DNA of 35,442 nucleotides from Candidatus Nomurabacteria bacterium GW2011_GWA1_36_15 (GTDB taxonomy: Bacteria; Patescibacteriota; Minisyncoccia; Phycocordibacterales; UBA9973). Shown here one piece after another: positions 1-35,442 of the stretch. The notes under the pieces were generated by a model. That model was not told the origin of the DNA, made no database searches, and saw only the letters and a program-made list of their open reading frames with translations. Within the stretch, counting starts at the first letter, position 1; each line of letters opens with the position of its first letter. Position numbers and translations under genes: made by a program. The stretch is taken from the NCBI GenBank assembly GCA_000991415.1, contig LBRM01000011.1:38385-73826 (forward strand). The letters run 5' to 3'.

Positions 1-263
1 GGCAACCAAATACCGGCATTATTAATCCAAATATCCAGTTTACTGAATTTTTCTATGGTAAATTCCAATAATTTTTGCAATTCATCTTCTTTTGTAACAT
101 CCGCTTTTATTCCAATAATTTCTTTTTCTAAATCTTTTAAACCTTCTTCATTCCGAGAACAAACCACAACTTTTGCCCCATTTTTCAAAAAAGATAGAGC
201 TAGGGCTTTTCCTAAGCCTCTTGTTCCACCTGTAATTATTACTACTTTGTCTTTTAATTCCAT
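1..263 (-). CDS. Short-chain dehydrogenase/reductase (SDR), C-terminus outside the window
   Basis: Only the first 87 codons are visible; the gene runs off the left edge. The N-terminus reads MELKDKVVIITGGTRGLGKA, the classical SDR nucleotide-binding signature TGGxxGLG in a beta-alpha-beta Rossmann fold. An NNAG motif follows near residue 83, the second SDR hallmark, which shapes the cofactor site. SDRs are NAD(P)-dependent oxidoreductases acting on alcohols, ketones, sugars or lipid intermediates; the substrate cannot be told because the catalytic YxxxK region lies outside. The ATG at 261-263 is the natural start because the Rossmann strand begins six residues later. It follows the large surface protein gene on the same strand after 16 nt, so the two could be co-transcribed. 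I am confident of the family and not of the reaction. Confidence 0.9.
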   Translation of the reverse strand, partial: MELKDKVVIITGGTRGLGKALALSFLKNGAKVVVCSRNEEGLKDLEKEIIGIKADVTKEDELQKLLEFTIEKFSKLDIWINNAGIWL

Positions 264-279
264 AAATCAATTAAAAATT

Positions 280-3200
280 CTAATCACCAAATACTCCCAT
301 AAAAAAAGTTCCAAATGCTGACCAGAAAGCAGAGAGTGCGTTAGCTAGATTATTAGAGACACGTCTATTTATTTCTGCAAAAGTATTCCAAATAGTAGTA
401 TTATTGACGACATTACATTCACCATTACTGCAATCTTTAAACAAAATAATTGCTCTATTCGGTTTAAGAGTTGTTGAAGAGATTTTGTTGGTCGATTTTA
501 CACCATCTTCAGTAAGATAATAATAAGAACCTCCAAAGCTTATGTATTTATCAGACTTTGTTGGATTAACATACACAAATGCTTTCTGGAATTCTCTTGA
601 TAAAACATCATCGTCCCTTTCTTCATATCTGCCCTCAGGGATAAACATGCTTAAAGGAAGATCAAAACCCTTCCAAGCATTGAAATCAATACTCCACGAA
701 TCATAATACGCCTTAGTATCAGGACCCTTAATACCTAATAATCCGGTAGCCATAGAATAATAGGCTGCCTGCGCTCCATTTTCGTGTTGACCTTTTACGG
801 GGCCAAAACCTAAAACAGACGTCAAACCCTGATTCTCAGCATTAATTAACGCATTAATATCTGTTTCACACATTTGATTCGTATACCAAAAATCAGACAA
901 AGGTACACCAGGCCAGCTTTCTATCACACTGCAAAAGCCTTCTTTAAGTGTTCCTTCAATAAGATCAGAATATTCCTCCATCACTGTATGCTGTAATCCA
1001 TTAAGTATGAATATTGCCTCTTTATCTCCTTGAGCTCTATCAACAAGTTTTCTAATATTATACATGGCTTTTCTTACATCATTCATCCAAGTCTCAGCTT
1101 CATAAAGTTGGCCTGTACGGGAATCAATAACTTTAATTGTTTCTCCATTAACATATTCTAAATCACCATTTTCAAAGCCCTTCATATTTAATGGTTCGAA
1201 TGAGTCAAAGAATGCTCCATTATAGCCGACACTCATCGCATTCAATATACTGTCAGCATAGAATTTCTGAAAATCTTTGTGACCAAAAAATAAGCTTGCC
1301 CTAGTCATGCAATCTTCACAATCCCTATTCACGTTCCTACAAGTATCACAGTTAGGCGATTCATTAACTCCATAATTAGAATTATATATCTGCTCTCCAT
1401 TAATATCTTTTAATTTCCATTCTTCAGGATAAGATCTGCTCCATCTACCAAATATAGGAGGAATTTGAACACCTTCGCCACTTTTAAAAGCATGAACAGA
1501 GAACATGTTTCCATAAATGATAATATCTGACTTATCCTGATTATACAATCTGAACCTGTCCAGTGCTTCCTGATCAAAATATATTTTGTAAGGGTCCCAT
1601 TCAGCTAGTTTAACGCCATCAAACCTCCACCAAAGCGGAAGCTGCAATCGGCCTAATTCTTCCATATAATTCAAGAATGATGTTCTGTCATCTTTGTGAT
1701 CATAATCATATGGTTTATTGTATGTTAAACTTAACCTCGACCTCAAAGTTAATCCTCCAGTGTACCATTCCTTGTTAGCATCTATTCTAAATGTATTGTC
1801 ACTTTCATCCATGGATTTCGAATCAGTAACATCAGATATCCTTATTCTTGCATCTTGATATTTACCTGTAGGAACATTCTGCCATGTATAAATGCCATCA
1901 TTTTCTGTTGAGCTAACTAATATTTGCCAATTATTTCCATTATTCAAAGAATATTCAATCTTTACATTCGCTAATGTTCCTGAAGAGTCCCATTTAATAG
2001 TCTCAGAACCTCCAGATACTAAGACCTCACCACCGGCTGGTCTTATAACAGCAATCTCCGGAGGCTCAAAATTCGGATCATTAGTAATCAAAATCCTATC
2101 GACTTTGGTCGTAGAACGCCAATGTTTGTTAATCTTAAGAACATGATTACTCCCAGAAAGTTGATAACCTGGAGGATTGGTTGGAATCCAATGATAGCTC
2201 CAACCATTAACTGTCCTATCCTCAGGCCCGGTATAGAAGTAAGGGCTCACAATCCCATCAACATCAACAGTGAGTGTACCCCAAGAATCCTGCATCTGAG
2301 TCCTAGCCCAAACATAATATTTTCCAGGGCTTGCAGTAAAAGCATATTTCAAATAAGAAGGAGAACCGTTTTGCTGATTCAATACCAACATGTATTCTCC
2401 ATTTGATGCCCTAGAATCTGGTCTTGCAACAAAATTCTGATAATCTTTTGAAGCTTCAGCTTCTATATAGGTTGGACCATTAACAGTAACAATTGAAGCC
2501 GATTTTTGAACAGTATATGTTTCAGAAAAATTTTCTTTTTGATTCGAATTAGGTAAAACAGCAATAGCCTTAACAGTTTTTGAATCTCTTAACTCAATTG
2601 CGCCAAAATATTCTTGAGAATTAACTGTTGGTGTACTTCCATCTAAAGTATAATAAATATTAGCACCAGGAATACTGCTTTCAAGCCAAACATGAGTAAC
2701 ATCATGAGTTCCTGATAAAGACCCTTCTACCACTGCACACGCAACACATACTCCTCCACAATCAGTATCAACTTCATTCTGATTCTTTATGCCATCAGAA
2801 CAAGTAGGTTGTACAGCATTCACCGTAATATTCACAGTGGTAGAAGTAGCAACTGCATTACTATTATCATACCCTTTAGCCGTTAAGGAATAACTTCCAG
2901 TAGGAACACTAGGCCAAGTGAAAGTATAAGGAGAAGTTAAGTCTTCACCAAGCTTAGTAGTACCATTGTAGAATTCTACTTTAGAAATAGTGCCGTCAGA
3001 GTCAGAAGCATTGGCTGAAAGTGTAACTGTGGCGGGAGCAGTATGTTGTGAATTGTTGATGGGAGTAGTGATGGAAACGGTAGGAGAAATATTCTGGGGT
3101 GGAATACAAATACTTCCATTCCATACAGTGCCTGAAGCACAACTTGAGGTCACAGTTCTTTGAGCTAATAGAGTACCATTATTGTAAAGATAAAAAGTTT

Positions 3201-4488
3201 CAGAATTGTATTTAACAGCTAGAGGAAGATTGGTACCTGTATTACCAGTAGCCACATTTACATTAACGGGTTTGGTAATAGTGGAAATAGCTTGAGGATT
3301 AGTGGTACTCCAAGTAAGATTTACATTACAACTACTACTACCAGAGGCAATGAGACAAGAGGAGGCTGAGGAAGTAAGAGTGCCAGACATTACAGGTTGA
3401 GTACCAACTGTCACCGTGGCTGAATTTGAAGTACTGCCTCCTACTCCACTACAAGTGAGAGTATAAATTTTAGTGGAAGTTAGATTACCAGTAGATTGAC
3501 TTCCGGAAGTTGCTTTAGTTCCTGTCCATCCATTACTAGCAGTACAAGAAGTGGCATTAGTGGAACTCCAAGTGAGAGTAGCAGATGTATTGTATGAGAC
3601 TGAGGTTGAGTTAGCAGAAATGGAAACAGTGGGAGCACAATCAGTAGTATTACAAACCTGAGTTTCAGAAGATGAACCAGAACAATTAGCTCCTCCATTA
3701 GCAGGAACTGGATTAGTACAAGTACGAGTACGAGTTTGTGTTCCTGTTTGACCACAAGCTGTGACACTACAAGCACTCCAGGTACTCCAAGCACTCCAGG
3801 CACCGTTCACGATTATAGGTTGTGTTCCTCCTCCACCACCTCCTCCTCCACCTCCTCCTCCACTTCCACTCACTTTTTTAATTACTGGAATTACAACCGT
3901 TCCATCACATCTCAAACCAGTGATCCAACTGAAGCCTAAAGCTGAAGAACAACCTGTTGGATAACTTGTAATAACACTGCCGTTACATGGAGCACCAGTA
4001 TAAGCACTATAACCTGAATTTGAATTACAACCAGCTGGGTAGTTTGTTGCAGTACTTCCATTACATGGTAAACCACTAAAAGCACTATAACCTGAATTTG
4101 AATTACAACCAGCTGGATAATTTGTTACTACTGGAGTTGGATAGAATGTCAGGATACCACTTAAGGAAGCACGAGATTTAAGACCAAAGATACCATCAGC
4201 TGTTAAACCTTTAGCTCTTTGATAAGCTTTGACGGCTGTGTCAGTGGCTTTACCAAAGTAAGTGGTTTCTAAACCTACTGAACCAGCTCCTATTCTAGAA
4301 ACAATATATCCTTTCTCATTCAAGAACTGTTGCAGATACTTCACTTGAATATCTTTCATTCCATACTTTAAGGTTTTAGTGATACTTCCTTGTGCCGCTG
4401 AGACTATAGAAGCTCCGATAAACAGAAATATAGTAATTATTACAATTTTGAGAAATAATTTTGATTTTAATGGGTTAGAGATGGACAT
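280..4488 (-). CDS. Large exported multidomain surface protein with peptidoglycan-binding, thrombospondin-like and glycosidase-like regions
   Basis: A 1402-residue protein with an N-terminal hydrophobic signal or anchor (about residues 11-31). A PG_binding_1-type peptidoglycan-binding domain (about 38-112) follows, then three 26-residue Cys repeats of pattern YPxGCxSxxGxSxxTGxxCxG (123-197), a Gly-rich linker of 12 consecutive glycines (about 210-221), and a thrombospondin type-1-like module ([10 protein letters not shown], 229-284). Next come Ig-like modules (about 286-560), a [17 protein letters not shown] cysteine motif, a chitobiase C-terminal-like strand module ([10 protein letters not shown], about 590-655), a carbohydrate-binding-like beta region and another Ig-like module (to about 890). 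The last roughly 480 residues resemble putative glycoside-hydrolase TIM-barrel proteins ([14 protein letters not shown]), but I cannot assign catalytic residues. Modules are named from recognisable motifs, and the enzymatic role is an inference. It probably sits on or in the cell wall and binds polysaccharide. No clear Shine-Dalgarno precedes the ATG. Confidence 0.85.
3898..4122 (-). repeat. Three tandem coding repeats (about 75 bp) in the surface protein
   Basis: Codons 123-197 of the large surface protein hold three consecutive 26-residue units. The first two are almost identical (both contain [14 protein letters not shown]) and also nearly identical in DNA, which implies a recent duplication. 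The third has diverged ([17 protein letters not shown]). Each has two cysteines that could form one disulphide per repeat. Confidence 0.85.
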
Positions 4489-4582
4489 AGAGATTATGAG
4501 GGAAAGCAGTTCCTAAGTTTATTATATCAGGTTTCGTTTTTTAATACATTTTTACTATTATTAAAGAAAAGTCTCCCTGTTC

Positions 4583-4668
4583 TGGTGCGCGGGAGAGGAT
4601 TCGCACCTCCACGTCCTTACGGACACTGCCACCTCAAGGCAGCTTGGCTACTGTTACAACACCCGCGC
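4583..4668 (-). tRNA. tRNA-Leu (GAG) with non-standard D-loop and T-loop
   Basis: The acceptor arms GCGCGGG and CCCGCGC pair over 7 bp, and the 3' end ACCA is encoded. The anticodon stem CTGCC/GGCAG encloses loop TTGAGGT, giving anticodon GAG (Leu). A long variable arm fits a class II tRNA. Two elbow positions are odd: the T-loop reads TGCGAAT where TTCRANY is usual, and the D-loop has AG where GG (G18G19) is expected. It stands between the surface protein gene and rplS. Confidence 0.92.
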
Positions 4669-4711
4669 GTAACTAAAGTTTATCACATTTTAACAAAAGA
4701 AAAACTAAGTT

Positions 4712-4856
4712 ATAAAAAATAAAAAACATCTTTTTGAGGGGTTTTGAGCGCGACGGCGCGAAAACTTCAGGATTTTTTAAGCCTACCCGAAATGAATTTC
4801 ATTCAGGCGGGCTTCAAAAAATCCGTACCGGTAAAAAGATGTTTTTTATTTTTTAT
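4712..4856. terminator. Nested multi-branched hairpin after rplS, probable terminator or palindromic element
   Basis: Outer arms 4712-4735 and 4833-4856 are perfect 24-bp inverted repeats that overlap the stop codon of rplS. Between them lie two further inverted repeats: GTTTT/AAAAC around a GCGC-rich core (about 4740-4765) and GGATTTTTT/AAAAAATCC continuing into AAGCC/GGCTT (about 4772-4824). The inner tip carries AATGA/TCATT. Read on the minus strand the element ends in a U-rich arm, so it can terminate rplS transcription. The branched shape is far larger than an ordinary intrinsic terminator. Confidence 0.7.
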
Positions 4857-5263
4857 TTTTCTGTTTTTTCTACTTCCACTTCGTCATCAACTTCAAGTGT
4901 AACCGAACGCAGTTTTCGGCGAACATCCTTAATCGCTTTGACACGAACATAGTAAAGTTTCGATTTACGAGCACGAGATTTTTTGGTCACTTCAATCTTA
5001 TCAATAGCTGGAGAATAGAGCGGAAAAATTCTTTCTACTCCAACACCTGAGGCAATTCTTCTGACTGTAAAAGTCGCACCGATTTCTGTCCCATGTTTTC
5101 TGGCAAGCACCATGCCTTCAAAAGCCTGCAATCGTGTTTTACCTTTTTCGTCTAAAACTTTAGACCAAACACGCACTGTATCCCCAGCATTAAAATCAAG
5201 TTTTTTTCTTTCTTCCACGTTAACTGTCGTAAGTTTTGTTTTATCAATTTTATCTCCTGCCAT
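4853..5263 (-). CDS. rplS: Large ribosomal subunit protein L19
   Basis: A 136-residue protein whose core ([43 protein letters not shown]) is the conserved L19 fold. L19 sits at the 30S-50S interface of the ribosome. Compared with the usual 115-120 residues it has a short acidic C-terminal extension ([13 protein letters not shown]). The ATG at 5263 matches the expected N-terminus closely. No neighbour of the usual rpsP-rimM-trmD-rplS operon is present, so the gene stands alone, as often happens in reduced genomes. Its stop codon lies inside the arm of the composite hairpin, so termination and translation end are physically coupled. Confidence 0.97.
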
Positions 5264-5314
5264 GATGAAAACACTTTAACACAAAGGAATTTCAAAGGCA
5301 AATTCAAATTTTTA

Positions 5315-7024
5315 TCACAAAAATTCACCTTGATAACATTTCACACAGTAAACTATTTCCGATCTATCAGGAGCATAGGGTGTATAAATGTTCGCCTTAC
5401 ATTTCATGCAGTTTCTGTTATATAATTTCGGTTTGGTCATTTTATCAAACCGTTTGTTCTCACGACATTTTGGGCATTCATGTGGAATAGGCAAGTTCAT
5501 TTTACGAAGCAAATTTAATTCACCATGAACTATTTTATAACCTTTACTACAATTTTTACATCCAATCACCTCATTTAAGATATCATCATTAGTATCCAGT
5601 ATTTTATCGGGCAAAGAATCTACGGGTTTTGTAATGTTGTATACCATATCTTCTTTATTACTCCAATTATACCCTTCTGCAAGTGCTTGCTCTTCTGCCT
5701 TCGGAAAAAAATACATAACGCCTGATTTATTATAAAAAAAATTACTGAATTCAGGTGGAAAAAATTCTCCATATTTGTATATTCTCCTTTTGCTATCTAT
5801 ATATGGATTTTTATTCATATCTTCCATAATCCCTTTTCTTAATTTAAAGTATTCTTTTTCAGAATATTGTTTATTTAAAATACAAAAATTTTTGCGTTTT
5901 AAATTTACACAACCAAAATTATTTTTGCCAGTAATATTCCAACGGCAATATTGTAAATTGAAACAATCAGCCCAACAATGAACAGAAAAACACACAGAAC
6001 TAGAGTTTTCTCCGATGGCAAGGGATTCATAAATTAGACTGGCATTATTGCCCCAACTGGAATAATCCCAACAGTCCTTTACCGGAGGCACTGAAATAAG
6101 TTGAGTATATTTACAATCTTCGACACCATTCACGATATAACATTCTTTTGAATTCTTTGAAGTATAAACATGTTCACCAGTTACATTAAAATTCAGAGAA
6201 TGACCATTATATTCTCGATAGGGTTTGCTCAACCAGAAATCATACACTTGTTTTTCAAAACTATTTAATTTCTTCCAAGAATCAAATTCCAGTTCCTTTA
6301 ATTTTTTAATGTATTCTTCTTTAGAATATTTGATGTTAAATATACAATCGGTAGCCTCTCTCAAATTGACACATCCAATACAATTAGTACACCCATAACA
6401 ATTTCGGGAAAACCAAACATCTACACAATTATCGCATTCATTTGAAAAGAAAGTCCTATAATTTTTTGTAAAACCAGTCGATCCATAACACAACTCCGAA
6501 TTAAATCCTCTTAAACAATCGGCACTGTATTTCAGTCCGTTTAATATGGAGGAATAATATACGTTATCGCAGTAATCGGCAAAAAAAGTGAGATAACAGT
6601 CTTTGGACCAACCAATACCGTTAGAATATTGCGAATTTTTAACAGTTGGATAATCACTCTCAAGACTAAAACAAGGAGTTTTATCCATAAGTTCTTTTAC
6701 TTGTTCCAAAAAAGGTCGCGACGGATCATATTCCATTCCATATTCTGTACCGTCCCAAGAATCGCTCCACCAACATAGTTGACAATAAACAGTAACTTTC
6801 TGTTCTGGAGAATATATAGACAAAGTTCTTTCCCCGCATTTGTCACAATTACGCCAATACAAGTCCCAAACATTAAAAAAAGAAAAACGTCTAACCATCC
6901 GACATTCCGGGCACCAAGTCGGCGGTGGGACTTTTATTTTTTCATAAAAATTAAAATCATCAGACTTTATTGTGAAATCCTTTTTGCAATTCTGACAAAC
7001 TTTATTCTCACTTTTATTTTCCAT
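5315..7024 (-). CDS. Cys-rich multi-zinc-ribbon protein of unknown function
   Basis: A 569-residue soluble protein with very many cysteines arranged as zinc-ribbon knuckles: CQNC and CPEC near the N-terminus, then CDKC and CQLC. A middle region has scattered NC and YC pairs (CYGCTNCIGCVNL and similar). The C-terminus repeats the N-terminal pattern (CKNC, CPKC, CMKC, CVKC). The end modules are clear duplicates: RNCxKC followed about 18 residues later by VYCxxC occurs in both. Similar proteins are frequent in Parcubacteria and often carry an unfounded CaiB/BaiF label; nothing here resembles a CoA-transferase. It likely binds several zinc ions, but the function is unknown. AAGGA lies about 10 nt upstream of the ATG, an adequate ribosome-binding site. 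It ends with TGA. Confidence 0.85.
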   Translation of the reverse strand: MENKSENKVCQNCKKDFTIKSDDFNFYEKIKVPPPTWCPECRMVRRFSFFNVWDLYWRNCDKCGERTLSIYSPEQKVTVYCQLCWWSDSWDGTEYGMEYDPSRPFLEQVKELMDKTPCFSLESDYPTVKNSQYSNGIGWSKDCYLTFFADYCDNVYYSSILNGLKYSADCLRGFNSELCYGSTGFTKNYRTFFSNECDNCVDVWFSRNCYGCTNCIGCVNLREATDCIFNIKYSKEEYIKKLKELEFDSWKKLNSFEKQVYDFWLSKPYREYNGHSLNFNVTGEHVYTSKNSKECYIVNGVEDCKYTQLISVPPVKDCWDYSSWGNNASLIYESLAIGENSSSVCFSVHCWADCFNLQYCRWNITGKNNFGCVNLKRKNFCILNKQYSEKEYFKLRKGIMEDMNKNPYIDSKRRIYKYGEFFPPEFSNFFYNKSGVMYFFPKAEEQALAEGYNWSNKEDMVYNITKPVDSLPDKILDTNDDILNEVIGCKNCSKGYKIVHGELNLLRKMNLPIPHECPKCRENKRFDKMTKPKLYNRNCMKCKANIYTPYAPDRSEIVYCVKCYQGEFL

Positions 7025-7043
7025 ATTATTAATTTCCTTAACC

Positions 7044-7057
7044 TATCATATATGATA
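7044..7057. promoter_or_regulatory. 14-bp perfect palindrome upstream of the Cys-rich gene
   Basis: TATCATATATGATA is a perfect palindrome about 20-33 bp before the start codon at 7024. It could be an operator, or simply contain the -10 box of this gene. There is no evidence for the binding protein. Confidence 0.35.
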
Positions 7058-7099
7058 TACTAACGTTTTTAAAATTGAAGAAAGATTACTCTTTTTAAT

Positions 7100-7885
7100 C
7101 TATTTTACCACTCTTTTGAACTCAGGAGGCAAAGGTGATTCTATTTTGATTATCTTCCCTTTTGGATTTCCTGTCTGCGCAGGCAGGTTAAACTCTATAG
7201 ATTTTGCATGAAGGGCTAATCTATTCAACCCTTTAGGGTATGGATTTTTAGGAGCATAAAGAGAATCACAAGCTATTGGATGATTTATATATTTCATATG
7301 TACGCGAATTTGATGTGTTCTGCCGGTTTTTGGATGAATTTCAAGGTAAGTAAATTTTTGTGTCTCTTTAAGGTCGGACCTTTTTAAATTCTCAAGATCC
7401 GACCTTTCCCCGACACACAAAGCTTCAAATCTTTTTAAAACTTTATATTTAGTAATAGCTTCTCGAAGTTCCCCTCTGGCACCGCGTCCTGCCAGTCTGC
7501 GACGAAAATCGGAGGGACTTCTGCCGATAGGCTTATTTATAATTCCGTGATCATTTTTCACCCAACCAGAAACAATAGCATAGTAGGTTTTTTTTATTTC
7601 CCTATCCATAAATTGTTTCTTAAAATGAGCAAAAGCTTTTTTTGTTTTTACAATAAGAAGCACACCGGAAGTTTCTTTATCTAATCGGTGCACAATGCCT
7701 GGGCGATCAATTTCTTTATTATCAAAAGTTACAGGCTCTCCTACCCCTTTCAACTTAGGATAATTTTTAAAAACCCAATCAGTGATAGTTTTCTCTTTCG
7801 TTTTTCCGTCTGCATGCACAGAAATACCCGAAGGCTTGTCTATAGCTAAAACATCTTTATCCTCATACAGAATTTTTATTTTCAT
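7100..7885 (-). CDS. RluA-family 23S rRNA/tRNA pseudouridine synthase
   Basis: A 261-residue enzyme converting uridine to pseudouridine in RNA. The catalytic motif HRLDKETSGVLL is at residues 67-77 with Asp69 as the nucleophile. DKPSGISVHADG at 16-27 and HPKTGRTHQIRVHM in the second half are family hallmarks. No S4 domain precedes the catalytic domain, which is the short RluA/RluC-like architecture. Two stretches look inserted: a Glu/Arg segment with the repeated tetrapeptide RSDL (residues about 160-172), and LPAQTGN near the C-terminus. At the DNA level both coincide with palindromic elements (7370-7406 and 7170-7187). Which uridine is modified cannot be said. Confidence 0.92.
   Translation of the reverse strand: MKIKILYEDKDVLAIDKPSGISVHADGKTKEKTITDWVFKNYPKLKGVGEPVTFDNKEIDRPGIVHRLDKETSGVLLIVKTKKAFAHFKKQFMDREIKKTYYAIVSGWVKNDHGIINKPIGRSPSDFRRRLAGRGARGELREAITKYKVLKRFEALCVGERSDLENLKRSDLKETQKFTYLEIHPKTGRTHQIRVHMKYINHPIACDSLYAPKNPYPKGLNRLALHAKSIEFNLPAQTGNPKGKIIKIESPLPPEFKRVVK
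7170..7187. repeat. Palindromic element inside the pseudouridine synthase gene
   Basis: CCTGTCTGCGCAGGCAGG is an 18-bp palindrome with one mismatched pair, centred on TGCGCA. It lies in frame near the 3' end of the gene, encoding part of LPAQTGN. Its G+C content contrasts with the AT-rich surroundings, as expected for a dispersed palindromic element that entered a tolerant loop. Confidence 0.6.
7370..7406. repeat. Inverted repeat AAGGTCGGA/TCCGACCTT inside the pseudouridine synthase gene
   Basis: Arms 7370-7378 and 7398-7406 are perfect 9-bp inverted repeats separated by 19 bp. In the protein this gives the repeated RSDL motif in GERSDLENLKRSDLKE. The insert is in frame and disrupts nothing obvious. 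Confidence 0.6.
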
Positions 7886-7936
7886 AATTGAAATAATATA
7901 TAAAATAAGCTAGAATAGCTATAGTTTAGTAAATAT

Positions 7937-8009
7937 GCGCGCTTAGCTCAGTTGGTAGAGCAACTCATTTACACTGAGAAGGTCGGGGGTTCGAGTCCCT
8001 CAGCGCGCA
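7937..8009 (+). tRNA. tRNA-Val (UAC)
   Basis: The acceptor GCGCGCT pairs with AGCGCGC. The D-loop AGTTGGTA and T-loop TTCGAGT are canonical. The anticodon stem ACTCA/TGAGA with loop TTTACAC gives UAC (Val). After the discriminator A the DNA reads CCT, so a complete CCA is not encoded. The next tRNA starts 4 nt later, so the two are probably co-transcribed. Confidence 0.95.
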
Positions 8010-8013
8010 CCTC

Positions 8014-8088
8014 GCCCCTGTAGTTCAATGGATAGAACTGCGGACTTCTAAGCCGTCGATGTAGGTCCGATTCCTACCAGGGGCACCA
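8014..8088 (+). tRNA. tRNA-Arg (UCU)
   Basis: The acceptor GCCCCTG pairs with CAGGGGC and the 3' ACCA is encoded. The D-arm GTTC/GAAC encloses AATGGATA, and loop CTTCTAA gives anticodon UCU (Arg). Two oddities: the anticodon stem has an A-G mismatch at its loop-closing pair, and the T-loop is TCCGATT (C at position 55 in place of T). Confidence 0.93.
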
Positions 8089-8091
8089 AAT

Positions 8092-8397
8092 TTATAATGA
8101 CGGGTCAATGATGGGTGATGGAGAGTTTAAGATTTCAATAGATTTCTTTTTGCGTTCTGAAAAATATTCTAATGCTTTAGTGAGTCTTTCTTTTTCTGTC
8201 ATTCCTTTTTTATCAATATTCATGACTGTTGGAATCGGTTCCTTGTTTATTTCCATAAAAAGATACAAACCAAAAGCACAAAAGAGAAGTATTAAGATAA
8301 ATGTCATGTAAAGCAGATACTTCCAATAAAGATCTGGCTTAATTCCTAGACCTCCTTTCCTGAATTTTCTCTTCTTTTTTAAAAACTTTATTTCCAT
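8092..8397 (-). CDS. Small single-pass membrane protein at the end of the pilus operon
   Basis: A 101-residue protein with a strongly basic N-terminus (KFLKKKRKFRKGG), one hydrophobic helix at about residues 28-48 and a charged C-terminal tail ending in Pro/Ser-rich sequence. The charge pattern predicts the N-terminus inside and the C-terminus outside the membrane. No family is recognised. It follows the PilO-like gene by 13 nt on the same strand, so it is likely the last gene of the pilMNO-type operon and may be an accessory assembly protein (inference from position only). Its stop codon is only 3 nt from the tRNA-Arg on the opposite strand. Confidence 0.75.
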   Translation of the reverse strand: MEIKFLKKKRKFRKGGLGIKPDLYWKYLLYMTFILILLFCAFGLYLFMEINKEPIPTVMNIDKKGMTEKERLTKALEYFSERKKKSIEILNSPSPIIDPSL

Positions 8398-8410
8398 ATT
8401 TAATAAATTA

Positions 8411-8944
8411 TCAATTAATAAAACTCTTAAGTCTTATTTTAAAATTTGCCGTCCATTGTGAAGTTTTTTTAGCAGATGTGTCTTGTGTATTTAAACTTTG
8501 AATATTTACTAGAACAAACTCAAGATCGTATGGGGAATTTTCTAAAAGCATGATTGATTTATAAATAGTCTCAAAACTTCCTGACGCCTCCATCTGAACC
8601 ATAAGTGAAGAATCGGCATTTTCAACATCGACAGAAGTAACTTCAGCTTTAGCTTTCACTTCTGCGGCTAATTTTTCAATCGTATTTAAAAAGGGAACCA
8701 CATCAGAACTTTGGACAAAATGCGTTTCAAGCAAAGCTCTCTCAGGCTCTATTGTTTTGATTAAATTAACAATGGACTTTGTGTTTTCTTTGCGCGTACT
8801 TTCTGTCTGCCATTTTTCTTGGGCTAATTGTGATATTTCCTCATTATTATTTACCATTCTATATAAAAATATAAAAACAAAACAAGAAAATATAAAAAAT
8901 ATCACGGAAAGAATCAATATTTTTTTTTGAAAAATAGATTGCAT
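8411..8944 (-). CDS. pilO: PilO-like type IV pilus inner-membrane alignment protein
   Basis: A 177-residue protein with one N-terminal membrane helix (about residues 8-28), a coiled-coil-like segment (about 33-75) and a C-terminal alpha/beta domain. In the domain, phrases such as VVPFLNTIEKLAAEVKAKAEVTSVDV and SFETIYKSIMLLENSPYDLEF match the ferredoxin-like fold of PilO (the segment predicted to handle pairwise contacts). PilO pairs with PilN and links the cytoplasmic PilM to the outer parts of the type IV pilus machine. The ATG at 8944 lies 3 nt after the stop codon of the PilN-like gene, which indicates translational coupling. Sequence similarity in this family is low, so the call rests on gene order plus topology. 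Confidence 0.8.
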   Translation of the reverse strand: MQSIFQKKILILSVIFFIFSCFVFIFLYRMVNNNEEISQLAQEKWQTESTRKENTKSIVNLIKTIEPERALLETHFVQSSDVVPFLNTIEKLAAEVKAKAEVTSVDVENADSSLMVQMEASGSFETIYKSIMLLENSPYDLEFVLVNIQSLNTQDTSAKKTSQWTANFKIRLKSFIN

Positions 8945-8947
8945 ATA

Positions 8948-9490
8948 TTATGAGGGGACTAAATTCAAATAAAATTTAATATTAGACCCTTTTACGAAAT
9001 TAGAAATCGGTAAATCGACTTTTGAGAAAGCCGTATTATCTTCCAGTATCCGACGGAACAAAAGCAGAACTTCACGATTTGGTGCCTTGCCACTAATATT
9101 TATTCTCTCGCCAGTTTGTGGATCATTTTGATATAAAATCTCTGTGATTTTAATACTGGATATCTTTTTTAAAATTATTTCATTTATTACTTTCTGAGAA
9201 AAAGCGGGGCCTTTTTTCTTAGCATTTTCAATCAAGCTTAACTTTTTGTCCAAATCCTTAATAACCATCTGCGTATCTTCATCAGGTAATGCAACGGATC
9301 CATTTTCCTGTAATTCCAATTTCATATCAATTGAACTTTTTTCCGCAGAAGAAAGAAAATAGGACGGCAAAATTGCGACAGAAGCAACTAATAAAGATAC
9401 ACCCAGCATTGTAAAAAATAAGGTCAGGAGTCTAAGATAGAAATCCCTGGACATTTTTTTCTTTTCTTCGTTTGGAATTAAATTAATCAT
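8948..9490 (-). CDS. pilN: PilN-like type IV pilus inner-membrane protein
   Basis: About 180 residues: the short cytoplasmic peptide MINLIPNEEKK, which in PilN docks into PilM, a membrane helix (about 20-42), then a periplasm/exterior-facing domain with a charged helical segment and a terminal ferredoxin-like fold. The INLIP-type N-terminal motif is the best identifying feature. The ATG at 9490 is preferred; a TTG two codons earlier lies inside pilM. The start overlaps the end of pilM by 8 bp, typical of translational coupling. Confidence 0.88.
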   Translation of the reverse strand: MINLIPNEEKKKMSRDFYLRLLTLFFTMLGVSLLVASVAILPSYFLSSAEKSSIDMKLELQENGSVALPDEDTQMVIKDLDKKLSLIENAKKKGPAFSQKVINEIILKKISSIKITEILYQNDPQTGERINISGKAPNREVLLLFRRILEDNTAFSKVDLPISNFVKGSNIKFYLNLVPS

Positions 9491-10565
9491 GTTCAAAATC
9501 CCTCAAGGCCAGTCCCAAAGTGGTGGCAAAGGCCAATGATTGGTTAAAATTTATTTCCGGAATATTTTTTTCTGTTTCCACCATATTAACCCAGACATTA
9601 GCTATTTCTACATTAATCTTCATACTAACGGAAAAATATTCAGAAAGCCCTATCAAATTGGAATCGCCGCCACAAAGAATTACTTTCTTAATCGGCGGTC
9701 TGTCTTTCCCTTCCTCGTCTTTATGTGTATGCCAATATATAAAATGTTTTTCTATCTCATCACGCAAAACAGAAACACCGTTTAAAAGAACAGAAAATAC
9801 TTCCGTGTTTGTGGCATTACGTTTTAAACCATATTCTTTTTTCTTTTTTTCTGCTTCTTCAAAACTTATTTTTAAATCCTTTTGAATCATGCTGGAAAGC
9901 ATAGCCCCGCCTATATCCAGAGTAGAAGTGAATATAACAATACCACGAGATATTATAAAAATGCCTGTGCGTTTTTTTCCGAAATCTACCACCATATAAG
10001 TTTCTAAGTCACCTTTTTCTATCACACACCTGACAATTGCCTGCGCTTCAAGTTCAAATGATCTAGCAGATATCATAGAATTTTTAAAAACAGAGAGATA
10101 CTCCTCAATTACATTTTTAGGGATAGCAGCAACTTGTAGTTTTAAGCTTTGTTCGTCCTCGCTTAATAATTCATAATCAAATATGGCATCTTGCGCCGTT
10201 ATCGGTATGTATTCTTCCAGAGAAAGTTCTATGCCTTCCCTGACATTTTCTAATCCTGGTTTTTCCAATCTAAGATTAAAAAGATACACCTGCTCTTCCG
10301 GCAGAGAAACACGAACAGATCTTAATCCTTCTTCTTTTCTGAGTGATATTAAAACTTCTTCCATCCGTCGAGAATCTTTAATTTTACCCGATTCAATAAT
10401 GCCCGCTGGAATTTTTTTCTCTCCATAGCGATTCACCTTAATACCATCTTTTGTTTTAACAAGTTCTATAAATTTTATTGATTCGTCTGAAATATCCAGA
10501 CCAAAAGATGGCAACAAAAGAAATTTGGGCGTAGGAAAAAATCTATTGTATGAATTTCTGAGCAT
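9483..10565 (-). CDS. pilM: PilM-type actin-like ATPase of the type IV pilus assembly platform
   Basis: About 360 residues with the actin/FtsA-like fold of PilM. SFGLDISDESIKFIEL near the N-terminus is the phosphate-binding strand, MVVDFGKKRTGIFIISRG the second phosphate loop, and VILCGGDSNLIGLSEYF the adenosine-binding region. PilM is cytoplasmic and forms a ring below the pilus machine that holds the PilN tail. I prefer the ATG at 10565: a perfect TATAAT ends 6 nt upstream of it, which would make the message leaderless. A TTG at 10580 with GGGGG just before it is the alternative start. Type IV pili in CPR bacteria are thought to serve host attachment, motility or DNA uptake. Confidence 0.92.
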   Translation of the reverse strand: MLRNSYNRFFPTPKFLLLPSFGLDISDESIKFIELVKTKDGIKVNRYGEKKIPAGIIESGKIKDSRRMEEVLISLRKEEGLRSVRVSLPEEQVYLFNLRLEKPGLENVREGIELSLEEYIPITAQDAIFDYELLSEDEQSLKLQVAAIPKNVIEEYLSVFKNSMISARSFELEAQAIVRCVIEKGDLETYMVVDFGKKRTGIFIISRGIVIFTSTLDIGGAMLSSMIQKDLKISFEEAEKKKKEYGLKRNATNTEVFSVLLNGVSVLRDEIEKHFIYWHTHKDEEGKDRPPIKKVILCGGDSNLIGLSEYFSVSMKINVEIANVWVNMVETEKNIPEINFNQSLAFATTLGLALRDFEHD

Positions 10566-10571
10566 TATAAT

Positions 10572-10577
10572 ATTATA
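10572..10577 (-). promoter_or_regulatory. -10 box of the pilM operon (leaderless arrangement)
   Basis: TATAAT on the minus strand lies 6 nt before the pilM ATG. A transcription start 6-7 nt downstream of the box would fall on or next to the start codon. Confidence 0.5.
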
Positions 10578-10607
10578 CAATATCCCCCGTATTCCTGCTA
10601 TTGTTTT

Positions 10608-10949
10608 TCAATTCGCTCGCGTACCAACAGGAATCTCATCACTTGGTTCAAGCAAAGAAAATCTTCCGTCCTGGGCGGAAACTGCCAAGATCATACCTTG
10701 GCTTTCAATTTCACGGATTATTCTCGGCTCTAGATTAGTTACAAACATACATTTTCTGCCAATTAGAATATTACAGTCTGGAAAATATAATGAAATACCA
10801 GAAACTATTTGTCTTGGTTTTTCCTCTCCTACGTCAACAGATAATTTTAGTAATTTATCAGTATCAGGAATTTTTTCCGCTGATAAAATCTTACCTACTA
10901 TAATATTAACTTTTTTAAAATCCTTTAGAGTAATTGTGTTATTTCCCAT
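10608..10949 (-). CDS. Stand-alone tRNA-binding (EMAP-II/MetRS C-terminal-like) domain protein
   Basis: A 113-residue OB-fold protein. DFKKVNIIVGKILSAEKIPD is followed by DKLLKLSVDVG, PRQIVSGI and GRKCMFVTNLEPRIIREIESQGMILA. This is the tRNA_bind domain found at the C-terminus of methionyl-tRNA synthetase, in EMAP-II and in CsaA/YtpR-type proteins. It binds the elbow of tRNA and can raise synthetase affinity in trans. Here it is a separate gene. The start overlaps the 3' end of ruvX by 11 bp, so the two are translationally coupled. It ends with TGA. It may act as a detached MetRS appendix (inference; metG is not in the window). Confidence 0.92.
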   Translation of the reverse strand: MGNNTITLKDFKKVNIIVGKILSAEKIPDTDKLLKLSVDVGEEKPRQIVSGISLYFPDCNILIGRKCMFVTNLEPRIIREIESQGMILAVSAQDGRFSLLEPSDEIPVGTRAN

Positions 10950-11286
10950 TATTCTTTTTATCTAAATATCTTTGTAATATCAAGGCGGCAGCAGAAGCAT
11001 CTACCCGACCACTTTTAATTTGTTTCAATCTACTATGCACTTGTTTTTTCAGTTCTAAAATAAAAACCTCAATCCTGGCCGATAGCGCATTCAGTTTGCC
11101 GGAGAAATCTATTGATTCCCCTATTATAATTTCTGAAATGTTTTCTGTTTTTATAATTTCTTCCAGTTTTTTAAGACTACTAGAATCATTCAATACAATC
11201 TCTTTGGGGAAAGCCAAAACTTTTTTTTCATCTGAAATTGCCACCCCTATTCTCTTTGTTCCATAATCAATCCCTAAAAACTTCAT
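10939..11286 (-). CDS. ruvX: RuvX/YqgF-family Holliday-junction resolvase-like protein, shortened
   Basis: A 115-residue RNase H-fold protein with GIDYGTKRIGVAIS at residues 5-18 (first catalytic Asp), EIIIGESIDFSGK in the middle (Glu) and VDASAAALILQRYLDKK at the C-terminus (last Asp). YqgF proteins are involved in pre-16S rRNA processing and may resolve recombination intermediates. The family normally has a DERLTS-like segment, or an EPEFLTSAQA-like one in CPR bacteria, between the central strand and the last Asp. This copy jumps from LELKKQ to VHSRLKQIKSGRVDAS, about 15-20 residues short, without that acidic residue. The reading frame is open, so it is a real internal deletion or a divergent version. 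It is coupled to the downstream tRNA-binding gene. Confidence 0.9.
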   Translation of the reverse strand: MKFLGIDYGTKRIGVAISDEKKVLAFPKEIVLNDSSSLKKLEEIIKTENISEIIIGESIDFSGKLNALSARIEVFILELKKQVHSRLKQIKSGRVDASAAALILQRYLDKKNNGK

Positions 11287-11316
11287 AACAGAATACTAGC
11301 ATAAAAATTTTATTTC

Positions 11317-11325
11317 TGGTATAAT
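11317..11325 (+). promoter_or_regulatory. Extended -10 promoter (TGG-TATAAT)
   Basis: TGGTATAAT ends 9 nt before the ATG of the small membrane protein gene at 11335. A transcription start would leave a leader of only about 2-4 nt, and there is no Shine-Dalgarno. Confidence 0.55.
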
Positions 11326-11334
11326 ATACCTATT

Positions 11335-11595
11335 ATGGAACAATTTAATGTGTTTTTTGCAAATGGTTTAGGGGTTTCTCCTTTTGTAGTTGGGGTAGTG
11401 GCAGTTTGGGTACTTTTTTGGAAAGGTTGTTCTTTGTGGATAGCCGCAAAAAATGACAAGAAGTGGTGGTTCCTGGCACTTCTTATCTTAAATACTTTGG
11501 GAATTTTAGAAATCGTTTATATCTTCTTCGTCGCTAAAAAGAAGTGGAGTGATATAAAACAAATTTTTTCTAAAATACCATCATCTCAACAATAA
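11335..11595 (+). CDS. Small two-helix membrane protein, DUF5652-like
   Basis: An 86-residue protein with two membrane helices (about residues 15-36 and 44-68) separated by a basic/aromatic loop KNDKKWWFLALLILNTLGILE, and a Lys-rich C-terminal tail. WFLALLILNTLGILEIVYIFF is typical of the small DUF5652-like proteins that are widespread in Patescibacteria and uncharacterised. It is probably an inner-membrane protein with the tail in the cytoplasm. It is transcribed divergently from ruvX with its own extended -10 promoter. Confidence 0.8.
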   Translation: MEQFNVFFANGLGVSPFVVGVVAVWVLFWKGCSLWIAAKNDKKWWFLALLILNTLGILEIVYIFFVAKKKWSDIKQIFSKIPSSQQ

Positions 11596-11705
11596 GCTGG
11601 AACTTTTTAATTAAAAAAAATAATAATCTATTATACTCCTTAAATGGAGTATTTTAGTTTTCAAAACTTGAGAAAAGTCTTAAAATAAAGTAGGGTTATG
11701 CAAAG

Positions 11706-11790
11706 GGAGGCGTCGCATAGCGGTTTAGTGCACCGGTCCTGAAAACCGGAGTGTCGCAAGGCACCGTGAGTTCGAATCTCACCGCCTCCG
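11706..11790 (+). tRNA. tRNA-Ser (UGA)
   Basis: The acceptor GGAGGCG pairs with CGCCTCC; discriminator G. The anticodon stem CCGGT/ACCGG with loop CCTGAAA gives UGA (Ser). A long variable arm (TGTCGCAAGGCA) marks a class II tRNA, and the T-loop TTCGAAT is canonical. It is followed by CCT, so the final CCA is incomplete in DNA. Its 3' end may have served as an integration site (see the remnant at 13826-13847). Confidence 0.95.
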
Positions 11791-11830
11791 CCTTGACAAT
11801 TTAGTATCGGCGTGTCCTCGTTGCTTATGA

Positions 11831-11857
11831 CAACAGCACGACCCGCGTGCTATGTTG
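11831..11857 (+). other. Stable hairpin downstream of tRNA-Ser
   Basis: CAAC-AGCACG / CGTGCT-(2-nt bulge)-GTTG with a 5-nt loop ACCCG forms a 10-pair hairpin 41 nt after the tRNA and about 27 nt before the SWIM gene. No T-run follows, so it could be a processing or weak termination signal, or a leader structure of the SWIM gene. Confidence 0.45.
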
Positions 11858-11883
11858 CATGATATTTTTTATAAAAATTGTTT

Positions 11884-12636
11884 ATGAATAAAAAGTTCAA
11901 TAACAAAATAATTTTCTGCCCACACTTTTCTGTCTTTAATATCCAAATTAGCGTAGATGAACAAGAATTTAATAAAGGATACAAGTTATTTAACGATGGT
12001 AAGGTTAAGAAAATAACAGCGGACTTTGATGGTTTTCATGCAATTGTTTCTGGGACACATGACTATAGTGTATCCGTAAATATTAGTGATTTTGAGCGTG
12101 GAGTTTGCAATTGTTACCTTGGACAAAAAAATATTCTCTGTAAACATATGATCGCGCTTGCGATTGCCACGGTATCAAAATACAACCCAGAGAATTTTAA
12201 ACTCATTATGAGTTCACTTGACCATACGGTATGTTCCGGACAAATTCGAGAAATTACTAAAGAGGAATTAACTGCTATTAAAAAAGAATTACAACACGGA
12301 TTATTGTATATAAAATATTATGACGGTCCTTCTTCAAAATGGTTTGCGTATCAAGACACTTTATTAAAAGGTGGGCGACTTATGTGATACACTTCGTCAA
12401 AACTTCCCATTTGTGAAATATCGGCAAAATTATGCATCGATTTCCTTATAAAGCTGGACAAAAAAGTCTGTTATGGAGTTGACGATTCCGATGGAGCGGT
12501 AGGTAACCTTATGACAGACATGGTTGAATTGCTAAATTTATTTGTAAATATAAAACCCGATCTACGTGATTTCATTACAAAACACTTGCCTAAAGAAACT
12601 TCTTTCGGCTGGGAAAGAATGTTTGGCGTAATTTAA
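11884..12636 (+). pseudogene. SWIM zinc-finger protein interrupted by an in-frame TGA
   Basis: The ATG at 11884 opens a 167-codon frame containing the SWIM signature CNCYLGQKNILCKHMIALA (CxCx8CxH) at about residues 77-95, a zinc-binding fold that binds DNA or protein. The frame stops at TGA (12385-12387). The very same frame then continues without any shift for 82 codons to TAA at 12634. The continuation (SKLPICEISAKLCIDFLIKLDKK, VDDSDGAVGNLMTDMVELL, FGWERMFGVI) is what I recall of the normal C-terminal half of this SWIM-protein family. This is therefore one nonsense codon in an otherwise intact gene: a young pseudogene, a sequencing error, or read-through. TGA is an ordinary stop in neighbouring genes. 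It ends 3 nt from the convergent Fic gene. Confidence 0.8.
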
Positions 12637-12639
12637 TTT

Positions 12640-13689
12640 TTACTTTTTCTTATATCTCGTTGTTCGTCCTTGCCCAATGCGTTCTACTTTTTTGAAACGC
12701 AAAAGAGTATCAAGCGCTTGTGATACTGTTGGACGAGCAACCTTAGTAATTTTTGAAATTTCACCAGGTGTTGCTTCCGATACTTTTAAAAGATATTGCC
12801 ACACTAAAAGCTGTTTCGGGGAAAGCAGTTTTTCAATATTTTCTTTGGAGAGCAATTCAATTGCTTGCCTTGCTTGAGTGAGCAGAATATTGAAAAAGAA
12901 TTCTAGCCAAGGCATAATATTTGGACTGCCAGTTTTTAAAGTTTTCTGGCTTTTCCGGAGAGCGACATAATATTCTGCTTTGTTATCCTCAATTAATTTT
13001 TCATGGGAGACATATGGTATGTACTCATAGCCAGTTTTAAGCATCATCAAATTGGTCAGTACACGTGAGAGTCTGCCATTGCCATCCTGAAACGGATGGA
13101 TATTAAGAAATTCAACCAGAAAATTTCCAATAATTAATAATGGGTGAATTTCTTTTAAAATAAAAGCTTCTTTGGTCCATTCTACTAACTCCAACATTTC
13201 CTTAGGTGTTAGCCAAGCTGGTGTGGTATTAAACAATACACCAATGGATTGACCTTCTTCATTTATCATTTCAACTCTGTTTTCTGTTTTTTTGTATTCA
13301 CCTCTGTGCAACTTGTCTTTCTCCACATATTTTAGAAGTTCTTTATGTAAATACTGAATACTGCTTTCTGAAAATGGAATTTTTTCGTAAGAATTAAAAA
13401 CATTTTCAAGTAATTCATAATATCCTTGCACTTCCTGCTTGTCTCGATCCGCAAATTTTTGCATTGAAAGTCCACGCATCATTTTTTCTATATCTTCGTC
13501 AGAAAGTTTCGCCCCCTCGATACGGGTTGATGCGCCAGTTGAAGTAACCAAAACAGAACGCTTCAATCTTCCAAGCGCCTGTGAATTTATTTCCGCTCCA
13601 CCAATCCATCTGCCTTTTAATTCATCAATTTGATTGATGACCGCCCATAGATTTTGTGGTATATTTTTGATGCGTTTGTTGTAATTCAT
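12640..13689 (-). CDS. Fic-family protein (likely AMPylator) with built-in inhibitory helix and C-terminal winged helix
   Basis: A 349-residue protein. The Fic catalytic motif HPFQDGNGRLSR starts at His198. Fic enzymes usually transfer AMP from ATP to a Ser, Thr or Tyr of a target protein, such as gyrase or an elongation factor. An S/TxxxEG inhibitory motif, STRIEG (Ser54-Gly59), lies in the N-terminal region, so the enzyme is self-inhibited (class II Fic), with Glu58 expected to block the ATP site. The C-terminal about 70 residues (QLLVWQYLLKVSEATPGEISKITKVARPTVSQALDTLLR) form a winged helix-turn-helix, suggesting DNA binding and perhaps autoregulation. No separate antitoxin gene is adjacent, as expected for class II. 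It is part of the small accessory block beside tRNA-Ser. Confidence 0.93.
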   Translation of the reverse strand: MNYNKRIKNIPQNLWAVINQIDELKGRWIGGAEINSQALGRLKRSVLVTSTGASTRIEGAKLSDEDIEKMMRGLSMQKFADRDKQEVQGYYELLENVFNSYEKIPFSESSIQYLHKELLKYVEKDKLHRGEYKKTENRVEMINEEGQSIGVLFNTTPAWLTPKEMLELVEWTKEAFILKEIHPLLIIGNFLVEFLNIHPFQDGNGRLSRVLTNLMMLKTGYEYIPYVSHEKLIEDNKAEYYVALRKSQKTLKTGSPNIMPWLEFFFNILLTQARQAIELLSKENIEKLLSPKQLLVWQYLLKVSEATPGEISKITKVARPTVSQALDTLLRFKKVERIGQGRTTRYKKK

Positions 13690-13825
13690 ATTTGCTAATC
13701 TGGTACATTAGCTATATGAGATTATATTAGATTAAGTATTAAAATGCAAGTCTTTTTGTAGCACAAAAAATATATTGCAAAAAACCTATATTTTATAAGC
13801 CACCCAAGCAGGGCGACTCACTTGG

Positions 13826-13847
13826 TTCGAATCGCTTAATCTCCGCC
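13826..13847 (+). pseudogene. Decayed copy of the tRNA-Ser 3' end (possible old attachment site)
   Basis: TTCGAATC, then 7 nt, then CTCCGCC. The intact tRNA-Ser at 11771-11792 has exactly these two blocks at exactly this spacing; only the intervening 7 nt differ. No other part of a tRNA can be folded here. It may mark the far end of an element once integrated at tRNA-Ser. The remainder of 13690-13922 shows no gene. Confidence 0.45.
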
Positions 13848-13907
13848 AAGTTTTACATTCTATGCTAAAATTCTGTTTTTAATAAGGATTTAATACTTAG
13901 AATTTTT

Positions 13908-13916
13908 TGATATAAT
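13908..13916 (+). promoter_or_regulatory. Extended -10 promoter (TGA-TATAAT)
   Basis: TGATATAAT ends 6 nt before the ATG at 13923. The predicted transcription start coincides with the start codon, giving a leaderless message. No good -35 is visible, as is common with an extended -10. Confidence 0.55.
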
Positions 13917-13922
13917 TAACTT

Positions 13923-14249
13923 ATGAATCAAAATCCATTAGAAAAAGGTCCTGAAAAAATTCTAACAAAAGAAGAAGTGTTGAGAGTTATCTCCCGATTT
14001 TTAGAAAATTCCACCGTTACCCGTGAATTATCTGATGATAAAGGACTTTATCTACTTGAAACGCAAGTTGCTGAGGAAGAACAGAAAGAAATCATTGAAT
14101 ATCAATATATGAGAAAAGGAAGATTTGGAAAGAATCAATCGTCTGATACTAGTATTTATATTGTATATTATCAGAATGGAGTACCAACAGGTGGAAATAT
14201 AGTTGCTATTTATAACCCTAAAACTGAAGAATGGAAAGATATTCGGTAA
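13923..14249 (+). CDS. Hypothetical protein, 108 residues
   Basis: A small acidic soluble protein without membrane segment or cysteines. The N-terminal half looks helical (KILTKEEVLRVISRFLENSTVTRELSDD). The C-terminal half has alternating strands (EIIEYQYMRKGRF, TSIYIVYYQNGVPTGGNIVAIY) ending in the phrase YNPKTEEWKDIR. I do not recognise the family. Coding status is supported by the promoter placed ideally for a leaderless message and by codon use like its neighbours. It lies between the Fic block and tRNA-Arg(GCG) with its own promoter. Confidence 0.7.
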   Translation: MNQNPLEKGPEKILTKEEVLRVISRFLENSTVTRELSDDKGLYLLETQVAEEEQKEIIEYQYMRKGRFGKNQSSDTSIYIVYYQNGVPTGGNIVAIYNPKTEEWKDIR

Positions 14250-14326
14250 GTTCTAACTGTGTACTAAAACCTCTGTCATAAAAATAATAATCATCAAAAA
14301 ATTCCAACGTCCTTTTATTAAATGTT

Positions 14327-14355
14327 TTGCATTAAACACTGAAGATTAGTATAAT
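14327..14355 (+). promoter_or_regulatory. Sigma-70-type promoter TTGCAT-N17-TATAAT
   Basis: -35 TTGCAT at 14327-14332 and -10 TATAAT at 14350-14355 are separated by exactly 17 bp. The start codon ATG is at 14363, 7 nt after the -10 box, so the transcript would start at the A of ATG or one base before it. Confidence 0.65.
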
Positions 14356-14362
14356 TACATTG

Positions 14363-14830
14363 ATGGATTCAAATAAAAAACTAGAATGGTTTGCCTTGGA
14401 ATACGAAGAAAAAGAACGGGGAAACGATTGGTTTTGGGCTCTTGGTGTTATTGTGATGGCAAGTTCAATAACATCTTTTATTTATGGCAATTATTTTTTT
14501 GGTTTATTCTTAATTATAGGCGGGATACTGCTTGGAGTTTTTGCTATTAAAAAACCGGACCTGGTCCATTATGAATTAAATGAAGAAGGACTAAAAATCA
14601 GAAATCGCCTCTTCCCTTATGAAAATATCAAATCTTTCTGGGTACAGAAAGATGAAATGAAATCGGTACTTTTTATAAAATCCGAAAGGCTATTTATGCC
14701 TATAATCTCAATGCCGATAGAACAAAATCTGGCAGAAGAAATAAGAGACTTTATGCTCCTAAGTAATGTCACCGAAGAAGAAATGAAGGAACATCCGTCT
14801 GAAAAAATAATGGATTCCTTGGGTTTCTAG
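14363..14830 (+). CDS. Two-helix membrane protein with a C-terminal PH-like domain
   Basis: A 155-residue protein starting MDSNKKLEWFALEYEEKERGNDWFWALG. Two membrane helices (about residues 25-45 and 48-64) form a hairpin. A cytoplasmic domain follows (VHYELNEEGLKIRNRLFPYENIKSFWV ... SVLFIKSERLFMPIISMPI) whose strand pattern resembles bacterial PH-like domains, then a terminal amphipathic helix with EEIRDFMLLSNVTEEEMKEHPSEKI. The function is unknown; such proteins are common in Parcubacteria. The ATG at 14363 is chosen over the adjacent upstream TTG because of the promoter position. It stands just before tRNA-Arg(GCG) on the same strand. Confidence 0.8.
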   Translation: MDSNKKLEWFALEYEEKERGNDWFWALGVIVMASSITSFIYGNYFFGLFLIIGGILLGVFAIKKPDLVHYELNEEGLKIRNRLFPYENIKSFWVQKDEMKSVLFIKSERLFMPIISMPIEQNLAEEIRDFMLLSNVTEEEMKEHPSEKIMDSLGF

Positions 14831-14880
14831 TTTGAGTTTTTTAATGAAAGTTGTTAATCTTCAATTATAAAGTAATATAA

Positions 14881-14952
14881 GCCCTCATAGTTTAATGGAT
14901 AGAATGCGAGCTTGCGGAGTTTGCGATGTAGGTTCGATTCCTACTGAGGGCA
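14881..14952 (+). tRNA. tRNA-Arg (GCG)
   Basis: The acceptor GCCCTCA pairs with TGAGGGC, discriminator A. The D-loop AATGGATA and T-loop TTCGATT are canonical. The anticodon stem CGAGC/GTTTG (two G-U pairs) with loop TTGCGGA gives GCG, reading CGC. The terminal CCA is not encoded. The proposed accessory island starts right after it. Confidence 0.9.
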
Positions 14953-14965
14953 CACGTTAGTGAGA

Positions 14966-14977
14966 CCGACCGAGAGG
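14966..14977 (+). repeat. Left 12-bp direct repeat of the proposed island
   Basis: CCGACCGAGAGG occurs here, 14 bp after tRNA-Arg, and again at 29807-29818. The two copies bracket the block that holds the serine recombinase, defence genes and terminase. It is a candidate attachment-site core or target duplication, although it could also be chance or a dispersed repeat. Confidence 0.4.
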
Positions 14978-14988
14978 CTTAAAAGGCC

Positions 14989-15396
14989 TCAACGTGAGTC
15001 TTGCTCAATCTTATACCATTCACTGGGACTAATATCGAGGGCATGTTTGTAAGAATTAACAATTTTTTTTGCCAGTTCATTTCTTCGTGTTAATTCGCTA
15101 CTGTCTATAAAAGGAGCCGGGCCATAACTTCTATCAGAGTTCATGTCTCTAGCTATCATTGAGGTTCTGTCCCTAAGCCATAAATATTCTAAATAATCTT
15201 TCTGAACTTGAGGATCCGACTCCCACTGATGTTCACAATCAAAACAGAAAAAAGAATATGTGTCATATTCTTGCTTCTTTGCCGGTTGGCCTTCTGGCTT
15301 TAAACTAGCGAAATTCATATGCACGACCTTTACTTTTTTTAATTTACAATTTGGGCATGTAACCATAGTATTTATTAATCTAAGGGGTAACTTCAT
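14989..15396 (-). CDS. Zinc-ribbon protein of unknown function in the Shedu-like operon
   Basis: Up to 135 residues. Two CxxC knuckles, CPNC near residue 14 and CFDC near residue 51, form a treble-clef or zinc-ribbon. A helical, strongly charged C-terminal half follows (KDYLEYLWLRDRTSMIARDMNSDRSYGPAPFIDSSELTRRNELAKK). I do not recognise the family. The ATG at 15396 overlaps the upstream gene by 17 bp; an ATG at 15366 (MVTCPNC) is the alternative start and fits the usual zinc-ribbon N-terminus better. It is the third gene of an operon headed by the Shedu-like nuclease and ends with TGA beside the left repeat. A hairpin GAGGC/GCCTC follows. Confidence 0.75.
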   Translation of the reverse strand: MKLPLRLINTMVTCPNCKLKKVKVVHMNFASLKPEGQPAKKQEYDTYSFFCFDCEHQWESDPQVQKDYLEYLWLRDRTSMIARDMNSDRSYGPAPFIDSSELTRRNELAKKIVNSYKHALDISPSEWYKIEQDSR

Positions 15397-15697
15397 TTTT
15401 TAAAAATTCAAAACCATTTTTATAACCTTCGTCGGTAAGCGAATAAACTTTATAGTTCACATTATTTTCCAACAGAATTTCTCCTTCTCGTTCTAAATCT
15501 TTTAAAACTTCTTTCATCCAAGCTTTTATATCAACTTCTTGAATTGGAGCAGTTAAGTGAAAGTGGTCTGAGATATAATTTTTAGAGGCACACACAAGAA
15601 CCACAGACTGTCTATTGCTTTCAAATGTTACGTGTACACGTACCCAATAAGTCATTCTTTTAGCTTCATAGTACACATCTTCTTGAATTAAGTTCAT
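15380..15697 (-). CDS. Small protein of unknown function, second gene of the Shedu-like operon
   Basis: A 105-residue protein with no cysteine pairs or membrane segment. The N-terminal half is strand-rich (TYWVRVHVTFESNRQSVVLVCASKNYISDHFHLT). The C-terminal half resembles a small winged helix (IKAWMKEVLKDLEREGEILLENNVNYKVYSLTDEGYKNGFEFL), where the SLTDEGY phrase is like the wing of many transcription factors. Its ATG overlaps the stop of the Shedu-like gene (ATGA, 4 bp), so translation is coupled. It may be a regulator or partner of the nuclease; this is inferred from position. Confidence 0.72.
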   Translation of the reverse strand: MNLIQEDVYYEAKRMTYWVRVHVTFESNRQSVVLVCASKNYISDHFHLTAPIQEVDIKAWMKEVLKDLEREGEILLENNVNYKVYSLTDEGYKNGFEFLKNEVTP

Positions 15698-16923
15698 AGT
15701 TTTGATCTAAGATTTTTAAGATTTTCTAATAATTCATCGTAGAGAATGAAATTTATGTTCTTAAGTGAGGAGCCAAGCTTTCTGAAGTCTGCAAATTCTT
15801 TTTTATTGATAAATTGTTTGCTAGTACCAGCAATGATATATCCCCGAGGACGAACAACTTTAATGTCGATACCTTTCCTTTTCTTTACGTCACGGATATA
15901 GTCATCGGCATTGTGAATAATTTCATCGATATAGTTCTCAATCTGAGCGATGGCTTTAGAAATATCTAGCTTCCAGTAGTAATTATCATGGTCCTCGTCG
16001 AAACCAAGAAGAGATGTTTCACGCTTCTTTATTTCAAAGACATCTACAAAACCATATACATCAACCAAAACAAAATCAGGATAACTCACACTAATACTCA
16101 CATTCTGTTTCTCAATTGAAGTTACATAATTTGCCATAAACCGGAAAACTTTCTCGCTTAAGAACTTTTGCCAGTCATTTTCAGACATAGATTTCTTAAT
16201 CAAATTTGCTTCAAATTCTTTAATTACTTCGTCAAGAAAAATCTTATCGGTCGTAGTTTTCGTATTGTTAATAAGAGTTGCACGTCCAATTTTAACCCCC
16301 TTCCTTTTTCCTTTTAGTGAACCCTCAAAAATCTTCGGGAAAAACTTGCTAAGTGATTCAAGATCTTCTTCATTTAGTTTTTGTGCTACCTTATTTCTTC
16401 TCAACAAGGCAGCAACTTCTCCTCCTTTATATTCATCAAAATCATCGTTAGAAATTTTTATCTTTTTAGGAAATTTTGTACTCAAAAAAGAATTAACCGC
16501 TTCACGCAGTTCGTTATTGCTATCCTCATTAATTCTTCCCAGTCTAACCAATAAATTTTTTATATCTATAACGGGCAAACTAACTGTTACTGTTGTCGAA
16601 CTGTTGCGTATAGACTTTTTACCTTTACTTAGAACAACTAACCCAAGTCTCTTTCCTTTGGCAATATGAGTTTTTAACGCAGAAAGAAAAAAGGTGCCCT
16701 TCTTGCCTAAACCAAACCCGTCTTTATATAAATAAAGTCCGGATGGAAGACCCTCATATCCTTCTAAGGTGATTTTGTCTATATGTTTTGACTGTGTGCC
16801 ACGAAGAAAATAAACGGTCTTTTTTGATTTACGATATATTTCATAAACACAAAATTTGCCTTCTTTTGAGTCAAAATGTTGCTCTGGAATTTCAAGTTTT
16901 TTCTTCTTTTTCTTGGTAGCCAT
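15694..16923 (-). CDS. sduA: Shedu-like antiphage nuclease (DUF4263-type C-terminal domain)
   Basis: A 409-residue protein. The C-terminal part has the PD-(D/E)XK core of Shedu: YPDFVLVDVYGFVDVFEIKK with Asp283, Glu297 and Lys299, then ISKAIAQIENYIDEI (Gln327) and RPRGYIIAGTS. A preceding helix contains NDWQKFLSEKVFRF, the usual lead-in of this domain. The N-terminal about 240 residues begin with a run of lysines and form a mixed domain I do not recognise, likely the sensing part; Shedu proteins vary there. Shedu is a single-gene defence system with nuclease activity against phage DNA. Here two small genes overlap its end, an arrangement I do not know from described Shedu loci. It ends with TGA. 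Confidence 0.82.
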   Translation of the reverse strand: MATKKKKKKLEIPEQHFDSKEGKFCVYEIYRKSKKTVYFLRGTQSKHIDKITLEGYEGLPSGLYLYKDGFGLGKKGTFFLSALKTHIAKGKRLGLVVLSKGKKSIRNSSTTVTVSLPVIDIKNLLVRLGRINEDSNNELREAVNSFLSTKFPKKIKISNDDFDEYKGGEVAALLRRNKVAQKLNEEDLESLSKFFPKIFEGSLKGKRKGVKIGRATLINNTKTTTDKIFLDEVIKEFEANLIKKSMSENDWQKFLSEKVFRFMANYVTSIEKQNVSISVSYPDFVLVDVYGFVDVFEIKKRETSLLGFDEDHDNYYWKLDISKAIAQIENYIDEIIHNADDYIRDVKKRKGIDIKVVRPRGYIIAGTSKQFINKKEFADFRKLGSSLKNINFILYDELLENLKNLRSKL

Positions 16924-16966
16924 TACTTCCGTATACTAACAAAAAACTATCCTAAAAGGTAGTTTC

Positions 16967-18403
16967 TTAAGCAATCCGTATTTGCTTATTATTCATCACT
17001 ACCTTACTTTTTAGGCAGGTCAACAGTTCGCGCTTTTCTAATATTGTTCCACCTCGTAGGACGTGTTTTGCATAGTTCCGTATATCAACATCTGCGACTT
17101 TGACCGTTGCTTCTTTAAGCCCTAGTATCCCAACATTGAATCTCTTGTGTCGTTCAATCTCATCTTTTATCCTCTGCTTCATACCAATTTCGTCTAGATC
17201 TATTTCATCCATCAGTCCTGCTAGTTGCTCGATTAAATTTTCTTCTCGCATATAACCTGACTTGCAGTCTTTATCTTGATACCTGCAACATCCATAGTAT
17301 ACATACCTATGTATGTTGCCATTGTTCTGTTTCTTAAACTTCTCATCAGCTGTTATTCCTGATCCACATAACCCGCAAGTCATTAATTTAGTGAAAGCAA
17401 ATTCTTTGTGTTCGCTATTTCGTGTGTACTCCATCATCTGTTCCTGCACTTTATCAAAGAGTTCTTTGGTAATAATTGGGGTATGTTTACCGGTGTACCA
17501 TTGACCACCACCTTTTGGGTATTCAAAGCTACCATAATAGAAAGTATTTCTTAGAGTTATGTATATGTTACTTATACTAAACACCTTGTCGCCTTTGGTT
17601 TTGAATTTCATTTCATCTTTGAGCCAAGCGTGCAATCTTCGTCCGCTACATTTTTCGTATGCTACTTTCTCAAACATTTTCTTTATGGTTGGTGCTCGGT
17701 GTGGATCAATTTCGACGTGACATCTTTTATCTGTGTTCTTACTATTAAGGTATCCAGTCGGAGCTGTGCATGGCCAAAGTCCCATCTCGCATCTTGCCCT
17801 AAGACCTCTTTTCACATTAACTACCTTATTATCATTTTCTAATTTTGCCTGTGATCCGAGAATCATCAGTAAGAATTTCTCATTCGGACTGTTTGTAAAT
17901 TTCTGTCCATAGGTACGTATCTCATGAAGTATTCCCTGGTCCATCAAATCTACAATTCGCCCAAGGTCGCCTGCGTTCCTACTTATCCTATCCGGTGCCC
18001 AAGTAAGTATGCCGTTAAATTTCTTTTTCTTAATCTCTTCAACAATTTCATTAAAGACTGGTCGTTGCCCGGCTTCTTTTGCAGAATGTGATTCTTTCTT
18101 GATTTCTACTATCTCAAGATGATCACGTTCCGCCATTTGTAACATTTCCTTTATCTGGCTATCTATGGAAAGTATTTGAGCTTCCTCACTCTCCGTACTT
18201 TTTCTCGCATAAAGGCAGTATTTGACCTTTATGGGGGCTTGTATTTCTCTCGCCATAGCCCCAACTGGCATTTGTGTTGTTTCCATATACCTAAGGAATG
18301 ACGCAACCTCTCTTGAGAGTCTAGGAGGGGTAAGTTGGTAAGATGTTGGTAACCAACTCTCCAAAAACCCTTTATTTTCATACCTAAAAGTGGTATAATG
18401 CAT
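16967..18403 (-). CDS. Large serine recombinase (site-specific integrase/resolvase)
   Basis: Up to 478 residues. The resolvase catalytic domain begins VKYCLYARKSTESEEAQ with catalytic Ser69, continues with SIDSQIKEML, and has WAPDRISRNAGDLGRIVDLMD with the conserved Arg pair. A Recombinase domain follows (GYLNSKNTDKRCHVEIDPHRAPTIKKMF), then a zinc ribbon (CGLCGSG...CCRYQDKDC). Such enzymes cut and join DNA at att sites through a phosphoserine intermediate. The frame is open from 18403, but the first about 50 residues (HYTTFRYENKGFLESWL...) do not look like recombinase; internal ATGs at 18286, 18271 or 18256 are more likely starts. The gene is divergent from the restriction gene, with only 11 bp between the outermost ATGs. 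It is probably the mobility gene of the island. Confidence 0.92.
   Translation of the reverse strand: MHYTTFRYENKGFLESWLPTSYQLTPPRLSREVASFLRYMETTQMPVGAMAREIQAPIKVKYCLYARKSTESEEAQILSIDSQIKEMLQMAERDHLEIVEIKKESHSAKEAGQRPVFNEIVEEIKKKKFNGILTWAPDRISRNAGDLGRIVDLMDQGILHEIRTYGQKFTNSPNEKFLLMILGSQAKLENDNKVVNVKRGLRARCEMGLWPCTAPTGYLNSKNTDKRCHVEIDPHRAPTIKKMFEKVAYEKCSGRRLHAWLKDEMKFKTKGDKVFSISNIYITLRNTFYYGSFEYPKGGGQWYTGKHTPIITKELFDKVQEQMMEYTRNSEHKEFAFTKLMTCGLCGSGITADEKFKKQNNGNIHRYVYYGCCRYQDKDCKSGYMREENLIEQLAGLMDEIDLDEIGMKQRIKDEIERHKRFNVGILGLKEATVKVADVDIRNYAKHVLRGGTILEKRELLTCLKSKVVMNNKQIRIA
18371..18399 (+). promoter_or_regulatory. Promoter of the restriction-enzyme operon
   Basis: -35-like TTTATT at 18371-18376 and -10 TATAAT at 18394-18399 are spaced 17 bp apart, 15 nt before the ATG at 18415. 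The promoter lies inside the doubtful N-terminal part of the recombinase frame, which supports a later start for that gene. Confidence 0.5.
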
Positions 18404-18414
18404 TTTATAAAATT

Positions 18415-21400
18415 ATGTATAATCTTTTTACAAATTACATTCAATCCATCTCGACCAAGTTTTCGCATAGAGAAACAAGCGAAATGGGTTATCGGACAGA
18501 TTTTGAAATCCTACTGAAAGGTATTTTTGAATCAATTAATGTCAAGAGAATTGATCATGACGCAAAAGCCATACAGGGAAACAAGCCCGACTTCGTTGTG
18601 CTTAAAAATGATGTGCCTATTCTCTATGTTGAAGCAAAAGACATAGGAGTTTCTTTGGATAAAGTTGAGACTTTGGTTATACAAATTTAGTTCTTACAGA
18701 TTATGTAGAATTTCGTTTCTATAGAAACGGTCTTCGTTATGATGAGCCAATAAAAATAGCAAATTATGATATAAAAGATAGAACAATTACGCCTATTTCG
18801 AAAAATTATGAACATGTCACAAAAACACTTTTGGATTTTACGCAATCACAAAAAGAACCTATACGCTCTGGCAAGCATCTTTCAAAAATTATGGGAGGAA
18901 GAGCACAGAGAATTAGAGATAATGTACGACAATTTCTCGTTACCCAATCGGATAAAAATGCCGAGTTAGTTCGCTTGTATGAAACGTTTAAAAAACTTTT
19001 AGTTCATGATCTCACGACGGACGCATTTGCCGATATGTATGCACAGACGCTTGTTTATGGTTTATTTGTTGCTCGCTATAATGATGAGACAAAAAAAGAT
19101 TTTTCACGACAAGAAGCACGAGATTTGATACCTAAATCAAATCCACTTCTTCAACACTTTTTTGATCATATAACAGGACTAAATTTTGATAAACGACTTG
19201 AATATATTGTTAATGAATTGTGTGAAATTTTTTCTCATGCTGATGTCCAAGAACTAATGAAAGAATATTTTAAGGATGATTTGTGGGGTAAAACTCAAAA
19301 AGGTCCTGACCCGGTTATTCACTTTTATGAAGATTTTTTGAAAGAATATGATCCTAATTTACGCAAAAAAATGGGTGCTTATTATACTCCACTACCTGTG
19401 GTGCAGTTTATTGTGCGTTCTGTTGACCACTTGCTGGAAAAAGAATTTGGACTTGTTGCTGGATTGGCCGATACTTCAAAGACAACCGACGGTATCCATA
19501 AAGTTCAAATTCTTGACCCAGCTGTAGGAACAGGAACATTTATAAGTGACATAATAAGAAAAATCTACACAAGGATACTGAAAAATAAACAGGAGGGTCG
19601 TTGGCTGGCATATGTGCATAATGATTTACTTCCACGCTTACATGGTTTTGAGCTTATGATGACGCCATATACCATAGCCCATTTAAAGTTAGGAATGGCT
19701 TTTAGAAAAACAGGATTTAAGTATTTCAATCAGCGTCTTGGTATTTATCTTACAAATTCTCTTGAAGAAGGTATTACCCAAGAGGGAATGTTTACAGGAT
19801 TTGGTTTCGCTGAAAGTATCGCCGAGGAATCTAAAGAAGCGTCGGTTATAAAAAATAAAACACCAATTATGGTTGTCATCGGCAATCCACCATATAGCAT
19901 TAGTTCTTCTAATAAAGGTGAGTGGATTCAGAATCTTATTAAAGATTATAAAAATGGTCTTGGCGAGAGAAAGATTAATCTTGATGATGATTACATTAAA
20001 TTTATTCGTTTTGCTGAGCATTTTATAGAGAAAAATAAAACTGGTATTGTAGCAATGATTACTAATAACTCCTTTATTGATGGTATTACACATCGTCAGA
20101 TGAGGAAGCATTTACTTGAAACATTTGATGACATTTATATTCTTGATTTACACGGCAACTCAAAGAAAAAAGAAAAAGCACTTGACGGAGGAAAAGACGA
20201 AAATGTTTTTGATATTCAACAAGGTGTTTCAATAAATATCTTTATTCGTAAAACCAAGGATAAAAAAAATCTTGGTACTGTCTATCATTCAGAACTTTTT
20301 GGAAAGCGTGAAATAAAATTTGAAACGCTCAATGATTCTGATCTAGATAAAATAAAATGGCAAAAACTTGATTATTCTGAGCCATATTATTTTTTTGTAC
20401 CGAAAGATTTTGGTGCAAATGAAGAATACGAGAAAGGGTTTTCTATTAATGACATATTTACGGAATATAATTCCGGTATACAAACAAAAAGAGATGATCT
20501 TGCAATTTCTTTTACAAAAAATGAACAGGAGCAGAAAGTTAAAGATGTTCTCAATTTAGAAGAAGGGGAATTAAAAAATAAATATAACTTACCAGAAGAT
20601 GGTAGGGATTGGAAAATGAAATGGGCAAAAAATGATTTAACAAAAAGTTATATTATTTCTAATATTTTATACAGACCACTCGACACACGATTTACTGCTT
20701 ATACTCCAAGATCAAAAGGGTTGATTGCTTATCCAAGAGAAAAAATAAATAAATACATTGTTAATAAAGATAATATAACCCTATTAACAAGTAGGTCTAT
20801 TCCAGCAAATAGTAATTTTGACCGAGTTTTTATTACGAAAGATATATCTGATATTCATGCATCAAGCGATCAAACATACATATTCCCACTTTATTTATAT
20901 ATAGAAGATGAAACAAAAATTCCAAATCTTAAAAAAGAAATAGTTCTAGAAATAGAAAAGATCATTGGTAAGATTACACCAGAAGATATTATGAATTATA
21001 TTTATGCGACACTACACTCTCCAAATTATAGAGAAAAATACAAAGAATTTTTAAAAATAGATTTCCCAAGAGTTCCATATCCAACAAATAAAAAACAATT
21101 TGATTCTCTGGTTACACTGGGTCGGGAGTTACGAGAAATTCATTTACTTGAATCTTCAAAGGTTAGCCAATTTATTACAACGTATCCTATTGTCGGCTCT
21201 GGTACAGTCGAGAAAATTTCGTACAAAGACGGCAAAGTATATATTAATACTGAGCAGTATTTTGGTAATGTCCCAGAAATTGCTTGGAACTTTTATATCG
21301 GGGGTTACCAACCTGCTCAAAAATGGCTCAAGGATCGCAAAGATCATACACTTTCAAATTCTGACATTGAACACTATCAAAAAATCATTGTGGCTTTGGT

Positions 21401-21443
21401 GGAAACAGAGCGAATTATGAAAGAAATTAATAAAATCTTATAA
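18415..21443 (+). pseudogene. Type ISP/IIG-like restriction endonuclease-methyltransferase, frameshifted
   Basis: Two frames together make one protein of about 1000 residues. The first frame (18415-18690) holds the N-terminal nuclease: KPDFVVLKNDVPILYVEAKD with Asp59, Glu73, Lys75. It should continue into the family's usual SEQ...RYFGY segment. Instead the sequence jumps, and another frame resumes from about 18672 with FGYTNLVLTDYVEFRFYRNG, staying open to TAA at 21443. A small deletion not divisible by 3 near 18670 (some 20 bp by comparison with the family pattern I recall) explains this. The second part has the N6-adenine methyltransferase motifs DPAVGTGTF (near 19514) and NPPYS (near 19883), then a target-recognition region. 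The family helicase block is absent, so this is the shorter nuclease-methyltransferase architecture. As it stands the enzyme cannot be complete; a methylase-only product from an internal start is possible. Confidence 0.85.
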
Positions 21444-21453
21444 AAAATAATTT

Positions 21454-22056
21454 ATGGAAGATCAAGAAGGCCCTATTCAATTTAATGTAAATAAAGTTAA
21501 TTTTCACCCAGTTCTAAAAGATATAGAAAATACATTTTGGTTTTTTCTTCTTTCTATGAGGACTTTATCTGATTATGATGTGCAAAATATATTGAGAACC
21601 AAAAATAGTGTACAAGAGGGTTATCAAAGTTTTAATGAAATGTTGGATAAATTTAATGAGGCTACAGATTTACATATAGAAAAAAAGGAAAATATTGCGA
21701 CATCAAAACTGAATATTCTTAAAGAAATGATTTTTATGGGAAAGGCCATGGCAGTTCTTACCTATGACTTTTTATCGCTTTCAAGTTATAACGCGATTAT
21801 TAATAAAGATAATGAGTTTCAATTCTTGAGGCACATCAGAAATGGTGCGGCACATAACAATAAATTTAATCTAAAAGATGAAAAAGGTGATTGGAAAATT
21901 AATGAAAATGAAATTATAGGCTGGAATGGTTTAGAAATTAGCAGAAAATTACAAGATACCAAAATATTTAATGATTTCATATCAATTTTTGGTATATTTT
22001 TACTAACAAAACATTTTTCAGAAAGATTAAAAAAAATAGATAATAAGCAGAAATAA
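21454..22056 (+). CDS. HEPN-like protein in the restriction-enzyme operon
   Basis: A 200-residue, largely helical protein. FLRHIRNGAAHNN contains RNGAAH (Arg129-x4-His134), the Rx4-6H motif of HEPN domains, many of which are RNases used in toxin-antitoxin and antiviral systems. The remaining helices (LNILKEMIFMGKAMAVLTYDFLS and the C-terminal FISIFGIFLLTKHFSERLKK) fit the four-helix HEPN bundle. It starts about 10 nt after the restriction gene and is followed within 4 nt by another gene, so it belongs to that operon. It could be a backup effector triggered when the restriction module fails (inference). RNase activity is not shown, because some HEPN-like proteins with this motif are only dimerisation or scaffold proteins. 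Confidence 0.7.
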   Translation: MEDQEGPIQFNVNKVNFHPVLKDIENTFWFFLLSMRTLSDYDVQNILRTKNSVQEGYQSFNEMLDKFNEATDLHIEKKENIATSKLNILKEMIFMGKAMAVLTYDFLSLSSYNAIINKDNEFQFLRHIRNGAAHNNKFNLKDEKGDWKINENEIIGWNGLEISRKLQDTKIFNDFISIFGIFLLTKHFSERLKKIDNKQK

Positions 22057-22060
22057 TTTT

Positions 22061-22627
22061 ATGGAAAATAACAACACAATCTTTGATTTATATTTATCTG
22101 GAAAAGAAGGGAATGTTCCAGATAAAAAAGATGTTGAAGAAATAGAAAAATTACTTCCCCCATCTTTAAAATTTGAAAAGTTAGAAAAAAAATTAAAAGA
22201 AAAAGATTATGGAAGGGGTGCAAGTTGGCCAGTTTTGTTTATAGAATGGTTAAATAATGATTATTTAAGTGCTACTTTAAATTTTCTTTCTCTGGTTATA
22301 ATAGGAAAAGGTATTTTAAATCTAATAACAAATAGATCCAGGAAAATGAATTTGATTTTTTTAGGACCTAAATCAGCATCTTACATTGGTTTTTACTATA
22401 TCAATAAAAATTTCCCTGATAAAGAGTTTGCTCTTTTATCTTCGATTGAGATTGAAAGAGGGAGTTTTGCATTCCAAAAGGAGTTTGTAGTTATTTTTAC
22501 AGAAAAAAATAGTTTATATGATAATGACCCACAATTATTAGCTAATGCTGATAATTCTATTTTGGGGAAATTAATCATTATACATTTAGACTGGGAGGGA
22601 GATTTAAAATCTCTTATTATTTTTTAA
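22061..22627 (+). CDS. Hypothetical protein, third gene of the restriction operon
   Basis: A 188-residue protein of no recognised family. It has an N-terminal charged region (KKDVEEIEKLLPPSLKFEKLEKKLKEK), a hydrophobic stretch at about residues 68-90 (ATLNFLSLVIIGKGILNLIT) that may be a membrane helix or a buried core, and a beta-rich C-terminal half (KMNLIFLGPKSASYIGFYYIN, FQKEFVVIFTEKN, KLIIIHLDW). The ATG is 4 nt after the stop of the HEPN-like gene, so co-translation is likely and it may be a partner or antitoxin of that protein. Base composition is very AT-rich, like the two preceding genes. Confidence 0.65.
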   Translation: MENNNTIFDLYLSGKEGNVPDKKDVEEIEKLLPPSLKFEKLEKKLKEKDYGRGASWPVLFIEWLNNDYLSATLNFLSLVIIGKGILNLITNRSRKMNLIFLGPKSASYIGFYYINKNFPDKEFALLSSIEIERGSFAFQKEFVVIFTEKNSLYDNDPQLLANADNSILGKLIIIHLDWEGDLKSLIIF

Positions 22628-22671
22628 ACAGATATAAAATCTAGATGTTGGTAATTTTATGCCTTTTTTGC

Positions 22672-22700
22672 TTGCTTTTCACATAGAAATATGCTATACT
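22672..22700 (+). promoter_or_regulatory. Promoter TTGCTT-N17-TATACT for a candidate ncRNA
   Basis: -35 TTGCTT (22672-22677) and -10 TATACT (22695-22700) are exactly 17 bp apart. The predicted start is near 22707. No open frame begins near it; the next gene starts 220 nt later, beyond a terminator-like hairpin. Confidence 0.65.
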
Positions 22701-22706
22701 ATATAG

Positions 22707-22886
22707 GTAAGTTCTTGAATAAGTTAATAAAAACAACCAAACATTAATCGTCGAAAATTAATCAAAAAAATGCACTACAAAAGTATGTCATTTTCGACTT
22801 ACGCTAAACATATTGAAATCTAACGAATTCAAGAAAAACTATTTGAATACAAAAAGCGGGGGCCGAGAAGGGCTTTCGCTTTTTGT
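22707..22886 (+). ncRNA. Candidate structured non-coding RNA
   Basis: Downstream of a good promoter, about 180 nt without a plausible gene fold as follows. A closing stem pairs TTCTTGAAT (22712-22720) with ATTCAAGAA (22827-22835), 9 bp. Inside it GTCGAAAAT (22750-22758) pairs with ATTTTCGAC (22790-22798), 9 bp, with a TAC/GTA mini-hairpin at its tip. A 3' terminator-like hairpin pairs ACAAAAAGCG (22849-22858) with CGCTTTTTGT (22877-22886) around a G-rich loop. Perfect 9- and 10-bp stems in nested order argue for a real RNA. It could be an independent small RNA or an attenuator leader for the DNA-binding protein gene at 22929. Confidence 0.5.
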
Positions 22887-22928
22887 TCTTTATGGTCGAT
22901 ATTATTAACAACTAATTGTTTAAATCGA

Positions 22929-23135
22929 ATGGCTAAATACAATAGAAATTCGGGTAAATCTTGGGATGACAAGCAAGTAAATCAACTTGAAAAGTTGGCG
23001 AAAAAGAATACGCCAACCAGAGTTATTGGGCTTATCATGGGAAGAACACCCGATGCGATTTATAAAAAGGCAAGTCAGGAAAAAATTGGGCTAGATCCAA
23101 CCAACCAGAGTCCTTATAATCGCAGAAGAAAATAG
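22929..23135 (+). CDS. Small Myb/homeodomain-like DNA-binding protein
   Basis: A 68-residue basic protein. WDDKQVNQLEKLAKKNTPTR is followed by VIGLIMGRTPDAIYKKASQE: this is a compact three-helix unit of the SANT/Myb or GcrA-like type, with the recognition helix in GRTPDAIYKKA. Similar short proteins (NSGKSW...NTPTRVIGLIMGRTPDAI) are scattered in many bacteria, often beside mobile elements. It probably binds DNA as a regulator; no target is known. It follows the candidate ncRNA and precedes a strong terminator, so both may form one transcription unit. It ends with a basic tail NRRRK. Confidence 0.75.
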   Translation: MAKYNRNSGKSWDDKQVNQLEKLAKKNTPTRVIGLIMGRTPDAIYKKASQEKIGLDPTNQSPYNRRRK

Positions 23136-23248
23136 GTGCCTTAGAAAAGTTGTCAAAGTAAATAGAGCTTGAGTTCTTGATACGATATTCGGATCGCAGA
23201 TACTTCAGGCTTGCACGCACAATGGCGATTGAAATGATACACCTTCTC

Positions 23249-23280
23249 ATAAAAGCTCTTCAAAAATGAAGAGCTTTTAT
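23249..23280 (+). terminator. Intrinsic terminator after the small DNA-binding protein
   Basis: A perfect 13-bp stem ATAAAAGCTCTTC/GAAGAGCTTTTAT around a 6-nt loop, with the T-rich side at its 3' end. It separates the DNA-binding protein unit from the structured leader that follows. It is symmetric, so it can act on both strands. Confidence 0.75.
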
Positions 23281-23324
23281 GTTGATAGCTAGACTATAAA
23301 AATAATTGCAAAAATTGCTTAATT

Positions 23325-23353
23325 TTGATATGTTTACTAAGTAAAACTAAATA
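23325..23353 (+). promoter_or_regulatory. Promoter TTGATA-N17-TAAATA for the structured leader
   Basis: -35-like TTGATA at 23325-23330 and -10-like TAAATA at 23348-23353, spacing 17 bp. Transcription would start near 23360, giving a leader of about 165 nt before the nuclease ATG at 23524. Confidence 0.45.
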
Positions 23354-23383
23354 TGAATGACCTAAACTAGATTTATTTAGCAT

Positions 23384-23514
23384 GGTCTAAAGACCCTTAG
23401 AAGATACTGAACCCCGCGTTCAGCAACTCTTCTAAGGGCTGTATCAGGAAACTGATATGGGGTCGCAAGACCTAGCTGGCACGGGGTTTAGTGTTTTAAC
23501 TAGCCTCACGCCAG
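23384..23514 (+). ncRNA. Highly structured leader RNA, candidate riboswitch or ribozyme-like element
   Basis: P1: CCCTTAGAAGA (23394-23404) pairs perfectly over 11 bp with 23428-23438. Inside P1, P2: CTGAAC/GTTCAG (23407-23412/23418-23423). Then P3: TATCAG-GAAA-CTGATA (23442-23457), closed by a GNRA tetraloop, and P4: GGTC-GCAA-GACC (23461-23472), again a GNRA tetraloop. The P2 loop (CCCG, 23413-23416) can pair with CGGG (23482-23485) as a pseudoknot, extendable to 7 bp. CTGGC (23476-23480) pairs with GCCAG (23510-23514), which overlaps the AGGA ribosome-binding site of the next gene. An alternative hairpin (23485-23505) competes with the pseudoknot, a two-state layout typical of riboswitches. 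I cannot match it to a family I know. Confidence 0.7.
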
Positions 23515-23523
23515 GAAAACCCT

Positions 23524-24435
23524 ATGGCGTTATTTTTCACCCAAAACGAAATAGTAAAAAAAATTCCGACTGTTAAAATCGGTCTGGAAAAGAATATTCA
23601 GAAAATCTTCGAGAAAAATCTCGACGAAATATTGGATATTACATTTCTAGCAACTGAATACTCAACAAGCCTCGGTGGCAGAATGGATACCGTAGGAATT
23701 GATAACAACGGCTCTCCAGTGATTATTGAATATAAACTTTCTCAGAATGGCAGTGTGATCAATCAAGGATTATCTTATTTACTTTGGCTTCTAGATCATA
23801 AGGATGCTTTTGAGACGTTAGTACGAAAAATGAATATTAATATAGAAATTGATTGGGCATCGCCACGCGTAATCTGCGTTGCGGAGAGTTATAACAAATT
23901 CGATTTGGATACCGCCGATCTTTTGCCAATGAATATTGAACTGCTTCGCTACCGTCTTTATGAAAATAATATTCTGGTTGTAGAATCAGAAACACAGCGT
24001 AAAGTAAAAATTTCTACATCTGATATTTTTGGGAGAAACGAAAAACAAAAAAATGAGTTCAAAGAAAAAATACAACACACTTTAGACGACCATCTCAAAT
24101 CCACAAATAATAATATCAAGGAACTATTTGCAATACTAAAAGAAAATATCTCCGCTCTCGATGAGCTTATTATTGAAGAACCGAAATCAAAATATATAGC
24201 ATATAAACTTACTACCAACTTCTGTGATGTGGTGATACTAAAAGATTCACTCAAGATTTTTCTCAATATTCCAAGTGGTAATTTGAATGACCCCTCAGTC
24301 ATGGCTCGTGACCTTACTAAGCCCCAACCAATCGGTCATTGGGGCAATGGAGACTATGAGGTGAAATTAGAGAAAAAGGAGGATATAGAAAAAGTAATGG
24401 ATTTAATCAAACAGAGCTACATATACAACAAATAG
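23524..24435 (+). CDS. PD-(D/E)XK nuclease-like protein with C-terminal DUF5655-like domain
   Basis: A 303-residue protein. The N-terminal half carries a nuclease core: GGRMDTVGIDNNGSPVIIEYKLSQ with Asp55, Glu69 and Lys71, and a preceding conserved ILDITFLATEYSTS. It resembles NucS/DUF91-like and other housekeeping or defence nucleases that cut DNA. The C-terminal third (SKYIAYKLTTNFCDVVILKDSLKIFLNIP...DPSVMARDLTKPQPIGHWGNGDYEVKL) matches the DUF5655-type module often called a predicted transport protein. AGGA sits 7 nt before the ATG and can be hidden by the upstream RNA structure, so expression may be controlled by that leader. It lies alone between two terminators. Confidence 0.82.
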   Translation: MALFFTQNEIVKKIPTVKIGLEKNIQKIFEKNLDEILDITFLATEYSTSLGGRMDTVGIDNNGSPVIIEYKLSQNGSVINQGLSYLLWLLDHKDAFETLVRKMNINIEIDWASPRVICVAESYNKFDLDTADLLPMNIELLRYRLYENNILVVESETQRKVKISTSDIFGRNEKQKNEFKEKIQHTLDDHLKSTNNNIKELFAILKENISALDELIIEEPKSKYIAYKLTTNFCDVVILKDSLKIFLNIPSGNLNDPSVMARDLTKPQPIGHWGNGDYEVKLEKKEDIEKVMDLIKQSYIYNK

Positions 24436-24455
24436 CCTTTAAAAGGCTCGTTTTT
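24434..24455 (+). terminator. Intrinsic terminator of the nuclease gene
   Basis: AGCCTT-TAA-AAGGCT followed by CG and TTTTT. The stem starts at the stop codon of the gene. Confidence 0.75.
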
Positions 24456-24546
24456 GACTTGTTGGTAACTCTGCTACACATTATCTCAAGGTTAAGCTAG
24501 GATGCCACGAGGTCGAAGAAGTACATTTATCAATTAAAAAAATCAT

Positions 24547-25515
24547 ATGAAAAAATATCTCACAATTTTGTTTTTAATAGCGTTCACTGTTCCATCAGTG
24601 GCTCTTGCTTCTTGGTGGAATCCTTTTACTTGGAAAATTTTTCAGAGAAAAGAAGTTCCACAAGTGCAGGTAGAAATAGAAAAAACTCCTGAGGAAAAAA
24701 TTAACGAACTACAAAAACAACTTGATGATTTAAAAAAACAACAACCAGCTTCCACTTCTACCACAACAACTCAAGTAGAAAAAGAAACAAAAAAGACTGT
24801 GCCAGTGACTGATAACCCAGCAGTTGTTAAAACACAATCTGATATAAATACTTATTTAACAGGTGTTGCCGCAATTCACTGCGGTATCGATGATAACAGC
24901 TGGAATATTTGGAGTGGAAGTGGATCTTTATGGAAGATAGATAAAACATTTTATGTTTTAACCAACAAGCATGTAATAGGTAATCAAGTTAGTTGCTATA
25001 TAGATATAGGTCAGAGAGGTGATGAGAAAATCGGTGGAATTTATAAGCTAGATACTCAGAATGTCTTGTCCTGGAATACAAAAACAGATATTGCAGTTTT
25101 AAAAATTATGTATCCCAAATCTGGTTGGGGTGATTTATATTTTGCGACAACCCAAGATTTAAATTATTCAATTTCAACCATGAAACTTTGTGCCACTACT
25201 ATGCCTGTTGGCTCATCAGTGATGATAATTGGTTATCCAGCATTTGCTGTATCTAGCCCTATTCAAAAAACAGGTTTCAGAACTGTTACAGACGGAATAA
25301 TAAGTGCCCACGATACAAATACAACAGTGGATGGTCTTCCCTATGCAGATTATTATGTTTCAGCTAAAATGGATGGCGGTAATTCAGGAGGAATAGCTCT
25401 ATCTAAAGACAAAGACGGTCTATGCTTATTAGGTATTCCAACTTGGTTAAGTTTCGGAGATTACGAAACTCAAGGAATGGTACAGAATATTCACAACGTC
25501 ATGTTTATTGAGTAA
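24547..25515 (+). CDS. Exported trypsin-like serine protease
   Basis: A 322-residue protein. A signal peptide (about residues 1-21, ending ALAS) is followed by SWWNPFTW, a motif frequent at the mature N-terminus of parcubacterial exported proteins. A coiled-coil/linker (about 47-95: EKINELQKQLDDLKKQQ then Thr/Ser-rich) precedes the protease domain from about residue 98. The chymotrypsin-fold triad is complete: His142 in LTNKHVI, Asp181 in TDIAVLKI, Ser280 in DGGNSGGIAL. There is no PDZ domain, so it is DegP-like only in the catalytic domain. It would act outside the cytoplasmic membrane on proteins. It is the only clearly exported enzyme in the island and sits between the nuclease and the packaging genes; its role there is unknown. 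Confidence 0.9.
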   Translation: MKKYLTILFLIAFTVPSVALASWWNPFTWKIFQRKEVPQVQVEIEKTPEEKINELQKQLDDLKKQQPASTSTTTTQVEKETKKTVPVTDNPAVVKTQSDINTYLTGVAAIHCGIDDNSWNIWSGSGSLWKIDKTFYVLTNKHVIGNQVSCYIDIGQRGDEKIGGIYKLDTQNVLSWNTKTDIAVLKIMYPKSGWGDLYFATTQDLNYSISTMKLCATTMPVGSSVMIIGYPAFAVSSPIQKTGFRTVTDGIISAHDTNTTVDGLPYADYYVSAKMDGGNSGGIALSKDKDGLCLLGIPTWLSFGDYETQGMVQNIHNVMFIE

Positions 25516-25539
25516 ATTATCAGGTAAGTAATAGCTACT

Positions 25540-25605
25540 ATGGGATTTGGAATAATTATTTTAATAGCTTGCTGGATATTACTCAGGTCTTTTGGAGTGA
25601 TTTAA
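25540..25605 (+). CDS. Possible 21-residue hydrophobic peptide
   Basis: MGFGIIILIACWILLRSFGVI is a single short hydrophobic helix, ending 17 nt before the convergent terminase gene. It starts 24 nt after the protease gene. Small membrane peptides of this type can be toxins or regulators, but chance is equally possible in AT-rich DNA. No clear ribosome-binding site. Confidence 0.2.
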   Translation: MGFGIIILIACWILLRSFGVI

Positions 25606-25621
25606 ATCTGATTTTTAAAAT

Positions 25622-27025
25622 CTAATCTGAGGGAGGCCTAATATCAATGCCTTTCTCCGGATCATAATATCCTTCTTTCTTTATCCTTTCTATTTGTTCT
25701 CTACTACATCCCTTCAATACCTCTTCAAGAATCTCATCATCAGTTGGTTTCTTTGGTTTTTGACTAAAATTACATTGGCTCCCATATTCTTCGTCATCCG
25801 TTTCATCCCAAACTATATTTTCAGAAGCTCGCTTCCATTCCGCATAGTTAAAATTAGGGTTAATCCTAAAATGAATCGCTCTCCGCAACGCCTCATTAAA
25901 TTCTTCTATAAGTTCATCTTGTTCTTTCTGATACTCCTGATATTTCTCATATAATGGTTCTCCTTCTTCCGGTTCAACAAGTCTGAAATCTGGAGCACTA
26001 ATATTGTATTGTTTCATTTGGAATATCAGAGAAATCTGGGGTTTTGAAGATGCTAATTTCTTTCTGTATTGATTGCGTAATTTTGCAAGCTTAAAATGAA
26101 ACCATTTTAGAATTGTATCATTGTCGGTTTCACTTAATTTTAAGTTTTCAGGGATATCTAATTCAGAATAATGGTTTTCATCTTCTAATGATAAAAGATA
26201 TTCTTTAGCCCAAGCTTCCTCTGATAATTTAGAACGCATTTGGCTAATTGCTGAATCAGGAAATTTGCCAGTCCATAAATTTTTTCCATCGTCATCAAGA
26301 AGAGGATAGGCACGGAAGATTCCAGGAACTTTCTTTTTCGTGATATCCTCTCTTAACTTCATCATAAAGGAATTTTCTGAAAGAAGATTGCCGAGAATGA
26401 CAATTCTTGTATTAGTGCTTCCGGCGGGAATAATTTCACTCTCAAACCTAGCGTAAAAATCTTCACTTTCTTTTTGCTCGGAGACTGAGGATGTATCTTC
26501 CAAATCATCGCCGATAATAAGGTCGGGTCTGTGTATGCCGAATTTAAGGCCTCGAATGCTTTGTTCCCGGGTCATTGCTATAATTTTCGCTTCATGGTAT
26601 TCAAGTTCAAGAGATAATTGTTTCAAGTCATTATCATTTTCCGTAAATGGTCCAAAGTCTTCTCTAAGAAGCTCATTTTTTTCAAGCTCGGCTCTGATGT
26701 TCAAGAAATGATTTTTAGCTTGTTCTTGAGTCTTGCTTATTACAACCACAAACTTCTTACCCGGCTTTCCAAGAATAGACCATAAGGCATTTACAAGATT
26801 AAGAATGGTTGATTTGCCGGATTCTCTGAATGCCATGATGGCTACGAAATTGTATTTATTTTGCTGAAGCAGATAAAACATTTCGAGATGAAATGGAGCA
26901 ATTGAATCAGTAAAATGATGCGGGAGATACAATAGAGCAAACCAAAAAGGATGTTCAAAGGCTAGACGTTGCCTTAACCTTGGATTCTCTCGTATTTTAT
27001 CTATAAACTCTTTACTTATTGTCAT
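25622..27025 (-). CDS. Phage-type terminase large subunit, ATPase part, unusual C-terminus
   Basis: A 467-residue protein. Walker A is FRESGKST (residues 66-73), preceded by the adenine-binding region and followed by VVVISKTQEQAKN. Walker B is DLIIGDDLED (168-177). A coupling motif ILGNLLSENSF follows near 205. This is the DNA-packaging motor ATPase of tailed phages, found also in gene-transfer agents and satellites. In the last 190 residues I do not see the RNase H-like nuclease aspartates expected in a complete large terminase; the region is instead charged and helical (YEKYQEYQKEQDELIEEFNEALRR). The ATG at 27025 is the natural start; a TTG at 27040 is less likely. It overlaps the HTH gene upstream by 14 bp. 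Confidence 0.85.
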   Translation of the reverse strand: MTISKEFIDKIRENPRLRQRLAFEHPFWFALLYLPHHFTDSIAPFHLEMFYLLQQNKYNFVAIMAFRESGKSTILNLVNALWSILGKPGKKFVVVISKTQEQAKNHFLNIRAELEKNELLREDFGPFTENDNDLKQLSLELEYHEAKIIAMTREQSIRGLKFGIHRPDLIIGDDLEDTSSVSEQKESEDFYARFESEIIPAGSTNTRIVILGNLLSENSFMMKLREDITKKKVPGIFRAYPLLDDDGKNLWTGKFPDSAISQMRSKLSEEAWAKEYLLSLEDENHYSELDIPENLKLSETDNDTILKWFHFKLAKLRNQYRKKLASSKPQISLIFQMKQYNISAPDFRLVEPEEGEPLYEKYQEYQKEQDELIEEFNEALRRAIHFRINPNFNYAEWKRASENIVWDETDDEEYGSQCNFSQKPKKPTDDEILEEVLKGCSREQIERIKKEGYYDPEKGIDIRPPSD

Positions 27026-27440
27026 TTGATTCTTCTTCAATTATTCCACCTGATGCTAATTTAAGCGCTTCAAGTAAGATTGAATTTTCTTCCGGAGTCA
27101 GATCTTCCCTTTGGGTCACTGGACTATATGATCGGACTTTTGAGCCATAGCGTGGATGATGATGCTTCAACCAAATTACCATAGCTTGGAGTTTCTTTTC
27201 TTTAATCAGAGTTACGATCTGTGATTCGCTCATATCATTTATGAACTCAAAACCTTGAGCCATAGCATCTTCACTTTGCCGTAAGAAATTCTTGTCTTCC
27301 TTTCGCCAGCGGTAGTAGGTGGCTCGACTTACACCTGCTCGCTTGCAAGCTATCTGAACAATAGGCATTTCTTTCAGAGCTTCCACTAAAAAATGCTTAT
27401 CTTTCTCTTGTCTTTCTTCCACTGTTTTATTCTCGTCCAT
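27012..27440 (-). CDS. Terminase small-subunit-like helix-turn-helix protein
   Basis: A 142-residue protein with an HTH in the N-terminal half: FLVEALKEMPIVQIACKRAGVSRATYYRWRKEDKNF, like the phBC6A51-type small terminase subunits and other phage HTH proteins. The central helical region (EFINDMSESQIVTLIKEKKLQAMVIWLKHHHPRYG) is typical of that family, in which the small subunit recognises the packaging site and recruits the large one. It overlaps the large subunit gene by 14 bp at its end and the methyltransferase gene by 14 bp at its start, so the three genes form a tightly coupled operon. Confidence 0.82.
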   Translation of the reverse strand: MDENKTVEERQEKDKHFLVEALKEMPIVQIACKRAGVSRATYYRWRKEDKNFLRQSEDAMAQGFEFINDMSESQIVTLIKEKKLQAMVIWLKHHHPRYGSKVRSYSPVTQREDLTPEENSILLEALKLASGGIIEEESNDNK

Positions 27441-28773
27441 AAATTTTCTTTGGAGTTAGTCCTGTTAACCTCGACCAGCGATTCAGTATGACTTCAGAAT
27501 ACACGGCAGATTTCTCCATCAAGAAACATCTGCGTTGCATTTTCACTGCACTGATCAAAGTTGATCCGCTACCTCCAAAGGGCTCTATAATCAGATCTCC
27601 TCTTTTAGTTAGAATTTTTATGTAAGGAATTAGAATTTCAATAGGTTTTGTGCCGAAAATTATTCCTTGACCAGATGATTTCTCGTCAGCCGCGATATGG
27701 TCAATGTGGTCGGTTGGGCAGTATTTTTTACCTTTACCGTAACTTTCCCAGTGTGGTTTACCGGATGTCGCGAACAGAGCAGTCTCGTATTCATTCTGCA
27801 ACAATTCATCAGATTCAGAATCAGTATTTAACTCAACTTTTCCTGAAGTTCCTAACATCGCAAAATCATATTTATTGAAAAACTTATATTTCGCGCTAAA
27901 CCCCTGAACACGGTTTGGAATATGCCAGATAATCGTATTGCGATACTTCCAATGTTTTTCGAGCTCATCCCAAATGGTGCGAAGATTTTTTGGATTCTCA
28001 TAAACAATTATCGAGAAGTCGGGTTTTTGAATCTTTGCAATATTATTCATCCAAAGTTCGGTAAAGTTTTCTGGTAAAGTTTCAGTTCCAAGGTATACTC
28101 GATCACGCTTCAGACCAAATCCTTTTGTTACTTTTCCGTTTCTTTTTTTCTTGCCTTTTAGATAATCCAATAAATATGGCGGATCACAAAAGCACATGTC
28201 CGCCTTTCCCCCATCCATAAGTTTCAGTATATCCGCTTCAACAGTAGAATCACCACACATCAACTTTGAGCCATTGAGGTCATATATATCGCCCTTTTTA
28301 ACCTTAATGTCTTTAATGTTTAACTTTGCTAATTCTTTTTGAAGATCAAACTCTTCAGGATTGTCTTCAATCTCGAAAATGTTATCTAGTTCTTCGCTAG
28401 AGAAACCTACATTCGATAGGAAAGTTTCGTCAAAGGTTGCCAGTAAATCCCAGTCAAACTCGCCGGTGTTCTTATTTAGTCGGATATTTAATTCCCGCTC
28501 TTTCTCAATCTCGGGAATGTTAATATATACCACCGGTATGGTTTTTATTCCAAGACTTTTAAGAACAGACAATCTGAAGTGTCCTCCGATGACAATATTC
28601 TTTCTGTTTTTTGCGGAATTTAATAACAACGGGTCTACAATTCCAAATTTTCTAATACTCTCTTTTAATTGTTCTTCCGCTTCCTTACTCCACTTTCGCG
28701 GATTGTAATCCGCACCTTTTAGAAGATCGATTGATACATGCTCAATCTTTATATTCGAGTTGTGTGTTTTCAT
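27427..28773 (-). CDS. ParB-like domain fused to a DNA methyltransferase
   Basis: A 448-residue protein. The N-terminal ParB/sulfiredoxin-like domain (about 10-100) has ADYNPRKWSKEAEEQLKESIRKFGIVDPLL and the GGHFR phosphate/nucleotide motif (63-67). The C-terminal DNA methyltransferase has DPPY at 197-200 (motif IV) and EPFGGSGSTLISA near residue 395-407 (motif I, placed after motif IV, a beta-class order). Such fusions are common in phages and mobile elements and methylate adenine N6 or cytosine N4, protecting DNA or marking the packaging/replication site. It is the first gene of the operon leading into the terminase pair, which ties DNA modification to packaging. No cognate endonuclease is adjacent. 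Confidence 0.92.
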   Translation of the reverse strand: MKTHNSNIKIEHVSIDLLKGADYNPRKWSKEAEEQLKESIRKFGIVDPLLLNSAKNRKNIVIGGHFRLSVLKSLGIKTIPVVYINIPEIEKERELNIRLNKNTGEFDWDLLATFDETFLSNVGFSSEELDNIFEIEDNPEEFDLQKELAKLNIKDIKVKKGDIYDLNGSKLMCGDSTVEADILKLMDGGKADMCFCDPPYLLDYLKGKKKRNGKVTKGFGLKRDRVYLGTETLPENFTELWMNNIAKIQKPDFSIIVYENPKNLRTIWDELEKHWKYRNTIIWHIPNRVQGFSAKYKFFNKYDFAMLGTSGKVELNTDSESDELLQNEYETALFATSGKPHWESYGKGKKYCPTDHIDHIAADEKSSGQGIIFGTKPIEILIPYIKILTKRGDLIIEPFGGSGSTLISAVKMQRRCFLMEKSAVYSEVILNRWSRLTGLTPKKIYGRE

Positions 28774-29005
28774 AATGCTTTTTAGTTAAATTACTAATGA
28801 GCATCTATGAAGCTATTTTGAGAGTTCGACCTTACTATTCAAAAAGCAGTTCATTGTTTGAACCGCTTTCGGCGGAGGATCGATGCGTTCCTTTACTTGA
28901 AGGAGTCTCTGTCTTTTCCTATGTGATTTCTCACATATACCCTTTAAGCTATATTAAGGAAATTATATACCTGTCTTTTTGATTTGCAAGCAAAAGTGGA
29001 TAACA

Positions 29006-29644
29006 TTAATTTTTACTTTTTGCTCTTTTTAATAATTTCTCTTGCTCTGCTCTGAATTTTTGCTTATCCTCCTTTATTTGCTTTTTAAAAACCTTATCCC
29101 TATTTCGGTGATATGACTTCAGTGCCGAGGAGCGTCTTTCAGGATCCACAAGATCAGGATTTTCTTTCTTGAGTAATATGTATTCATGGGGCTGTCCGTT
29201 ATCATTAGTTATAATTCTTGCCTTAAGCACACCCTGTCTGATTAATTTTCTGGCTGTTTGCGGATGGATGTTGAAATAACTTTTTAACTGCCAGATCATA
29301 TAAAAACTATCACTGTTTTTACAGACGAATGCAGGAATTACCTTTTCTTTAACAGCTCTACGGCAAGGAAAACATTTCTGCCCATATTTATCATACCAGC
29401 CAGTTGTTTCATTTATATAGGTATGGCAAACAATACAGTTATATGTTCCATCAACTGGAAATCCATCGAGCTCTGTTTTTAAACGACGTTGCTTTTGTTT
29501 ATCCTTTCGATCAGATTCCCATAATATTTTAAAAAGATTAACCAATCTCTGCCCACTCTCGTACGCATCTTGATAACTTATTTCTTTACCAAACTTTTTC
29601 TTATAAATCTCTTGAAACTCTTTCACTGCTTCATCTGATAACAT
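29006..29644 (-). CDS. Zinc-finger and HTH-type protein at the island edge
   Basis: A 212-residue protein from the ATG at 29644 (MLSDEAVKEFQEIYKKKFGKEIS). The frame extends to an ATG at 29707, whose extra residues look non-conserved. It has an N-terminal helical segment, a zinc-finger with CIVC and CFPC (about residues 70-96), then a helix-turn-helix-like part (YMIWQLKSYFNIHPQTARKLIRQGVLKARIITND) that resembles a DNA-binding winged helix, and a very basic C-terminal tail (SYHRNRDKVFKKQIKEDKQKFRAEQEKLLKRAKSK). It probably binds nucleic acid; regulator or replication-related roles are both possible. The long upstream region holds three copies of an ATGRGACAC repeat. The 232-bp gap between this gene and the methyltransferase gene shows no convincing gene. 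Confidence 0.7.
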   Translation of the reverse strand: MLSDEAVKEFQEIYKKKFGKEISYQDAYESGQRLVNLFKILWESDRKDKQKQRRLKTELDGFPVDGTYNCIVCHTYINETTGWYDKYGQKCFPCRRAVKEKVIPAFVCKNSDSFYMIWQLKSYFNIHPQTARKLIRQGVLKARIITNDNGQPHEYILLKKENPDLVDPERRSSALKSYHRNRDKVFKKQIKEDKQKFRAEQEKLLKRAKSKN

Positions 29645-29668
29645 AAATATTATTGTTAATAAATTGAT

Positions 29669-29759
29669 AAAATGGGACACCGACAATGTCTTCTTATAGT
29701 GTCTCATCTGTCACACTTCTTTACAAAATAAGGGTTATTGGGAAGCAAAATGAGACACC
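29669..29759. repeat. Three copies of ATGRGACAC(C) upstream of the island-edge gene
   Basis: AAAATGGGACACC (29669-29681) and AAAATGAGACACC (29747-29759) are direct repeats with one mismatch. GTGTCTCAT (29699-29707) is an inverted copy between them. In addition AAAATGGG and CCCATTTT (29758-29765) form an inverted pair. The spacing suits operator or iteron sites for a DNA-binding protein such as the neighbouring gene product. Confidence 0.55.
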
Positions 29760-29806
29760 CATTTTGCTTAAGATATCTAGATTACTCTTTTTTGCTTTTT
29801 TAGACC

Positions 29807-29818
29807 CCGACCGAGAGG
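29807..29818 (+). repeat. Right 12-bp direct repeat of the proposed island
   Basis: CCGACCGAGAGG, identical to 14966-14977. It lies downstream of the last accessory gene and 102 bp before the DedA gene of the backbone. Confidence 0.4.
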
Positions 29819-29890
29819 GCTAATCGTGATATACTGAAATTGCCTAAAGAACCCTTACAACGTCTCACCTTACAATTTCCGAGACCATGA

Positions 29891-29903
29891 GGGGGCACCA
29901 AAT
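29891..29903 (+). other. tRNA-3'-end-like remnant
   Basis: GGGGGCACCAAAT; 12 of these bases (GGGGCACCAAAT) match exactly the 3' end and flank of tRNA-Arg(UCU) at 8080-8091, including the CCA. No T-arm or anticodon arm can be folded upstream, so if it derives from a tRNA only the tip remains. It could be the backbone side of an integration site. Confidence 0.3.
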
Positions 29904-29904
29904 A

Positions 29905-29913
29905 TGCTAAAAT
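29905..29913 (+). promoter_or_regulatory. Extended -10 promoter (TGC-TAAAAT) of the lipid cluster
   Basis: TGCTAAAAT ends 6 nt before the DedA ATG at 29920, so the message would be nearly or fully leaderless. It overlaps the end of the tRNA-like remnant region. Confidence 0.5.
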
Positions 29914-29919
29914 AAAACG

Positions 29920-30525
29920 ATGCTAGCTTTAACATTTACTGATCTCGTTTCTTGGATTATAGCTCATGGCTATTTTATTTTTTTCTTTACTGCTTTAGTT
30001 GAAGGTCCTTTGGTAACTACCGCGGCTGGTGTGGCAGCAGCTCTTGGATATTATAATATTATAATAATCGTTTTAATAGCAATTGCCGGAGATTTAACCG
30101 CCGATGTTATTTATTATTTTATAGGTTATCATAGTAGAATTTTAGTGATAGAACATTACGGGCATCGTTTTGGAATTACCAGAGAACGTATTGAAAAAAT
30201 TGAAAAAATGATACATACAAATTTCAGGAAAACCATGTTAGTGATTAAATTATCTCCAATAATTCCAATTCCAGGGCTCATCGCAATTGGAGCATCTCGT
30301 GTCCCACTACAAAAATTTATAGAGATATCACTTTTAATTACTATGCCAAGATCACTTTTGTTTGCATTTCTTGGTTTTTACTCTGGAAAAGCATATGCAT
30401 ACCTAGGTAATACTATTACTAACGGCTCATATATTATGGGAGGTCTAATTTTAGTCATAGTCGTTATTTATCTTATTTATCAAAAAATAACCTCAAATAT
30501 TGCAAGAGAGGCTAATATTGAATAA
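29920..30525 (+). CDS. DedA-family membrane protein (SNARE-associated/VTT domain)
   Basis: A 201-residue integral membrane protein. The VTT domain is recognisable from ALVEGPLVTTAAGVAAALGYYN, the GDLTADVIYYFIGYHS segment, and the re-entrant IPIPGLIAIGASRVPLQKF (with the usual Pro/Gly turn), ending with two C-terminal membrane helices. DedA proteins flip or scramble lipids such as undecaprenyl phosphate or phosphatidylethanolamine and maintain proton-motive force. It is followed after 6 nt by a glycosyltransferase gene, so it probably supplies or recycles the lipid carrier or acceptor for that enzyme (inference). Confidence 0.9.
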   Translation: MLALTFTDLVSWIIAHGYFIFFFTALVEGPLVTTAAGVAAALGYYNIIIIVLIAIAGDLTADVIYYFIGYHSRILVIEHYGHRFGITRERIEKIEKMIHTNFRKTMLVIKLSPIIPIPGLIAIGASRVPLQKFIEISLLITMPRSLLFAFLGFYSGKAYAYLGNTITNGSYIMGGLILVIVVIYLIYQKITSNIAREANIE

Positions 30526-30531
30526 AGCATA

Positions 30532-31713
30532 ATGAAAATACTTCTTGCAACTCATACTTATTATCCAAGTGTCAATGGTGCAGCTTATTTTACTTATCGA
30601 CTTGCTAACGCACTTGTAAAAAAAGGGCATAGCGTTTCTGTTATATGCCCATCAATGTTATTCAAAAATACAATATCAAACGAAAACGGAGTTATGGTAT
30701 ATGGAATTAAATCTGTTTATATCCCAATTCATCAAAAACTTAGAGTGTCATCAATTACCCTTTCTAAAAAAACCATGGAAAAAATAATTAAAAAAATTTC
30801 TCCTAATATTGTTCATATTCAAAACTCTTTTATGATTAGTAAAGGGGTAGCAAAAATAGCAAAGAAGTCTGGAATTCCAATTATAGGAACGAATCATTTT
30901 ATGGCAGAAAATCTGGTACAGTATTTTCATATGCCAAAAATTATTGAATCTTGGTTAAATAAACTCAGCTGGAAACAGTGTATAAAAGTTTTTGAACAAG
31001 TCAATCTTGTAACTACACCAACAAAAACTGCAGCAGAATTATTAAAGAAGGAAGGTTTTAGTAAAGATGTTATAGCAGTTTCTAATGGTATTGATTTAAA
31101 CAGATTTAAACCAACTAATGATGGATCATATCTTAAACAAAAATATGCTATACCAACAGACAGACCAGTATTGTTATATGCCGGAAGATTAGATAAAGAA
31201 AAAAAGGTTGAAGTAATTTTACAAGCATTATCTTTTATTTTGAGTGTCACCAATGTTCATTTGGTTTTAGCGGGTGTAGGTAACAAAAAACAAATACTTA
31301 GAAAACTAGCAGAAAAACTTAACATACAGCAGGCAGTAACCTTTACAGGATTTGTGTCAGAAAAAGATTGGCAGAATATTTATAGAATTGCTGATATATT
31401 TGTGATTGCTAGTATAGCAGAATTACAAAGTATTGTGACTATGGAAGCAATGGCATCTGGTCTACCAGTTGTTGCTACAAATGTAATGGCTTTACCCGAA
31501 CTAGTGCATGATGGAGGGAATGGTTATCTTTTTTCAGATGGAGACAGTGAAACTCTTGCTAAAGAGGTGTTAAAAATACTATCGAATAAAAATCTACAAA
31601 CACAAATGTCAAAAAAAAGTTTAGAAATTATTCAAGTACATGACATAAATAAGACAGTTGATAAGTATGAATCACTCTATAAAGAAGTTATAATCAATAG
31701 ATATAAATCTTAA
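30532..31713 (+). CDS. GT4-family glycosyltransferase
   Basis: A 393-residue GT-B fold enzyme. The N-terminal acceptor domain begins MKILLATHTYYPSVNGAAYFTYRLANAL, with the Gly-rich loop. The C-terminal domain has PVLLYAGRLDKEKKVEVILQAL and the EX7E motif (Glu297 and Glu305 in AELQSIVTMEAMASGLPVVAT) that binds the nucleotide-sugar donor. The arrangement resembles the diacylglycerol/phosphatidylinositol-type transferases of GT4 (retaining). No membrane helix; probably peripheral at the inner face. Context between DedA and a PAP2-like protein suggests glycolipid synthesis. The ATG is 6 nt after the DedA stop, so the genes are co-transcribed. Confidence 0.93.
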   Translation: MKILLATHTYYPSVNGAAYFTYRLANALVKKGHSVSVICPSMLFKNTISNENGVMVYGIKSVYIPIHQKLRVSSITLSKKTMEKIIKKISPNIVHIQNSFMISKGVAKIAKKSGIPIIGTNHFMAENLVQYFHMPKIIESWLNKLSWKQCIKVFEQVNLVTTPTKTAAELLKKEGFSKDVIAVSNGIDLNRFKPTNDGSYLKQKYAIPTDRPVLLYAGRLDKEKKVEVILQALSFILSVTNVHLVLAGVGNKKQILRKLAEKLNIQQAVTFTGFVSEKDWQNIYRIADIFVIASIAELQSIVTMEAMASGLPVVATNVMALPELVHDGGNGYLFSDGDSETLAKEVLKILSNKNLQTQMSKKSLEIIQVHDINKTVDKYESLYKEVIINRYKS

Positions 31714-31774
31714 ACAATGCACCAAAAGTGTTTTTATGTCGTATATTATAGAATATAACTAATTTCAATTTTTT

Positions 31775-32422
31775 ATGTCCGATTGGTTATTACAAACAAA
31801 AGCTCATTTCAGAAACAGAGATTTTTTAATCTCATTTTTTACGGCTGTTTTATTTTTTATAGTCAGTTTTGGTATTAATTTTGTTGCCGGTACTTATGCT
31901 TCTAAAATAGCTAGCAACTCTGTTACAGATATTATTTTAAGTAATATTCCTGTATATGATGTTTATTTTCTTTTTACTTATGGGATGTTTATAGTTTGGA
32001 TTCCTGTTGCTTTTATTTGTTTCAGACATCCGAGACATATCCCTTTTGTATTAAAAAGTGTGGCTTTGTTTATTGTAATAAGATCTATTTTTATCTCTCT
32101 CACACATATAGGTCCATTCCCGACCCAAATAGACATAGCTAGCAGTTTTAATAATATAATGAATTTCACGGGTGATTTGTTTTTCTCAGCACACACAGGA
32201 TTACCTTTTCTTATGTCTTTAATATTCTGGCAATATAAAAATTTTCGTTATTTTTTTATGGTTTGTTCGGTTTTCTTTGGTACTATAGTTCTTTTAGGGC
32301 ATTTGCATTATTCTATTGATGTTTTGGGTGCCTTCTTTATAACTTATGCTATTTTCCACATAGCGGAATTTTTGTTCAAAAAAGACAGGATACTCTTCTA
32401 CTCTGGAATTCAAAATTTATAA
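31775..32422 (+). CDS. PAP2-like protein of the sphingomyelin-synthase type
   Basis: A 215-residue protein with about six membrane helices. GDLFFSAHTG (His140) and GHLHYSIDVLGAF (His178, Asp182) match the C3 and C4 motifs of sphingomyelin synthases and related PAP2_C phosphotransferases (GDxxFSGHT and HYTxDV), which form a His-His-Asp triad. These enzymes move a phospho-alcohol head group between lipids or remove phosphate. It is the third gene of the DedA-GT4-PAP2 cluster (62-nt gap), pointing to membrane lipid remodelling or scavenging of host lipids. Lipid substrate unknown. A terminator follows the gene. Confidence 0.87.
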   Translation: MSDWLLQTKAHFRNRDFLISFFTAVLFFIVSFGINFVAGTYASKIASNSVTDIILSNIPVYDVYFLFTYGMFIVWIPVAFICFRHPRHIPFVLKSVALFIVIRSIFISLTHIGPFPTQIDIASSFNNIMNFTGDLFFSAHTGLPFLMSLIFWQYKNFRYFFMVCSVFFGTIVLLGHLHYSIDVLGAFFITYAIFHIAEFLFKKDRILFYSGIQNL

Positions 32423-32466
32423 TCGACAGTAAATTTTAAGTTGTTGAAACAATAAAAACCGCAAAA

Positions 32467-32498
32467 TCAAGAGTTCGTTGGATCTCTTGACTTTTTTC
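32467..32498 (+). terminator. Intrinsic terminator of the lipid cluster
   Basis: TCAAGAG/CTCTTGA stem with a 10-nt loop followed by C and TTTTTT. It overlaps the -35 of the next promoter. Confidence 0.78.
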
Positions 32499-32514
32499 TA
32501 TAAGGTGCTATACT
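32487..32514 (+). promoter_or_regulatory. Promoter TTGACT-N16-TATACT of the collagen-like gene
   Basis: The -35 (32487-32492) lies in the 3' arm of the terminator; -10 TATACT is at 32509-32514. The following gene has a strong Shine-Dalgarno (GAGGTGAG, 5 nt before its ATG), unlike the leaderless genes elsewhere. Confidence 0.65.
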
Positions 32515-32552
32515 AACATCAAATAAATTCTTTTAAAAATTGAGGTGAGAAA

Positions 32553-33170
32553 ATGAAAAAAGTGTTATTTTTCTTGGTTTTTTGGGGAGTAGTAGATTTT
32601 ACTTTTGCCCAAGGACCAAATATGTTCAATTCTAGAGAGGAAGCAGAAAAAGCTTTCTCGGAAGGAAAATTTGAGTATTACGTTCCTAAGTATTTTTCCA
32701 ATCATGGAGTTAATCCTGTTGATTGGAAACAAACGTTTGGAATTGCACTTACAAAACCCGCAATTGTAGAGATAGAAACAATTGATGGAATAAAGTTTGT
32801 AATCCAGCCTATAGGAATAATATTGCGTTGGAAAAAATTAAATGAAAAAATGGTTCCGTATGCGAGGGACGATTGCGGAAATAAAATTTATTCTGTTTAT
32901 TATTTGTCTCCTATTCCACTGCGTTTGGTTTCTCAAGTTCCCGGTCCTCCAGGTGCCAAAGGAGATAAAGGAGATAAAGGGGACTTGGGACCACAAGGTT
33001 TCCCTGGAATAAATGTAGAGGAATCATCTTTCCTGCCATGGTGGGGATGGGCATTGATAGGAGCAGGAATTGCTATTTTGGTTGATTATACATTTTTCCA
33101 CGATACATCACCTGTTTATATACCTCCAACCGTAAGTCCCCCAGGGATTGATACCGGCGGAGCACATTAA
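32553..33170 (+). CDS. Exported protein with a short collagen-like Gly-X-Y tract and membrane anchor
   Basis: A 205-residue protein with a signal peptide (about residues 1-20, ending FAQ), then an exported domain of unknown fold (about 21-128, two conserved-looking segments FEYYVPKYFSNHG and IVEIETIDGIKFVIQPIG). Seven Gly-X-Y triplets (GPP GAK GDK GDK GDL GPQ GFP, residues 131-151) follow, with the Lys-Gly-Asp composition that stabilises bacterial collagen helices. Then a membrane helix (about 160-181, WWGWALIGAGIAILVDYTFF) and a Pro-rich tail. It would be a trimeric stalk-like surface protein anchored by the helix; seven triplets is very short for a stable triple helix. It has its own promoter, a strong Shine-Dalgarno, and a palindrome after the gene. 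Confidence 0.8.
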   Translation: MKKVLFFLVFWGVVDFTFAQGPNMFNSREEAEKAFSEGKFEYYVPKYFSNHGVNPVDWKQTFGIALTKPAIVEIETIDGIKFVIQPIGIILRWKKLNEKMVPYARDDCGNKIYSVYYLSPIPLRLVSQVPGPPGAKGDKGDKGDLGPQGFPGINVEESSFLPWWGWALIGAGIAILVDYTFFHDTSPVYIPPTVSPPGIDTGGAH

Positions 33171-33210
33171 AATTCTTAGGGAAGAAAGAATACAAAAATA
33201 TTCCCTTCCC

Positions 33211-33256
33211 TACTCTTCAAAGTTATGAATAAATTTATCCATACCTTTGAAGAGTA
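33211..33256. repeat. 46-bp near-perfect palindrome
   Basis: Two 23-bp halves without a spacer, centred at 33233/33234, with 21 of 23 pairs matching; the outer 12 bp (TACTCTTCAAAG/CTTTGAAGAGTA) are perfect. It sits between the collagen-like gene and the next surface-protein gene. No T-run follows on either side, so it is not a classical terminator; cruciform, operator or mRNA-stabilising hairpin are all possible. Confidence 0.75.
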
Positions 33257-33295
33257 AATATCATTTTACTTTAAAATTTAACAGAAATAAAAAGT

Positions 33296-35442
33296 ATGAA
33301 CACAAAAATAAAAATATTTATAGTTGGCACAATAGCTCTTTGGGGGCTTTTTAATAGTTTTAATAATAATGTTTCCGCTCAGACAGTTGTCGCACATTGT
33401 GACAGCGCAACTTTAACAGGAACTGTATATCCAAATGGTTCCCCAACTGAGGCTTGGTTTGATTGGGGACCTACTATTCCTCCTGCTTATCATACCGCTC
33501 GTCGAACTTTTTATTCTACTTCCAGTTATAGCGACATAATTACCGGCCTTACCCCAAGTACCAGGTATTTTTATCGTGCCATGGCACAAAATGCCGGTGG
33601 TCTTGCTACTGGAGACACCAAAGATTTTTATACTCCCGCCTGCCCCGTCCCAAACCCAACTGTCAATATTTATGCCAATCCTTCAAGTATTCAATATGGA
33701 GGGAATTCCACTCTTTCCTGGTCCTCAATTAATGCTACCTCTTGTTCTGCCGTCTGGACTACCAGTACTGCAATTTCCGGATCTAAAGTAGTTTTTCCAA
33801 CATCAACAAGTGCCTACTCAATTATATGTACGGGACCTGGAGGAGATGCTTCGGATTCTGTTTCTGTCACGGTCAGCGACCCTCCTCAAACTCCAACAGT
33901 TACAATTTCTGCTAACCCAATATCAGTGTCATATAATGGATCTTCAATACTTACTTGGTCCTCTACTGACTCGACATCTTGTAGTGCTACTGATGCCTGG
34001 TCAGGAACAAAAGCAACTTCTGGCAGTCAATCAACTGGCAATTTAACTTCCTCAAAAACTTATACACTCACATGTGCAGGAGCAGGAGGCAATGCAACAG
34101 ATTCAGTGACGGTAATTGTATATCCAATTTTACAACCTTCCGTAAATCTTGAAGCTAATCCTATAAATATCAAGAGTGGTGAGATTTCTACTCTTTTTTG
34201 GAATTCAAGTAATGCAATTTCATGTTCAGCTTCATGGACTACCAGTACTGCAACTTCCGGATCCAAAACAATCTATCCTACATCAACAACTACCTACTCA
34301 ATTACTTGTAATGGTGCCAGTGGTTCAACTCCAGCTAGTGACTCAGTCACAGTCAAAGTTGAACCACAAATTCTAAAACCCCCACCTCCCACAGGACTTA
34401 CTGCTACTGCAGTATCTCAAACACAAATTAATCTCTCATGGAACGCTTCAAGCGGTGCCACAAGTTATGATGTTTATCGAATTGAATCTGACCACGCATT
34501 AAGTTATATCGGATCATCTTCAGTACCGAGTTATTCTAGTACAGGACTTTCATGTGGTTATGTCGATCCGTATACTGGTACTGGCTATAGGTTTGTGGTA
34601 ACGGCTTCAAATGCAGGAGGAACTTCCGATTTGTCAAACATGGCGATTGCGACAACTGACGCATGTACCCCCGGCGCCGTCACTATTGGTTCTGCTTCTC
34701 CCACCAGCCAGACAGCTATGAATGTGACTTGGACTCGTAATTCTCCTTTTACTGAAACTGGATTCAAAATATATCAATATCAGCCGGAACTTAACCCTCT
34801 TAGAGGTACAGCCGGAACTGGCGCCACATCAGGTAGCGCTACCAGTCTTGCTTGTGGCACTCCTTATAGATTTTATGTTCAATCTTATGTTACTACTAAC
34901 GGCCGGACTTACACCGCCCCTGGAATTTCGGGAATTACAAAAGAGGCTACGACCGATCCCTGCACTCCCGCCCCTCCAACCGGTGTTACGGCAACTCCTA
35001 TGAATCAGCAGCAGATCTGGGTAAACTGGAACAGTGTTCCAGGCGCTTCAGGCTATGCGATTTTTGTTTGTAGTGCGACGCCAGCGTATCCGGGTTGTAC
35101 TCCAGATTTGTGGTTGGTTTGGCAAAGTAACATAGGTAAAAGTGTAGTTCCTTACTCGGCGTCTGGGTGTGGTGGGTTCGGTGGCTATAGAGTAAAGACA
35201 TCTGTAGATGGGGGTGGAGGCAGAAGATACTACTCAAATTTCAGTTCGGCAGCATATGCGACGGCTGACTTATGTACAAGTGCTCCCACTGTGAATCTTT
35301 CAGCCGATGATACCAATATAGATTACAATGCTTCTACCTATATTCGTTGGAACTCTACTAATACCACCTCTTGTAGTGCTAGTGGTGGCAACTCTGGCTG
35401 GGCTGGCAGCAAAAGTTTCAGTGGCAGTTTTTACACTGGCGC
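33296..35442 (+). CDS. Large exported surface protein with Ig-like and FN3 modules (3' end outside the window)
   Basis: The frame opens at ATG 33296 and is still open at the window end: 715 complete codons plus two bases. Residues about 1-28 form a signal peptide ending SAQ. The first module (ATLTGTVYPNGSPTEAWFDWG ... GLTPSTRYFYRAMAQNAGG) is the FN3-like fold common in parcubacterial surface proteins. Then come three Ig-like modules with the pattern SISANPxSVxYxGSSxLTWSSxxATSCxA, an FN3 module (PTGLTATAVSQTQINLSWNASSGATSYDVYR), further FN3 modules and another Ig-like one at the edge. The Ig modules share [16 protein letters not shown] with the 1402-residue protein at the other end of the window. 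Likely adhesin or cell-surface stalk. No Shine-Dalgarno is obvious. Confidence 0.88.
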   Translation, partial: MNTKIKIFIVGTIALWGLFNSFNNNVSAQTVVAHCDSATLTGTVYPNGSPTEAWFDWGPTIPPAYHTARRTFYSTSSYSDIITGLTPSTRYFYRAMAQNAGGLATGDTKDFYTPACPVPNPTVNIYANPSSIQYGGNSTLSWSSINATSCSAVWTTSTAISGSKVVFPTSTSAYSIICTGPGGDASDSVSVTVSDPPQTPTVTISANPISVSYNGSSILTWSSTDSTSCSATDAWSGTKATSGSQSTGNLTSSKTYTLTCAGAGGNATDSVTVIVYPILQPSVNLEANPINIKSGEISTLFWNSSNAISCSASWTTSTATSGSKTIYPTSTTTYSITCNGASGSTPASDSVTVKVEPQILKPPPPTGLTATAVSQTQINLSWNASSGATSYDVYRIESDHALSYIGSSSVPSYSSTGLSCGYVDPYTGTGYRFVVTASNAGGTSDLSNMAIATTDACTPGAVTIGSASPTSQTAMNVTWTRNSPFTETGFKIYQYQPELNPLRGTAGTGATSGSATSLACGTPYRFYVQSYVTTNGRTYTAPGISGITKEATTDPCTPAPPTGVTATPMNQQQIWVNWNSVPGASGYAIFVCSATPAYPGCTPDLWLVWQSNIGKSVVPYSASGCGGFGGYRVKTSVDGGGGRRYYSNFSSAAYATADLCTSAPTVNLSADDTNIDYNASTYIRWNSTNTTSCSASGGNSGWAGSKSFSGSFYTG

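Follow-up and report, generated by a model that had tools for sequence, protein, structure and literature searches.

The window (the whole 35,442-nt stretch analysed, from contig LBRM01000011.1 of Candidatus Nomurabacteria bacterium GW2011_GWA1_36_15) carries a gene for a nuclease-like protein with a structured RNA directly ahead of it. The protein matches the PADLOC family PDC-S18 along its full length (HMM match 1.7e-90, residues 2-299) and has a C-terminal DUF5655 domain; by sequence, no homologue of known structure was found for it. A Type ISP restriction-modification gene (18831-21443; N6_Mtase and Type_ISP_C) lies ~2 kb upstream of the unit formed by RNA and nuclease gene, and a gene for a trypsin-like protease follows downstream. 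The features of the unit are as follows.

23343..23358, + strand: predicted transcript 5' end, AAAACTAAATA, the local counterpart of a conserved ACAAYTnAATA box
23359..23387, + strand: helix P1 (GACC/GGTC) of LOOT RNA, with the conserved CCUAAAC ... GCAUGG and an inner hairpin, from the Rfam alignment
23394..23404, + strand: 5' strand of helix P2 (x), CCCTTAGAAGA
23403..23424, + strand: P2 loop with a mini-hairpin (23407-23412/23418-23423); doubles as the 5' strand of helix PT
23428..23438, + strand: 3' strand of P2 (x'), TCTTCTAAGGG
23439..23460, + strand: hairpin P3, GAAA tetraloop
23461..23472, + strand: hairpin P4, GCAA tetraloop
23475..23495, + strand: 3' strand of PT, beyond the Rfam model; partner 23403-23424, -30.9 kcal/mol
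23476..23514, + strand: alternative hairpin z:z', incompatible with PT (predicted fold of state A)
23508..23530, + strand: start-site hairpin ACGCCAGG..CCUAUGGCGU around AGGA (23513-23516) and AUG (23524) (predicted fold of state B)
23524..24435, + strand: nuclease-like protein, PDC-S18, C-terminal DUF5655

The RNA belongs to a family that has already been catalogued. An Rfam 15 scan matched 23359-23473 (+) to LOOT RNA (Rfam RF03000) at 78.6 bits, against a gathering cut-off of 46.4, and the match spans the complete model (positions 1-121). In the Rfam alignment the window copy has the conserved P1 nucleotides and the GNRA-capped P3 and P4. Other than LOOT, no family in that scan scored above cut-off in this stretch; T-box, cobalamin, c-di-GMP, HDV-like, twister and group I intron each fell below their gathering cut-offs and were excluded. 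An earlier reading of the same DNA (the sequence-only reading) had taken the element for undescribed and fitting no known family, and had proposed an Rfam scan as its own check; the LOOT match overturns that claim. It had also placed the element at 23384-23514, where the structures are real; the start lies ~25 nt earlier, and helix P1 had been overlooked. Its other structural calls fared better. The perfect 11-bp stem around a second hairpin is P2 (23394-23404 / 23428-23438) with its mini-hairpin, and the hairpins capped by GAAA and GCAA are P3 and P4. The density of helices, judged unlikely by chance, is borne out by folding energy: the region folds at -56.2 kcal/mol, compared with -34.7 +/- 3.7 in dinucleotide shuffles (z = -5.8), and 0 of 200 shuffles were as good.

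LOOT is a metagenome-derived family according to Rfam 14 (PMC7779021). It has been given as an example of unusual cross-covariations (PMC7657543), and R-scape has added two base pairs to it (PMC11701678). The Rfam type is 'Gene; sRNA', and the model stops at P4. The analysis here adds a transcribed 5' box, the helix PT 3' of the model, a position as a leader, and copies of a P2 strand at the start site (x2). The leader role, PT and x2 are absent from the Rfam description, and no function for LOOT was found in the literature searched, whose coverage ended short of the original description (Weinberg et al. 2017).

For comparison, 161 LOOT copies were oriented and collected with their flanks. A same-strand ORF lies next to LOOT in 155 of the 161, and its ATG stands a median of 56 nt past the Rfam model (quartiles 49-64). 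Immediately 5' of the model is the conserved ACAAYTnAATA box, and ahead of the box are a TTG -35 motif and a TG-extended TATAAT (TGnTATAAT-like) -10 motif. Because these motifs are at promoter spacing, the transcript should start at the box, just 5' of LOOT, throughout the family. In the window the box carries one mismatch to ACAAYTnAATA, and no match to the promoter consensus was found at this site. Judged from these alignments, LOOT as the 5' leader of the downstream mRNA is supported. Shine-Dalgarno-like motifs precede 14 of 132 LOOT-led genes and 20 of 191 genes of the CPR background, so that their absence was dropped as a LOOT speciality.

The Rfam type would suit a different reading, which we regard as quite unlikely: LOOT could be a separate sRNA, perhaps processed from the leader, that works in trans or, by way of x', on its own mRNA, in the manner of the c4 antisense RNA of phage P1. 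The fixed spacing of 49-64 nt to a same-strand ORF speaks against this, as does the rarity of linker terminators, which were found in 3 of 160 copies.

A helix beyond the Rfam model ties LOOT to the sequence that follows it. The P2 loop is complementary to the tail 3' of P4 in all classes of copies. The RNAduplex energy of loop and own tail is -26.7 +/- 4.3 (n=157); it is -14.3 when the tail comes from a locus whose loop is dissimilar and -12.2 when the tail is shuffled. The sequence-only reading had suggested covariation in homologous leaders as a check, and the loop-tail helix, PT, does covary when 148 distinct copies are aligned. About 17-20 tail-loop pairs covary strongly, and ~17 column pairs exceed the shuffle maximum. 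Columns 100-193, for example, are paired in 147 of the 148 copies, mainly as CG (48), AT (35), GC (31), TG (19) and TA (8), against a shuffle maximum of 77. An A.C mismatch at columns 96-197, conserved in most copies, splits PT into a G+C-rich PTa of ~11 bp and an A/U PTb, which covaries too (columns 90-203 and 92-201). Window PT has 14 contiguous bp and ~6 more. It had been described earlier as a loop pseudoknot of 4-7 bp; the pairing exists, and its length was underestimated. PT in the window is continuous, without the A.C mismatch seen in most copies.

How PT relates to P2 is the crux of the structure. PTa alone could form with P2 closed. Since PTa and PTb together leave almost no linker across the helix, the full PT should need P2 open, and on this geometry two states should be expected. 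The P2 loops self-fold too (-5.5, compared with -1.6 when shuffled; 97% of copies). In state A, P2 (x:x') would be closed and the mini-hairpin formed. In state B, the tail past P4 would invade the whole P2 loop to form a PT of ~18-20 bp. This should open P2 and release x'. Pairings in competition with one of these strands could then let the start region sense the state.

A leader that does not switch has to be weighed here. LOOT might bind a protein or stabilise the mRNA, with P2 and PTa forming a compact pseudoknot that has an A-rich linker, and with x2 helping to dock the start region. The A.C mismatch sets off just that part of PT which could coexist with P2, and the diversity of the downstream genes (below) fits a general stability or translation element. 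We nevertheless consider such a static leader unlikely. A single fold with closed P2 has no need of the covariation in PTb, and the pairing of x2 needs x' to be free. LOOT is also apparently no substitute for a Shine-Dalgarno sequence, given the equal motif counts in LOOT-led and background genes.

One sign that the start region takes part is a repeat of a P2 strand. At least 8 nt of the P2 5' strand (x) recur beside the ATG in 40 of 147 loci, where mismatched locus pairs give an expectation of ~0.4; about 107 of the 147 copies are without this repeat, x2. Of the 43 loci in which the repeat is 7 nt or longer, 34 have it ending 1-5 nt ahead of the ATG. Controls gave no excess in antisense or at -80..-40. 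Pairing of x' with the start region goes beyond the 0.1% threshold of swapped pairs in 18 of 140 loci (0.14 expected). x2 occurs at six out of seven DNA methyltransferase genes that are homologous to one another, with x words that differ in nearly every case. Because homologous genes keep matched strands in this way, x, x' and x2 have changed together, and x' can pair with either x or x2.

These repeats bear on two other explanations. One is that x2 is a by-product of recombination, in which cores were copied between genes along with a functionless duplicated strand. Near-identical cores do stand before unrelated genes (L053/L058, L021/L122, L016/L025), but the spacing of 1-5 nt to the ATG is held across many x words, and the homologous methyltransferase genes have different yet matched x and x2. 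We find this explanation very improbable. The other is the separate sRNA, for which x' is antisense to the start region at 40 loci and the x words differ among paralogues of one genome, as avoidance of cross-talk would predict. Yet the 11-bp stem locks x', and PT covers the leader to near the start site.

Near-identical cores were found before unrelated genes in a fourth pair as well (L115/L124), and LOOT leaders seem to be re-used between genes. In all four pairs the near-identity runs from x to the tail, with x2, and does not extend to P1 or the linker. A recombination boundary lying cleanly between P1 and the core was suspected, but P1 varies even between leaders of homologous genes (L062/L129).

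We favour a switching leader, in which the start region could read the state in up to three ways. In about a quarter of the copies, x2 lies 1-5 nt before the AUG and could be covered by freed x'. Other copies, including that of the window, would use a hairpin between the tail and a downstream strand, z', which would otherwise join a start-site hairpin. These tail-z' hairpins are modestly stronger with their own strands (-13.6) than when swapped (-10.9); 10 loci pass the 1% threshold, compared with 1.35 expected. A few copies would use an intrinsic terminator in place of the tail-z' hairpin. At L020 and L081, state A pairs the 5' arm of the terminator and state B leaves it free; with terminators in so few copies, terminator control was rejected as a general mechanism. 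A fourth platform, in which the 5' strand of PTb recurs (CGCAAAAA before ATG), was tried and dropped for want of a clear excess over swapped controls (own -5.6, swapped -5.3).

In the window, x2 amounts to merely 5 nt (ACCCT before ATG), with no clear start-site repeat. State A (P2 and hairpin 23476-23514) folds at -68.0 kcal/mol and state B (PT) at -66.5 kcal/mol; on average, state A is favoured by 6.9 kcal/mol, with pseudoknot terms excluded. State B frees 23508-23515 for pairing around the AUG (with 23521-23530), and the start-site hairpin 23508-23530 is available once z' is free. State B is thus predicted to release this hairpin. It can occlude the AGGA at 23513-23516, in keeping with the terminal pairing over the ribosome-binding site claimed earlier, and hairpin 23476-23514 corresponds to the alternative hairpin that had been placed at 23485-23505 as excluding the pseudoknot. 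A comparable hairpin at the start codon (GCCAUG..CAUGGC) is kept in the orthologous leaders L019 and L035, where it is present in both states. The start region of the window is equally open in both computed states (mean openness of -12..+6, 0.42 in A and 0.41 in B), so that simple folding predicts no switching of its start codon.

On this evidence we think it probable that LOOT acts in cis as the leader of the nuclease mRNA, that it adopts two or more folds which exclude one another, and that the start region reads which of them is formed. The two states suspected by the sequence-only reading from exclusive pairings agree with the loop-tail covariation, the gene context and the P2-strand copies at start sites. 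A cis-acting switch is likely, and switching between the states in the cell would then control translation. The trigger might be a metabolite, a protein or something else.

The genes behind LOOT are varied. The 150 proteins encoded downstream represent 102 Pfam families and include 7 N6/N4 DNA methyltransferases, 5 staphylococcal-nuclease-like proteins and 4 HtrA/trypsin-like proteins. Homology among the downstream genes gave 22 groups, all small. The methyltransferases look over-represented (7 of 150, compared with roughly 90 matches in 41 relatives if ~700 genes per genome are assumed). A functionally coherent set pointing to a ligand was not found among the 150 proteins, and because the LOOT-led genes are so diverse, no ligand is suggested. 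We know of no ligand for LOOT. Of the riboswitch for the nuclease proposed earlier, the cis-acting structured leader stands; a ligand-binding riboswitch is possible. The proposed defence role for the nuclease holds in so far as PDC-S18 is a PADLOC candidate-defence family, and by this assignment the protein is a candidate for defence and no more.

Besides the copy before the nuclease, this genome has LOOT ahead of a DNA methyltransferase (L038, with x2) and ahead of a protein whose start resembles a signal peptide (L006). LOOT also accompanies another nuclease family, one near PDC-S11, at L091, L134 and virus contig L292. LOOT as a fixed partner of PDC-S18 was rejected, as none was found in the retrieved sequence around members L308, L311, L310 and L313, where the upstream part is short in some. 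At L099, LOOT lies 26 nt from an opposite-strand reverse-transcriptase-like gene (PADLOC RT/DRT-like).

Of 100 related genomes, 45 contain LOOT, with 3 copies in the window's own genome and up to 7 in a single one; so do 64 of 287 sampled across the phylum. None of 14 well-known control genomes had it. A pattern scan of 84,980 named species (one genome each) placed it in Yanofsky-, Uhr-, Doudna-, Staskawicz-, Nomura-, Ames-, Levy-, Woese- and Zambryskibacteria and similar groups. The covariance model rejects the three pattern matches in named groups beyond Patescibacteria (Fournierella, an Acidobacteria MAG and Rhizobium), and LOOT was found only in Patescibacteria. Among virus contigs, 3 of 80 scored pattern matches carry LOOT above cut-off (L292, L299 and L300, from IMG/VR). 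In L292 it precedes the PDC-S11-like nuclease, and x2 abuts the ATG. In L299 and L300 it precedes a terminator and then a protein that by eye resembles a phage portal protein; their downstream gene is the same as in Doudnabacteria L114. Several LOOT-like elements lie within 3 kb on Uhrbacteria contig L186 (889-3900), and L105 has two LOOTs, each ahead of a paralogous small gene.

With translational riboswitches and their three-strand platforms, LOOT shares the leader position, a conserved sensor-like fold and an anti-start strand (x', with x or x2). Unlike them, it precedes genes that share no pathway, and the sequence of its exchanged strand can vary freely. The c4 antisense RNA of phage P1 is also a structured RNA just upstream in the same transcript, with a strand antisense to the downstream start region. 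LOOT is likened to it by arrangement; x' of LOOT is held in P2, which competes with PT.

More broadly, LOOT may form a Patescibacteria-wide class of switch leaders with rewritable x, x' and often x2, in which PT decides the partner of x' and all members respond to one common signal. We hold this tentatively, as a proposal that is plausible and still short of an even chance. If it is true, the same LOOT core would be re-used before DNA methyltransferases, nucleases, secreted proteases and small membrane proteins. Through this comparison LOOT can be tested as a cis-acting leader in the Candidate Phyla Radiation, whose members are hardly cultivable and whose gene regulation is almost unknown. If LOOT switches, its signal would bear on the control of restriction-modification, nuclease and envelope genes in these reduced cells.
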